Shown in pieces: positions 1 through 64,000 of a stretch of DNA of 64,000 nucleotides. A program made the position numbers and the translations under genes. Positions within the stretch are counted from its first letter, which is position 1. Each line of letters starts with the position of its first letter. Below the pieces are notes generated by a model, which did not search any database, had not been told where the DNA came from, and saw nothing but the letters and a program-made list of their open reading frames with translations. The DNA comes from Microvelia longipes (lineage: Eukaryota; Arthropoda; Insecta; Hemiptera; Veliidae), in NCBI GenBank assembly GCA_018340805.1, contig JACMZG010001911.1, positions 54,421,132 to 54,485,131 on the forward strand, in the 5' to 3' direction.

Positions 1-915
1 TGATATTAAGTTGTGAGACAAATCTGGCACATACAGGAAATTTTTTAAAGAACAATTATTTGATTTCACTGTACCTGCTTGCTCGGAGAGAATCACGTTT
101 CCATTAGCCAGTCCAATCCGAACAGCATCCTGTTTGGTGTGAGAAAGTAGTTGTTGGTTGTTAGTGAGATGTTTTGTACTGCCGCTGTCTATAATCCACA
201 AACTTTCTTCATAATATTCATCTTGATTACCTGTTGCCAGGAAGGACACATCCTTGTTGCTTTTTGAAAAGCAGTCTTGTTCCTCATGATTATTTTTTTT
301 TACAGATTTTACAGTACTTTGAGGCGGTACTTTTGTTTTTGTTTTGGGGGCAATACTTAGCCATGTGATTTCCTGAGCAACGGAAACATGTAAGTTTGTT
401 TCTGTTGTTCCCTTTGTATTTCTGAGTTGCTTGAAAGGCAACCGGGGCCTTTTCAGTGTTGTTTTCCTTCTGCCTATGTTCCTCAGCTATAAGCCTACTG
501 GTGAGATTATTTATGTTTTTCTTTGATTCTGACTCCCAGGCCGTTCAGAAGTGGCTGTAACTTTCGGGCAGGGTTGTTAGGATTTTTAACATGATTAAGT
601 TGTCGTTTATGTTTTCGCCAAGAGTTTTAAGTCTGTGGCACAAATTTTCAATTTTACTAATGTGTTTGGCCACGTCATCTACTCCACTCATTTTGTAGTA
701 AAAAAACTCTAGCATTAGTGAAAACTTCTGGCTTTCACTATCTCTCTCGAAAGTCCCTTTTAGCTTCTGCATCATTTCTAGTGCTGTTTCGCAGTTTAAC
801 ACAAAATTCATAGTGTTTTTACTTAAGGTGTTCACTATTATTTTTTGTGCCTTGGCATCTCTCTTTGAAAATTCGTTACCTTGTTGCACTGATGCTGATG
901 GCGGAGGTTTCGTTT
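1..915 (-). mobile_element. Copia element A, gag-protease part (left-truncated by window)
   Basis: Read on the minus strand this is Ty1/Copia gag followed by protease. The frame at 889-545 is a Copia gag (UBN2-like) core. One in-frame TGA follows it, and the same frame then runs on through a zinc knuckle (CFRCSGNHMAKYC, about 400-360; one residue shorter between C and H than the canonical CX2CX4HX4C) and an aspartic protease active site (IIDSGST, about 195-175). The window edge cuts the element inside protease. Its gag N-terminus lies at 5334-5455, because element B inserted between the two parts; removing B and one copy of CATCT makes the gag frame continuous. Gag packages the RNA and the protease processes the polyprotein. 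The family assignment is secure; activity is unlikely given the stop and the insertion. Confidence 0.85.
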
Positions 916-920
916 CATCT

Positions 921-1081
921 TGTTGTATAATTTTAAATTGATTAAAGGCGCCATTAGTAAATCTTATTTTAGATATTTTATTTTTGTTATTGCCTACACT
1001 GTGAGTGTAACCTTTTTTACTGTTATGTTTTAAAAAATGCGTTCTGGTTAAAATTTTTATTCTTTTTTATCAACCCCATCA
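921..1081 (+). repeat. 5' LTR of Copia element B
   Basis: This 161-bp repeat starts TG and ends CA and recurs at 5160-5328. It follows CATCT at 916-920. Confidence 0.93.
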
Positions 1082-1082
1082 T

Positions 1083-1097
1083 TGGTTATGGGCCCAG
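1083..1097 (+). other. Primer binding site of Copia element B (half initiator-tRNA type)
   Basis: TGGTTATGGGCCCAG directly follows the 5' LTR. It is complementary to the anticodon stem-loop of insect initiator Met tRNA, not to its 3' end. That is the half-tRNA priming mode established for Drosophila copia. Confidence 0.85.
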
Positions 1098-1160
1098 GAA
1101 AACGTTTTAAAACTCTTAAATAGTGTGTTTTCTAAATAGTTAAATACGTCCGCGACCGGT

Positions 1161-1849
1161 GAAGTTAATATTCCGAAATTTAATGGCACCAATTACGTCA
1201 GTTGGTGCTACCGGGTTAAGTCTGTCCTGGAAAGCAAGGAACTGTTTGATGTTGTGGAGAAAATTTCACAAACTGAACAAGACACACCATCACAGAAATG
1301 AAAAAAAAGGATGCGCTTGCCAAAAGTATTCTTTCATGCTCCATGGACGACACACAGGTATCGTACATTCTCACTTGTGACACAGCTAATGCAATATGGG
1401 ACACTCTAAAAAGGCGTTACGGTGGCGATACCACCAGAATTAACTATGAAGCATCAAGTGATGTTTCACGATTATCGATGCTAAGAGGTGAGAGATGGCA
1501 GGAGTATCTAGACCGAGCAGATAAACTTCTTGAGAGGGCTCGCAGTCTTGGCTCTGATATATCTGATGAAGAGTATTTGATTTCTGTCATACGTGGGCTT
1601 CCCTCCCAGTACAATCAAATTGCAATGCAATTTGACAACCATAAAGAACCTAGCATGTCAGATTTAAGAAGAGCTTTTAAGCTCAATGATGAGCGAAACA
1701 ATAAAGAAGGAGATGTTTCACACGCCTTTAAGGCAACAGCACATTACAAGAAGAAAGTTAAGTGTACTTTCTGTGGTAAATTAGGACATGAAGAGTTCAA
1801 ATGTTGGTCGAAAAATGGAAGGAGACCATTTTTTAATAAATATGATTAG
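1161..1849 (+). pseudogene. Copia B gag
   Basis: The gag begins in one frame near 1161 (IPKFNGTNYVSWCYRVKS, the N-terminal motif of Copia gag). A shift near 1295 moves it to the frame running 1298-1849. This holds the UBN2-type core and one canonical CX2CX4HX4C zinc knuckle (CTFCGKLGHEEFKC) at about 1771-1810. I see no good ATG for the N-terminal segment. TAG at 1847-1849 and TAA a few codons later separate it from protease, which is in the same frame. Role: nucleocapsid protein and RNA packaging. Confidence 0.85.
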
Positions 1850-1915
1850 AAAAGGCTAAATGAACAGGCCCATATTACAAGGGAAAGGCCGTCAAGAAAT
1901 GAAGCTGCCTGGACC

Positions 1916-2461
1916 GTGAGCAGTCAGTACAGCAACAATTGGATACTAGATAGCGGGTGCACAGCCCATATGGTAAGTTGTAAACAATTACTAATCAACC
2001 CCAAATTCTGCCAGAAAACTATAATGCTGGCCAATGGGGATACTGTAAAATCAGAAGCAGTTGGTGATGCTATAATATGTGATACTTCAAATGAGATAGT
2101 TATACATGAAGTGCTTCTTGTGCCAGTCCTACGGGGTAACCTTCTGTCTGTTTCAAAGTCCAAAAAATTTATGTTGAATTTTGATGAGACAAAATGCGAG
2201 ATAAAGGATCATGAAGGAAAGACAGTATTAACCGCAAACAAAGTTGGTGACTTTTATGAACTTGGAAAAAATGATTCTGTGAAACTAGCTTCACCTACGC
2301 CTTCTACCTACAATGACAGTCTACATTTATGGCATAAAAGGTTAGGACATGTTAATTTTAAATATTTAAAATTAATGAAGACTCATAATATGGCGCATAA
2401 ATTATCTATTCCTTCAATTAAAAATACAGATGAGTCTGAACCTTGTATAGCATGTAGCTAA
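1916..2461 (+). pseudogene. Copia B protease and GAG-pre-integrase domain
   Basis: An aspartic protease with active site LDSGCTAH begins at about 1943. The integrase zinc-binding (GAG-pre-integrase) segment follows, with LWHKRLGHVNFKYLKLM at about 2327-2375 and CIACS at the end, giving the H..H..C..C set. TAA at 2459-2461 ends the frame, and the protein continues in another frame as integrase. The order gag, protease, integrase, RT, RNase H is diagnostic of Copia. Confidence 0.88.
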
Positions 2462-2480
2462 ATATTCAAGAAAGCCTTTT

Positions 2481-3350
2481 ATGGAAGTTGGCCTAAGTCA
2501 AAGTTCAAAGCCCTTAGAACTAATACACGTTGATTTGGTCGGTCCTATGGACGAGTTATCGTTGGGTGGATCGCGATACATGCTGACAATCGTTGATGAT
2601 TATTCAAGAAAAATGTTTAATTATTTTTTAGAGTCTAAAACTCAAGTAAAGGATATTTTATATGAATTCATAATTTGGGCTAAAAATAATTTTAAACAGG
2701 CTATTAAACGGGTCAGGAGTGATAACGGTACGGAATTTAAAAACAAAAATGTGGCTGAAATGTTTAAACAATTCGGAGTGAAACATGAACTTACTTGCGT
2801 GTATAGTCCTCAAAGCAAAGGATTAGCTGAGAGGGCTAACCGTACAATTATTGAAGCAGCAAGATCTTTACTCATAGAGGCTAACCTGCCAGTCGCCTTC
2901 TGGGCTGAGGCTGCAGGAACAGCCACATATGTAAAAAACCGAACACCCTGTAGAAGTATAGACACAGTGACGCCCGAAGAAAAGTTTAGTAACAAAAAAC
3001 CTAACTTAGGACATTTGAAAATATTTGGTTGCCTGTGTTATTATTACATCCCGAAACAGTACAGGTCTAAACTTGAGTCTAAAATGAGCTCTGGTATCTT
3101 TGTGGGCTACTCTAAAAACAGGCGTGCATATAGGGTCTTTGACCCTAAGAAGAATGATGTGATTGAAAGCAGGGACGTCAAGTTTATTGAAACTAGACGT
3201 GGTGTTAATGCTGAGGAGATTAAATTTGAGAAAAATACACAATCTGATGTCAAAATTTTTATATTTAATGAAGAAAAACTTTCTAATGATATAAAAAATC
3301 CTGTGACAGCAGATCAGAAAAATGAAGATCAAAAAATTCAGCAAATTTAA
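2481..3350 (+). pseudogene. Copia B integrase catalytic core
   Basis: This is a retroviral-type integrase core. The first Asp is in LELIHVDLVGPM, the second in VRSDNGTEF, and the Glu is in KGLAERANRTI, giving a D,D,E triad of Copia spacing. The C-terminal segment IFGCLCYYYIP...GIFVGYSKNRRAYRVFDP is the typical Copia post-core domain. The frame ends at 3350 without joining RT: the polyprotein would have to change frame between 3350 and 3467. Role: strand transfer of cDNA into the genome. Confidence 0.9.
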
Positions 3351-3466
3351 ATGTAACTTACCTTGATGATCTACTTGATGAGACGTTTGAACCTGATGAT
3401 GAATCTGAGTTTGAGTGCTCTTTTAAAGCTGAATCAATTGTTTTACCTAACTCATATAATGAGGCA

Positions 3467-4078
3467 ATGAAGTGTAGAGACAAAAAACATTGGTACACTG
3501 CAATGGTAAAAGAATTGGATTCATTGAATGAGCGCGGGACTTGGAGTCTTGTTGACAAACCCTCACATTCAAATGTCATAGGTTCAAAGTGGGTTTTCAC
3601 TAAAAAGTGTATTTCAGGTAAAGATGTTTACAAAGCTAGCCTAGTGGCCCAAGGATGTGCTCAGAGATTAAATACATATACAGAGACTTATGCTCCTGTT
3701 ATAAAACCGTATTCTCTGAGATCTCTTGTGCTACTAGCTGCTTCTAATAATTGGGGCATAGCCCATTATGATGTAAAATCTGCCTATCTTTATGGCAAGC
3801 TTAAAGAAATTATTTTCATGGATCAACCCCCAGGTTTTAAAATTAAGGGTGATCATAGGGTTTGTAAATTAAACCAAGCCTTATATGGGCTTAAACAGAG
3901 TGGCCAAGTATGGCATGACACTCTTACTTCACACTTTAAAGAAAATGGCATTATGCCTCTAAAAACTGATAAATGTGTTTTTAAAAAATCAGATGGGGCT
4001 AGTTCAATAATATTGGGTGTTCACGTAGATGATTTTTTATTGTATACAGCAATGAATACGTATTATCTCAACTTATAA
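3467..4078 (+). pseudogene. Copia B reverse transcriptase, N-terminal part
   Basis: This is the RVT_2-type RT of Copia. GSKWVFTKK precedes the first catalytic motif, AHYDVKSAYLYGKL. Next come the PPGFK segment, LNQALYGLKQSGQVWH, and the active-site box HVDDFLLY, in which His replaces the usual Tyr of YVDD. A stop at 4076-4078 interrupts the protein just after the VDD box, and the rest follows in another frame. It would copy the genomic RNA into cDNA in the particle. Confidence 0.9.
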
Positions 4079-4962
4079 AAATTTTAGAAGAAAAATTCGA
4101 TATTAAAAAACTTGATAATACTGACTCAATGCTTGGACTTAAAATTTGTAAAACTAATAATGACATTTTTATAAGTCAGAAAGAATACGCTGAAAATATT
4201 GTTAAAAGATTTGGGCTAGAAGAGGCATTTGCTTCTTCTACACCTTTAGACCCGAATCAAAATCTTTATGAGTTTGAAAATTCTAAAAATGTTAATCAAC
4301 AATATTTTCAGGAAATAATTGGTAGTATAATGTATCTCTACACTCAAACCAGACCTGACTTGTCTTTTTCTGTCACACTTTTATCTAGATTTTGTAAAGA
4401 TCCACGTGAGATACATCTCACAGCAACTAAAAGAGTGCTTCGTTATGTTAAAGGCACTAGTCATTATGGACTTAAATATAAAAAAGGTGAATTTACTTTA
4501 AATTGTTTTGTAGACGCGTCTTGGAGAGATGGGAAAGGACAAGAAAAGTCAACTACTGGTTTTATGTTTTGTTTAGAGAATAATATTATTATGTGGTCTT
4601 CAAAAATACATATAGCTTTGTCAAGTTGTGATAGCGAAATTACAGCTATCAGTGAGGCAATGAGGCAAGGTATTTATGTCAAAGAGCTAATCCAAGAGCT
4701 ATTCGAAATTAAAAATTTAGCTGTAAAATATATAAGTGACAACAGAGCAGCAGTTATTCTTGGAAAAAATGGTACAACTTCAAATAAGAGTAATCATCTT
4801 ATAAGACAAGTCTCGTTTGTCCATGATAATTATGTTAATACTAAATTTGATTTAGCTCATTGCTCATCTGCAGAGCAACTAGCAGATTTTTTGACAAAAA
4901 GTCTTACTTGTCAGAAACTAAACAATTTTTTAGCTGCTATTTCTTCTATTTATAGAGGTTAA
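4079..4962 (+). pseudogene. Copia B RT C-terminus and RNase H
   Basis: The frame from about 4129 carries the RT thumb (MLGLKICKTNNDIFISQKEY, then GSIMYLYTQTRPDLSFSV) and a Copia RNase H: VDASWRDGKGQEKSTTG (first Asp), SSCDSEITAISEAMRQ (Glu) and KYISDNRAAV (Asp). It then has the degenerate NHLIRQVSFVHD box and the LTKSL end. It stops at 4960-4962. An AT-rich 200-bp stretch without coding separates it from the 3' LTR. Confidence 0.9.
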
Positions 4963-5159
4963 TTTTTTTCCCTTTCCTCTGTTATGTTTTTTTTTACATT
5001 TTTTTTAAGTAAACATTTTATTTTTAAATAAATGTTAAAATTATTATTTCTAATTAAATTTTTTATATTTATAATTTTTATCACAAAGAGTTTATGATAT
5101 ATTTTTTACTAAATTCTGAATTATTTAATTTTTTTTTAATTTAAAATTAGAGAGGCACA

Positions 5160-5328
5160 TGTTGTATAATTTAAATTGATTAAAGGCGCCATTAGTAAAT
5201 CTTATTTTTAGATATTTTATTTTTGTTATTGCCTACACCGTGAGTGTAACCTTTTTTACTGTTATGTTTTAAAAAATTAAAAAATGCGTTCTGGTTAAAA
5301 TTTTTATTCTTTTTTATCAACCCCATCA
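5160..5328 (+). repeat. 3' LTR of Copia element B
   Basis: The 169-bp copy of the 921-1081 repeat has a few point changes and one short insertion, and is followed by CATCT at 5329-5333. A short purine stretch (AGAGAGGCA, 5150-5158) lies just upstream where a polypurine tract is expected. Confidence 0.93.
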
Positions 5329-5600
5329 CATCTCCATTTGCTAGGCTCTGCAGATTTTGGGCTTTTAGGTAAATACCTACTTTGAATTTCCAGATGGGAT
5401 AGTCGTCTACCGAGTTTAATTTTTCAATTTGGGATAAATCGTTGTCTTCCATCATTACTAAACGAAATCCCGTTTTTACACACTTTTTACTAAAGTTACT
5501 TTTTACTTTTAACAGACCGGTTCTTTTTTTCGTTTTTTTTTTATTTTTAATTATTATTTTTAATTTTAATTTTGCCTGCTGGGCCCATAACCTGTTTTTA
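5329..5600 (-). mobile_element. Copia element A, 5' leader, primer site and gag N-terminus
   Basis: The minus-strand gag start at 5455 (MEDNDLSQIEKL) gives a typical Copia gag N-terminus with the YPIWKFKVGIYLKAQ segment. Upstream on the same strand, at about 5580-5595, is GGTTATGGGCCCAGC, complementary to the anticodon arm of insect initiator Met tRNA, the half-tRNA primer site known for Copia. The 5' LTR should begin beside it, at about 5595, and extend right. I cannot place its other end, because a Gypsy fragment starts by about 5700. The gag frame is cut at 5333 by insertion of element B and resumes at 915. Confidence 0.8.
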
Positions 5601-5726
5601 TAATTAATTAAATAGAAAAAGAAAGCAAGAAGAACGCATTTTTTTAGAACGAAAAAACATCTGTTTTATTAATTTATAACGCGCAGTGTAGCCAACTTGA
5701 TCGTAATAATGAAAATTACTTCTGAC

Positions 5727-6026
5727 TTAATAAAGAGTTGCTGACTCATTTGCAACAATATTATTTATAATCAAATCTAAATATAATGTCTCACTTACAG
5801 CATCCTGCTCTGTCTCAACAGCATTTACAGTTTGCCTTCTAGACTGTTGTTTAGATAAACACATGTTCGCCCAATGATGTTTTCCAGAACATTTATGGCA
5901 TGTATTATTATACGCTGGACATTTGCGGATAGGATGAGAAGTGCCACATCTTCCACAGGTTCTTTGGGATTTGCTACTGCTATTTAATCTTTTGTTAACA
6001 GCATCTACATTAACAGTGTTTTCCAT
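5727..6026 (-). pseudogene. Gypsy gag C-terminal part with two zinc knuckles
   Basis: Minus-strand frame with two CCHC knuckles in tandem, CGRCGTSHPIRKCPA and CHKCSGKHHWANMC, as in Ty3/Gypsy gags of the K02A2.6-like type found in insects. The frame ends soon after (about 5727), before any protease motif, next to where the LTR of Copia A should lie, so the element is truncated there. It continues the gag at 6036-6632 with a small frame break around 6030. Confidence 0.75.
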
Positions 6027-6035
6027 CGACTGGAC

Positions 6036-6632
6036 TTACGCATGAGCAGCCTCAGCTTGCTGGCCTATACTAATTAGCTGATCTAAAGATAATTTAGGTT
6101 CTCTTAAAACCTTTACTTCTAAAGCTATATCTTTCAATCCCAGTATAATTTTATCTTTGACATTTCTTTCAGCAGCAATCCCAAACTCACATTCTTGAGC
6201 TTGAACTTTTACCTTAGCTACAAAATCATCAAAACTATCCTCATTTTGATTAATATTCCAGAAGACGTAAGACGCATACGTCAAATTCTTATAATTTTTA
6301 AAATGCTTATCAAAGGCATCTAAAACTTCTCTTAGAGATAGATATATAGTTTTCTTAACTTCATTTCCTGCTTTGTCTTTGCCCAATACTTCTTTAGATT
6401 TAGGTAAATTAAATGATTTGAACAATGTTTTTAGATCTTGCCCACAAACCTGTAAAAACAGTGAAACTTGTACATCGTTATCTTCTTTATGATATTTTAA
6501 TGCTTTTAAATAACATACAAAATCTTCTTTCCAGTTATTCCAAGATTCCGCTGGGTTTGATCCCGATTTAAAAGGTGCAACAGGTGATAAAGACAATGCC
6601 ATTTCGGATTGACAACTTACAAATATCAACAA
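6036..6632 (-). pseudogene. Gypsy gag N-terminal and capsid part
   Basis: A 198-aa minus-strand frame. The likely true start is the internal Met at about 6602 (MALSLSPVAPFKSG), because upstream residues look like leader. The sequence NPAESWNNWKEDFVCYLKA and the helical region up to DQLISIGQQAEAAHA match the capsid-like gag of Ty3/Gypsy elements. It is followed directly by the zinc-knuckle frame and preceded by a primer binding site at 6701-6714. Protease and pol are missing. Confidence 0.75.
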
Positions 6633-6700
6633 AACTTATAAGACCGAACTCACAAAATTCTGATTGCTACGTTCAAATTTAATATATATATAAGTCTGTT

Positions 6701-6714
6701 TTAACCTGGCACCA
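6701..6714 (-). other. Primer binding site and LTR edge of the Gypsy fragment
   Basis: On the minus strand TGGTGCCAGGTTAA follows a CA dinucleotide (LTR end at 6715). It begins with the TGG complementary to a tRNA CCA end and lies about 110 bp upstream of the likely gag start. The LTR would extend right from 6715; I could not find its other boundary or a second copy. Confidence 0.6.
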
Positions 6715-6719
6715 TGTTA

Positions 6720-8390
6720 AATATATAAAACAAAGTACTTTTTAAGTAGTTATAATTAATAACAAAAACATCGAGTCGTTGTTGTTTGTTTCGTATTTAA
6801 TGTCCATAACTGAATAAGAGGACTCTTATTGTTTTAGTGAATAATATTGTTTTTATTTTTCTTTGTTGAAGTATTGTTAACTTTTCTTATGGTAGAGGTG
6901 TGGACTTCTGTTGTCGCTTCTTGAATTTTCTTCTGATATGTGCTGTGCTTCTTTGCTGATTTCCTATTGCTGAGGTGGCAAAGTCGATATGAATGGAAGT
7001 TAGAATGAATTTAAATTTGGTTAATCTTTGTATTGTACATATTTCTTTTTCTTTCACTTTTTTAATTTATTCAAATATTGGTATGCTTATTTTTTATATT
7101 TAGTTTGGTTTTGCTTTGACCTATGATTTCATTGGTAATAATAAAGTAACAAAATGTAAGATAAGCAGAAGGAAGAGAAGAAAAAAAAATTAACTAAAAA
7201 CAATACAAAGGTACTGTACTACAAAAATACAAATTAACTAAAAAAAAATACTAAAAAATACAAAGGAAAAAAGTTATTAAGAAACTAGTTAAAGTCCTTT
7301 ATTTTGTTTTATTTTTTAAATTTTTGATGATGAGTTTATCTGTTTGGTTTTGACATATGAAAGTAATAAAAAAAAAAATTAAAAAAAAAACCAAAAGGGG
7401 TTTTAACAATTAATTATTGATAGAGATAACTCTATCTTTGTGACAGATTGTCATTAAAAATTATTATTAGAAGAAAAAAAATTAAATAAATAAAGGAAAA
7501 TTAAGTTTATAGAGTGCTTTTATGTTTCTAACTTTGTTTAAAATATAATGAAATTAGGGTCTTTCACCGCCAAGCCAGGTTTATGCTGCCTTGCACAACT
7601 AGCATTTCTTGGTCCTAAAAGCTAAGGTTTATGCACAACTATTTACAATTTTATATTTATATTATTTACAATTACGCTAGTTTGGTAGTATACAAATGCT
7701 ATAGTGCTGTATATATTATATAAAGTGCCAGGTGCGCCAATGAATATGCGCACACATAGGAACATGAACCCTCACATTGAATGCCCGCGAGTGAATGCAC
7801 AACATGCAGACACATACACTTTTTCATATTTTAACTAATGTATGCAGTGATACTCACACTGCATATGCGTTCATACACATACACCTACTCTCACAATACA
7901 TATTTATGTGCATACAGGTACACACACACCTACATGCACACTCATGCATCTCGCGCATATACACCTACAGACTCACACACACACACTTGCATTCTCACAT
8001 GTGTTTTCACTTAAATAACATCCACTTACTTACACCAAATCATGCATGGAAACAACTAGTTGCACACTCACACACAATATATACATGTCTATCTGTATAC
8101 CATTACTTCTAGTGTATGTAATGGCTTTTTTTTATATTTTTTATTTTTAAAAAGGATCAGTTAACAAGATTGTTTTGTTTTTTAATTTTTTCTCTCATAC
8201 GAGGGTCTTTTGTATTTTAAGCAATTTAGCTTTTTAAGAAAATAATATTTTTTTTTTAGAAAAATAAGGGAAAAAGGCTGTTATCTCAAGCAATTCAAAA
8301 GCTTTTTTTAAAAAAAAAAAAAAAACTTAAATTAAAAAAATTATTTTAAAGAATATTAATTATTTGTTTATTTATCCTAGACTTTGTTTT
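6720..8390. other. AT-rich intergenic stretch with no supported gene
   Basis: The first part may include the Gypsy LTR (from 6715). The rest is A/T-rich with poly-A and poly-T runs. A CA-rich, microsatellite-like stretch lies at 7750-8100. The 105-aa frame at 7795-8112 is a by-product of that CA repeat (His/Thr-rich), and I do not call it a gene. Confidence 0.7.
7750..8100. repeat. Degenerate CA/CACATA-rich simple repeat
   Basis: Strong excess of CACA, ACATA and CTCACAC words over 350 bp, without a clean period. Confidence 0.65.
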
Positions 8391-8394
8391 AAGG

Positions 8395-9638
8395 TTATAA
8401 ATCGAAGTCATCAGTCAGTGCAGCAAGCGCTGTTAAAAAGTCAATATTTGTGATGCATTTATTTATGGCTTGGCCTGGGTTTAGTGCCAAGTTAACTTGA
8501 TATTTATCATTGATCTCTTTCCGTGCCTTTCGGTTGTATGGACAATTTGCTATTATGTGTTCCATATCTTGGACTTCATTAAGTTGACATTTTTTGCAGT
8601 ACGGGTCAGACTCAATCTTCATTATAAATTTGAATTTTTGGTGCTTTCCGTGCCCAGTTAGTATTCTATTTATTCTGGTGGTTATGTGCTTTGGCAATGT
8701 AACATTTTGAAACCATGGCTTAGTATTAATTTGTTTTAGAATTGAGTGTAGCCATAGCCCTTTTTGCTTAGATATATTGAGATCATAGTATTCCTGCCAC
8801 TGCTTGATGGCTTTAATATTAAAGTAATTGTTTGTTTCCTGGAGTGGTATTTGAACGTTGCTGGTTACCTCTAATGTAGTTGCTCTCTTGGCAGCTCTGT
8901 CAACCAGTTCATTCCCTTCCATTCCAACATGAGCTGGTATCCATAGCACACTTACAAGGATGTTTACCTTTTGTAACTTTAATATTTCTTTGAGTATGGT
9001 GTCTACCGTGTGGTTGTTGTGGTAGCAATCGGATGTACTAGTGCTTTTTAATATTTCGACTGAAGATTTAGAATCCGTAAAGATTACTATGTTCTTGTTT
9101 CTAAGGTTGAGTTTTGATTTTCTAGTATGGTTTGAGCTATGGCTGTGAGCTCTGCTGTGAATACCGATACATATTTGGGCAATTTTAGTAGTTTGGGCTG
9201 GGAGCTGTTTATCATGAAGGCGCAGCCTACCCCGTCCTGAGTGAAGGACCCATCACTATAGGCATGGATGAATTTGCTTTTCGGGTATTCCGTAGCGATA
9301 TATTGACTTGCAGTTTGTTTGATTTCCAGTGGGTTCAGATCAGCCTTTTTGATGCCGGGTATATCTGCTTTAAAAAGATTTGTGTAATTGCAGCTCGGAC
9401 CGCTTATATAAACCTGCCTTAGGTTGATTGCTACATTCTGTAGATTGTCAATTATTTCCTCCACCATGTTTTGTAGAAGTTTGTATTTCTTACGCCGCCC
9501 AGAGCTATGCGAATTGTCCAAAAAGGGGTTGATTAACTTGGAAATAATTCTGTCCGTGTTTATTAGTTTTGTTAGGAATCTTCCTGCCATATTTAATATT
9601 CTTGGTTTTATGGGGGTGATGTTTGCCAACAGGTGCAT
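8395..9638 (-). pseudogene. LINE ORF2: RNase H domain and C-terminus
   Basis: The frame 9638-9087 carries YSDGSFTQDGVGCAF (first Asp) and SVFTAELTAIAQ (Glu). After a shift near 9110 the strand reads IFTDSKSSVEIL (Asp) and continues without a break into 8949-8395, which holds WIPAHVGMEGNELVDRAAK (last Asp). A C-terminal tail follows with a Cys/His set (CKKCQLNEVQDMEHIIANC) like the zinc-binding end of I-clade and related ORF2 proteins. The stop is at 8395-8397. Confidence 0.9.
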
Positions 9639-9677
9639 GGAATTTATGGGAGTGGTCTTGATCAGGTTACAGGTTGC

Positions 9678-10430
9678 TCAAATAGCTGAATTTTGCAAAA
9701 TTTGAAATTTCTTAAAATTTTTTTCTCCTGCTATAAGGAAAAAGATTGAAGAGTAGTCTATTTTTGCTCTTAGAGTGGTTTTATAAATGAGAGAGGCGAT
9801 TTCCGGTTTAATTCCCCACTTTCTATGGCTTAATAATTTGAGCATGTTTAGCTCCCTATAGCAGGTACTTAGCAATGTATCCATGTGTTCTTGCATTTCA
9901 AACTTATCATCAATGATGATGCCTAAGAATTTATGCTTATTAACCACCGGTATAATATTACAGTCTATGGTTATTATAAAATCTTCTTTTTGTCTTTGGC
10001 TCATGGTGTTACTAAAAATAATTGACTTAGTTTTGGAGAAATTGATATTGAGGCCTAATTTAACAGCATTGGAGTTGAATAGGGCTATTGCCTGCTGAGC
10101 TTTTCTGTTCATTTCTACCGGGTTTTCATCCGTGGTAGTGATGGTGAAGTCGTCCGAAAATTGTGACACCATGGCTAGGTGTTGTAATGGCTGCGCCAAT
10201 TTGTGGGTGTAAATATTAAGCAGAGCTCCGCTAGCCGGGTCACCCTGGCAAAGCCCTGAGGGGCAGACTACTTTATGTGCACCTAAGTGGTAAACCTTAT
10301 AGTAAAAAAATTTGCAAAAGTACCTGATATAAGCTCGGGGAATTTCAAGTTCTAGTAGGATGTCCTGCAGGGTTGGTATTACTACTGAGTCATAAGCCCC
10401 CTTTACGTCTATACATATGATTTGAGTGGA
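9678..10430 (-). pseudogene. LINE ORF2: RT catalytic second half
   Basis: After the shift near 10430 the minus strand reads IDVKGAYDSV (first catalytic Asp), then GLCQGDPASGALLNIY at about 10260-10210. From the Met at 10199 it has MVSQFSDDFTI, the FADD box with Ser in place of Ala, then NFSKTKSIIFS and HKFLGIIIDDKF of the thumb. The run ends at 9678; the protein continues in another frame to RNase H. All RT catalytic aspartates are present, so the loss of function comes from the frameshifts. Confidence 0.88.
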
Positions 10431-12060
10431 TTTTTGGCAAACAATTAATGTTATTAATTGTTGACAGTAATAATTTGGTTAGATTATTTTGGGTGCTTAG
10501 ACCTTTCCTATATGCCGTTTGTGTGGGAGGTAAAATATCCATTTTGAATAATATTTTTTCCAGCCTAATTTTTAATACCTTGTTGAGGAGCTTAGCAGCA
10601 CAGTTAATGAGAGAGATTGGCCTAAAGCTATCACCATTTCCAGGCTTGGGTATTGGCTGAATTAGAATGTTGTGCCAAGAGGGCGGGATATTGCCCGTAA
10701 GCAAAATGCAATTAAAGATTCCCGTAAGGTACTTTATGGCTGAGCTTGGGAGATGCTTGTAAAAGATATAAGAAATTTGATCCTGACCAGGGGCAGTGTC
10801 GTTTGTAGTTTTTATGGCTTCGATGACCTCCTTTAAATTGATTTTATCGGTTGCCTTAAGTTCTCGGCATTCTATTTCTTTCAGAACGGGTTGTTGGCTT
10901 TTGACTAGGTTATTTAGATAATCCTTGTGCTTGTCATCACTAAGGGGGTTGCTATTTCTTTTTACTCTGAGTGAGTTGAAAATTTTCCAACAGTTTGCCG
11001 GGGTTGATGAGGCAGATAAGTTTTGGCATATTTCATTCCAGGCTTTGGCTTTTTCTTGACGTATTACTTGCTTGCAAATTTTGGCAGCTTCTAAATAGGC
11101 GTTTAGGCTCTCCAAGGTGCCTTTTTTGAAGAAATCCTTGAGAGTTTTTTTCATATTTTCGACAACTTTTTTACATTCGTTGTTCCACCATGGCTCCCTT
11201 TTAGAGTGCTTATTTATTGTTTTGACAGTAGCAATGGCCTTTGTCGCTGCTTGTAGTATGGCGTTTGCGAATAGGTTGAAGTCAGCAACAGGGTCGCTAC
11301 TATTTGATTGTGGGATGTTTTTATCGACCTCGTTATAATAAAGCTGCCAATTGGCAAGCTTCATTTTGAATTGCTTCATGCCCCCTCTGTTGGTGGATTC
11401 TCCGGTAGTCACCAAAATGGGGAGGTGGTCGCTTCCCATGCTGTCAAAAAGAGTTTCCCAAGAGGGAATACTACCTAGGTTTGACATGGTTAAGTCTATG
11501 TGCGAAGCTGTGCCGCCAGGGTCAATCCTAGTTGGTGATCCGTTATTTAGAAGATTGATATTATCAAAGGACTTTAAGGACTCCTCAATCATTTTTCCTC
11601 GAACATCGGTGGTTTGCGAGCCCCAAAGGGTGTTTTTGGCGTTAAAATCCCCGAAAAGTATTCCTTTATGCAGGCTTAATGTTTTAAAGATGTAATTCCA
11701 TTCATTCTGTTCTATGGGGTTTTCGAGTCCTCTAGGGGGGGCGTAGATGTTGTACACATTGATCCACTGTTTATTTATTCTGACCTGGATACCGTGCAGA
11801 TATAGTTTGTTTCCGAATTTAGGAAGGACTAGGGTTTTGACCGGTATTTCGCTGTTAACTATAAAAGCCAAGCCTCGTAAGCCTGGTGAGATGTCTGGTC
11901 GAAAGATATTATAGTGAGGTATGGATAGGGGGGTGTCTTCGCCTAATTTTGTTTCCTGCACAGCGCAGACTGTGACCTCATGTTGTCTTAAGGTTTGCTT
12001 GAGATGATTTATTTTTTCCCTTAAGCCCCTTGCGTTCCATTGCATAAAAGTAGTTTTCAT
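10390..12060 (-). pseudogene. LINE ORF2: EEP endonuclease and first half of RT
   Basis: 556-aa frame. The apurinic-like endonuclease shows all main motifs: MQWNARGLREK (Asn), AVQETKLGED (Glu), LFGDFNAKNTLWGS, SHIDLTMSN and SMGSDHLPIL (SDH). RT then begins: TAPGQDQI, ILIQPIPKPGNGDSFRPISL, and AKLLNKVLKIRLEKIL, followed by QTAYRKGLSTQNNL. The true protein leaves this frame near 10430, so the last residues before 10390 are read-through. The endonuclease would nick target DNA and the RT would prime from the nick. Confidence 0.92.
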
Positions 12061-12542
12061 TATTTCATTATCATGGCCTCGAGGGCACTGATAAATTTAT
12101 CAATTAGCTCAGTTACTTGATCCTCTTTTTGTGATAGCTCGTTTTGAGGGATTATTTGGCTTACACCGTTTTGCCAAACTGTTAATATTTTATCCACCTT
12201 AGTTTTAATGTTGGTACTAATTTGGTTAGCCTTGGGGGCATAATCTATGCGTGTGGGGTTGTTGTTCCCCTGAGAGATTTGAGCGTAAGTAGGCTTTTTA
12301 TCTCCCCTTTTCTTTTGTTGAATTAAAACAGGGCAATGCCTGTAGCCCGCCATATGGTTGTTCTGTTGGCAGTGTATACACCGTATGCCGGTAGATGTGC
12401 AACTTTTGGTTGCATGTTCTTGTGCACACTTTCTGCACCTCACCTTAGAGTTGCAATTTTTTGCCATGTGCCCAAAATAGTTGCAGTGATAACAAAGCGC
12501 TACCATATTTCTGTATGGTTGGACTGTGCATAAGAGAGGCAC
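12060..12542 (-). pseudogene. LINE ORF1, C-terminal zinc-knuckle part
   Basis: Three zinc knuckles in a row: CYHCNYFGHMAKNC, CRKCAQEHATKSC and CIHCQQNNHMAGYRHC. The first is canonical CX2CX4HX4C and the others vary in spacing. A Lys- and Gln-rich tail follows. The stop codon TAA (12062-12060) shares its last A with the ATG of ORF2, a TAATG junction typical of termination-reinitiation coupling in two-ORF LINEs. The knuckles would bind the element RNA. Confidence 0.85.
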
Positions 12543-12629
12543 GATTAGAACTTCTGACGGTAGGGTATCAGATAAGAAAGAGATGATTACTTTGTTGAGT
12601 GGGGCCGGTAATCCTTCCGGAGTTTTCTT

Positions 12630-13673
12630 TCACATCCTCTGTATATATCTAATTTTCTTATCGCCCCGATAGTCTTTGATTATTTGGTCCAGACCTATCC
12701 CCTTGTCAATAGTTATGACCCCTTTAGTTAATCTGTTTTTCTCAGAATAAACAAGTCTGAATTGTTTGTTAAATTCATTATTTGCCTTCAATAAATTTGC
12801 GGCTTGTAATTTTGTGATATTTACTATGAGCTTGGTTTTATTTATTTTCTTGATGCTTGCAAGCTGAGTGCCTAAAATTGATTTAAGAAAAATTGCAATA
12901 GTAAGCTCATTTAGATTTGCTCCTTCCTTCTTGCTATGGAGGATTAGCGTTGCTGGTTCATTTTCATTTGCGGGATGGCTTATTTTTTTATAAAAACCCA
13001 TGTCCTGTGCTTTTTCTTTATACTGCGAAATTGTATGCTTATTTGTAGGGTTAGGGTTTAAGGGGGGGTGCCTTGATTGGGGTTGTAGGTTTAGTAACTC
13101 CATTAACGTTATCTGATTTTGAAGGAGCAAGAGGGGCTGAGGTGCTTGGGCTTGGTTTACTATCTATATAGAGCCTTGGTGTTGATTGGTTTCTCCCCTG
13201 TTTTTCCTGTGGAGGTTTCTCTATTTGTGCTTGCACTGTACTGGTGGTGAAGTTTACCTGTGAATACGGGCCTTCGTGAATTTTTATTGAGTTAACGTTC
13301 ATAACTTCGTGTTCCACCGGGAATCCGAAAAGATCTTCTATGCTGGATGCGTGGGAATGCGAGCTAGTTTTAGGCTCCCTTGATTGGTGCTTGACATTAT
13401 CCGTGCTATCGCTCCTGCTCATTGTCCCTAAGGCCAAGGAGCAGCGTTTTTCCGAATTTTAGGGGTTGAAGATGGCTTGGGTAGATCTGTGGACTCACTT
13501 CTAGTCCTCATTCTGTGGTATTTTAATATATTTGGGCCTTTAAACCTTCTGCTTTTAGGTGTTTCCTTAAGCGTGGGTGTTAATCGGTTACCGTTTGTTT
13601 TGGGAGTACATGAATATTTCCCTGATATTCCTTTCATCTCTGCTCCTATGTAAAAGTTGTTTGTTAATGACAA
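12630..13673 (-). pseudogene. LINE ORF1, N-terminal and middle parts (frameshifted)
   Basis: Three overlapping minus-strand frames (13673-13428, 13437-13051, 13130-12630) read as one protein broken by two frameshifts. The N-terminal part is Ser/Pro/Thr-rich and basic, probably disordered. The 13130-12630 part (GFYKKISHPANENEPATLILHSKK onward, in pieces) has the alternating pattern of the RRM-like or PRE_C2HC-type region preceding CCHC knuckles in arthropod LINE and gag proteins. The likely start is the Met at 13673. Expected role: RNA binding in the ribonucleoprotein. Confidence 0.65.
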
Positions 13674-13854
13674 TAGCTTATATCTTAAAGTTAATATTCA
13701 CCTGGTTATCCACCTCTGGTTCTTCTTTCTTTTTGAAAACTGACTTTAAACAAGAAGGAAGATTTTGAATTCCGTTAGAACGTTCAAAAACTTTTTTAAT
13801 TATTATTTAACAATCTTAAACACTTCTTCTTCTTCCTTATATCCCAAGCGTGTT

Positions 13855-14520
13855 CTAATATCCATCATAACAATATGTAACAGTATTTAGCTGGTAATAC
13901 TGGAGTGGCTCGTTTTGATTAAAACGCCAAACTATTTGCTGATAGCACCTGTCTTCATCTCTTACGTTAATATGACGAAAAAACTTGACTATGTCACAAG
14001 TAAAAGCACAAGTGTGGCGTCGAAAATAAAGAATAAGAAGGCATATATCTTTCTGTAACGGTGGACCAGGTAGTAACCAATCATTTAAAGACCCATTTGG
14101 ACCCTTACTACTACCGTCAAATACGACTCTAATCTTACCTTGGTCATTAACCTTAACCACAGCATGATGAGGTATCAGGTAGCGAGGAGGACAGGTGGTT
14201 AAAGACATGCGACCCAAGTCTAAGTATTCTTGCATAAAGTCTTTATATTCTTGTTTTAAGATTGGGTCTCTTTTAAACTTAGCCTCCACAGAATAAAAGC
14301 GGTTAATTACCTTCTGATTAGATGGCTTGATTTTAGATCTGTATTCTTTAAATGGCAAGGCAACTACATACCGCCCCTCGCAGGTGCGAGTATGAGTTCG
14401 AATAAAGTGTTCTTCACACTGTAATTCTTCTTTAGACTTAATACTTAACATATTTGGCTCCTCGGTCTCCCAAAAGTTCTTTAAAAGTTCACCTAAGTCC
14501 TGTGAAACAGTGAAAAACAA
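13855..14520 (-). pseudogene. BEL/Pao pol, linker and N-terminal RT
   Basis: 221-aa frame. FWETEEPNM and EEHFIRTHTRTCEGRYVVAL are the conserved linker between protease and RT of BEL/Pao pol. RT follows: CPPRYLIPHHAVVK, RVVFDGSSKGPNGSLNDWLL, PGPPLQKDI, then CDIVKFFRHINVRDED with the first catalytic Asp. It ends after QYYQLNTVTY, before the YVDD box, so the active site is incomplete. The Met at 14520 is not the true start. Confidence 0.88.
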
Positions 14521-14860
14521 TGAGAACGGGGAATTGAAAAACAGTCATATTTGCCTATGGCAACAAAACCAAATATTGTCCATTAACTTAGGACCTTTAG
14601 GATGAACAGAAATAGGCAACCCAGTAATTATATCTGGATATATGTCGGCAGCTAACAGGAAATGAATAGGACCAGGTTTATAAAAGCATTTATTTACCTT
14701 TAAGGCAATTTACCTTAAGGCAAAGGTGATTGAGGCGATCTGTCGACACTAGAGAGACTTGACTGCCAGGGTACAAAACTCCCCTAAACTGTCGATAATG
14801 TCCCTCAAAGTTCTTGAGAGACAACACACGTGCTTAATAATACAGAATACTCCCTTTGAT

Positions 14861-15154
14861 TCAAACTATCGGCACCAAAGGCGGTAAAAGGAGCAGAAGA
14901 GTTCGAGGCAGGGCACGGTTTATAAGGCATTCGATTGTAGGCTGGGTAACAACAGGTTGATCAGCAGCCTGCACTAAAGGCGGAGTCGTCGTAGGCTGGT
15001 CTACTGAATCTAAATGAAGCAAAGTATTATGTAACAAATTACTTTTGCGACAATGCCATTTAGACTGGGAGTCCTTGGCTTTGTGAGAGGGTTGAAAACA
15101 GTTTAAACACCCCTTCCATCTATTTAAAATTCTTAGGCCCAGTTTCTCGTACAT
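14861..15154 (-). pseudogene. BEL/Pao gag C-terminal zinc-finger segment
   Basis: The frame reads CLNCFQPSHKAKDSQSKWHC early on, the characteristic paired knuckle of BEL/Pao gag (expected C-x2-C-x4-H-x4-C then C-x2-C), with two expected Cys changed to Ser. The tail is Pro/Thr-rich. The ATG at 15154 is internal to the original gag. Immediately left, at about 14790-14770, comes the protease motif YPGSQVSLVS, in which the catalytic Asp of the usual DPGSQ is Tyr. Confidence 0.75.
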
Positions 15155-15449
15155 TTTTTTAATGAAACATTAATAAATGACACATTAAAGTAATGACAGA
15201 TTAATTTTTTTCACCGGTTTCTCAAAACAATGCTTAATCTCCCTTTAAACTCGATTTTAATTGTCCATTAGTTTGTTGTTATAAATTTACATGCGCGTAG
15301 TTAAAATTGAGAAATGTAAACAACTTAATAAATTTGACATTTGCAGGATTTTTTTGTGTGTTTTGTAGTCCGTTAAAGTTTGTCTTTTGCATTTATTTAT
15401 ATATTACTCTAATTCGTTCGTTACTTTTGGTTTTCGTTACTCCACACAA

Positions 15450-15704
15450 TGGACAAAAGAGAAAGGGATAACAATTTTACCCTATCAGAAAAGGAAATGC
15501 TAATAGACATTGCTTTGAGGTATAAAAACATACTTGAAAACAAAAAACTGATAAAGTAACTATGAAGCAGAAAAACGAAGCGTGGTTGAAGATTGCTGAA
15601 CAATATAATGCGACTCAGACAACGGGAAAGAGGGAGGTCAAGTTTCTTTAAATCCTATATGACAATATAAAAATGAAAGCAAAGAAAGATACATCAGATG
15701 ACAA
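15450..15704 (+). pseudogene. Myb/SANT-like DNA-binding protein, exon 1 (zeste/MSANTD type)
   Basis: ATG at 15450 opens a Myb/SANT-like domain (Myb_DNA-bind_5 type): NFTLSEKEMLIDIALRYK, then NEAWLKIAEQYNAT and IKMKAKK. The frame breaks near 15555 (stop TAA, 1-nt shift) and near 15650. A good donor, AAG|GTAAGA, follows at about 15703. Such domains occur in the DNA-binding protein of Harbinger transposons and in host zeste-like genes. A GTTTCTC-containing sequence upstream (15217-15224) resembles Harbinger termini, but no transposase is seen. Exon 2 lies at 17487, beyond a mariner-containing intron. Confidence 0.6.
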
Positions 15705-16104
15705 GGTAAGATAAATTTATAATAATGTTGTTTGAAATTTGAGTTTTATAGATAATAATCAAATTTTTCTCAAGATAAATGAGAATGATACCAAATATTT
15801 ACAACTGACTACATTACAACTTCCTAAAATAAATTACTTCTCAATAGTCGTAGCCGGTTACAGACAAATCCAGTGGGCTCTCAATTTTTGAGAGGGAAGT
15901 TATTTGGAAGTCATTTTGATGAAATGACGGATTGAGATAAAATTTGGTCGTTTGTTTCATCCATCCAAAGCTAATTATAATACTATAGAATCTAAAAATA
16001 TTTGCTGCCATCTATGAAATATTGTTCAAATACACTCCGTTCTATTACGCAAATTTATATAGTATAAGAATTAATTTAAGTTTTTTCAAAAAAACTTGTT
16101 CTTA

Positions 16105-16130
16105 CAAGGTGTGTTCAAAAAGTATCGCGA
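16105..16130. repeat. Mariner left terminal inverted repeat
   Basis: CAAGGTGTGTTCAAAAAGTA onward, next to TA; matches 17324-17349 inverted, with one mismatch near the tip. Confidence 0.93.
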
Positions 16131-16407
16131 ATTTTTTTTTTCAAAAATTATTTATTTATTCACGAATATCTATTTTGTCCCTTTCAAAGTAATCCCCATG
16201 AGATATTATACACTTGTGCCAACGGTTTTTCCAATCTTCGAAGCACTTCAAAAAATCATTTTTTTATCTTGTTCAGCTCCTCCTTCGATGCCGTCTTTAT
16301 CTCGTCAAGCGTAGCATAACGTCGTCCTTTCATGGGCCTCTTCAGTTTAGGGAACAAGAAAAAGTCACAGGGGGCCAGATCTGGGGAATACGGTGACTAC
16401 GGCATCA

Positions 16408-17188
16408 TTAGTGTGTTGTTTTTGGCCAAAAAGTCGCGCACAAGCAACGATGTGTGAGCAGGGGCGTTATCGTGGTGCAAAAGCCAATTTTCGTTCTTCC
16501 ACAAATCCGGGCGTTTCTGGCGGATTGCTTCGCGCAAATTGGCATAACTTGCAGGTAATATTCCTTATTGACCGTTCTACCCTGTAACAAGAACTCATGA
16601 TGCACCACGCCCCTGCAATTGAAGAAAACTGACAGCAAAACATTCACATTCGACCGAACTTGGCGCGCTTTTTTCAGTCTTGGTTCGTGCGGCAGCTTCC
16701 ATTGAGATGATTGAGCTTTGGTTTCCACGTCATAACCATAAACCCACGATTCATCACCAGTTATGACCCTCTGGAGCAAATTTGGGTCGTCGCGGACAGT
16801 CCAACATCTCATTAGCAATGTTCATGCGATGCTGTTTTTGGTCGCAATTGAGCAATTTTGGTACGAATTTCGCGGCGACCCGTCTCATGCCCAAATCATT
16901 GATAAAAATCGAATTGCACGAGCCAATCGATATGTCTAGGTCCTCAGCAACTTCTCTAATGGTGATTCGACGATTGTCCGGCACGCTCTTCGTCGTTCAC
17001 ATCTTCTCGGCCTTCTGAGAACATTTTGTACCGCCGATAAACGTTGCTTCGGTCCAAGGTAGCTTCTCCGTCAACATTCGGAATGCATCCGCGCACTTAA
17101 TTTCGTTTTTCACACAAACTTTGATACACGTTCTTTGATCCATTTTTTTGAATAGGTAAAAATCGAAGACGATCCAAAACACGTGCAA
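16408..17188 (-). pseudogene. Mariner transposase, N-terminal and middle parts
   Basis: Frames 17188-16997, 16984-16754 and 16818-16408 cover most of the transposase in three registers. The first gives the N-terminal helix-turn-helix (CADAFRMLTEKLPWTEAT). The second gives the second HTH (ITIREVAEDLDISIGSC). The third gives the catalytic domain start (VITGDESWVYGYDVETK). The remainder, to about 16160, holds the second and third catalytic aspartates. It would have bound the inverted repeats and moved the element by cut and paste. Confidence 0.9.
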
Positions 17189-17323
17189 GCAAACCAGCTG
17201 TCAACAATTAAGTCAACATTCAAAATGGCCGAGGTTGTCGGCATAAGTGAGAGACATGAGTACCAACATAACGCCACAAAAAAGTTAAAATTCGAATATA
17301 TGTAACCCGCGAAAATTCAAAAA

Positions 17324-17349
17324 TCGCGATACTTTTTGAACACACCTCG
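17324..17349. repeat. Mariner right terminal inverted repeat
   Basis: Reverse complement of the left repeat, followed by the TA target duplication. Confidence 0.93.
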
Positions 17350-17486
17350 TATATGTGTTCAGTTAGAGTTTGTTATTTGTGACTAATCATATATGTATGT
17401 TCTATATATGCTTGGCATTTTTCATAAGTAAACATTATACTTTATGAGAAGAATAATCTAATTAAATAAAGTATGTATTTTTTTAT

Positions 17487-18003
17487 AGGTCGAGATGTAT
17501 AAAACAGGTGGAGGCCCTCGGGTGGAAAAGAAGTGCCCTCTAACTGAGCGGATATCATCTGAGTTGAGCCACCAGCTAGTGTCTACGACAGTAGCTCGAA
17601 ATACGTTTCTCTGTTTTGTAATAATATTGAAGCGGGTCCTAGTTCTTACGCTGATACGTTAGAGCAAGCAGAGATCGTATTCGAGAGAACCAGGTCCGAG
17701 GATGACCCTTCTAATATTCAGCATATGGACCCTGGACCTGCTACTAAAAGAGCTAGAACAAGGGTTAACATAAATAACGTTCACACAACGCTTCAATCGA
17801 TAGCTTCTAATAAGAAAAATAATTCTGATATCAAAAATGCATTTCTAGAAAAAGAACACCAGGCCCGAATAGATATTCTCAACATAGAAAAAAAACTCTG
17901 AAATGGAGGGTAAACTATTAAAAACACAACTGGAGATGGCTTTACTACAAAAAAAAATGTTATACCAAAGCAAGGCAAATGGAGTTCGAGACCCCTGCTG
18001 ATG
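17487..18003 (+). pseudogene. Myb/SANT-like protein, exon 2
   Basis: After an acceptor (TTTTTTTATAG|GTCGAG) the reading VEMYKTGGGPRVEKKCPLTE matches the KTGGG segment that follows the Myb/SANT-like domain in this family. The remainder has a basic nuclear-signal-like stretch (ATKRARTRVN) and a C-terminal helical, probably coiled-coil segment (IKNAFLEKEHQARIDILN). Several shifts and a stop break the frame. Exon order and splice signals match exon 1 at 15450-15704, so this looks like one gene split by a mariner-bearing intron. Confidence 0.6.
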
Positions 18004-18059
18004 AAAATTAATATAATTCCTTACAGGATACTTATTTATTTTTGGTACCAACCTCAATT

Positions 18060-19125
18060 TTACTATAAATAGTGTGAATTTTTGGTCTGGAAATGTGGAG
18101 ATTTGTAGAAATTTTATAGTTTATTATTACTTCCTTCCTCTTTTTTCCCCACCCAAAAGCCACAACCAAGCCATTTCCCTATTAAAATGTCAAAACTTAT
18201 AGTTGGTATCCATGTAAATATTAACCGCTTATGTCGCCTTATTCTGATTGGTATCGTTTTATAAGTTGGTACCCAACTAATTTAGTGCCTTACAACTAAC
18301 AGTAACTAACCAAAATAAAAACCTTTTTGTATCTATGCCAAAAATTCAGGCGCGGAGGTTCGCAAGCCGGGCAAAATTTCTTTAAAATTCCTGCTTTCTT
18401 GCTCATCAGTCTTATTTAAAACAATCATATAAAAAATAAATATGTTAAGACCCTACTTTTTAGATTATCAAGCATATACTGAAAACAAATGCAAGGGTTG
18501 GATTGACAAGCAAAAAAGCACGTATTTCATAAAAACTTCGCCAGCCTTGAAAACCTTGCTGCCAGTATTATTTTGGAGTTATAAACTCATATACACGGTA
18601 AATAAAAATTGGCACTGGTTCCAAAATAATATCTTATTTTCTTATTGTATCTAAACTTTTATTAGCTAAAAATAAAATGTTATACACGTGAATTTTAATC
18701 GTATTTATATTTTAAAGGCTTAAAATTAACATTATAATTACAAATATGTTGGCAGTACTTTTATATAATGGTAACATTTTGTTAAGTTTTTCCATGTAAA
18801 TATTAACCGCTTGTATTCTGATTGGTATCGTTTTATAAGTTGGTACCCATGTATAAAAATCTATGCCATATTAATCTATTTTATATGGCTATTTTATAAA
18901 CTTTTAATATTTTAAATCATTCAAGCTTTTGAGGAGGATAAAATTTAATATGTTAAGCCTTGAAAAAGATAAAATTATATCGAAAGCGCGGCAAAATAAT
19001 AGTTTTTTTTTATTATTAATTTGGATCTATTCCTCCTCAAAAGCTTAAATTATATATAAAATTTTTATATATAAATTTAAAATTGATATATAAAATATTT
19101 ATGGTTAATTGAAATTAACCATAAA
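18060..19125. other. Intergenic AT-rich stretch with a duplicated 70-bp segment
   Basis: No supported gene. A segment starting CCATGTAAATATTAACCGCT at about 18210-18275 recurs at about 18792-18848 (ending TTATAAGTTGGTACCCA), a dispersed direct repeat. A 16-bp perfect inverted repeat (AAGCTTTTGAGGAGGA) lies at 18923-18938 and 19031-19046. The 70-aa frame at 18442-18654 has no recognisable domain. Confidence 0.6.
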
Positions 19126-19129
19126 ATCT

Positions 19130-19430
19130 ATCGTCCTACTCTTGACATGGTAGAGTTATTTTTTAAAGCAGAAAGTGAAATCAATTTGCCACTAGATAGA
19201 TTTATTCAGCATATGGAATTGCCATTCGGTTGCGATGTATTTCTTACTGAGGATATTAAAAAAATAGCAAAAAATAGCTGAGCTATTCGGTAAAAATGAC
19301 AAAATAAACGTTCACTTTGATGCCACTGGCAGTCTTATGCTCCATCCATTACCAAATGGGCCAATTATTTACTATTACGTTGGTGTCATTCAAGTGGCCA
19401 CAATTTTATATCCAATAAAATTGTTTCTCA
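19130..19430 (+). pseudogene. MULE-like transposase remnant, N-terminal catalytic part
   Basis: Plus-strand reading with one shift near 19275: EINLPLDRFIQHMELPFGCD, then INVHFDATGSLMLHPLP and PIIYYYVGVIQV. The pattern of an Asp followed by TGS and YYYxxV is found in the first catalytic segment of a widespread MULE-related transposase group. A segment without coding (19440-19970) separates it from the next part and may be an intron or an insertion. Assignment rests on motif pattern only. Confidence 0.5.
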
Positions 19431-19976
19431 TGAATAAACAAGATAAAGATGATAAAATAAACAGATAAACTAATCTAGTTCAGGTGTGTTTAAAATCCAT
19501 GGTCTAAGTTCGTTTTTGTTATACAAACCACTAAAGCTATAAACAGAAATTTTTAATAAATAAATTAACATAAAATAACAAAAATTTCTATACATGGTTT
19601 GAATAGATGTTTTGTAAAGTAAAATAAGTACACAGACAATCATTCCACAACACAGGGCTCTCTGCCTTAAAAGTGGAAAGACTCTGTAATTTATCACAGC
19701 AGCAGAATGGTTACCAGTTTTTGATATTTATAAACCAGTCAATGGTTTATAAATATTTAATCTTAAGTTCTTGATATATTTAACCGTTATGTTTAATGTT
19801 AATAATATGTTTATGTTGCTTAAATAATTTTAATGTAAATATGAAAAATAAATAAATAAAAAAAAATATTGCAATTCTTTAGGTTTCATTATAACTTGAT
19901 GACCATTGGGCGGCGAGCACTATCCAGATTTTTGGACATCAATTAGAGGGAAGTAAAGGAAAATCTTTTCTTTCAG

Positions 19977-20990
19977 AAAGTCGTGACTGATAATTCTAAA
20001 GCATTAATAATGGGAACTGTGTGGGGATATAATGGGATAACCATTGATGATTATTTGTCTTATTGTTACAAAGCTGTCATAGAACATAACATAAGTTTCA
20101 TGCGACAATATGTGACAGTTCATTTATGTTCGAGCCACTTTAAGAAACAAATTACAAGGCACTTAAAACTTAAGTACAACAACTTATCTAAGAAATGTTT
20201 CAACTTCATTTATGGCGTAATAAGTATTATTGTTGACGAAACATCTTATGCTGCCTTGAAAAATACTTTAGCGAATTTTTGCTATGTTTTACTGTCACCT
20301 ACTAAAAATCAGGATGTTACTCATTCCCTTTTAGAATTGGCTGGAATAATTCACCATGAAGAAGATGAAGACCATGATGAGACAACAATGATTTCTTATA
20401 ACCCTCTACAGAAATTCTTTCCCTTCCAAACGAATTTGCTAACGATTTTGACGACATTCTAAACAATGCATTAATCAAAATAGGCGATGAGAAAAAAATA
20501 AGACGTTGAAGAGAACCCCTATTACCTGCCAGCATTTCCAAAATATTTAATTCTAAACGGTTTAGGATTAGCTCCGATGCTATCAAAAATTTTGTTTCCT
20601 TTGAAAAATTATCAGGAAGAATCGGTAACTAATGGAGCTGTGGAAAAATTTCACAGTATTATCAAGAACAAAGTACTTAAAGGAAATAAAAATGTGCGGT
20701 ATGATGAAGTTATCAAGTTGTTAGAAAAGAAAACAAGGGTGTTGGCAAAAAAGGCTATTGTTTTCAACCATATGAAACTAAAGCGCTCGAAAACAAAAAA
20801 CAAATGTTTACGTGGTAAAACTAAATATATAAAACTATATTACGTGGTAAAACCCGCCAATTCAGATGCACCAGCCGAAAAGTTAATTGAGAATTAGAGT
20901 ATTGGCGAAAAAGGAGTAAAGGGAGTATGACACCGGCGCGTGGTACTCCAGCTGACGAGACTACACTGCCAGGGGGTACGGGCCCACCTG
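19977..20990 (+). pseudogene. MULE-like transposase remnant, C-terminal part
   Basis: After an acceptor (TCTTTCAG|AAAG) the reading VVTDNSKALIMGTVWGYN gives a second catalytic-type Asp, and VTVHLCSSHFKKQITRHLK gives the conserved C..H motif. Frames 19983-20462 and 20577-20897 carry most of it. In the latter, TNGAVEKFHSIIKNKVLKG supplies the expected Glu. After a shift at about 20895 it continues as EYWRKRSKG and a GC-rich tail to about 21060. Element ends are not identified. Confidence 0.5.
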
Positions 20991-21059
20991 TCCGAGCCCG
21001 ACCAGCCTGGGGCGCAATAAGGCGACGGTTAAAACGGTCGCCAGTCCTTTTTTTTTATT

Positions 21060-21370
21060 TTATGTTTTTTTTTATTTTATTTTTTTAAATTTAACCGAAG
21101 GGAGATAAAAGAGTATTGGTTCCTAATCATAAGGGACATATTGTCCGTTGTAAATATTTCCCCCCTCTAGAAACCAATACTACCATCTCTTATTTATAAA
21201 GTTTCAGACTAGTTTAATGAGAAAATAAGTTTATGAGAGAAAAAAAATAACATCGATGAAAAAGAAAAAAAAATCCGTCTTGAAACATGAATCAGTCTTA
21301 TCACATGAGTAATAATAAACAAAAATATATTAATTCTTTGCTTCCATTATACCTTACCATTATTCTTTGC
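21060..21370. other. Non-coding stretch with imperfect inverted repeat
   Basis: GAGTATTGGTTCC near 21110 and AGAAACCAATACT near 21170 form an imperfect inverted repeat. No gene seen. Confidence 0.5.
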
Positions 21371-21375
21371 TTTTA

Positions 21376-23862
21376 TTATTGAGAGTGGGAGTGTCGGTTT
21401 AATCCTTTGGCTAGAAGGTGATGTCTCTTATCACCCCTCTTGCTCAACCGACACTCCCATCCTCTCCTACAATATCTCACAACTACAAAAATTGAGCAAA
21501 AAAACAAAAGAAAAAAAAACATAAAATTATAATTTTCAGTCTTCGAGTTTCTTAGAAAAAAAAGAAAAAGGTACAATTTGTTAATATAAAAAATAAAAGT
21601 AAACATAAAAAAAATTAAATGTATAGCTCTATTTTTTGTCTTTTTCAACAGCTGCGATGAGTTTTGAAGCTTAATCATTTTCTCATAGGCCGCCTTCATC
21701 ATTCTTTCCCTGTCATACTCTGTCAGTCCTTTGCCCTTGTTGTTCTCGTTATTTTCCTTGGTCTTTTCTTTTTCCATTTTACTTTTTGTATCTTCCTTTT
21801 TCGTTGACCACAAGTTTTGGTACTACACTTTTTTACCTTCTTGGATTTTACTTTTTTTTAAATTGTTTTCCTTACGACAGGTTTCGCTATCTTCTTTTTA
21901 TTGTGTTGCTTTGTTTCACATCACTGAGAAAGTGGTCCAGCTCCTAAAGCAACTCATCTGTACCAAAGACGGGTTTTTTTTCTGATTTGGCCTCGTTCAA
22001 TTCCCTTGGGAAGCTCTTTCTTCTCTTTAACCACAGTTTCCTTAAACTTCGTAGGTGTTAAGATGTAAAGAGGTGAACGACTTCAGGTTTTTGACCACAT
22101 TCAACAAACTTTAAGAATTTATGAATGGGTTCATTTCTTGGACAAGTGGTTCCTCCTTCGTTCTTCAGGGATAGAAAAGTGTCTGTTTGTGCCTTATTGT
22201 CGTGTGGTTCCCGCATTTCATTAATCTGTGTGAACCTTCGCGACAAGAGATGGTTAGAGAGGGTTTTGGTCCGGGAGGCGTAACCTTTTTAGGTCGCTGT
22301 TCCCATTCCGTTAACACAGTCTGGTTTGATGAATGTACTAAGGAACGTTTTCGGCCTGCCGGTTCCAACCCTGCGTCCCTTGGCTCTTTCACACGGATCC
22401 GGGTTGGAGGTGGCTTGGATAGGTGGTGGATTGCCACTACACTTTTTACCTTCTTGGGATTTACTTTTTTTAATTGTTTTCCTTACGACAGGTTTCGCTA
22501 TCTTCTTTTTATTGTTGTTGCTTTGTTTCACATCACTGAGAAAGTGGTCCAGCTCCTAAAGCAACTCATCTGTACCAAAGACGGGTTTTTCTGATTTGGC
22601 CTCGTTCAATTCCTTGGGAAGCTCTTTCTTCTCTTTAACCACAGTTTCCTTAAACTTCGTAGGTGTTAAGATGTAAAGAGGTTGAACGACTTCAGGTTTT
22701 TGACCACATTCAACAAACTTTAAGAATTTATGAATGGGTTCATTTCTTGGACAAGTGGTTCCTCCTTCGTTCTTCAGGGATAGAAAAGTGTCTGTTTGTG
22801 CCTTATTGTCGGTGTGGTTCCCGCATTTCATTAATCTGTGTGAACCTTCGCGACAAGAGATGGTTAGAGAGGGTTTTGGTCCGGGAGGCGTAACCTTTTT
22901 AGGTCGCTGTTCCCATTCCGTTAACACAGTCTGGTTTAATGAATGTACTAAGGAACGTTTTCGGCCTGCCGGTTCCAACTTCCTGCGTCCCTTGGCTCTT
23001 TCACACGGATCCGGGTTGGAGGTGGCTTGGATAGGTGGTGGATTGCCACTACACTTTTTACCTTCTTAAGATTTACTTTTTTTTAATTGTTTTCCTTACG
23101 ACAGGTTTCGCTATCTTCTTTTTATTGTTGTTGCTTTGTTTCACATCACTGAGAAAGTGGTCCAGCTCCTAAAGCAACTCATCTGTACCAAAGACGGGTT
23201 TTTCTGATTTGGCCTCGTTCGATTCCTTGGGAAGCTCTTTCTTCTCTTTTACCACAGTTTCCTTAAACTTCGTAGATGTTAAGATGTAAAGAGGTTGAAC
23301 GACTTCAGGTTTTTGACCACATTTAACAAACTTTAAGAATTTATGAATGGGTTCATTTCTTGGACAAGTGGTTCCTCCTTCGTCTTCAGGGATAGAAAAG
23401 TGTCTGTTGTGCCTTATTGTCGGTGTGGTTCCCGCATTTCATTAATCTGTGTGAACCTTCGCGACAAGAGATGGTTAGAGAGGGTTTTGGTCCGGGAGGC
23501 GTAACCTTTTTAGGTCGCTGTTCCCATTCCGTTAACACAGTCTGGTTTGATGAATGTACTAAGGAACGTTTTCGGCCTGCCGGTTCCAACTTCCTGCGTC
23601 CCTTGGCTCTTACACGCGGATCCGGGTTGGAGGTGGCTTGGATGGGTGGTGGATTGCCATTTGTCGTGGATCCTGTCCCAACAATCAGCTTCCGCGAAGG
23701 AGGTGGCGGTCGGCGGAAGGCATCTGCTTTCAGGCTGCTATGCGCTCCCGTGATTTCGTGTTGGCTTTGAGGAGGGTAAGGGAAGAATTCTGCTTTACGT
23801 ACTTGCTTTTGCAAGTCAGTGTATTTCTTTCTTACGTCCTTAGGGTCTATCTTATTCTCCAT
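21376..23862 (-). CDS. Unidentified repeat-containing reading frame (three tandem 204-codon units)
   Basis: On the minus strand an ATG at 23862 (MENKIDPKDVRKKYTDLQKQ) opens a basic, Pro-rich N-terminus of about 65 aa. Three tandem units of about 612 bp (204 codons) follow at 23659-23050, 23049-22438 and 22437-21824, each with GNPPPIQATSNPDP, RSLVHSSNQTVLTEWEQ, TPPGPKPSLTISCREGSH, TTCPRNEPIHKFLKF and PLYILTPTKFKETVVKEKK segments. A Lys/Glu-rich C-terminal region (21813 leftward) ends it. Several 1-2 base indels and a stop after GTDELL in each unit break the frame, so it is a pseudogene, contains assembly errors, or is read only in parts. I do not recognise the protein; a gag-like or domesticated origin is possible. 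Confidence 0.4.
21824..23659. repeat. Three tandem copies of a 612-bp unit
   Basis: Junctions are marked by GGATTGCCAC|TACACTTTTT at 22437/22438 and 23049/23050. Units run 21824-22437 (614 bp), 22438-23049 (612 bp) and 23050-23659 (610 bp). They are nearly identical apart from small indels and a few substitutions. The last copy ends at GGATTGCCAT, followed by the unique N-terminal coding segment. Confidence 0.95.
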
Positions 23863-23889
23863 GTTTATTTTTAAACAACCAAAACAATG

Positions 23890-24850
23890 TTAATAAAAAT
23901 CAACCAAATTATTCTACGTTTCACTACGTTTCAGGTTCTGAAAAAAATCAAATCTGATTCTTCCAGTTTCTCCCCACTCACTACTAATTTCTATCAAGTA
24001 TACGTGACGGTCGCTGTCTCTCCTCTCGTTTCCGAGAATCAGGAGAAGGAAAGAAGTCGTAAGTTAGAAAAAACAAGAAGTATAGAAGGAAAGGTAAAAT
24101 GTAGGTCTGAGTCGCCTTTTATAGAAGTTAAACTTGGATAATACTGAAGACACAATTAATTATCACTAACTCGAAGATAAGAGCTTAATTAAAAAAAATA
24201 ATAAAAAAATGACCAGTTACTGTTGCAAGATATTGATTAAAGGTAAGTTATTTTATTTACCTATTATTTATATTTATTATAGTTTTAATTTATTAGTTTA
24301 GTCATGATTAGTTTTAAGTTAATTTATAAATGGTATATTTTAATTCTAATAAAGTTATATTTTATATTAATCGATCGAATAGTATTTAATTTCCTAGTTT
24401 AGATAAATAATACATAAAAATAACAGTTCATTAACAAATTAAATTTTTAACATAAAATCAAATACAGTCTGCCAAAATGGGTCGGACACTAGACTAGTTT
24501 TAATACTATTTAATAAAATAAAATAAAAATATTTAAATAATAGTTGTAATGAATTGACTAAGATAAGTAGTTTTTAATAATTATAGTTCTATTTTCTAAT
24601 GTATATTTAAATTAATATTACACCAATAATTTTCAAACGTAAAACTTTTTTTTTTTTAACTTAAAACTACTCTTAGGCTACTAAATTAGGTATATTCGTA
24701 AAAAGTTATTAAGACAATAAATTAAAACAATTAAATTAATATCGGTTAGTTTATATTCGCGACGTGGTTGAAAATTAATAAGTAAATGAATTTCGTTGAA
24801 AATAGTCGGAGAGATGTTTTCGTTGAAATCGTTGAAAAGTCAGGATTTGT
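23890..24850. other. AT-rich stretch, no supported gene
   Basis: Lies between the tandem-unit reading frame and the Gypsy integrase end, both on the minus strand. It could include an LTR or 5' leader of the element to which 23862 belongs, but I could not find a duplicated LTR or a convincing primer site. The 84-aa frame at 23887-24141 has no recognisable motif. Confidence 0.5.
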
Positions 24851-24852
24851 TA

Positions 24853-26270
24853 TTATAATGTGGCGTTTTGCGTTGTATAAAAAGGACGAATATCGTCGTA
24901 ACTATATTTTCTACTCTTATTATTTGCCATCTTAACCAGATATACATTAGAACCGAGGTACTTCTGTATTTTGTAGGGACCCTTCCATTTGGGTGCGAAT
25001 CCTGAATGAATACCTTTGATTTTATCCGACAGAATGTGATTCTTTACTATTATTGGTTTCCCTACCGGGAAACGTAAAGCTGCCTTATCTGGTGAGTCCT
25101 TATCAATACTGACTGGTTTTGACTCAGAAGTTAGATTCCAATCTCCTGGCTGTTTAAGATTCCTTCCGTATAGAGCCTCGGCGGGACTAACTCCAATGGA
25201 GACATTCTTCCTGTGTCTTATCTGGAAGAGGATGTTTGGTATATCCTCATCCCATCTGTTATGATTCCGGCCTTCAAGCGCTATACGAATTCCTTTCTTT
25301 AGTTCTTGATTTCTTCTTTCAGTAGGGTTGGCCCGAGGTTGGTACACCGGCGTTGTCCACGCAACGCATCCCCACTTGCTTAGGTATTCTTTCCAAGATT
25401 TACTGACAAACTGTGGCCCGTTATCGCTGAATTCTCTTCGGATACCCAAATCGCGGAAAAACTTCTTTTTCCAAAACAGAGGCGATTTTTGCGGTATTAG
25501 ATTTGCTCAATGGAAAGGCTTCCACCCACCGGCTCCACAGGTCTGTGCACACTAAAAGGCAGATTTTTCCAGTCTTTGAACGGGGGTAAGGACCCATTAA
25601 ATCAAGGGCCATAGTTTCCCATGCTACTTCTGGTTCTTTCCTTTGCGTGGTGCAGCGCGGTAAGACGCCCAGTAAGAGGTTTATTCCTTAACAAGTTTGA
25701 CAGCTTCTCACGTATTCTCGTATTACTTTGGTCATCCCTGGCCAATAAATACGAAGCCCTCAGAGTCCTCAACAGTTTCCTCGTATCCGGGGTGCCAACC
25801 AAAGGATGATCGTGGTATCTTTGGTAGAGCTTCTTCTTTAAGATGTTGAGGAAGATAGGGTCTTGGATGTCACTGTTTATATAAGTAGACTGTGCCATTG
25901 TCAAGGAAAAAATTAATCTTCTGTCGAGCCCAAGCCCTTCTTTTCCTGTGTGTTGCAGGTCACCCTTAACCACTGTTTTATGTTATACATGATTGGATCC
26001 TGGTCTTGTTCTTTATTGCTTTTTGTATTAGTTTCATCAGGAGTTTGTATCACTCTTCATAACTTTGAGACTCATACTCTTATTCGCAACTGGAGGTGAG
26101 AACACGTCAAGGAGAATTCGAGAAAGAGCGTCCTCCTTGCGGCTTGTCGTCAAGCGACAGGATCTAGTGTTTTGTATTTCTGTCGACCTAGGTCGCTTAA
26201 TACGATCTAATTGTAATGTCGGAACCATCGGGTGAACCCTTTTGTCCTGCTCTAACATACAGGAGTACAT
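24853..26270 (-). pseudogene. Ty3/Gypsy pol fragment: RNase H tail and integrase
   Basis: Minus-strand frames in order: 26270-26037 ends with RKEDALSRILLDVF, the RNase H to integrase linker (ADALSR box). 25973-25602 holds the integrase zinc-binding region (YQRYHDHPLVGTPDTRKLL), shifted later. 25612-25421 starts the core (ALDLMGPYPRSKTGK, first Asp). 25449-24853 has FSDNGPQFVS (second Asp), NPTERRNQELK (Glu), SPAEALYG and a C-terminal domain with GPYKIQKYLGSNVYLV. RT and protease are absent to the right of 26280, so the element is 5'-truncated or deleted. It stops at 24853. Confidence 0.9.
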
Positions 26271-26279
26271 CTGTTTCTA

Positions 26280-27190
26280 CGGCAAATATACACGCCCCGT
26301 TAGGGCACTATTATCTGTACATAAAGTGAAGCTTCGCTTCTAGAAAGGCGAAATTTCCCAAAGCCAGATTAAAAACAAAGACCTTACTATATCCTCTAAG
26401 ATTTATTAAACCACTACCATTTGTTGAATAAATGTTCAAATAAACTAACAAACATATTAATCAATATAACAGAAACTAGTTACATATGAGTTAAGAAAAA
26501 CAAAGAAATAGACATATAGAATAATAGATAGAATAAAAACTAGTCTGAAGAAAAGCAAAACAAAGCTTAATAAGGCATTGTGAGCGTGATGGGCTATCTT
26601 CTGACTGTTTGTTGTACTTATCATTTTTTTTATGATAAAAATAATTCAGCCCCTCCAAAGTTTCTGTTTCCTACCAAAATCTTGAGTGTGAATTACTATG
26701 AAGTCTTGAGTATTGTGATCTTGTTCAATCATATGTTTTGCAAATGCTGATTCCGATACATACCTTTCTTTTTTTCTATTATTATCTTGTATCTCTTTTC
26801 TTATCTTGTCACTTTTTTCCTTAATATGTTGATTTTCCTTTTGTTTAATACCAACATTATTTTTTCAATAAATCTTTAATATCTTCCAGTGACTCCTGTA
26901 AACTTTCACTACCATGACCTTTGAAGCTTTCGCAAGCAGAAGGATACGCTTTTCATGCATCAGAACAGATAAATGGATCTGCACTGATGTATTTGAACAT
27001 CTCCTCCAGCAGCACTTCTGTGATGCGCTGAGGCACATGAATTTAAAAGAACAAAAGAAATAATTTAAAACTAATACAATAAATTGTAACACTATCAACT
27101 AATTCAATTCCTCTCTACGAAGGACTATTGCTGAACTATATTATATAGGGCTTCAAAACACGTAAAACCCCTACTGGGGCTCAAATATTT
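26280..27190. other. Intergenic, no gene supported
   Basis: AT-rich. A minus-strand reading at about 26830-26640 (ESAFAKHMIEQDHN, then FGRKQKLWRG) vaguely resembles the end of GIY-YIG/Penelope or related retroelement proteins, but is too short to call. The 77-aa frame at 26865-27098 shows no domain. Confidence 0.45.
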
Positions 27191-27194
27191 CGCA

Positions 27195-28553
27195 ATCATA
27201 GAGAATAAGGGTTGTTGGGTCTCTTAATACGAGAAATTCAAATAATAGTAGTAGTGATAACGAATGGTCTAATGTGGAAAGAAAAAAGCAAGGTTATAAA
27301 CTCAAATAGTGTAATAATAGGAACAGAATCAGAAAGTGGATTATCAGAGGTAATTTTTGAAGGCTTACCAACAATAAGTAAACAGGAACCCCGAGCCTGG
27401 ATTCGTGTGAGTAAAGTTAAAAAAAGCACCACTGAAGAAATGATTACATCATTTACAAAGAAAAAATTGTCATCAGCAAAAGTTGAATGTTTAATGATAA
27501 GTAAAAATATTGAGTACCCAACTTTTAGAGTTCCTTTAGACTTAGAATTCAAAGATGAAGTAAAGAAACCCTCCTTTTGGATCATCATGATCCAAAAGGA
27601 TAATTAATAATAGTAAGGATTAATACAAGGTTAATATAGTAAATAGTACACCCATATCTTTCTCGAGAACTGCAGGCAGCCAAAGTGTAAAAAATGACTC
27701 TAGCTCAAAAGATTTGCACAAAAAATGCACCCAGCCTTGTTTTACTAAAAACATTGAAGTGTAAAACTTGTGATTTAGGCTTTTCCTACAATGCACACAA
27801 ATTACCAGTACACATCATATTAAATGCGTTAAAGTTACAAAAGAAAAATATTATGTGCAACAAAACAGTGCTTGGACCTGTCCACCTTGTCTTAATATAG
27901 AGTCATCGGAATTCTCCGAAGACGAAGAAGACTCGGAAAGTAACTTAATCGTAAAATATCGCTAGCAGAACTATTCATTGAAATGAAAAAACAGGGAAAC
28001 ATTCTGAAAAAGTATAGTAAAGATGTTAATAAGCAACATGGAAGGTTCGATAAAATACTACAAGAACATTCTACACAGCTAGAGACCATAAGTAAAAACA
28101 TCGAAGCTATAAATAGTAAATTTGTGTAATAGAAAGAAAATCTCTGCAAAATGAACAGAATATCCTACAAAATGACATTGAAATAAAGGGAATTCCTAAA
28201 GAAGAAGACGAGATCAAACTACATAAAATTAAACTGGCCATTGAAAGTGTCGGTATGGTATTCAACTCTTTTATGATCAACGTTTGCTTCCGGATGAAAG
28301 CACCGCGCGATATATCACATCCTGGACTCGTAATGGTTCGCTTTGCTAAAAAAAATGACAAGATAAATTTTCTTCAACGTATTTAAAGTAAATAGCCAAA
28401 TAAGAACGTATTAAAACAGTTCTCATCTTGGATACTCTGAGCAGGATGCAACTACCATCTACGTTAACCATAGGCTATCGCCATACTATGGGAAAGCTTT
28501 AGGAATAGCTCGGAAAGCAAAAAAAGAAAATAAAATCCAGTTTCTTTGGATTA
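27195..28553 (+). pseudogene. LINE ORF1-like protein: PHD-type finger, coiled coil, FP25K-like domain
   Basis: Plus-strand protein in several frames. 27290-27590: PRAWIRVSKVKKSTTEEM to FKDEVKKPSFW, resembling the N-terminal region of some arthropod LINE ORF1 proteins. 27690-27950: Cys/His pattern CKTCDLGFSYNAH then WTCPPCLN, a PHD-like finger followed by an acidic Ser stretch. 27970-28130: helical Lys/Glu region, probably coiled coil. 28140-28540: ENILQNDIEIKGIPKEEDE and VYVNHRLSPYYGKALGIARK, the pattern of the baculovirus FP25K-like domain used in ORF1 proteins. It is cut at about 28553 by a Merlin-like element, and no ORF2 follows. Confidence 0.6.
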
Positions 28554-28650
28554 TTTCTTATATTTTATTGATTTTGTTAATTGCCTTGTTATTTTTTTTT
28601 GTTTTATATTGTTTTTGTTAATTTTTTGTTATTTCAATTTATTGCGCGAC

Positions 28651-28881
28651 ATGGACGCAATTCAACTATTTCGAGAACAACCAGAGACCCTAACATACGC
28701 AAATTTGTGTGCTTACATAGGGTTTCGCTACAAAGAAGAGTCAAGAAGAACAGCTAATGAACGCTGTGACATTGTTCAAGAGGTTTTACGTCCTGCCGTC
28801 AAGGGATGATCAAAGATCATTTCCTCGGGACCCATGATTAATGATCTCTCGAAATGACAGATCCCGATCACTTGGATGGAG
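28651..28881 (+). pseudogene. Merlin-like transposase exon 1, copy 1
   Basis: ATG at 28651 opens MDAIQLFREQPETLTYANLC and runs to SRSLGWR, with a donor AG|GTAAGTG at 28882. A near-identical exon starts at 40238. This copy has a 1-base loss near 28765 that shifts frame. In the intact register it ends in the Trp-Arg that precedes the exon 3 zinc ribbon (WR|FVCTNC), as expected for the N-terminus of ISXO2-like transposases. Confidence 0.65.
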
Positions 28882-29196
28882 GTAAGTGTTTTTACATAAA
28901 CTAATATTGTGTTGTTTTTATATAAATTTCATATATTTCAAGTAAAATAAGCATTTGTAATAAAATAGAGAAACGTGAATGATAAATAACCTTTTTTCAG
29001 ATTGACATTTATGAGGCCAGTTGAGGGGATTTTGCATGAATCCCTCTTACTAGAAATAAATGTCTTAAGAAAAACACATAATTATTTATCCTATAATATT
29101 ATATATATATATAATATTATATATATATATAATTATATATTTTATTTATTTATTATTATAATTTATAATAATGTAATGTGGTTTCTTTATTAACAC

Positions 29197-29640
29197 CAAC
29201 CTGGCCGCTGGTTTAATCCAGAATGTCGGGACATGAAAGAGGCAAGAGCTCCTTCACCACCTGCAGCTCCTCTGTACCAGGATTTGATGCCGGTTAGGTA
29301 GAGAACACATATAATTGAGAGGGCTTGGAGAGAATTACAGGAAAAGACCAGAGAAGACAACAACTTGGGGTCAAAAAGTTTATTGGTTGGTGAGTGGATG
29401 TTTGGACAAAATTTATTGCGTACAAGTAAGAAATTTGGCAAACAATTCTTAAAGTGTATTCGGCGCGCTTATCCTGGGTTAGGTTTAAGGAGCATGTTAT
29501 TAAATGTCCTCATGTGTACAGTGTACATGTTATAAGTGCATTCCGAATGAGGATGATGTTCCTATTGGTGTTGATTTACAAGAAAATATGGACAACGAGG
29601 TATAGTATCATAAATGGTTTTTGTAAGCATGCATTTACTT
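29197..29640 (+). pseudogene. Merlin-like exon 5 block, copy 1
   Basis: Reads RPGLWFNPECRDMKEARAPS, then THIIERAWRELQEKTRE and LVGEWMF, RRAYPGLGLRSMLLN. The H..IERAWRE followed by a GEWMFRQ box matches the C-terminal catalytic-Glu region of ISXO2/Merlin transposases (hTxxIExxWxxxK...EFxxR). Several indels occur after 29500. It lies upstream of exon 3, the reverse of the order expected in an intact gene. Confidence 0.5.
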
Positions 29641-29912
29641 ATATTTAGTCTATACTTAATGTTGATTTATTGACGTATGAAGCGTTTATACGATATATAT
29701 GTGAAATTGATATACAAAGGTGTAATTGATACACATCTGTCAGTAAATTTGAGAAGGTATACCTTATATTTCAGCAATGCACTTATAAAATTTTTACTAA
29801 GGAAGAAGACTAATAAGACAAACATAAATAATTGGGGTATTTGCCTCAAATAGCAAAAAAGCTTATTATCTTCCCAATAGCTACTATCAGATATGTGTTT
29901 TTTCTTATTCAA

Positions 29913-30075
29913 GTTCGTATGCACCAACTGCGACGCAAAATGTGACCCTAAAGAGGGCACATTTTTAGAAAGGGCACGTCTAGGTCAAATTGGTGCGAAC
30001 TCTATAATCCTGATGATAGCAAATTTTGTGAGGGACCAACCAATGTACCATGGGCAGGAAGACGCCCATGACGTA
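29913..30075 (+). pseudogene. Merlin-like exon 3, first tandem copy
   Basis: FVCTNCDAKCDPKEGTFLER, then ARLGQIGANSIILMIANFVR and QPMY: the zinc-ribbon end and helical segment of ISXO2-like transposases. The acceptor is altered (CAAG for CAGG). A second copy follows at 30461, about 550 bp on, including its upstream intron, so this is a local tandem duplication. Confidence 0.65.
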
Positions 30076-30460
30076 CATGTCATGAGGTGCCATTCCGATG
30101 ACGTGTTCTTATCGGTGTTGATTTACAAGAAAATATGGACAACGAGGTATGGTATCATGAGTGGTTTTTGTAAGCATGCATTTAGTTATATTTAGTGTAT
30201 ATTTAATGTTGATTTCTTGACGTATGTAGCGTATATACGATATATATGTGAAATTGATATACAGAAGTGTAATTGTACACATTGTCAGTAAATTTGGGAA
30301 GGTATCTCTTATATTTCAGCAATGCACTTATGAAATTTTTACTAAGGAAGAAGACTAATAAGACAAACATAAATAATTGGGGTATTATGCACTCAATAGT
30401 CAAAAAAGCTATTTATATCTTCAAATAGCTACTATCAGATATGTGTTTTTTCTTATTCAA

Positions 30461-30654
30461 GTTCGTATGCACCAACTGCGACGCAAAATGTGACCCTAAA
30501 AAGGGCAAATTTTTAGAAGGGCGCGTCTAGGTCAAATTGGTGCGAACTCGATAATCCTGATGATAGCAAATTTTGTGAGGGACCAACCAATGTACCAGGG
30601 CAGGAAGACGCCCAAGTATGCACGATACATTAGCTATTGGTATAAATACTACCG
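30461..30654 (+). pseudogene. Merlin-like exon 3, second tandem copy
   Basis: Same exon as at 29913 with one indel near 30519. It continues to the normal end SYWYKYYR-type and a donor (CCG|GTAAGT at 30655). The intron to exon 4 is about 310 bp and conserved between copies. Confidence 0.65.
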
Positions 30655-30964
30655 GTAAGTTCATTATGTTTTTATTAGCTGTCATCCGTACCTCTTTCGG
30701 TACATTAATATTTTACTGAAACCGTCTGTAACTGAAACCTCTTAAGACGAAAAAGTTTTATTTTTACTAAAGCAATTATTTTAGTAAGTGGCCCGATATA
30801 GCTTCAATTAAATTATATTATTTAAAATTTGTTAGCTAATTGTCATTTTAAAATTGCGCTTATTGTATTTTAAGTGGCCTCATTTAAAATTATATTTTTG
30901 TCTTTGATAAAAGTATAACTTTATTATGAATTGATAGTTCAAAATAATGATATCATTGTTGCAG

Positions 30965-31133
30965 AGATGTTGCGTATATAATAGCATGGCACGAATATTG
31001 CCCTACTGGAGGCAAGGGCGATATTGTGGAAATATACGAAAATCTTATACATAAGAGGCGTCAGGGAGTTGGCAGAGTCCTACTCTACTAACTGTTTTGG
31101 CTGTTTGGTGGAATAAGTAGGACCACGAGACAG
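30965..31133 (+). pseudogene. Merlin-like exon 4, copy 1
   Basis: After TTGCAG the exon reads DVAYIIAWHEYCPTGGKGDI, VEIYENLIHKRRQGVGRV and FGGISRTTRQ, ending at a GTACCG donor. VEIDE..KRR...GR..FGG is the first catalytic segment of ISXO2/Merlin transposases. In this copy the catalytic Asp is Tyr (VEIYE); copies at 46464 and 55040 keep or lose it by indels. Confidence 0.7.
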
Positions 31134-31179
31134 GTACCGTAATTTAAATAGGTTAGGCTATCAAATAGAAAGATAAGTA

Positions 31180-31490
31180 ACATGAATGAGTGAACCATCA
31201 ATGAGACGAGCAATAATTAACCAAGGGAAGGTCTATATGGAGTGGTCTTTATGCCGTGTTAAGGACTACGTCGTGGTATCACGCTGTTACAGATGCCAAG
31301 AATTTCATCACGTCGCTTAAGATTGTAAATTACCACAAGGTAAATCTGTTTGTGTTTACTGCAGTGGAGAGCACGATATAAGTACCTGCCCTAACCTAAA
31401 TAAAACTCCACAGTGCAAAAATTGTAAAAAGTCAGGTAAACCTTCAGAGCATAAAGCCAGTGACTATAACACGGCATTGTTAAGCTTGTA
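31180..31490 (+). pseudogene. Zinc-knuckle ORF1 remnant
   Basis: Reads VEWSLC-type then CYRCQEFHHVA, a stop, and continues with CVYCSGEHDISTC and CKNCKKSGKPSEHKASDY: three knuckles as in ORF1 of R1/Jockey-like LINEs (W.LCRV.DYV.V.RCYRC pattern just upstream). No RT is attached. Frame 31180 onward, with one stop in the first knuckle. Confidence 0.6.
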
Positions 31491-31527
31491 TTGAGTTGAA
31501 CACAAACATATTTGAAGGATGAGATAT

Positions 31528-32290
31528 CCTGAGTTGGATAAACAACTCAGGGTCGAGATAACATCCACAGATCTTCTAATAAACTTTCTTTTAGCCTTAA
31601 AGCCTGTAAATAATGCGTAGTTATGTCAGTGTGAATGAGTGTGAGTGAAACCCATGAATTTAACATGTCTAAATAGATTATGCTTCTATGAGATAACATC
31701 CACAGATGTTTTAATAAACATGTTCTTTTAGCCTTGAAAGCCTGTAAATGAATGAGTAGTTATGTCAGTGTGAATGAGTGTGAGTGAAAACCGTTAATTT
31801 AACATGTCTAATTAGATTATGCTTCAATGAGCACACGCGCCGATAGGATTGGTCTTCTGGAAGGGGTTACCACCCTTGGCTATATAAGCTAGCTCTTGAG
31901 ACCAATCGTGAAGTAGTAACAATTCAGTAATGAGGCAGTCATTAAGAGTATTTTGAACAGTAATCAAAGATTCATTAAATAGTAAGGCTTCAGTAAACAA
32001 TCAGTAAAGTATTAGCTTGAGATTTGGTGTGACTTAAGATGCTCCTCTCCTTTATCGTCGCAGCGACCTGTAAGTAATTATTTGTCCTATAGTAGAGTTT
32101 AACGTTTGTATGTGCATAGTAGTATTGAGTAACTTAGGAAACTGACTCATCTTACCTAGACCTGTTAAGCATACCTACTATTATACTAATTATTTTAATA
32201 CAACGTATAAATATATATGTCAACTTAGTTTTATCAATAAACGTATAAACTCTGAATGCTACTTATGTTTTCTGATTAACACCCTGATAT
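31528..32290 (+). promoter_or_regulatory. LTR-like promoter region with duplicated segment and TATA box
   Basis: A hairpin (CCTGAGTTG/CAACTCAGG, 31528-31551) precedes a tandem duplication of about 137 bp (31555-31689 and 31690-31828). This is followed by a TATA box (TATATAAG, 31881-31888) and a poly(A) signal AATAAA at 32236-32241. The order U3-like repeats, TATA, leader, AATAAA within 750 bp is that of an LTR, possibly solo. I could not find a second copy or target duplication. Confidence 0.5.
31555..31828. repeat. Two tandem copies of a ~137-bp segment
   Basis: Both start GAGATAACATCCACAGAT and include GTCAGTGTGAATGAGTGTGA and AACATGTCTAA, with scattered changes. They lie directly upstream of the TATA box, where duplicated enhancer-like segments are common in LTRs. 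Confidence 0.9.
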
Positions 32291-32584
32291 CTTTCACACT
32301 TAATTAGGCCAGGATTCCTAATCAAAGGAATCCCCTTTTTCTGTGGGGTTCCGGACTGGCCATCCGGTGTGAGTTCATCCAAAGCCCCACGGTTAAAGTG
32401 ACAGAATATTTTATTGCTATGAAAATGCGTTGCAACTTGAGTTATGAGTAAAAGATTAAACTTTCTTAAATCCCGCTTTTTCCGGACACAGTATCCTAGC
32501 CCTAGCAAAGCTCAGGCTAAGGATACTGTGTCCGGCCATTTTCTTCCGCCCGTCCGGGTGTAAGATTCTTTTACATATAGAAAG

Positions 32585-33040
32585 CCTTATCTTAATAAGG
32601 AAAGACTTTCAGAGCCTAATATAGATATTTGTTTAAACTCAATAAATAACTTTTTAACTAATAATGAGACAGTTAAATGTAGAACATCATTTATTTATGA
32701 CTTCACGCAATATACAGATATTAATATAAGTTTTACTACAGGATCCAAAAAATCCTTTCGATTATCGAAAGGATTGTCTAAAACTCTTGTTAACAGTTAT
32801 GTATGTCAACAGCAGTTTCTAGCGTGAATTTCTCTGAATCTACTAGAGCTGACTATGAAATTTATGGAAAAGATATGAATCTCTTTGACAATAAACTTAA
32901 AAAATTTATTTGGGAAAATAAAAACAAATACAGAATGGGTTTTAGTCTAGAAGAAAATGGCAAATATGTCCATTTTAATAAGTAAGTAAACAAATTTATG
33001 ACCACCGAAAGATATATCTTAGTAACAAATGACACAAGTT
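32585..33040 (+). pseudogene. N-terminal region of the helicase protein (two frames)
   Basis: From about 32585 to 32825 one frame lacks stops (KPYLNKERLSEPNIDICLNS onward). A shift near 32820 moves to the frame with NFSESTRADYEIYGKDMN and ENGKYVHFNK, and another near 33000 leads through ERYILVTNDTS into the helicase. The YILVTND stretch is what commonly precedes the helicase core in alphavirus-supergroup replicases. No start codon is evident. No known domain recognised before the helicase. Confidence 0.45.
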
Positions 33041-33041
33041 A

Positions 33042-34034
33042 ATGTTAGACGGGGAATTAATATCTAAAATATGTAACATCAATATAATTGGTAACAAATA
33101 TGCTAGTATAAAGCGGATTGATGGAGTGCCAGGTTGTGGCAAAACTAGATTTATCCTACGAGAACATAACCTTGACAAGGACTTGGTCCTAACTCAAACT
33201 AGAGCCAATCTAAAAGAAATTCGACAATCAGTAACTAAACACTCTAACAAAAGCAATTGGAAAAGAATAAAAAAAGACTACCGGACAGTTTCATCCTTTA
33301 TCATAAACGGGTCAGATAAAAGATTTGAAAAAGTTTTTATAGATGAAGCTGCGCTAATGCACGCAGGTTATGTAGGCTTTATAAGCATACTTACAAACGC
33401 TAAAGAAATCATTTTGATTGGAGACTCTAATCCAATTCCTTTTATTAAGAGATCCTCTCTCACTTGTAATTGGTCAAATATTTCTCTTTTATGTAGTCCT
33501 ACGATAACTCTGACTACTACGAATAGATGCCCAGCAGACGTGTGCCACCTCCTTTCAACATACTACAAAGATATCAAGACAAATAGTACCACTATAACTT
33601 CTATCAAGCCAACTATCGCTGACGGTCAGTTTCATCAACTTAAAGAAGAAACTCTTATACTGACATACACTCAAGCAGAGAAAAATATGGTAGTGAGATG
33701 TCTCGAAAATAAATGTTCTCAACCTATACTAATTCACACCATTCATGAGGCTCAAGGTATGACTTCTAAAAGAGTTGTCCTAATTAGGATAACCACTCAA
33801 CATCTTGATATATATAATAGTATACTCCATACAATATTGGCAATAAGTAGACACACCCACAGCTTCAGCAACTTGACCACAGGTGAACCAGACTTAATAA
33901 GCATACTTATTAACAGAACCATTTCCCAGAGTAAGGATGTTTATGATAATTTCAAAACGCCTAATACAGACCAAATTGTTTACTCTTTAATTGAAGGTCA
34001 ACTAAATATGAACTATAGTAAATATGGCGAGTAA
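33042..34034 (+). CDS. RNA-virus-type superfamily 1 helicase
   Basis: A 330-aa open frame with the ordered motifs of viral SF1 helicases (Viral_helicase1): GVPGCGKT (Walker A, about residues 29-36), VFIDEAALMH (Walker B), LIGDSNPIPF (motif III; Asn-Pro replaces the usual Gln), TTNRCPADV (motif IV), IHTIHEAQGMT (motif V) and LAISRHTHS (motif VI). It would be a nucleic-acid-stimulated NTPase. The frame is uninterrupted for 1 kb, unlike its neighbours. Its stop overlaps by 11 bases an ATG (34024) opening toward a LINE-type endonuclease. So it is either ORF1 of an unusual non-LTR element or an endogenous viral insertion. The start at 33042 is probably internal. Confidence 0.85.
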   Translation: MLDGELISKICNINIIGNKYASIKRIDGVPGCGKTRFILREHNLDKDLVLTQTRANLKEIRQSVTKHSNKSNWKRIKKDYRTVSSFIINGSDKRFEKVFIDEAALMHAGYVGFISILTNAKEIILIGDSNPIPFIKRSSLTCNWSNISLLCSPTITLTTTNRCPADVCHLLSTYYKDIKTNSTTITSIKPTIADGQFHQLKEETLILTYTQAEKNMVVRCLENKCSQPILIHTIHEAQGMTSKRVVLIRITTQHLDIYNSILHTILAISRHTHSFSNLTTGEPDLISILINRTISQSKDVYDNFKTPNTDQIVYSLIEGQLNMNYSKYGE

Positions 34035-35452
34035 TAATCAACTAATAAATGACGACTTACTAAATAACGATATCGTTATACTCACGAAATCGATGACTAC
34101 AAACTATCTAAAGTCAAAAATAAAGTAAATTCCTCTTTCAGTTTAAATATTCTTCATTTTAATATCAGAAGCCTTAAAAAACATTTTGACAAACTCCAAG
34201 TAATTGTCCAAAACCTTGATATTAGTACTCAATAGTACTCATATAATTGTCACAACCGAAATATGGCTCAAACAATTTCCTGATCATCTCAAATTAGACG
34301 GCTACTCAGAATATGCAATAATAATATGTATAATAGATGTGATGGCATAGTCGCAATCATAAAAAATGATATTAATATAATTAAATATAAATTAAAACCC
34401 ATAGAACATTGCAATAGTCTGTACTTCAATATAAATATAGTAAGACAATTTTTAACGTAACCCTTATATACAGACCATGGGACTGTGATTTAGATAAATT
34501 TATTATTTCTCTTCACAATTACCTCAATAATAATGATAATGATAATCATATAATTCATGGTGACCTAAGTATTGATTTTCTTAATCCCAAAAAAGACTTA
34601 AAATGCGAGTTATATAAATCTACTTTAGCCAATTTTGGCTTTGAATCCTACATAAATACTTATACGAGAATTGAAAGAAATAGTAAATCTTGCCTAGATC
34701 ATATTTGGTTTAAAGGAAATAGTTATCTTAAACCACAGTCTTACAAACTTAATAATAAAATTACCGATCATAATTCAGTTGGTTTAGTTATTAATTTAAA
34801 AAATGTTAACCTAAATATAAAACCTGAGACGGTAACTAAACAGGCTAGGAATAACTTTAACATATACGAGGAGGTTAAAGACTTAGAATGGGAGGACGTT
34901 ATGGCTGTAGAAGATGTCGACAAAGCTCTGCAGCTGCTTACTAACAAAATATAAACTTGCATTAATAATAATACTGAAACTGTCCAAAGCAAAATTAAAA
35001 AGAGATTCATTAAAAGGAAACCTTGGATTACTCAAGTTTTGATTTAATGCATGCATAAAAGAGACAAACTTGCTAACAAGTTGTCAAAAACTCCTAATTA
35101 TAGTATATTAGCAATTAAATCTAGAAATAAAGTTACTGATTTAATTAAATATTATAAAAACAAATTTTTTGCTGACCAAATAAAAGACGCAGGGAACGAT
35201 AATTGTATAATATGGGGAATATTAAATGAGACACTAGGTAGAAAAAGAAAACAAACTTTGATCCCTGAATTAAAAACGGCTGACGGTAAATCTAGTAACA
35301 ATGACATTGAAATAGCAGAAACTCTTAACAAGCACTTCTCTTCTGTAGGTGAAACATTAGCATTAGAGGAGACCAAGTACAGTAATTGCAGTAAAGAACA
35401 AAACACTACTTCTATAACTCCTAATCCTCATTCTATTTTTTTATTTTTGTGA
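34024..35452 (+). pseudogene. Non-LTR retrotransposon ORF2, EEP endonuclease and linker (CR1-like)
   Basis: The ATG at 34024 overlaps the helicase stop. After a shift near 34100 the strand reads LNILHFNIRSLKKHFDKL (endonuclease Asn motif), TTEIWLKQF (Glu), IHGDLSIDFL (GDFN box with Ser for Asn), CLDHIWFK and ITDHNSVGL (SDH-like). The linker follows, including the frame 35051-35452 (MHKRDKLANKLSKTP, YYKNKFFADQI, LNKHFSSVGETL) as in CR1/L2-type ORF2. It stops at 35452 where RT should begin; Penelope sequence follows. Multiple stops and shifts are present. Confidence 0.75.
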
Positions 35453-35674
35453 TTATTGGTCTCCATAATAGATTGGTCTCCATAAAAATCATAAGGATAT
35501 TATAATATGCAAAGCAGATAAAGCTAAGATTACAGTAATCATGGATAGAGAGCAATATAAAAATAATATGCTACATATGCTTAATGACCCGGGCACTTAT
35601 GAAAAAGTTGAAAGCACCAGCGAAGAATTAATAACCCAAGTAAAGAAAGAGTATGATTTTTATCATATGATCGT

Positions 35675-36343
35675 ATGAGTTTTATCTCCAAAATTGAAAA
35701 AATCAACCTTAATATCAATAGTTGTAGATTAGGAAGAATATATGGCCTTCCTAAAACTCATAAGGAGGGTAATAGTCTTCGACCCATTGTAGATGGAACT
35801 AACTCCCCATCATATAAACTCTCTAAATACCTTAATCCTAGTTTGGATAAACTCAATAATAACAATCCTTATGATTGCGGTAGTGTTTTCAATTTTAGAA
35901 ATGTAATTAAACCATTCAAATTACAAAAAGATGAGGTTATTGTATCATTTGATGTCAAATCATTGTTTACGAATGTTCCCTTAGATGAACTGATTAATTT
36001 GATAAGAAATAATTGGGATCAGATAGAAACTGAAACTAAAATAAAATGCATTGATACTTACCTGGATTGCATTAAATTTTGCTGCAACAACCCCTATTTT
36101 ACAAGTGATAATGTAATATACAAGCAAATAGATGGTCTACCTATGGGAGGTAGCATGTCTGTCAACCTCAGTGGTATTTTTGTTAACCATGTCCTCTCAA
36201 AAATTTTAAACAAAACAAGGTATAAACCACGCCTTGTATGTAAATACATTGATGGTTTATTCTTAATAATCAAAGCCAGACATGGAGTTCTTAAGAATGA
36301 ACTCAATAGTTTCACCCAAAATTTGAATTTACGGTTGAATTAG
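35675..36343 (+). pseudogene. Penelope-like reverse transcriptase
   Basis: 222-aa frame with the Penelope RT signature: GRIYGLPKTHKEG, LRPIVDGTNSPSY, VSFDVKSLFTNVPLDELI (first catalytic Asp), YKQIDGLPMGGSMSV (QxDGxxMGSPxSP-type box) and CKYIDGLF, the YVDD box read as YIDG, so the second catalytic Asp is Gly. The C-terminal part continues after a break at 36343 in the frame beginning 36403. Confidence 0.88.
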
Positions 36344-36402
36344 AAAAAAACAATCAATTGACTTTCTGACGTAACTATAATCAAACATCTAATGGAGAAT
36401 TA

Positions 36403-37158
36403 TTGACAAAATGGACCAATAAAATAGTCAAAGGAAATAGGTTTCTAAATTATAAGTCGAACCACCCTTATAAACAGATTGAAAACACAGCTTATAATTT
36501 CATCAAAAGAGCAGTAGACTTAACAGATGATAATTTAATGGCAGAAGTTAGGACTAATGTGTATAAAAAACTTATAGACAACTTCTATCCTTTGAGGCTT
36601 ATAAAGCAATTATGGCATAAGGCTATTAATAATAAAAATGTCAACAACCATGTCAATAATAATTCTACAATAGCTCCTTCTAACACCACTAAACCAATAT
36701 ACTCTGGACTTACATATGTGAAAGGACTATCACACTCAATCAGTAGAGTTTTCAGGAAATTCGATTGTCCAGAAGTGAAATTTGGTTTGAAACCAGTCAA
36801 TAAAATCGGACAAAGTTTTTTCACACCTCTTAAAGATAAAGTAAGCCAAGAAGATACAATGGGATTTATTTATAAAATACCATGCTCTGATTGTGATGGA
36901 AAGTATGTTGGAGAATCAAGACAGACATGGACAAATAGAAAAAAACAACATAAAGCTAATATTAATTCAAAATCCAAAAAGACTAGGTGGACTGCATTTT
37001 CCACCCATACTAAAACCTTAGGCCATAACTTTAATTTTAGTGATGTCAGTATAATAGACTATGAAAGTAACAACTATAAAAGGTTACTACTAGAAGCATT
37101 TCATATTTCTCAAGAGCATAACAATGTTAATTTCAAAACTGACTCTAAGAGATTTTAA
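36403..37158 (+). CDS. Penelope-like C-terminal domain with GIY-YIG endonuclease
   Basis: 251-aa frame. The first part (KWTNKIVKGNRFLNYKSNHP, then NFIKRAVDLTDD) is the Penelope thumb and linker. GIY-YIG nuclease follows: GFIYKIPCSDCDGKYVGES (paired Tyr motifs with the CxxC insert typical of PLEs), QTWTNRKKQHKANI (catalytic Arg and His), STHTKTLGHNFNF, and the Glu in LLLEAFHISQ. The domain looks intact. Start at 36403 is internal to the original protein. It would nick target DNA for insertion. Confidence 0.9.
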   Translation: MTKWTNKIVKGNRFLNYKSNHPYKQIENTAYNFIKRAVDLTDDNLMAEVRTNVYKKLIDNFYPLRLIKQLWHKAINNKNVNNHVNNNSTIAPSNTTKPIYSGLTYVKGLSHSISRVFRKFDCPEVKFGLKPVNKIGQSFFTPLKDKVSQEDTMGFIYKIPCSDCDGKYVGESRQTWTNRKKQHKANINSKSKKTRWTAFSTHTKTLGHNFNFSDVSIIDYESNNYKRLLLEAFHISQEHNNVNFKTDSKRF

Positions 37159-37275
37159 TAAGTATTAATGCAGGCATTATTCATAATCTTAGCTAATTTG
37201 GTGTTTCTTCTATCCTTGAATTTTATTAATTATTTTGGTATTTATAATTTCGTTGTAGTTAATTAATTTTTAACC

Positions 37276-37607
37276 TTTTTTTTTTTTTTTTTTTTTTTTT
37301 TTTGCAAAATTTTTCTTGCGGGAAAAATGTTACCAAAAAAGAGAGAGAAATGCATTTACGCACGAAGACAGCGGTCTGTCAACAGTGTTGGACTCAGGGT
37401 CTGCCTCATACCAACTAAAACTCACTCCGCGAACCCCTTAAACCTAGCCTGGAATCGTTATTCACATTACTTCAGGCTAGGTCTTATCTTGAGCCTTCCG
37501 GCTCCCTCCCATGTTACCCCCCTATGTCTCCTTTTGTCAGAGCTTTAATGTGGGTCTAGACGTTGCAAAAAAATCTGCAACGCCTAGAACCAACCTCAAA
37601 ACCTGAC

Positions 37608-37653
<46 letters not shown>
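37276..37653. mobile_element. Candidate SINE-like insert bounded by poly-T (28) and poly-A (45)
   Basis: A run of 28 T (37276-37303) and a run of 45 A (37609-37653) enclose about 305 bp of higher-GC sequence. It has two hairpins: CCTAGCCTG/CAGGCTAGG near 37444-37480 and CGTTGCA/TGCAACG near 37560-37582. Nothing in it codes convincingly. The outward-facing tails suggest either a plus-strand retrotransposed RNA ending at the poly-A, or two 3' tails meeting. I could not identify A and B boxes of a tRNA-derived SINE. Confidence 0.45.
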
Positions 37654-37654
<1 letters not shown>

Positions 37655-38395
37655 CGGAACACGGTCTTAAACTGTTTAATAAATGGCTGCACTCCAAAAA
37701 AACCAAATTTATAACTTTCTCCCATAGTAAATCAGGTCAACCAAATTCCATTAGTCACATAAAAAGTCATGATTGTAAGTGTAGTTTAAATCAAAATTCC
37801 AAACAATGTAACTGCCACTCAATTGAAAAAGTAGAATATATAAAATATTTCGGAAACATCATATAGATTCATTATGTAAGAAATAAAGAAAATATTTTTA
37901 CTACTTTAGATGTATAAGACAAATTTGCAACATAAATGTGATGAGACAAGTATACTATGCACAAGTAAAGTCTATACTCAACTCAGCTACTATTGCTTGG
38001 GGTTCTGCTTACCCGTCAAACTTAGCTCCTCTTGAAATTGCACAAAAAGCTATCATTAAAATTATCCTTAAAAACCAATACTATATCCTACAGAGGATTT
38101 ATTTAAAAATTTTCCTGTCTTTAACTTATCTCAATTATTTAAAAAATCAGTTTTATTATACTATTTTAAGAATGACAAATAATATATTGACCGTAATTAT
38201 CAAACAAGAAGTAAAACAAATAAAAAAGTAGCTATTTGTACTTGCAATAGTAACCTTCTACAGAGACATGCCAGTATGGTAGCACTTAATTTATTCAATT
38301 CCTTACCAGATCACATAAGAAATATTGATGATCTAAAATACTACAAGTTCAAATCTGAAATTAAGAACTGGTTAACTATTTCATAAATTTTCTTT
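37655..38395 (+). pseudogene. CR1-like LINE RT C-terminal end
   Basis: Reads LFNKWLHSKKTKFITF, CKCSLNQNSKQCNCHSIEKV, YIKYFGNIID, then (frame 37938-38231) MRQVYYAQVKSILNSATIAW, GSAYPSNLAPLEIAQKAIIK: the thumb and C-terminal end of CR1-type ORF2. A further frame ends with NSLPDHIRNI-type residues at 38300-38385. It may be the 3' part of the element whose endonuclease lies at 34024-35452; the RT core between them is absent. 3' sequence runs to about 38737 and ends in AATAAATAAATAA. Confidence 0.65.
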
Positions 38396-38740
38396 TATTT
38401 TTATGTTGTTTAATTTATGTATGCAAAAATTGTTTTCTTTTCTTTTTGTAGTAATGTATTTTTTTATATATTACTTTTCGTATTAGTAGTGTTATTATTA
38501 GTATTAGTATTTTTACTTTTTTTCTATTTTCTTTTATTAAATTTTTTATATTTTAACTACATAAATAAATAATATGGGAATCAATTAGGAAAAATTGTAT
38601 AATGTAAGAGACTAAGAGCCTCCTGTTTCAAGGATTACCTTTTTTGAGGCTCTAAAGTTAATAATCAAAAATTGTTTGGTGTATAAATTTTCTCAAACTT
38701 TATGACTTATTTATAGTATGTAATGTAATAAATAAATAAG
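38396..38740 (+). other. 3' untranslated region of the CR1-like end; short AATAAA-type tail
   Basis: AT-rich, no coding. It contains GAGCCTCCTG and TTTTTTGAGGCTC near 38618-38655, a hairpin (GAGCCTC/GAGGCTC), and ends in GTAATAAATAAATAAG near 38737, typical of CR1 microsatellite-like tails. Confidence 0.45.
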
Positions 38741-38838
38741 CTGCACAGTAGAGGCACTGTTCGACACCCTTAATAAACTAAACAATGTATTAAATAATTT
38801 GAAAAAATTGGTGTAATGAACATTGTCTATAGATCAAT

Positions 38839-39560
38839 ATGAAAAAGAGTTCTTACCTTATTTTAGGTAACAATAAATTAGTTCAATCAACAAACTCTTT
38901 AACGCTGCCCTCATTAAGTATTGACCACGTATGCCTTCAACAGGTAGATAAGTTAAAACTTTTGGGTATTTGGATTGATTCGTCCCTCAGTTGGAAAGAT
39001 CAAGTTGCACATGTAAGTGCTAAGGTATTCGCAAGTCTGGCTCAAATAAGAAAATTGTTGTGTTCTCTCCCACTATCACAAAAGAAAAACCACTGATCAT
39101 ACCACACATGGACTATGCTTCTGCTGCTTACTGCGATATTAATTCTACCAACACACTAAAACTACAAAGAGCACAGAACGCATGCATCAGGTATGTTTGT
39201 GGTATTCCTTTTGCTGATCAAGTCACACCCTACTATAAAAACTAGAGTGGCTCAAAATAAAAGAACGGTTAGAACTAAGCATTGCTAGAACAACGTATAG
39301 GATTTTTGAAAGCAATAAGCCATTATATTTGTACAACCGATATAAGTGGAGAAAAGATGTAGTAAGTAGATCAACAAGAAGTGTCATATTAGACCTGCTT
39401 CATGTTCCCTCGCACACAACAATTCAGAATGATAATTCCTTTCTTGTTCAGTCGGTAAAACTCTTTAGCACCTTAGAACCAAAGTTTTACACTAAAATGT
39501 CTTATAGTAGTTTTAAAATTAATTATAAAAAAATATTTACTAGGTACCAATAATATGCTA
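38839..39560 (+). pseudogene. Second LINE RT C-terminal end (CR1/L2-like)
   Basis: Frames 38839-39096, 39060-39245 and 39329-39553 join as one C-terminal RT region: LKLLGIWIDSSLSWKDQV (the LG..ID..L.W..H box), IIPHMDYASAAYCDIN, LQRAQNACIRYVCGI, RLELSIARTTYRIFE and a final VKLFSTLEPKFY. This is a different family from the one ending at 38395. Everything upstream of the thumb is missing, as usual for 5'-truncated LINE insertions. Confidence 0.75.
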
Positions 39561-40035
39561 ATTAATACATCATAAAATTTATTCTCTTGCTTTATTATTT
39601 TAATAAACATATTCTAAATAATAAATAAAAATGTAATGTTATAAAAGGAATCAGTCCAACAGACAATAATAATCTGAATGAAAATTACGAAAATTTTCTT
39701 CTCAATGTCTTATTTCTATATGAATTATATTAAAGAAAAAAAATCATTATAATTATAGTTTTAAAAATATAATGATACTAAATTAACTATAATTGAAAGA
39801 AATTAGCTATTAAATAACTAAGTTGAGGATTATTATAGAGTAAGATTTCATAGTTAAAATTATCAATTTATTGTATAAAAAAGATAATTTTGCATATTAT
39901 TGTAATAATTTATTGTATGTATTTTATGTAATTTTAATAAATAAATCGGCTGGAAATTTATCCACGTCCAGAGGACCTTATGGTCCTAATTCTGCGTGGT
40001 TAAATAAATCAGCAATCAATCAATCTCTGTGTGCT
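39561..40035 (+). other. LINE 3' UTR with terminal stem-loop and (CAAT)n tail
   Basis: The end of the element carries a stem-loop: AGGACC (39972-39977), loop TTAT, GGTCCT (39982-39987), with outer pairing CCACG (39962-39966) and CGTGG (39995-39999). Then come AAATAAATCAG and a short CAAT repeat near 40013-40024. 3' stem-loops with short-repeat tails are known recognition signals in CR1/L2-type LINEs. Confidence 0.55.
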
Positions 40036-40237
40036 TACAATACATGTTAAAAATTTTTTTTGTTAATTTTGTTAGTGCGTTATCTTGATTGTGTGTTTAT
40101 TATTTTGTCGTTTTTGTTATTTGTTGTATTTTATTGATTTTGTTAATTTTTTGTTGTTTTATATTGTTTTTGTTAATTTTTTGTTATTTGTTGTTATATT
40201 GTTTTTGTTAATTTGTTATTTTAATTTACTGCACGAC

Positions 40238-40470
40238 ATGGACGCAATTCAACTATTTCGAGAACAACCAGAAACCCTAACATACGCAAATTTGTGTGCT
40301 TACGTAGGGTTTCGCCACGATGAAGAATCAAGAAGAACAGCTAATGAACGCTGCATAACATTGTTCGAGAGATTTAACGTCCTGCCGTCAAGGGATGATC
40401 AAAGATCATTCCCACGGAACCCAGGACTAATGATCTCTCGAAATGTTAGATCCCGATCCCTTGGATGGAG
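40238..40470 (+). pseudogene. Merlin-like transposase exon 1, copy 2 (intact frame)
   Basis: ATG at 40238 opens the same MDAIQLFREQPETL protein as 28651, here without frameshift to SRSLGWR, ending at a donor (GGAG|GTAGGT at 40471). The Cys residues expected in the first half of the zinc ribbon are not present (RSFPRNPGLMISRN). The region upstream (40060-40235) is T-rich with TTTTGTTAATTTT repeats. The next 90 bp lead into the assembly gap. Confidence 0.65.
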
Positions 40471-40560
40471 GTAGGTGTTTTTTACATAAACTAATATTTT
40501 TTGATTTATATAAATTTCATATATTTCATATAAAATGTGCATTTGTAATAAAATAAAAAA

Positions 40561-41274
40561 NNNNNNNNNNNNNNNNNNNNNNNNNNNNNNNNNNNNNNNN
40601 NNNNNNNNNNNNNNNNNNNNNNNNNNNNNNNNNNNNNNNNNNNNNNNNNNNNNNNNNNNNNNNNNNNNNNNNNNNNNNNNNNNNNNNNNNNNNNNNNNNN
40701 NNNNNNNNNNNNNNNNNNNNNNNNNNNNNNNNNNNNNNNNNNNNNNNNNNNNNNNNNNNNNNNNNNNNNNNNNNNNNNNNNNNNNNNNNNNNNNNNNNNN
40801 NNNNNNNNNNNNNNNNNNNNNNNNNNNNNNNNNNNNNNNNNNNNNNNNNNNNNNNNNNNNNNNNNNNNNNNNNNNNNNNNNNNNNNNNNNNNNNNNNNNN
40901 NNNNNNNNNNNNNNNNNNNNNNNNNNNNNNNNNNNNNNNNNNNNNNNNNNNNNNNNNNNNNNNNNNNNNNNNNNNNNNNNNNNNNNNNNNNNNNNNNNNN
41001 NNNNNNNNNNNNNNNNNNNNNNNNNNNNNNNNNNNNNNNNNNNNNNNNNNNNNNNNNNNNNNNNNNNNNNNNNNNNNNNNNNNNNNNNNNNNNNNNNNNN
41101 NNNNNNNNNNNNNNNNNNNNNNNNNNNNNNNNNNNNNNNNNNNNNNNNNNNNNNNNNNNNNNNNNNNNNNNNNNNNNNNNNNNNNNNNNNNNNNNNNNNN
41201 NNNNNNNNNNNNNNNNNNNNNNNNNNNNNNNNNNNNNNNNNNNNNNNNNNNNNNNNNNNNNNNNNNNNNNNNNN
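40561..41274. other. Assembly gap (714 N)
   Basis: All bases are N. The sequence on both sides is intron-like DNA of the Merlin family, so a repeat probably prevented assembly. Reading frames crossing it are meaningless. Confidence 0.99.
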
Positions 41275-41460
41275 TTGAAGAAACAGCTCAATGTTTTTTG
41301 TACGCTGCATTTACATGTTGTGTCTAGAAGATTAACGTTCCTCCGTCAAGGGTGTATGATCAATTTAGTATGCATTTCCCTTTACGGAATCCCATTGAGT
41401 AAACTACATATCGATTTTTGCGCTCGAAATGTTAGATCCCGAATCCCTTGGAATGGAGGT
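41275..41460 (+). pseudogene. Merlin-like exon 1, copy 3 (partial, diverged)
   Basis: Residual similarity to exon 1: LTFLRQGCMIN in place of NVLPSRDDQ and ARNVRSRIPWNGG before a GTAGGT donor at about 41459. The 5' part is lost in the gap. A following AG-preceded segment at about 41587 (LTLYGPAYMADFAWFPLTRNK) matches one at 29001 in copy 1 and may be an alternative exon. Confidence 0.5.
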
Positions 41461-42039
41461 AGGTGTTTATTTTACATAAACTAATATTTTGTTTGATTTA
41501 TATAAATTTCATAAAATATATTTCATATAAAATGTGCATTTGTAATAAAATAAAGAAACGTAGATTATAAATAACCTTTTTTTCAGATTGACATTATATG
41601 GGCCAGCTTATATGGCGGATTTTGCATGGTTCCCTCTTACTAGAAATAAATGTCTTAAAAAAAGAAACACACACATATTTATTTATTCATATAAACTATA
41701 TATTTATATAATATGCAATGTTGTTTTTATTTATTCTACATATTGTACAAGAACAAATTATGTCGCTAACTATTTTTGTAAAACGCTAATTTAGTCTACT
41801 TTGTAAAACTTAAGAAGCTCTTTTGCTGGTGAAATCCTACTTTACGAACATTCTTATGACTTTTGTCAAAACAATTAAGACTTTTCTATTGTTTTGACTA
41901 AATTTCTTAATTTTTAAATTGGTTTGTTGGTTTAGCTATTAATAGAGACAGATAAGTATACATAATAATAAGGATTGTAAAGACTCCCCTACGATTTCCT
42001 TACAATTCTATTCAGAAAATTAAATATATTGATTATATC

Positions 42040-42700
42040 AGGTTTCCAACCACACGTCCTGGCCCTCTGTTAATCCAGAATGTCGAGGACATGGAAAGAA
42101 GACAAGAGCTCCTCCCACCACCTGCAAGCTGCAGGAGAGGTTGAGAGAATAAAAAAAAGACCAGGTAGCAACAACTTGGGGTCAACAAGTTTATTGGTTG
42201 GTGAGTGGAAGTTTAGACAAAATTTATTGCGTACAAGAAACGACATACCTCAAACGTTCCTTATGTCCCAAAACATTTCCCCTTATAAAACGATCTTAGA
42301 CGTCAGTGGCCCAAGAGAATCTTTTACAAGACTAGATAATTATGTAAAACAGTAGTTTACTGTACATACATTGACGGAGGAAGATAGGTGTACGTCACGT
42401 GGTGTACGCACGCTAAACTTTGTCCAAGCCTGAAAGTGCAGTCGCCGGACTGTTTCTTTTGTCATGACTTACAGGTCAAAATTACTTTCCGCAATATCAC
42501 TTGATACACTCTTGCTGTAGTTGTGATACAAAAAAAGAAGGACATTTGGCGAGAAGTTTATTTATTTCTTAGTGTATTCGGCGCGCTTATCCTGGATTAG
42601 GTTTAAGGAGCATATTATTAAATGTCCTCAGGTGTACATGTTATGAGTGCATTCCGAATGACGATGATTTTCTGAGGTACGTTATCATGAGTGGTTTTTG
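42040..42700 (+). pseudogene. Merlin-like exon 5 block with internal LINE-tail insertion
   Basis: Exon 5 sequence from an acceptor at about 42040 runs to LLVGEWKFRQNLLRTR at about 42237. It is then interrupted by about 300 bp not found in other exon 5 copies (42240-42540, ending in GATACAAAAAAAG) and resumes with FGEKF-type and RRAYPG residues to about 42690. The insert matches the one at 47400-47779, with an internal deletion here. Confidence 0.55.
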
Positions 42701-42968
42701 TAAGTATGCATTTAGTTATATTCGATTCAGTGTATATTCAATGTTAATTTTTTGGCGTATGTGTGTATGTACGATATATATGTGAAATTGATATACAAAA
42801 GTGTAATTGATAAACATCTGTCAGTAAATTTGAGAAGGTATATCTTATATTTCAGCAATGCATTTATGAAATTTTTACTAAGGAAGAAGACTAATAAGTC
42901 AAACATACATAAAAGGGGTATTTTGCACTCAAATAGCTAATATCAAATATGTGTTTTTTCATATTCAG

Positions 42969-43140
42969 GTTTGTATGCACCAACTGTGACGCAAAATGCG
43001 ACCATAAAGAGAGCACATTTTTAGAAGGGGCGCGTCTAGGTCAAATCGGTGCGGACTCAATAATCCTGATGGTAGTAAATTTTGTGAGGGACCAACCAAT
43101 GTACCAGGGGCAGGAAGACGCCCAAGTATGCCACGATACC
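42969..43140 (+). pseudogene. Merlin-like exon 3, copy 4
   Basis: FVCTNCDAKCDHKESTFLEG, ARLGQIGADSIILMVVNFVR and MYQGQEDAQVCHDT, after a TTCAG acceptor. The exon is then cut: instead of SYWYKYCR and exon 4, an intron leading to exon 5 follows, so exon 4 has been lost between 43140 and 43160. Confidence 0.65.
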
Positions 43141-43164
43141 TAATATAACTTGATTTATCAGGTT

Positions 43165-43620
43165 CAGGTCAACCACAACGTCCTGGCCTCTGTTTAACAA
43201 TGTCCATGACATGAAACGAGACAGAGCTCCTCCACCACCCTGCCAGCTCCTTGACCAGGTTGATGGCTGTTAGGTGGAGAACACAAATAATTGAGAGGGG
43301 TTGGAGAGAAATAAAAAAAAGACCAGGTAGCAACAACTTGGGGTCAACAAGTTAATTGGTTGGTAAGTGGATGTTTAGGCAAAATTTATTGCGTACAAGG
43401 AGGACATTTAGCGAAAAGTTTATTTATTTCTTAGTGTCTTTGGCGTGCTTATCCTGGGTTAAGTTTAAGAAGCATATTATTAAATGTACTCAGGTGTACA
43501 TGTTATGAGTGCATTCCGAATGACGATGATGTTCCTATCGGTGTTGATTTACAAGAAAATAGGACAACGAGGTATTATGGTATCATGAGTGTTTTATAAG
43601 TATGTATTTTAGTTATATTC
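43165..43620 (+). pseudogene. Merlin-like exon 5 block, copy 3 (degenerate)
   Basis: Homologous to 46756 and 55329 with many indels: CAACCACAACGTCCTGGCCT onward, GTGGAGAACACAAATAATTG, GTGGATGTTTAGGCAAAATT, and RRTFSEKF-type sequence. It lacks the LINE-tail insertion found at 42240 and 47400, showing the uninserted form. Confidence 0.55.
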
Positions 43621-43887
43621 AGTATATATTTAATGCTGATTTCTTGCACGTATGTAGCGTATATACGCGTATATAGTATAATTGAAATATACAAAGTGTA
43701 ATTATACACAGTTGTCATTTTGAAGAAGGTATCTCTTATATTTCAGCAATGCACTTATGAAATTTTTACTTTTGAAGAAGACTAATAAGTCAAACATACA
43801 TAATAGGGGTATTATGCACTCAATAGACAAAGAAGCTATTTATATCTTCAAATAGCTACTATCAGATATGTGTTTTCTCTTCTTCAG

Positions 43888-44085
43888 GTTTGTATGCACC
43901 AACTGCGAAGCAAAATGCGAACCTAAAGAAGACAAATTTTTAGAAAGGGCGCGTCTAGGTCAAATTGGTGCGAACTCAATAATCCTGATGATAGCAAATT
44001 TTGTGAGGGACCAACCAATGTACCAGGGGCAGGAAGACGCCCAAGTATGCCACGATACCATTAGCTATTGGTATAAATACTGCTG
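43888..44085 (+). pseudogene. Merlin-like exon 3, copy 5 (intact frame)
   Basis: FVCTNCEAKCEPKEDKFLER through TISYWYKYCW, with good acceptor (TTCTTCAG) and donor (TG|GTAAGTTC at 44086). The intron that follows is interrupted by a BEL-like insertion at 44130 and resumes at 46193, leading to exon 4 at 46464. Confidence 0.7.
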
Positions 44086-44129
44086 GTAAGTTCATTATGT
44101 TTTTATCAGCTGTCATCCGTACCTCTTTC

Positions 44130-46192
44130 TGTTACGTTTTGTGTAAATTTGTCCCTTGTTTTTGTCATCCTTTTCCGTTGTCATTGTTTTCCACGCCACT
44201 ACACTTCACCATGTTATTTCTAACCACTTTTTTCGTGATTACTAACTAAATTATTATTTTCACTAGTTAATTTTAAGTACTTTTGTTTATTTAAGCCGTT
44301 CTCGTTCGTTTTCCGTCGTCCAGCTCATGTTTATGTTTTGCCAAGATAACCTGCTATAACCTAACCTTTCTGCTGCGTTATTCAGTGGTACCAACTTAAT
44401 AACTATTTTTACTTCCGCCGTCCGACTGCCAGGTCCACAAAATTTTAAATTGCCAGAGGAAGTTTTCATCAGCTGACTAATTTTCCGTTATTACGTCATC
44501 TTTTTTCGCTGAAACCGTTGGATTCTCAGAATTGCCGGCTTTTGAACAGTGTCTCCCGTTTTTTTGTGTTTTCAGTCAATTTAGCTGTCGTTTTCATCTG
44601 TTTTTCAATTTTGGACTATTGTTTTATACGACGAGCTTTGTGGTGTAAAGTGCTGAGGCAGTTTTGGACTATTTAATAATATTTCTTGGATCCATCCAGC
44701 CAATTTTTGGATAACCCACGCAGGTTAGCTACTTCTCTAACTTAGCTGAATTTACCTACTACTTCATTCGCCTCCGTTTACTATCGACGCGACGGGTCGG
44801 ATCGCGGCTGTACTTGGGATATATAAATATAATTATAATAATAACGCAATCTTGAGATCTCTATTTTTATGTTCATTACGCAGCCCGAGAGTTACCCTAC
44901 AGAGAGTCTGTTGAGAGGCAATATTTCAGTTATTCCTTATATTTTAGCTAGTCTCTTTGAACTTTGTGTAACTTTATATTTGAACCCGGTTGTGGGAGAT
45001 TCTGTTGTTAAGCACTATATAAGCTCATTGTATACTTCAATAGACCCGAGTAGTAGGACAGCTCTCGAGCTCCATTAGAATCATAATAACGCGTATAAAT
45101 ATTATTAACATTAAGAGTAAAACTAATAAGAATAATTTTGTAGTTATTTTTACATTATTTCATTTAACTAACCCCAGTAAACAAGAGTTGTTATTTCAGT
45201 CCTTTAGTCTTAAGTCTTTCTGTCTTAAGTTTCTTATTGTGTCTACCATTTGTCTATTTGTCATTTTATTTGTTTATTGTGTTAAATTAAGTCATAATGA
45301 CCTCTACTAGTGGACATCTGGACCTTGCTACGAAAATAACACTTGCAAAGAAGAGACTCAGCAGTCTTCTCTCCGATCTTAGACAAGCTTATGAACAGAG
45401 CCAAGTGGCTCTGACGGACCCGTCAGGTGTTACGGTACTTCGTGGTATGTGTCAATCCTTAGATAAGACATTTTAAGAATTCAAGGATACCTATTATCGC
45501 CTTGAGGAACTGCATATTCTCAAGAGGGAACCTGAAGCGTTTTCGACGGAAGACGATGAAAAGATGTATATGACTGTTGCCAAGAAATACTATTATGAAT
45601 CCAGTGGAGCTATGGAAAGTATAAAAGCTTCGGAAACCCAGGCTAGTCTCCTAGCTTCAAGAGTTAATTCTATGAACCTTAACAGTTCATTTGATGCAGG
45701 AACTCCAACGTCTACAGCGAGGTTACCTCTTATCGAGATGCCACCATTTGACGGAACATTAACCCAGTGCCCCTTGTTTAAAGCCACATTCATAGCCTTG
45801 GTAAAGGATGACACTACGATGCCTGATGTTGAGAATTACCATCTTTTGTTGCAGTGTCTTAAAGGATCTCCTCTTGCGTTTATCAAGTCTATTCCTACCA
45901 TCGCGGGTGATTTTAATAGAGCGTGGGAGAAATTAGTAGACAAGTATAGTAACAAAAGGAGACTAGCTATGATTTATTTAGACAATTTTGTCAATTTGAA
46001 ACCTGTGCCTTCGCCGCCTAAAGCAGCTAGCCTTCATGAGTTCCATAGCACTGTGCGTGAGAATGTCAATTCCTTTCTTGAGGTTGGAGTGCCTGCCAGG
46101 GATGTTTATTTCAGTTCTTTAGTCTTAAGTCTTTCTGTCAAGTCTGGTCAATTAAGACAGCTTGCAAAGCTCAGTTGGGCCTCTATCTAACA
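44130..46192 (+). mobile_element. BEL/Pao-like insertion (leader and partial gag) with 5-bp target duplication
   Basis: The conserved Merlin intron sequence ACCTCTTTC|GGTACA is split. The insert starts TGTTACG at 44130, ends CTAACA at 46192, and is flanked by CTTTC at 44125-44129 and 46193-46197. TG..CA ends and a 5-bp duplication fit LTR-element integration. Inside are about 1.1 kb of leader or LTR sequence, then BEL/Pao gag from 45297. There is no pol, and I cannot see a 3' LTR matching the 5' end, so this looks like a deleted element. Confidence 0.75.
45297..46190 (+). pseudogene. BEL/Pao gag (DUF1759-type), partial
   Basis: ATG at 45297 opens MTSTSGHLDLATKITLAKKR, a helical N-terminus. 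One in-frame TAA (45474-45476) interrupts it, and the same frame continues to LPLIEMPPFDGTLTQCPLFK, LLLQCLKGSPLAFIKSIPT, AWEKLVDKYSNKRRLAMIYL and SLHEFHSTVRENVNSFLEVG, all characteristic of BEL/Pao gag. It then stops at 46188-46190 after about 20 unrelated residues, before the zinc fingers. Capsid role is known for the family. Confidence 0.85.
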
Positions 46193-46463
46193 CTTTCGGT
46201 ACACTAATATTTCACTGAAACCTCTTAAGACGAAAAAGTTTTATTTTTACTAAAGCAAAAATTTTTAGTAACGTGGTTTAGTAAGTGGTCCCATAATAGC
46301 TTCAATTAATATAATTATTTAAAAAATTTGATAGCTAATTGCCATTTTAGAATTGCGCTTATTGTATTTTAAGTGGCCTCATTTAAAACTTTATTTTTGT
46401 CTTTAATAAAAGTATAACTTTACTATGAATTAATAGTTTAAAATAATGATATCAATGTTGCAG

Positions 46464-46632
46464 TGATGTTGCGTATAAAATAGCATGGCACGAATATCGC
46501 CCTATTGGAGGCAAGGGCGATATAGTGGAGATAGACGAAACTCTTATACATAAGAGACGTCAGAGAGTTGGCCGAGTCCTACTTTACCAACTGTTTTGCC
46601 TGTTTGGTGGTATAAGTAGGACCACGAGACAA
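46464..46632 (+). pseudogene. Merlin-like exon 4, copy 2
   Basis: DVAYKIAWHEYRPIGGKGDI, VEIDETLIHKRRQRVGRVLL and FGGISRTTRQ after a TTGCAG acceptor, to a GTACCG-type donor. It keeps the catalytic Asp (VEIDE), unlike copy 1. An intron of about 120 bp leads to exon 5 at 46756, the expected order. Confidence 0.72.
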
Positions 46633-46755
46633 GTACCGTAATTTATATAGGTTAGGCTATTAAATAGAAAGATAAGTAACATTAATAAGGATTGTAAGGA
46701 CCCCCTACGATTTCCTCACATCTATTCAAAATTGAATTGTAACTTGATTTTTCAG

Positions 46756-47100
46756 GTTTCCAACCACACGTCCTGGCCTCTGGTTTAATCCAGAATTCGG
46801 GACATGAAAGAGGCAAGAGCTCCTTTACCACCTGCAGCTCCTCTGTACCAGGATTTGATGCCGGTTAGGTGGAGTATACAAATAATTGAGAGGGCTTGGA
46901 GAGAATAGAAAAGAAAGACCAGAGTTTTTTTATTTAATTTCTTAGTGTCTTCGGCGCGCTTATCCTGGGTTAGGTTTAAGGAGCATGTTATAAAATGTCC
47001 TCAGGTGTACATGCTATGAGTGCATTCCGAATGACGATGATGTTCCGATCGGTGTTGATTTACAAGAAAATATGGACAACGAGGTATGGTATCATGAATG
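46756..47100 (+). pseudogene. Merlin-like exon 5, copy 4 (internal deletion)
   Basis: After TTTTTCAG it reads TTRPGLWFNPE-type sequence, then MPVRWSIQIIERAWRE. About 100 bp with GEWMFRQ is missing, and it resumes at FISVSSARLSWV-type sequence near 46930. A further exon 5 start begins at 47154 after 50 bp of downstream sequence. Confidence 0.6.
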
Positions 47101-47153
47101 GTGTTTGTAAGTATGCATTTAGTTAAATTCAGTGTATATTTAATGTTGATTTC

Positions 47154-47890
47154 TCCAACCACACGTCCTGGCCTCTGGTTTAATCCAGAATGTCGGGACA
47201 TGAAAGAGGCAAGAGCTCCTTCACCATCTGCAGCTCCTCTGTACCAGGATTTGATCCCGGTCAGGTGGAGTACACACGTAATTGAGAGGGCTTGGAGAGA
47301 ATTGAAAACAAAGACCAAGTAGCAACAACTTGGGGTCAACAAGTTTATTGGTTAGTAAGTGGATGATTAGGCAAAATTCATTGCGTACAAGAAGGACATA
47401 CCTCAACGTTCCTTATGTCCAAGAGTATATTTCCTCACGTTATAAAAAATTCCATGACACCCTACTTGATCATACACCAATCCCTCTTTATCCAAACCTT
47501 CCTCGAGTATCATTCCAGATAACCCTCCTCGCCGACTTAGACATCAGTGGTCCAGAGATCTTTTACAAGATTAGATAATTATGTAAAACAGTTGTTTACT
47601 GTGCATACATTGACGGACGAAGATAGGTGTACGTCATGTGGTGTACGCACGCTAAACTCTGTCCAAGCCTGAATGTGCAGTCGCTGGACTGTTTCTTTTG
47701 TCATGACTTACAGGCCAAAAATTACTTTCCGCAATATCACTAGATACACTCTCTTGCTGTAAGTTGTGATACAAAAAAAGAAGGACATTTGGCGAGAAGT
47801 TTATTTATTTCTTAGTGTATTCGGCGCGCTTATCCTGGATTAGGTTTAAGGAGCATATAATTAAATATCCTCAGGTATTATATTATGTTA
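47154..47890 (+). pseudogene. Merlin-like exon 5, copy 5, with LINE-tail insertion
   Basis: TTRPGLWFNPECRDMKEARA, LYQDLIPVRWSTHVIERAWR, SLLVSKWMIRQNSLR. A 380-bp insertion (47400-47779) follows, bounded by GAAGGACAT on both sides (47391-47399, 47780-47788) and ending in an A run. The exon resumes with GEKF-type and SARLSWI-type residues. H..IERAWRE is the clearest catalytic-Glu segment of the family here. Confidence 0.65.
47400..47779 (+). mobile_element. Short LINE 3'-end insertion with 9-bp target duplication
   Basis: The insert reads VPYVQEYISSRYKKFHDTLL, DHTPIPLYPN, then non-coding sequence to GATACAAAAAAA. The coding start resembles the very C-terminus of Jockey/R1-type ORF2 (a ..I..Y..+.+..L..H.N.L pattern). 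GAAGGACAT flanks both ends, so it was inserted by target-primed reverse transcription with strong 5' truncation. A shortened copy of the same insert occurs at 42240-42540. Confidence 0.6.
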
Positions 47891-48134
47891 TGTATGTATG
47901 TATTAGTATAATTATGTTAATACATAGTAATATATGTATACACAATGTCAGCCCAATCTAAAGGCTATGTGAAGATTTGTAATTTTTTGAAATGTAACCA
48001 TTATACTACAAAGGTACCCTGTACCCGATTTGTTTTTGTAACTTTGTTCGCTAGCGATTGATGAAAATCCCCTAAAGTAGAAGCTAATATTAAGAATCAG
48101 AGAAAGCAACAACATTGACTCGCAACAACATATA

Positions 48135-48640
48135 TATCGTATATACACCTACACTACGTCAAGAAATCAACATTAAATATACACTGAATAAAACTAAATG
48201 CATTCTTACAAAAAAAACCATTCATGATACACCATACTCGTTGTCCATATTTCTTGTACATACACCAATAGGAACATCATCGTCCTTCGGAATGCACTCA
48301 TGACATGTACACCTCAGGACATTTAATAACATGCTCCTCAAACCTAACCCAGGATAAGCGCGCCGAATACGCTCTAAGAACATTTCGCCAAATTTCCTCC
48401 TTGTACGCAATAAATTTTGTCTAAACATCCACTCACCAACCAATAAACTTGTTGACCCAAGTTGTTGTAACTGGTCTTGTTTTCAATTCTCTCTCCAGGC
48501 CCTCTCAATTATTTGCGTACTCCACCTAAGCGGGATCAAATTCTGGTACAGAGGAGCTGCAGTTGGTAAAGGAGCTCTTGCCTCGTTCATGTCCCGACAT
48601 TCTGGATGTAACCAGAAGCCAGGACGTGTAGTTGGAAACA
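48135..48640 (-). pseudogene. Merlin-like exon 5, inverted copy
   Basis: The only minus-strand copy. Reading leftward from 48640: SRPGFWLHPECRDMNEARAP, LYQNLIPLRWSTQIIERAWR, then shifted GEWMFRQNLL (48424-48395) and RRAYPGLGLRSMLLNVLRC. It ends at a donor-like region near 48190. It lies against an AT microsatellite at 48641, which may mark the inversion point. Confidence 0.65.
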
Positions 48641-48707
48641 TATATATTATATATATATATATATACTATCTATATATATATTATATATATATATATATTA
48701 TATAATA

Positions 48708-48739
<32 letters not shown>

Positions 48740-48797
48740 TAATATATATATATATAATATAATATATATATATATATAATATATATATATAAAATCT
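48641..48797. repeat. AT dinucleotide microsatellite
   Basis: About 150 bp of nearly pure ATATAT with occasional TAATA interruptions. Confidence 0.95.
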
Positions 48798-48799
48798 AA

Positions 48800-49185
48800 A
48801 AAAAGTTGGGTCTTACAAAAAGAAAATAGATACATATTGAACTTCTAACTGAAGTTACCTTAAAACTGTACATTATACTTTAATATGTATTTTGTTTTCT
48901 GTTTTAGGTCTATCATTCACAAAGGTTGAATTGGATCCTCTACACCTATGGGTGCGTGTTCATAGTCAACTTCTAAAGTTAACAATATTAATTTTGATGT
49001 CAACGTCACTTCTTCGTCAGGAGCTTTGAAAAACATGTATGCCAAAGTATATCCGACAGAAGAAGAAAAAGAACAATTCTACGCGATTCAACGATTCAAC
49101 AGAGTTAACTGCAAATTGCTTATAGTGCCTCCATATAATAAGGAATATTGCTGAAATGAATGAAAAAAGGGTCAATAAAGAGTCT
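48800..49185. other. Stretch with a possible exon, not identified
   Basis: After TTTTAG (48904-48909) a short reading (FTKVELDPLHLWVRVHSQLL) and another near 49000 (FDVNVTSSSGALKNMYAKVY) look coding in composition but match nothing I know. They may be upstream exons of the YqaJ-type pseudogene that follows. Confidence 0.3.
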
Positions 49186-49189
49186 AATG

Positions 49190-50035
49190 ATTCTTAGGAA
49201 TGAGATGTACGATACATTTTCACTGGAAGACTCCTCAATGTCAGCATGCAGTTATAATCAATTGTCCCAATCCAAAAATTGGAGGAGGAAACTCGCTTGC
49301 AGGCGAAATGCCAAGGGGGGGTCACGGCTTCCCTTTTCAAGCAGGTGTGTAGAACATCAATTGATAAACCTAGCCTTAGCATAATTAAAAGAATCTGCTA
49401 CCCTGAAAGGGTACGATTTTAAACTAAAGCGACATCTTATGGATGTAATCGTGAGAAAAGTGCCTTAGAAGAGTATAAAATTTGTATGCAGTCATTCCAC
49501 AAAGCATTTCAAATAAAACCTAGTGGTTTGACATTGAATGGATAATACCCCAGTCTTTGGAGCGTACCAGATTTATTGCATTTTGGCCAAGTGTTCAAAT
49601 GAGGACATTGAAAGATTGACAACTTCATGGAACTTGGTTTGATTGAAGAGAATGTTCCAATACTGTGCAAAGATATCGTAATAAAAAGAAGCAGCAATGC
49701 AAAATCATTTTGTTTGGATGCTGATTCTTTGGAACTTAATAAAGATCACCAGTACTACTTTCAGAGCAAATACAGAATACTGATTTTTGTCATTTAGCAG
49801 TATATTCAGAGAAAGAAAACTATTATTAATTATGTCTTTTTGATCCTTGAATTTTTGGGATCTACAGCGTTAAAAGCAGAGGATTTCATTCTAAAGTTTT
49901 TAATGCCAGAGATTCTAGGTTGGTATTTTACTAGATATGCTTCAGAGCAAATTCAACCCTAAAAATTCTACAGATTGCTCATTCATCCCGTTGATTGCAT
50001 CACGATTATGTTGCAGCAAAAGATCGTCTTTTAAG
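49190..50035 (+). pseudogene. YqaJ-like recombinase/nuclease pseudogene, copy 1
   Basis: Homologous along its whole length to 59560-60403 but with many more indels. Recognisable pieces: NEMYDTFSLED, GCNREK, SFHKAFQIKPSGLTLNG, FCLDADSLELNKDHQYYF-type and VYSEKE. The domain belongs to the lambda-exonuclease-like PD-(D/E)XK fold family found in viruses and in many repeated arthropod genes. It shares with copy 2 the stop TAA in GATTTTAAACTAAAG (49410-49424), so the lesion or a splice signal pre-dates the duplication. Confidence 0.65.
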
Positions 50036-50039
50036 GTAA

Positions 50040-50690
50040 TTATTAACGAAGTTATTATTTAGTAAAATTATATCAGTTAAATTATATTAAGTTATAAGAT
50101 AACTAACTATACCATTTTTTTTAGATAACTAACTATTATTAAGATATCTAATTTAACCATACATTAGTTATTAATAAAAATGATTTATAGTTGGCAATGT
50201 TTCCAATTTTATTTCAATATTTTTATTAAAGTAGTAAAAGTATTAATATTTAAATGGGAGAATATAGTAAAGGCTGCTGAAGCGCGATAGCAATCAGGTT
50301 TTTAAAATATATGTATATAAAAATAGTTAAACATAGTTTTTAATTATTTTTTTTTGTAACTTGGATGGTTTATGTTTAGTTAATATAATCTCGTCATCTT
50401 ATGCTGAATTCCTGCTGTTTATCTTATAAATGTTCAAATTATGGCTGAATTAGAACTGCAAGCTCCAAAATATTGGTTTCGTTGGAAAACTGAGGAAATT
50501 GGCCATATAAAATTGCTACCCTACATACTTGTATTTGGAAAAACAATTTAACGTTACTGCCTAATTTGCATGAGATCAAAAATGTGTCAAATTCGGTCTC
50601 ATTTTGTTTGTTAGACCAGTGCACAACTTTTTCGCACTATTACGTTTTAAAAATTAAATAAAACGTTTTTTCGATCCACCCTAATAAATA
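50040..50690. other. AT-rich intergenic stretch
   Basis: No gene supported. Near 50698-50757 an imperfect inverted repeat (GATCAGGGTGACCCCCTCCC against CATGACCCTGATCT) encloses a C-rich segment and could be a small foldback element. Confidence 0.5.
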
Positions 50691-50859
50691 TTCTTGATCA
50701 GGGTGACCCCCTCCCCTTTCAAAAGAAACACCTCCCCCCCCCAGCATGACCCTGATCTCATAAGCTCATTTTTCTTCGAAAATTCGCTAAAAAGTACGTT
50801 ACTTGCACTTACTTATTCACTTACTTGTACTGTTATTGTATTGTTTTATTTTTATTTTT

Positions 50860-52130
50860 TAGTGTCCTGGATTACTGAGGACGAATCTGGAAATGGAGGA
50901 GCCGGAGTTGCTAAACTGGGAGCATAATCACGTTGCTCACCGAGACAGGTGTAAGGCGGAAATCGCCCTGAATCAAGCCAAAGAAAAAGCTACGTCTTCC
51001 GAGGACAGACCTGGAAATATACTGGCTACCACTCTATCAAAGTTTACCGAGGGTATGATGCAAAGTGTGTTGATCAAGAGTAGTTCTCATTAAACCGGAC
51101 TATTCGCAAGCCAGAGGAGGGCTAGAAATTTTTATCCTGAACCACATCAGTTAAGCGGTCTGGATATTAATGGTAAGTCTAATTTTTTTATTGCGTACTA
51201 TTATGAAAATAGATATATGACTAATTATTCTGTATTATGTAATACATACATTATATATATAATTATTATGACTAATTATGTATAGTTTTAATTATTAACA
51301 GTTATTATTAATACTTATACAATTCAAAAAGTATCATTATTGTATTATAATTATTATTATATTCCATAAGTATGAGATCTAGTATCATACAATGTCTGCA
51401 TGGAATTTTTTAGTGTGTTACTTATTTACAATTATTATCGCAGGTAATTCGTGCTTGGTAGTAAAGAGGAGAGGAGTTTCTCTCTTTGATAACAAGTCTA
51501 CAATAAGAGAGTGATATTGTTTTCCAACCAACCGGCCTGCTGCAAGAGTTAAGTAAAGTGAGGAGTAATTAACTTCGATGGGACCTTTGAAAGTTGCACC
51601 GAATAAGTTTGCCCAGCTTTACGTTTAAGATTCAAGTAAGGTATAATTTGTTTGCTTCCTAATAAGTACCTGAAAGAAAGAAGGTTCTAGTATAGTTAGT
51701 GTAGATGTTATTATTAGTCAGAGTTTTGGAACTCACCATGTTTAGTATTACTACTTCACATAAAAAGTGATGTTATAAAATAACTGAGTAGTGATATTAG
51801 TTTTTTTTATTCTTCTGATTCTTTATTATTTTTTTTCTAATTCAGTTTAAAATGTACTTTTTTAGGAAAGGTTATACAGACGTATACGCGCCAGTATAAA
51901 CGGGTTGCTCGAAAAAAAGGACAGGACGTCTTAATGAAGAATCCTGGAGGCTGTAACGATCTAACAACTTAGGGTTGAGTTGACCACTAAAATATTCACA
52001 TGGACTTCGAGATCGCGGCCATGCAGCCGCATTCGGGATGAATTCCCTGATGCCGAGATATAAAGGGATGTTTTTTCAATCTAACGCAAGACTTTTCCGT
52101 AAAGTACAGTATTCTTTGATACACTTTTTA
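50860..52130 (+). pseudogene. FLYWCH/MULE transposase-derived pseudogene
   Basis: 50882-51093: WEHNHVAHRDRCKAEIALNQ, AKEKATSSEDRPGNILATTL, the end of a FLYWCH finger and the linker of MULE-type proteins. It continues in another frame as YPEPHQLSGLDING to a donor at 51171 (ATG|GTAAGT). About 51540-51640: FDGTF followed by FAQLYV, the first catalytic Asp region of MULE transposases. About 51995-52090: HMDFEIAAMQPHSG, DIKGCFFNLTQDF, the DFE..GCFFHLTQ box with the second Asp. Order and spacing fit one MULE protein, but stops and shifts abound. Confidence 0.65.
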
Positions 52131-52587
52131 GTCTGTTAAGAAAATCAATTCTTATTAAGAACAGAGAGTCTGACCACGACCAGCTATTTGACTAGACAAT
52201 TTCTTTTCAGTGAATACATTTTTTTTGGCTTTACAATGTCATGGCAATGACATTGCTAATTTTTTTATATTATTCTCTTGTTAGTTTTAAAATAATCTAA
52301 ATTTTTATTATTCTTTCTTGCCTTTTCTTAGAAAATGGTTTGACAGTAGAATATAGTTGATGGACGAGAAGCTCTTTGTAACTGCTGCCTACTACTTTTC
52401 ATACTAAACTATAAAAACAAGTTTGTTATTTCGTGACTATCCTTTATACACTGAACGAAGTGGAAAAAATAGCTTACTCTTGATGAGGAATGTGGTATGT
52501 CCCACACGGTGCTAGTGATGCATGCATGCTTCTGGGGTTCACCCTATAGAGTTCAGGTACAACCCTACGGCACGAAAACTTAAATGG

Positions 52588-52800
52588 TTTTTTCTCAATG
52601 TTGTTTTTTTTCCTCTGGTTTTTTTTCCACCTGTTTTTTTTTTTCCATGTAGTTTTTTTTCCCACCTAGTTTTTTTTCCTCTAGGTTTTTTTCCGCCTGG
52701 TTTTTTCCATGTGGTTTTTTTCTTCTGGCTTTTTTTCTTATAGTTTTTTCCATGATTTTTTTCCTTGGTTTTTTTCCCATTCGCTTTTTTCCTAGATTCG
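52588..52800. repeat. T-rich minisatellite, period about 14-19 bp
   Basis: About thirteen units of the form TTTTTTTCCxxCTGG or TTTTTTCCATGTGG. The opposite strand reads Lys/Gly-rich and the plus strand Phe/Pro-rich in long frames, which are by-products of the repeat. Confidence 0.9.
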
Positions 52801-52959
52801 TTACCCCCTCCATCCGCCAGCCGTCGCGAGCTCGAGTCCCATGACTCCAGCCGCGAACGTTCTTTAGGGAGAGGGGAGGCCAAACTTCAACATTTTCAAC
52901 AAAATTTGTCGATTAGGTATATACAAACTCTGATACTCTATAGTTTACTATTCTAAACA

Positions 52960-54120
52960 ATTATCTTAATTACACTTATTTCATTATTTTAGAAATGATA
53001 ATCATAGTGGATAGTATTGGTACTATTAGTAGTCCCTGTCCTGTTGCCTAGAGTAGGTATAAAACAAACTGTATAGTTTACTTCATCTTAATTTTTTAAT
53101 AAATTCATCTTAATCTTTAATATTCCATATCAAACTTATTAATTCGTTATATTTATCATGATTAACAAGGCTTCGCCATCAGAGTTGGCCGGTACCTCAA
53201 ATACTCTACGTCAGAAACCTCTAATGCAACCACAGGAGGCCTAGGGAAAGTCTCGGTGACGAACATCGTAGACGATCCTTTAGGAATAGCTCCTGGCTAG
53301 TCTTCAGAGGTAGTGGACGCTTCTAATGCAAACACAGGAGGCCTAGGGAAAGTCTCGGTGACGAAACATCGCGACGATCCTTTATGGAATAGCTCCTGCA
53401 ATAAGCATTTAGAACTAGCGCAAGAAGTATCCGACACATAGACCTTTATAATAAATTATTTTTATATGTGTGTACTATGGAATTCCTAAAGTGGAATAAG
53501 TGGGTGGTGGAGCTTCTAACATAGTTCAGACACCTCCTCTAACCCGCTGGGACCAAGCACTCTGTACTTCATTAAGGCCGTATCACCCGGCAACCTATGG
53601 AGCTAAAGGACCCATTACCTTACGGCAGAACGCCCTTCGTTCTTAAGGGATGGAGAGGGATTGACGGTCAATATTCATGGATAATAGATAAACTTAATTA
53701 TTTAATTAATAGACCAGGAGATTGCTAGTATGTCCTTTCTTTATCTATATTTTCGTGCAATGTTTCCTTTAATCAGCACTTTGTGTACTGGAGGGGGTTA
53801 ACCTCGAGTATCGAGTAGGGTACCCGCGTTCGACGGGGCTAACGAGAGGAGTGGTAGAGAGGGTTTCGCCCAAGTAAGTGTTGCCTTAGGGTCAGATTTC
53901 TTTTGGGGCTCTCAGAGCTCTTAGTTTTTACGTAACATGTACCATGTAGAAAGGTGACTTCATAGAGATGCCATTGGTGTTCAACTTAAGTATCGGTTTC
54001 TTATTACCTAATACTATATCTTATCAACCCCTAAACCAAGTCGGACGTCTCTTGGTAGCTCTCTCTTCTGGAGTCCTACTACCCGCCCTTGCTGCTTTTG
54101 TTGGGAGTGCGCCTCCGAGC
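52960..54120. other. Non-coding stretch of higher GC with a duplicated 77-bp segment
   Basis: 53220-53295 and 53322-53398 are direct repeats (TCTAATGCAA, GGAGGCCTAGGGAAAGTCTC, AATAGCTCCTG). No reading frame above 60 codons matches a known protein. 53480-54110 has a GC content above its surroundings and could be untranslated sequence of a retroelement, but nothing identifies it. Confidence 0.45.
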
Positions 54121-55039
54121 TTGTTAGCAACATGTTCATGAGTGCATTCCGAAATGACGAATGATGTTCCCTATCGGTATGCATGTACAAAAAAATATGG
54201 GACAACGAAGGTATGGTATGCATACCTCATGAGTGGTTTTGAAAGTATGCATTTTAGTTATATTCAGTGAATATTTAATGTTGTTTCTGACGTATGTAGT
54301 GCATATAGATATATAATGTAAATTGATATACAGAAGTCATACACATTTGTCCCAGTAATTTGGGAAGGTATATCTATATTTCAGCAATGCCTTATGAAAT
54401 TTTTTACTAAGGAAGAAGACTAATAAGGTCAAACATAAATAATTGGGGTATTATGCACTCAATAGACAAAGAACTATTTATTCTTCAAATAGCTAATATC
54501 AGATATGTGTTTTTTCTTATTCAGGTCGTATATGACATCAACGTGCGAAAGCAACTGCGAACCTAAAAGAAGACAAATTTTTTAGAAAGGGCGCGTCTAG
54601 GCTCAAATTGGTGCGACTCAGTAATCACTGATGATAAGCAAATTTTGTGAGGGACGCCAACCATGTACCAGGGGCAGGAGACGCCCAAGTAATGCCACGA
54701 TACCGTTAGCTATTGGTATAAATACTGCCAGTAAGTTCATGATGTTTTTATTAGCTGTCATCAGTACCTCTTTCGGTACATTAATATTTTACTGAAACCG
54801 TCTGTAACTGAAACCTCTTAAGACGAAAAAGCTTTATTTTTACTAAAGCAAAAATTTTAGTAAGTGGCCCGATATAGCTTTAATTAAATTATTGTCATTA
54901 TAGCTAATTGTCATTTTAAAAAGTTTGCGCTTATTGTATATTTTAAGTGGCCTCATTGTCAAAATTTTATTTTTGTCTTTGATAAAAGTATAAATATATT
55001 ATGAATTGATAGTTTAAAATAATGATATCATGTTGCAGT

Positions 55040-55213
55040 GATGTTGCGTATAAAATAGCATGGCACGAATATCGCCCTATTGGGAGGCAAGGGCGAATAG
55101 TGGAATAGGCGAAACTCTTCAACATAAGAGGCGTCAGGGAGTTGGCCGAGTCCTACTTTACCAACTGTTTTGGCTGTTTGGTGGAATAAGTAGAACCACG
55201 AGACAGGTACCGT
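55040..55213 (+). pseudogene. Merlin-like exon 4, copy 3
   Basis: DVAYKIAWHEYRPI then indels through the GGKGD..VE segment, and HKRRQGVGRVLLYQLFWLFG, GISRTTRQ to a GTACCG donor. The catalytic VEIDE box is destroyed by a deletion near 55098. An intron of about 115 bp leads to exon 5. Confidence 0.65.
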
Positions 55214-55328
55214 AATTTAAATAGGTTAGGCTATTAAATAGAAAGATAAGTAACATTAATAAGGATTGTAAAGACCCCCCTACGATTTCCTTACGTCTAT
55301 TCACAATTAATTATAACTTTTTTTCAGG

Positions 55329-55790
55329 TTTCTAATCACACGTCCTGGCCTCTGGTTAAATCCAGAATGTCGGGACATGAAAGAGGCAAGAGCTCCTTTA
55401 CCACCTGCACTCCTCTGTACCAGGATTTGATGCCGGTTAGGTGGAGTAGACAAATAATTGAGAGGGCTTGCAGAGAATTAGAGGAAAAGACCAGAGAAGG
55501 CAACAACTTGGGGTCAAAAAGTTTATTGGTTGGTGAGTGGATGTTTAGGCAAAATTTATTGCGTACAAGGAGGACATTTGGCGAAAAGTTTATTTATTTC
55601 TTAGAGTGTATTTGGCGCGCGTATCCAGTGTTAGATTTAAGGAGCATGTTATAAAATGTCCTCATGTGTACATGTTATGAGTTCATTCCAATGACGATGA
55701 TGTTCCTATCGGTGTTGATTTACAAGAAAATGTGGACAACGAGGTATGGTATCATGAGTGGTTTTTATAAGTATGCATTTAGTTATATTC
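55329..55790 (+). pseudogene. Merlin-like exon 5, copy 6
   Basis: From the acceptor TTTTTCAG. Frame 55367-55654 gives LYQDLMPVRWSRQIIERACR, SLLVGEWMFRQNLLRTRRTF and RAYPVLDLRSML. No LINE-tail insertion here. A tail CTCYEFIP and the conserved QENVDNEVWYHEWFL end follow after indels. Confidence 0.65.
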
Positions 55791-56069
55791 AGTGTATATT
55801 TAATGTTGATTTCTTGACGTATGTAGCGTATATACGATATATATGTGAAAATGATATACAGAAGTGTAATTGATACGCATCTGTCAGTAAATTTGGGAAG
55901 GTATATACTATATTTCAGCAATGCACTGAAATGCATGAAATTTTTACTAAGGAAGAAGACTAATAATTCAAACATAAATAACAGGGGTATTATGCACTTA
56001 ATAGACAAAGAACCTATTTTATTATCTTCAAATTAGCTAATATCAGAATATGTGTTTTTTCTTATTCAG

Positions 56070-56256
56070 GTTTGTATGCACCAACTGCGACCTTAAAGAG
56101 GGCACATTTTTAGAAAAGGCGCATCTAGGTCAAATTGGTGCGGACTCAATAATCCTGATGATAGCAAATTTTGTGAGGGACCAACCAATGTACTAGGGGC
56201 AGGAAGACGCCCAAGTATGCCACGATACCATTGCTATTGGTGTAAAAAAGGCCGGT
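56070..56256 (+). pseudogene. Merlin-like exon 3, last copy
   Basis: FVCTNCD, deletion of five codons, LKEGTFLEKAHLGQIGADSI, ILMIANFVRDQPMY, then a stop (TAG) and GQEDAQVCHDT, with donor GTAAGT at 56257. Confidence 0.6.
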
Positions 56257-56449
56257 AAGTTCATTATGTTTTTATTAGCTGTCATCCGTACCTCTTTCGG
56301 TACATTAATATTTTACTCATAAAATTATATACTCGTACAACTTAAATGTCTGAAACTGAAATCTCTTAAGACGAAAAAGTTTTATTAAAGCAAAAAAATG
56401 GTGTCAAAAATTTTGGTAAGTGGCCCGATATAGCTTCAGATAGTATATA

Positions 56450-57815
56450 TACCCGTCTCATTCTCAGCGGTCAGCACTGACCACTCTCCATGCTGCTTAA
56501 CTCTTATGATCCACCAAAACTTATGGATATACTTGTTGTATTAAAACGAAACTTATCTATTACGTAAAGGTTTCAACTCAAATAGATAATTTTCCGATTT
56601 TTGCAATTTATTAAAAAACGTATTCAAGTCATGCGATAAAAATTGAAATTTTTAGGAGGTGTTTTTTAATATAATTTTTAGTATTTAAAGCTTGAAATGT
56701 TATGAAATCGAAAGTTGGACATCTATTTTATTGTAAGAAAAGAAAACAAATGTGGTTTGTTCAATTTTTCTGAAAAAATACGGTAGTGAAATTATCTTCT
56801 TTTTAAGATAATATCTTATATTAATTGTTGTCAATGACAAAGGTAATTTTTTTATACTGAAAAAAGTATGTATATCAGCATTTGTGGAATGGAAAATTAG
56901 TAACTTTGTAGATAAGTTGCTCAAGTCACTTCTGTGCTTTGTTGCCGTTCATAACTTAAGTGAAATGTCAATATTTTCTATTTATTTTTATACTCTAGAA
57001 GGCGTGCATGCTAGATTTTTGTTTAACTGATAAAGGATGCATAGAGACTTGGCACAAGTTGAATGAACTTAATGCATACATAAGTACTGTTGTAAGATTT
57101 CAATTTCATTTACTCAATTTATGTTAAAAACCAAATAATCTGTCAATATATAACAGTGCGAGAGACACCTAGGATATGTAACAAGCAAAATGCAATACTA
57201 CATCTGGGATTTGTTCCATCATTTGACATTTGTCTTCATTGATGGCTCAACATAATGTCATGTCCCACTCTGTTTCGTTACGTCTAACTCATCAGACGCC
57301 CTGATGAGTTAGACGTAACGAACAGACAGAGCCTGACTCACTGTGACCTTTAATTAAAATTCCAAAGAATATAATGTTGAAGTATTTACCAGAGACGAGC
57401 GGTGCTCTCTTACCACCATCATGCTTGGCAAGCGAAACATGTATCATTCGGCGAAATGTAATGTACTTTTATAAGGAGAGAAGAAATTTATCTAATTAAG
57501 TTGATTAAATAAATTAAATTAAAAGTCTAATTAATTAAATAATTAACTAATTATTAATTAATTTATAAAATCTAATTAGAAATGTATCTAATTCAGCTAA
57601 GATGAAGAGTAATAAGTTCCAGGGTAACAAGTAATTTAAACTATAATTTTATCATACAATTTTCAACTAAAGAGGTTTTTTCCTTTTCCATTTCCAGATA
57701 ACAATATGTAATGGATTCTGCTTTAAGTTAATGCGTCCATTTTTATAAAGACAAGATATTTTTATGTTATGGCAAAATTATACCAATAATTTTTTATAAC
57801 TTTTTATGACTTTTA
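56450..57815. other. Intergenic, AT-rich; contains a perfect 22-bp hairpin
   Basis: No gene supported; the 74-aa minus-strand frame at 56700-56924 has no domain. The hairpin at 57274-57322 is described separately. A short coding-like reading near 57000-57095 (TWHKLNELNAYIS) is unidentified. Confidence 0.5.
57268..57331 (-). ncRNA. Candidate hammerhead-like motif in a perfect inverted repeat
   Basis: Left arm 57274-57295 and right arm 57301-57322 are perfect reverse complements with a 5-nt loop. On the minus strand the left arm reads CTGATGA (57295-57289), a 4-bp helix GTTA/TAAC with loop GACG (57288-57277), then GAAA (57276-57273) and CAGAG: the conserved hammerhead core. CTCTGTC at 57331-57325 pairs with ACAGAG and supplies a GTC cleavage triplet. 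Helix I does not form well next to the core, and the long palindrome would compete, so self-cleavage is uncertain. Confidence 0.35.
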
Positions 57816-57818
57816 TAG

Positions 57819-59400
57819 GTTCTAAAGATAAGTTAAGCAAAAAGTTAAGAACTCTTCACGACTCGCTATCTCGGTGGGAAGAATTTTTTAATTACAACTT
57901 AAAAACCGAGCAATGCAAAAAAAAGTAGGTAACAATGTCTATAAAACAATGTTCTTTCCACTTTTTATTGATATATTTGCTTTTTGAATTAAGTGATCTC
58001 AAAAACTGTTCAGTATATATTGACTTATTTATTTGCAGTCTGGGCTGCTCTAAAAGATATAGGAGCTTCAACTTCAGACCTGGGAATCATGGCTCTTGCC
58101 TACAAAGAAGCTTTAGATATCCATTCCATAGATGGTAAATTTTCATATTTCCTTACTGTCATTTAAAGTGTAGGTATGCATGATAAACCAAGCAAACATG
58201 TTTATAATGCTATAATAAATACCTATTTTTTAGGTGATTCCAGTGCTGGAGAAGAAGATAAAAGTGACAGTGAAAAATGTGACTGATAACGAATTAAATT
58301 GGCCAAGAAGACAAGGTATTTTTCTTATATTGATTTGACTACTTTAATATTTGGTTTCACATCGTGCGACCCATGACTCGTAAAATGTTAAATTATAAAG
58401 TGAAAAGTAAATTTACGCTTGGATAATTAATATGTTAAGTTTTTACATTGCTAGATACTTAATAGCGTATCATCAGACATTAAAGAGTGTAAAAGTAATT
58501 CATTATTAGCACCTAATGAGTTCCCTTGTAGTAAAAAGTAAGTAATCTTGAAGGATATCGTTCATAATAAAATGAGCATTAAGAGCCTTTTTAACAAATT
58601 GTCATCATGAAATGACGCTTATTTATTTATGCAGTTCGAAGAGTTTTATTTTAACTTGCATGATAATGCCTTACCTAATCTATTTTCTGTTTATAGGTCT
58701 CTGGTGTAAGAAAAAAGTTAGCCATCTACCACGCCACATTAAAACTAAACATGCTTTAGAAAAGGAGGTAGAGGGGATATAATTTATTGCCAGTTGGCAA
58801 AGAGCGCCGAAGAGCCCTTAAAACATTCCTAAGTTCCTTGGTTTACGAATTTGAGGACAAAGTTCTCCTCACAACTCCAAATAAGAAACCATGTCCTTTA
58901 TGCTGTGCAATGATCTCGGCGCCAAACTTAGCCAGACATTTAAAATTGACTCGTAAATCCACAACGATTTCTAGTGTCAGCAAGGCGTCGAGGCAGCTGG
59001 CGGAGGAGAGAAAGAAAGAAGATCTCTCCTGCAAGAGTGAATCAGTATTAACAACCTGATCATTAAAGCAGGAATGACGGAAGATAAGGAAACCAGGATT
59101 ATAAGAAAGGACAAGTACATACTAGAATTGCTTGATTACTTGTATGCAACAAACACTAATGTTTAGGATAGAAAGAACTTAATTTCTCAAAAAGTCAAAC
59201 AAGTTGCAAGAATACTTAAGGCTTGCCAAGCTGAGGAAGCAGACATTAAAGAGTCAATCCCCAAAAAGCATCTGTGTTCATAAAAACGGTGAAAAAATTG
59301 ACTGGGTTTGACCCTAAAACTAATTTAATAAAAGTGCCATCAACAGCCATGGATTATGGTTATACCATGCAGCATGCATAACTTTTCATGTTTTATTAAC
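57819..59400 (+). pseudogene. Four-exon zinc-finger gene remnant (Crypton/hAT-associated type)
   Basis: Exon a 57819-57924 (SLSRWEEFFNYNLKTEQCKK), exon b 58039-58134 (VWAALKDIGASTSDLGIMAL), exon c 58234-58315 (SSAGEEDKSDSEK, then NELNWPRRQ) and exon d 58697 onward (KKKVSHLPRHIKTKHALEKE). All have AG/GT borders. Exon d continues with VGKERRRALKTFLSSL, PCPLCCAMISAPNLARHLK and later FIKTVKKLTGFDPKTNLIKV, PSTAMDYG. HLPRHIKTKH, ERRRAL and the FDPKTN..PS boxes recur in the N-terminal region of repeated zinc-finger proteins linked to Crypton-like elements. The frame is broken near 58780 and 59060. Confidence 0.5.
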
Positions 59401-59559
59401 TTATGGTACGCTAAACACAGGCCAGAAATTATGCCGGATGTGGTAGCATGTGGCAAAGTTGCTACTTTATAAAAATTTTACACTTGTTTAATGTTAATGT
59501 AGATGATATACACTTACATTGACATAATTGTATAGAGGTATACAGCTTTTCCAATTCCA

Positions 59560-60403
59560 GCTTAGGAATGAGATGTACGATACATTTTCACTGGAAAAAC
59601 TCCTCAATGTCAGCAATGCAGTTAAAATCAATTGTCCCAATCCAAAAAATGGAGGAGGAAACTCGCTTGCAGGCGAAAAGCCAAGGGCAGGTCATGGCTT
59701 CCCTTTTCAAACAGGTAAGTAGAACATCAATTGAGAAACCTAGCCTTAGCTTAATTAAAAGAATCTGCTACCCTGAAAGGGTACGATTTTAAACTAAAGC
59801 GACATCTTATGGATGTAATCGTGAGAAAAGTGCCTTAGAAGAGTATAAAATTTGTATGCAGTCATTCCACAAAGCATTTCAAATAAAACCTAGTGGTTTG
59901 ACATTGAATGGATAATACCCAGTCTTTGGAGCCGTACCAGATGTTATTGCATTTTGCCAGTGTTCAAATGAGGACATTGAAGATTGACAACTTCATGGAA
60001 CTTGGTTGATTGAAGAGAAGTGTCCATACTGTGCAAGAGATATCGGTATAAAAGAAGCAGCCAATGCGAAATCATTTTGCTTGGATGCTGATTCTTTGGA
60101 ACTTAATAAAGTTTACCAGTACTACTTTCAAGAGCAAATGCAGATGGCATTGGCAGAATATGATTTTTGTCATTTAGCAGTATATTCAGAGAAAGAAACT
60201 ATTATTAACATTATGTCCTTTGATCCTGAATTTTGGTATCTACAGCAATTAAAAGCAGAGGATTTCCATTCTAAAGTTTTGATGGCAGAGATTCTAGGTT
60301 GGTATTTTACTAGATTATCTTCAGATGCAAATTCAACCCTAGAAAATTCTACAGATGCTCATTACAATCCGTTGATTGATCACGATTATGTTAAGCCTTC
60401 TTA
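59560..60403 (+). pseudogene. YqaJ-like recombinase/nuclease pseudogene, copy 2 (better preserved)
   Basis: The frame 60006-60403 is intact: IEEKCPYCARDIG (E-x-K metal-binding motif), FCLDADSLELNKVYQYYFQE, QMQMALAEYDFCHLAVYSEK (Q-x-Q motif), then DPEFWYLQQLKAEDF. Upstream in other frames: KRICYPERVRF, GCNREK, HKAFQIKPSGLTLNG and FGAVPDVIAFC (catalytic Asp of PD). The set matches YqaJ/lambda-exonuclease-like domains (PD-(D/E)XK). Stops near 59795 and 59917 and a shift near 59990 break it. Host or element of origin unknown. Stop at 60401-60403. Confidence 0.75.
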
Positions 60404-61660
60404 GGCTCTATTTATTAGAGAGGAAAAGTTGTAGTGGGTGTAAATATATTTTTATATTTTAATTTATATCTTTATTGGCTCTTTTTAGAGAATAAAAAAA
60501 TTGTTTTAAAGTAATTGTATATTTTTTCAACTGTATATTTTCCTTAACTCCAATGTATACTTTGGATGGTATTTTAGGAAAAGAAATATTTTCATTCTTA
60601 TTCAATAATAATTAAAAATATTTATTATATATAGTTTATCAGCTTGCTTACTGTTACATGTAGTGGGCAATTTCTGTTCTATTAGCATTAATGTCCAAAT
60701 ATCACGTTACAGCTAAAACACGTCCTTGTGCTATATATTGCAGTACGTAGATAAAAAGTTCTAGATTTGCCTTATTCAATTTCTTTTAACGTCGCTATAA
60801 TCTTATATACTTGTTATCTGACAAAATAACAAATTAAAAAGTAGATTAGAAAGTGATTAATGTTCTAATTGAAGGGATTATTTGTATAGTTGTAGCTTTC
60901 AAATATTTGTCACCTATTTTCAGGAGCTGATAAAATTTTGGCATTAGCACTCCAAGGCGGAAAGGCCCACTAAAATCCTAAAAAAAAGCCCAAGAAAAGT
61001 AAGTAGACATGATCTTTTATTAGATTTAGCCTATCGTCCTTTCCTCACTACTTGTAACATCATCTTGTAATTTTATGCTCACACATAGTAATGCTAACCT
61101 CAAGAGTATAGAAAAACATGAGTGCTACTCATATCATACGTGACTTAAATAAAAAAATTAGGTACATGGTACCTAAGAACTTCTCCTCATCACATAAGAT
61201 TCGCAATGCTCATCTTCCCTACTAAGGGCTTGAGAATTTTTTCCCCCTATGAGAAATACTTTTACGTTAGGTTTAAAAAAGCATTAGAACGTCGTAGTTA
61301 TACTTAACTGTACATCTCGGTCTCGCTGTACAGTGTAGGGTGTTATAACTTCTTGGACTTGCTTGGCATGTCCTAAGAACATTATAGGTTGATCTAATTT
61401 TAAAATAAAAAAACTCAAGTAAATTTTGCTTCTTTATTTAACGTGTGTATACCGTTTATATTTATGTTATGTTTTTTGTTCATTATACGTGTTATATTTA
61501 TTGTTTATGTTGTAAGTCATAGTGAATTGAATGTTGTAAATTGAATGGATTGACAGTTTTAATGTTATTGTGTGACTTTTAAAGTTTAGTGTTTTGTTAA
61601 AAGTTTCATTGTGAGAATATTTTGTTGTTGGAGCGTTTTTTTTTGTTTTTTTTTTTTTTA
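60404..61660. other. Intergenic; one short possible exon
   Basis: AT-rich. After TTTTCAG (60918-60924) a short reading GADKILALALQGGKAH and a Lys-rich tail look like a last exon but match nothing known. Otherwise nothing seen. Confidence 0.4.
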
Positions 61661-61669
61661 ATAAAAGCT

Positions 61670-62430
61670 ACAATGTCTGAATCTGATGAGTGTTCTGCCT
61701 CAAGCAACATTTATGGAGGAAAACTAGGTTTCTTGTTATTTAGATTACTAACATATATTAAAAAAAGAGGAGCCAGATAAATATATCAGCCATCCTCTTT
61801 ACAGGCCCAAGCCAGGGGAAATACATGTCTATGTTAATAACACACGGCAAGAATAGATATTGAAAGGTTGATTGAAAGGCAGATGGGTATAGGTGGAAGA
61901 ACAATAGGGATCATGCTTTGCCTATATACAGCCCTACTTAATTAGACATTACCATAGCAGCATTGATGGCTCCGTTTAATCAACCCGCCAATAAGATATA
62001 CGCTAGTAAAACTGTTATACATTATATTGGGGGGCCCGAACCTATTAATGAAAATTTGCCACCTGGTAATAGTATCAAGAATAAGCCTTTTACACCAACG
62101 GTAAAATCAGAGCTGCAAAGGCAAAAAAATGAATTAATGAAACCCCATCAAGAAAATATAAGAAAGCTCTTATAGACCTTGATGAAACCAGTCATGTTCT
62201 GTCTCCAAAGACAAAACAGGTTCAGAATTCTCATTATCGAGAAGTTAGAAGAATCATCATCGTGGACACTCTACGATGATGACATCCTCTCAATCATTGT
62301 CCTGAAGAAAGAACTAGGAGAATTTATTGAGCACGCTGTGTTGCTTCCATTTTTTATGTGCGTTATGTTTAACAAAGAAACTATTAGTCATTTTAACAAA
62401 TGCATAGAAATACACAATATCATATAATAC
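61670..62430 (+). other. Broken reading frames, unidentified
   Basis: A coding-like frame begins MSESDECSASSNIYG at 61673 and breaks after about 30 codons. 61963-62175 (MAPFNQPANKIYASKTVIHY, PGNSIKNKPFTPTVKSELQR) continues in a shifted frame to about 62275 (LSPKTKQVQNSHYREVRRII). Composition is coding-like, and together with the frame at 62483 it may be one degenerate transposase gene. No domain recognised in this part. Confidence 0.35.
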
Positions 62431-62482
62431 AACATTTTCTATTGGAAACTTTTATCCCTCGTGCCTAGTACATAGCCATCCT

Positions 62483-62980
62483 ATGTTTTCTCCCAAACCA
62501 ACGATTCCTCTATTTTTTATTCATTACGAGAAAGTATTTGCTGTTCATACATTTTTTCTCTCAATTCTATCTCAAGTATGTCCCTCCATAACAGACAACA
62601 ACTTTATCACTGATTTTTTAGCCACTACGAATTCAATTGAAAAAATCTTTCCAACAAAAAATTCATTTTTTTGTTGTAATCATATCTTGCGAGACATCGA
62701 GTTTTGGTTCAAGTCGAAAAATATTTTTTCAAAAGACGACATTGATGTGTACTTGAATCATGTAAAAGACATTTCAAGCAGTGATTCTGAACACGAATGC
62801 GATGAAAAAAATCATATCATATCTCAATCTTGGTCTCTAAGATTTAAGGAATATTTCTGTCAATATTTAAAAATTGATATCCGTCGAAGTGGTAAGCAGG
62901 TGATACAAGAGTGCGGAATATATAAACCAGGAACAGGTGTCACTAACAATAGTTGGGAAGAAATGAGTTGTATTTATTGA
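62483..62980 (+). pseudogene. MULE-like transposase C-terminal fragment
   Basis: 165-aa frame with FFCCNHILRDIEFWFKSKNI (CxH plus DIxxW), SWSLRFKEYFCQYLKI and GTGVTNNSWEEMSCIY. The order of a C..H motif, a W..F..YF segment and a TNNxxE box with the terminal catalytic Glu is seen in a group of MULE-like and related DDE transposases. The Met at 62483 is probably not the original start. The frame ends at a stop just after the TNN box. Confidence 0.45.
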
Positions 62981-63108
62981 AAATAATGATTTCCTTGGAG
63001 TGTGGATTTTTTTGTGTAGAGATATAAAATAATTATGTCAAAGCAGTTCCAAAACGAACCCTAATCTTTCCTTTACGGACCTCCTGCGGTTAATGATCCC
63101 TCTATGGA

Positions 63109-63566
63109 AAGTAACATCACCATGGATAAAAAAACTAGAGCTAACGAAGGAGATGATTGGGATGAGCAGGAGGAACCTGGTTCACCCTTGCAACATCCGG
63201 AAGGGTTGAGTTCTGATGATGAGCCTGACATGCCAGATCCTTCTAACGAAGAGTCCTAAACTACATAGACCAATAGCAGACCATTTACCTATGACAAGTA
63301 TGTCCAGTCAAGCTATTGGCTACCTAAATACTGTGAAGATTACGAGAAAATGAAATTCCGTATCCCAAAGTCCAACAAGTTAACAAAGTACTGCATCACA
63401 TACTTGTTGAGCATGGTTGACGGTCATTATGAAGAGCTGCAGGCTGAAGATTACTTTGATGAGTCAGAAAACGACCGCAGCGTAGACACTTTATATAACC
63501 AAATCAAAAGAGACAAGGAGAGTGAGGGTAATCAGGTGTCCTCATTCATACAAAAATTAAAATACT
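63109..63566 (+). other. Acidic reading frame, unidentified
   Basis: From the Met near 63103: SNITMDKKTRANEGDDWDEQ, PEGLSSDDEPDMPDPSNEES to a stop at about 63259. A separate frame 63350-63568 follows (KFRIPKSNKLTKYCITYLLS, VDGHYEELQAEDYFDESEND). Both look coding in composition (acidic, low in stops) and may be exons of one gene. I recognise no domain. Confidence 0.35.
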
Positions 63567-63569
63567 AAT

Positions 63570-64000
63570 AGCGCATTAATCACAAAAAGTCCTTGAGGAA
63601 AAAGAAGAGGCGATAAATCACCCAAATTTCATTTTGGCTGCATAATGCAGTGAATATGCTAAAAAGCGTGCTTTTAGCATATGAATCTAACATTTGATTA
63701 AGTTTTCACCATACATATAATAACATACGCAGTAGCGTCACAAATTGTTATTTAATTTTTCAATATGTTTGAAGAAAATGCGCATACTATCTCATGGCCG
63801 TGCATTATACACTACACGCCTTTTGAACTAATTTGAAGTTTAGCCTTTTGAGCTAATTTTAAACGCACTTTTTTTGAAACATTCAAAAAAATGAAATGAA
63901 AAGTTGTGACGCTAATGCTAGGTTATTAAATATATACTAAAAACTCAACCAAAAATGGGATTGATAATCATGAATAAACATGCACTTCATAGAAAATTTG
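63570..64000. other. Intergenic to window end
   Basis: No gene seen. GCCTTTTGAACTAATTTGAA and GCCTTTTGAGCTAATTTTAA (63819-63865) form a short direct repeat. Confidence 0.5.

Follow-up and report, generated by a model that had tools for sequence, protein, structure and literature searches.

A virus-type helicase as the probable middle gene of a multi-copy LINE in Microvelia longipes

The window analysed here is a stretch of 64,000 nucleotides from the bug Microvelia longipes (Hemiptera: Veliidae), and it contains a decayed mobile element on the forward strand. The helicase part of the second gene of this element (ORF2) is an open frame of 330 aa at 33042-34034 in the window's ORF listing. Its product matches the Pfam family Viral_helicase1 (PF01443) over residues 26-275 with an E-value of 5.4e-29, and the helicase of tomato mosaic virus with an E-value of 6.7e-31. 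Judged by sequence, these matches lie far above chance level, and the unit fits a tobamovirus-type SF1 helicase in sequence and predicted fold. Its stop codon (TAA) overlaps the ATG of ORF3 by 11 nt (34024-34034, forward strand; ATGGCGAGTAA). The 5′ half of ORF3 (34024-35452, forward) then encodes, in broken frames, a LINE-type EEP endonuclease (EN) and the linker between EN and reverse transcriptase (RT), at 94% blastn identity to the sister copy L033 up to position 35393. A 178-aa piece of it (34418-34954) matches Exo_endo_phos_2 with an E-value of 0.0038, which falls short of the curated threshold of that family; the same ORF in an open relative, at locus L034, matches Exo_endo_phos above the threshold (E 3.2e-9). 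The open virus-type helicase frame, the 11-base overlap and the EEP endonuclease behind it had all been read from the sequence in the initial annotation, and all three are confirmed. An Rfam scan of the window returned nothing at gathering score.

That annotation began the element at 32585, and its limits have to be moved in both directions. The start of ORF2 and a conserved N-terminal domain (N-domain) lie in broken frames at 32444-33041 (forward; blastn to L033), where about 400 bp present in L033 are missing near 32787-32807; a tblastn search with the N-domain matches locus L001 (E 2.7e-13). Further upstream, at 31183-31464 (forward), is a remnant of ORF1, or gag, made up of the last part of the pre-knuckle region followed by CCHC zinc knuckles, with 89% blastn identity to the gag of L033. 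Its translation shows CYRCQEFHHVA*DC and CVYCSGEHDISTC, with one internal stop codon (31318-31320), and no 5′ end of the copy was found upstream of it. Comparison with L033 reveals that a 933-bp insertion (31465-32397) splits the gag. This insertion is bracketed by a 5-bp direct repeat, GTGAC (31460-31464 and 32398-32402), contains a TATA-like stretch and is possibly, at a guess, a solo LTR. Because it parts gag from helicase in the window, the gag was invisible to a first reading of the locus.

On the 3′ side, ORF3 gives way to a Penelope-like fragment with a reverse transcriptase (RVT_1, E 5.3e-12) and a GIY-YIG endonuclease (E 3.9e-4, just below the curated score of Pfam) at 35455-37262 (forward, ends approximate). 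Blastn finds only simple-repeat matches to it in the four comparable copies L031, L033, L034 and L035, and the idea that its RT and GIY-YIG domains belong to a chimera was set aside. It is read as an insertion for which no target-site repeat is shown; L033 is itself disrupted shortly past the corresponding junction point. At the start of the fragment, a 14-bp motif, ATTGGTCTCCATAA, recurs at 17-bp spacing. Next comes a unit of about 390 bp with a poly-T start and a poly-A end (37267-37655), also inside the interrupted LINE. The C-terminal part of ORF3 of the same kind of LINE follows in broken frames at about 37660-38386 (forward), with 67-71% blastn identity to L034, L035 and L031 over parts, and no RT core of the LINE is seen between 35452 and 37660. 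Just downstream, at 38833-39553, lie pieces that by eye resemble the C-terminal part of another LINE. Measured against L033, the window copy is cut at its 5′ end at ~31183 and carries frameshifts; it is dead and decayed, and cannot work.

The element is far from alone in its genome. A search of the 665 Mb with the helicase yielded at least 123 matches, a lower bound given that 121 of 135 candidates were scored, which correspond to at least 72 copies once same-strand matches within 1.5 kb are joined. The best 30 of these were analysed with ~1.5 kb of flank each, using query pieces for the domain count that came from five of the same loci. EN lies directly downstream on the same strand in 28 of the 30 (it was not found in L024 and L026), the N-terminal domain is present on the same strand in 27, and a gag-like protein upstream on the same strand in 21; gag was not found within the ~1.5-kb flank of the other nine, and flanks of this length cut gag off in many copies. 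The copies fall into four subfamilies, named A, B, C and D. The window belongs to D together with L002/L033, whose helicase protein is 90% identical to that of the window. Next to this sister copy, an 831-aa open frame with knuckle-like motifs (L033 reverse complement, 7007-9502) resembles by eye an LTR gag-protease.

A LINE reverse transcriptase follows EN. Pfam names RVT_1 at L035 (E 4.5e-19) and downstream of EN in two successive frames of the broken ORF3 at L034 (E 1.1e-9 and 6.2e-11), with RVT_1 alone named in the last ORF3 frame scanned there. The downstream ORF is thus an EEP endonuclease joined to a reverse transcriptase, which makes the element a non-LTR retrotransposon (LINE). At L006/L031 the helicase ORF is open from ATG to stop over 673 aa, and all three ORFs are open in none of the copies whose frames were listed. 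A 1883-aa open frame at one helicase match was discarded as a probable artefact, since its 9.5-kb stretch includes 3001 N.

Both junctions of the helicase ORF are built in the same compact fashion. In 15 of the 30 copies, drawn from all four subfamilies, the gag stop and the helicase start codon lie within an overlap of 11 or 14 nt; all share the ...YG..stop ending that the search pattern demanded, and this fraction therefore says nothing about the frequency of other gag endings. Zinc-knuckle motifs occur upstream at 18 of the 30 loci, including 13 of these 15. At the other junction, the start of ORF3 was located in 26 of the 30 copies, and an overlapping stop is present in all 26, although in some decayed copies the frame that leads up to the ORF3 ATG does not run on from the helicase. 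The initial annotation had looked to further copies for the same order and the same overlap: order and stop overlap do recur, while the 11-nt length is found in only two copies, both of subfamily D, and the 24 copies of A, B and C have instead the 4-nt overlap ATGA.

These junctions bear directly on the position of the helicase within the element. The first reading of the window placed it in ORF1, in lieu of the usual RNA-binding protein, as does the label given to such SF1 helicases (SF1H) in the available text of PMC5563155, and in the window the helicase does look like a first ORF once the 933-bp insertion has split off the gag. A gag that stands directly upstream and whose stop runs into the helicase start in half of the copies examined, across every subfamily and with knuckles in nearly all of them, makes this assignment quite improbable.

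The virus-type character of the helicase is clear, and an endogenous RNA virus that had landed by chance beside a LINE was the second of the two explanations first offered. Such an accident is very improbable: the same order and overlap recur in dozens of linked copies from four subfamilies, selection has been kept between those subfamilies (see below), and the frames scanned beside the helicase copies of L031, L034 and L035 yield helicase, EN and RVT_1 in Pfam but no viral methyltransferase or RdRp, where viral flanks had been proposed as contrary evidence. The other explanation, capture of a replicase helicase by a LINE lineage with which it now forms a single element, is supported by the downstream EN of 28 of the 30 copies. 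Helentrons also join a helicase with an EEP endonuclease. A rolling-circle element of Helentron type, in which the two domains would likewise occur together, is the least probable origin of all, as Pfam assigns the helicase to Viral_helicase1, with neither a Rep domain nor a Pif1-type helicase among the matches of the L031 ORF2 protein and its 19 relatives, a LINE reverse transcriptase comes after EN, and gag knuckles lie upstream.

The linkage was also followed from the side of the endonuclease, counting as a link any same-strand helicase match no more than 3.5 kb upstream, for the 121 of 1202 EN candidates that were scored. Among these, 52 of the 61 EN copies with at least 49% identity are linked to a helicase and nine have no helicase match upstream; at 39-48% identity, two of ten are linked and eight are not; below 39%, none of 30 is linked. 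Two of the nine were opened: L038 retains decayed helicase remnants, and L037 keeps ~74 bp of the end of the helicase ORF and is cut there. In the other seven the match does not start before query residue 31, consistent with 5′ truncation. In the 39-48% class, L053 is a 5′-truncated copy, four EN copies in L051 and L052 (the loci that include L040 and L041) are of the window's type, D, and are carried by inverted-repeat units, and a helicase-less relative is represented by L036 and, judging its translation by eye, by L054. Of the unlinked ENs with at least 39% identity, all were opened but eight, namely the seven late-starting matches and C1361:9323339. Endonuclease copies lacking the helicase, which the initial annotation had named as evidence against a single element, therefore exist: the two opened in the closest class are truncated or decayed copies, and L036 and L054 are a relative without the helicase.

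The stretch 2800-7469 of L036 looks intact. Its open ORF1 (372 aa) shows Baculo_FP domains and, under the cut-off, a PHD match, and another open ORF, of 993 aa, joins EN and RT in one frame. L036 thus shares with the helicase LINE an EN that is 44-46% identical and an EN-RT in one ORF; it differs by its Baculo_FP-domain ORF1, by the lack of a match to gag, N-domain or helicase in the fetched stretch, and by ORFs that do not overlap. The EN tree gives no resolution as to whether D and A-C form one clade that excludes L036.

Two further groups of sequences touch on this family. The inverted-repeat units (L051 3082-4308 and 5126-5848, L052 1512-2727, and others) are 97-99% alike over long stretches and carry an open EEP ORF that is related to the LINE subfamily of the window; the 302-aa example in L051 (Exo_endo_phos E 2.4e-9) sits just after an LTR-type RT and integrase. 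Divergent helicase matches at C1361:29110338-29111201 and C565:20117323-20117862, with 30-31% identity and open over 607 and 316 aa, perhaps belong to a different helicase-bearing element.

Relatives of ORF2 were also sought among proteins. The full-length L031 ORF gave at least 34 hits in a search that scored only the 7996 candidates sharing most words. Among the hits listed are 19 standalone proteins of 635-719 aa (P0004-P0022), 18 of them at 41-49% identity and P0022 at 35%, all of them compared as proteins. Codon 2, deduced from the residue, begins with G in 15 of the 19; an ATGG overlap would demand this, but a usual start context would produce it as well. Scans of viral contigs with A1 and A2, and of genome contigs with A2, found no relatives, and a protein search with the RT gave 16 proteins, none of them named.

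The helicase tree comprises 34 rows, including eight of 15 non-family hits (P0023, which has no first helicase motif, and P0030-P0035, which are near-copies, were left out) and two of the three hits of another search (P0003 was left out). All 26 LINE-family helicases group together (99/99), and P0024-P0026 make up a clade of their own (100/99) in which P0025 comes from a butterfly, Euphydryas; we would guess that these three are TRAS helicases. Five viral replicases fall outside both. The comparison with viral helicases suggested earlier thus bears out a single LINE-family clade, whereas the tree, midpoint-rooted on the long viral branch P0037, settles neither the donor virus nor a separate lepidopteran capture.

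ORF2 as a whole, ~650-700 aa, unites the conserved N-domain with a complete SF1 helicase unit. The N-domain profile was tried on 18 other hits, 11 of which are viral replicases. In this set, P0023, from the planthopper Laodelphax, matches it with an E-value of 3.9e-84, and weak matches are given by P0025 (E 0.0032) and P0026 (E 0.035, or 1.1e-6 with a profile lengthened toward the helicase). The best E-value of the 11 replicases against three N-domain profiles is 0.29. No Macro family appears among the Pfam matches of 13 N-domain fragments up to E 10, in a search whose filters drop weak matches, and a PDB sequence search with the N-domain gave no match up to E 1. It is a borderline call, standing slightly below even, that the N-domain derives from a captured viral macrodomain-like (X) domain.

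Comparison of coding sequences distinguishes the fate of single copies from that of the lineage. The window and L033, its closest fetched sister, show a dN/dS of 1.57 over 300 codons, and L003 and L010 of subfamily A 1.02 over 270 codons, both on few changes; L031 and L034 of subfamily B stand at 0.13, with amino-acid changes that are rarer still. For subfamilies A, B and C compared with one another, the test called for at the outset gives dN/dS values of 0.055-0.11 at a dS of 2.0-3.3, and in comparisons with D dS is past saturation, with a dN of 0.27-0.32; these ratios are rough, as dS is saturated or nearly so. On these few changes, the helicase copies of the window and of L003/L010 have been under no constraint after insertion, and the openness of the window's frame, remarked on earlier, does not reflect selection on that copy. 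Purifying selection acts between lineages. It follows that the lineage keeps its helicase and that dead copies do not.

This pattern also weighs on the proposal, made in the available text of PMC5563155 and PMC6338049, that such helicases serve the host. The same three-ORF element might carry a helicase retained for the making of viral cDNA or for interference with related viruses, and as a side effect such a service is compatible with the present data. As the main reason for retention it is improbable: some sisters that diverge without constraint, on few changes, within constrained lineages fit selection on the element and not on a host locus, but the low ratio of L031 and L034 does not share this pattern.

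Helicase-bearing LINEs have been described before. Viral SF1 helicases were reported in the 'ORF1' of Jockey-like LINEs from Hemiptera and Orthoptera, with a helicase ORF that adjoins or overlaps the EN-RT ORF (by 2 nt in Nilaparvata) in dozens of copies, and reinitiation was mentioned for LINE second ORFs (Morozov et al. 2017, PMC5563155, in the text available). The central surprise of the initial annotation was therefore already in print. The window's LINE is probably a member of that family, to which it is likened by description; in it, too, the ORF of a virus-type SF1 helicase stands immediately ahead of the EN-RT ORF and overlaps it. It differs from the available description, in which the helicase is an ORF1 with a single domain, in that a gag precedes the helicase, which is not the first ORF, and in the conserved N-domain within the helicase ORF. 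TRAS/R1 LINEs of Lepidoptera have also captured a virus-type SF1 helicase, as the C-terminal domain of ORF2 (Lazareva et al. 2015, PMC4686597, as far as its available text goes); here it is instead a separate ORF before EN, with its own stop codon and without a C-terminal fusion. From tobamovirus or virga-like replicases the unit differs by being retrotransposon-encoded, and the frames scanned in L031, L034 and L035 show neither a methyltransferase nor an RdRp next to it. The literature searched, which comprised few subscription papers and no bioRxiv preprints or supplements, yielded no description of the gag-helicase-EN/RT layout, of the double overlap or of the N-domain/macrodomain version.

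The locus is probably a dead copy of a multi-copy, three-ORF LINE that encodes a zinc-knuckle gag, an N-domain with a tobamovirus-type viral SF1 helicase, and an EEP endonuclease with reverse transcriptase. Dozens of copies show this gene order and the linkage on one strand, and the short overlap at each junction, the purifying selection between lineages and the single helicase clade are likewise observed. The lineage long ago took its helicase from a plant-virus-like RNA virus and kept it as its middle gene. From this anatomy, gag, helicase and EN-RT would share one mRNA, with ORF2 and ORF3 translated by termination-reinitiation at the overlapping ATG/stop sites. The helicase would most likely act on duplexes of the element's own RNA. 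By analogy, it could unwind or sequester duplex RNA and so blunt siRNA silencing, a role given nearly even chances and favoured because a Plutella LINE helicase domain showed weak silencing suppression (PMC5563155 and PMC4686597, in their available text). The main alternative, that the helicase aids RNA unwinding during target-primed reverse transcription, is less likely. On a broader and still rather doubtful scenario, the LINE would have captured a two-domain piece of a replicase (macrodomain-like X plus helicase) and made it a coupled middle gene, selected across many hosts as a counter-defence module.

If this scenario is true, the element would be a three-gene retrotransposon with a viral RNA-processing, anti-silencing and possibly ADP-ribose-related protein. 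Independently of this scenario, the element shows that a module of a viral replicase can settle in a retrotransposon as a stable gene with an ORF of its own and without displacing gag. The double start-stop overlap predicts that the three ORFs of this animal retrotransposon are translated in a coupled manner, and the 19 full-length relatives, together with the genomic copies, provide a defined family in which to ask what a LINE gains from a viral helicase.
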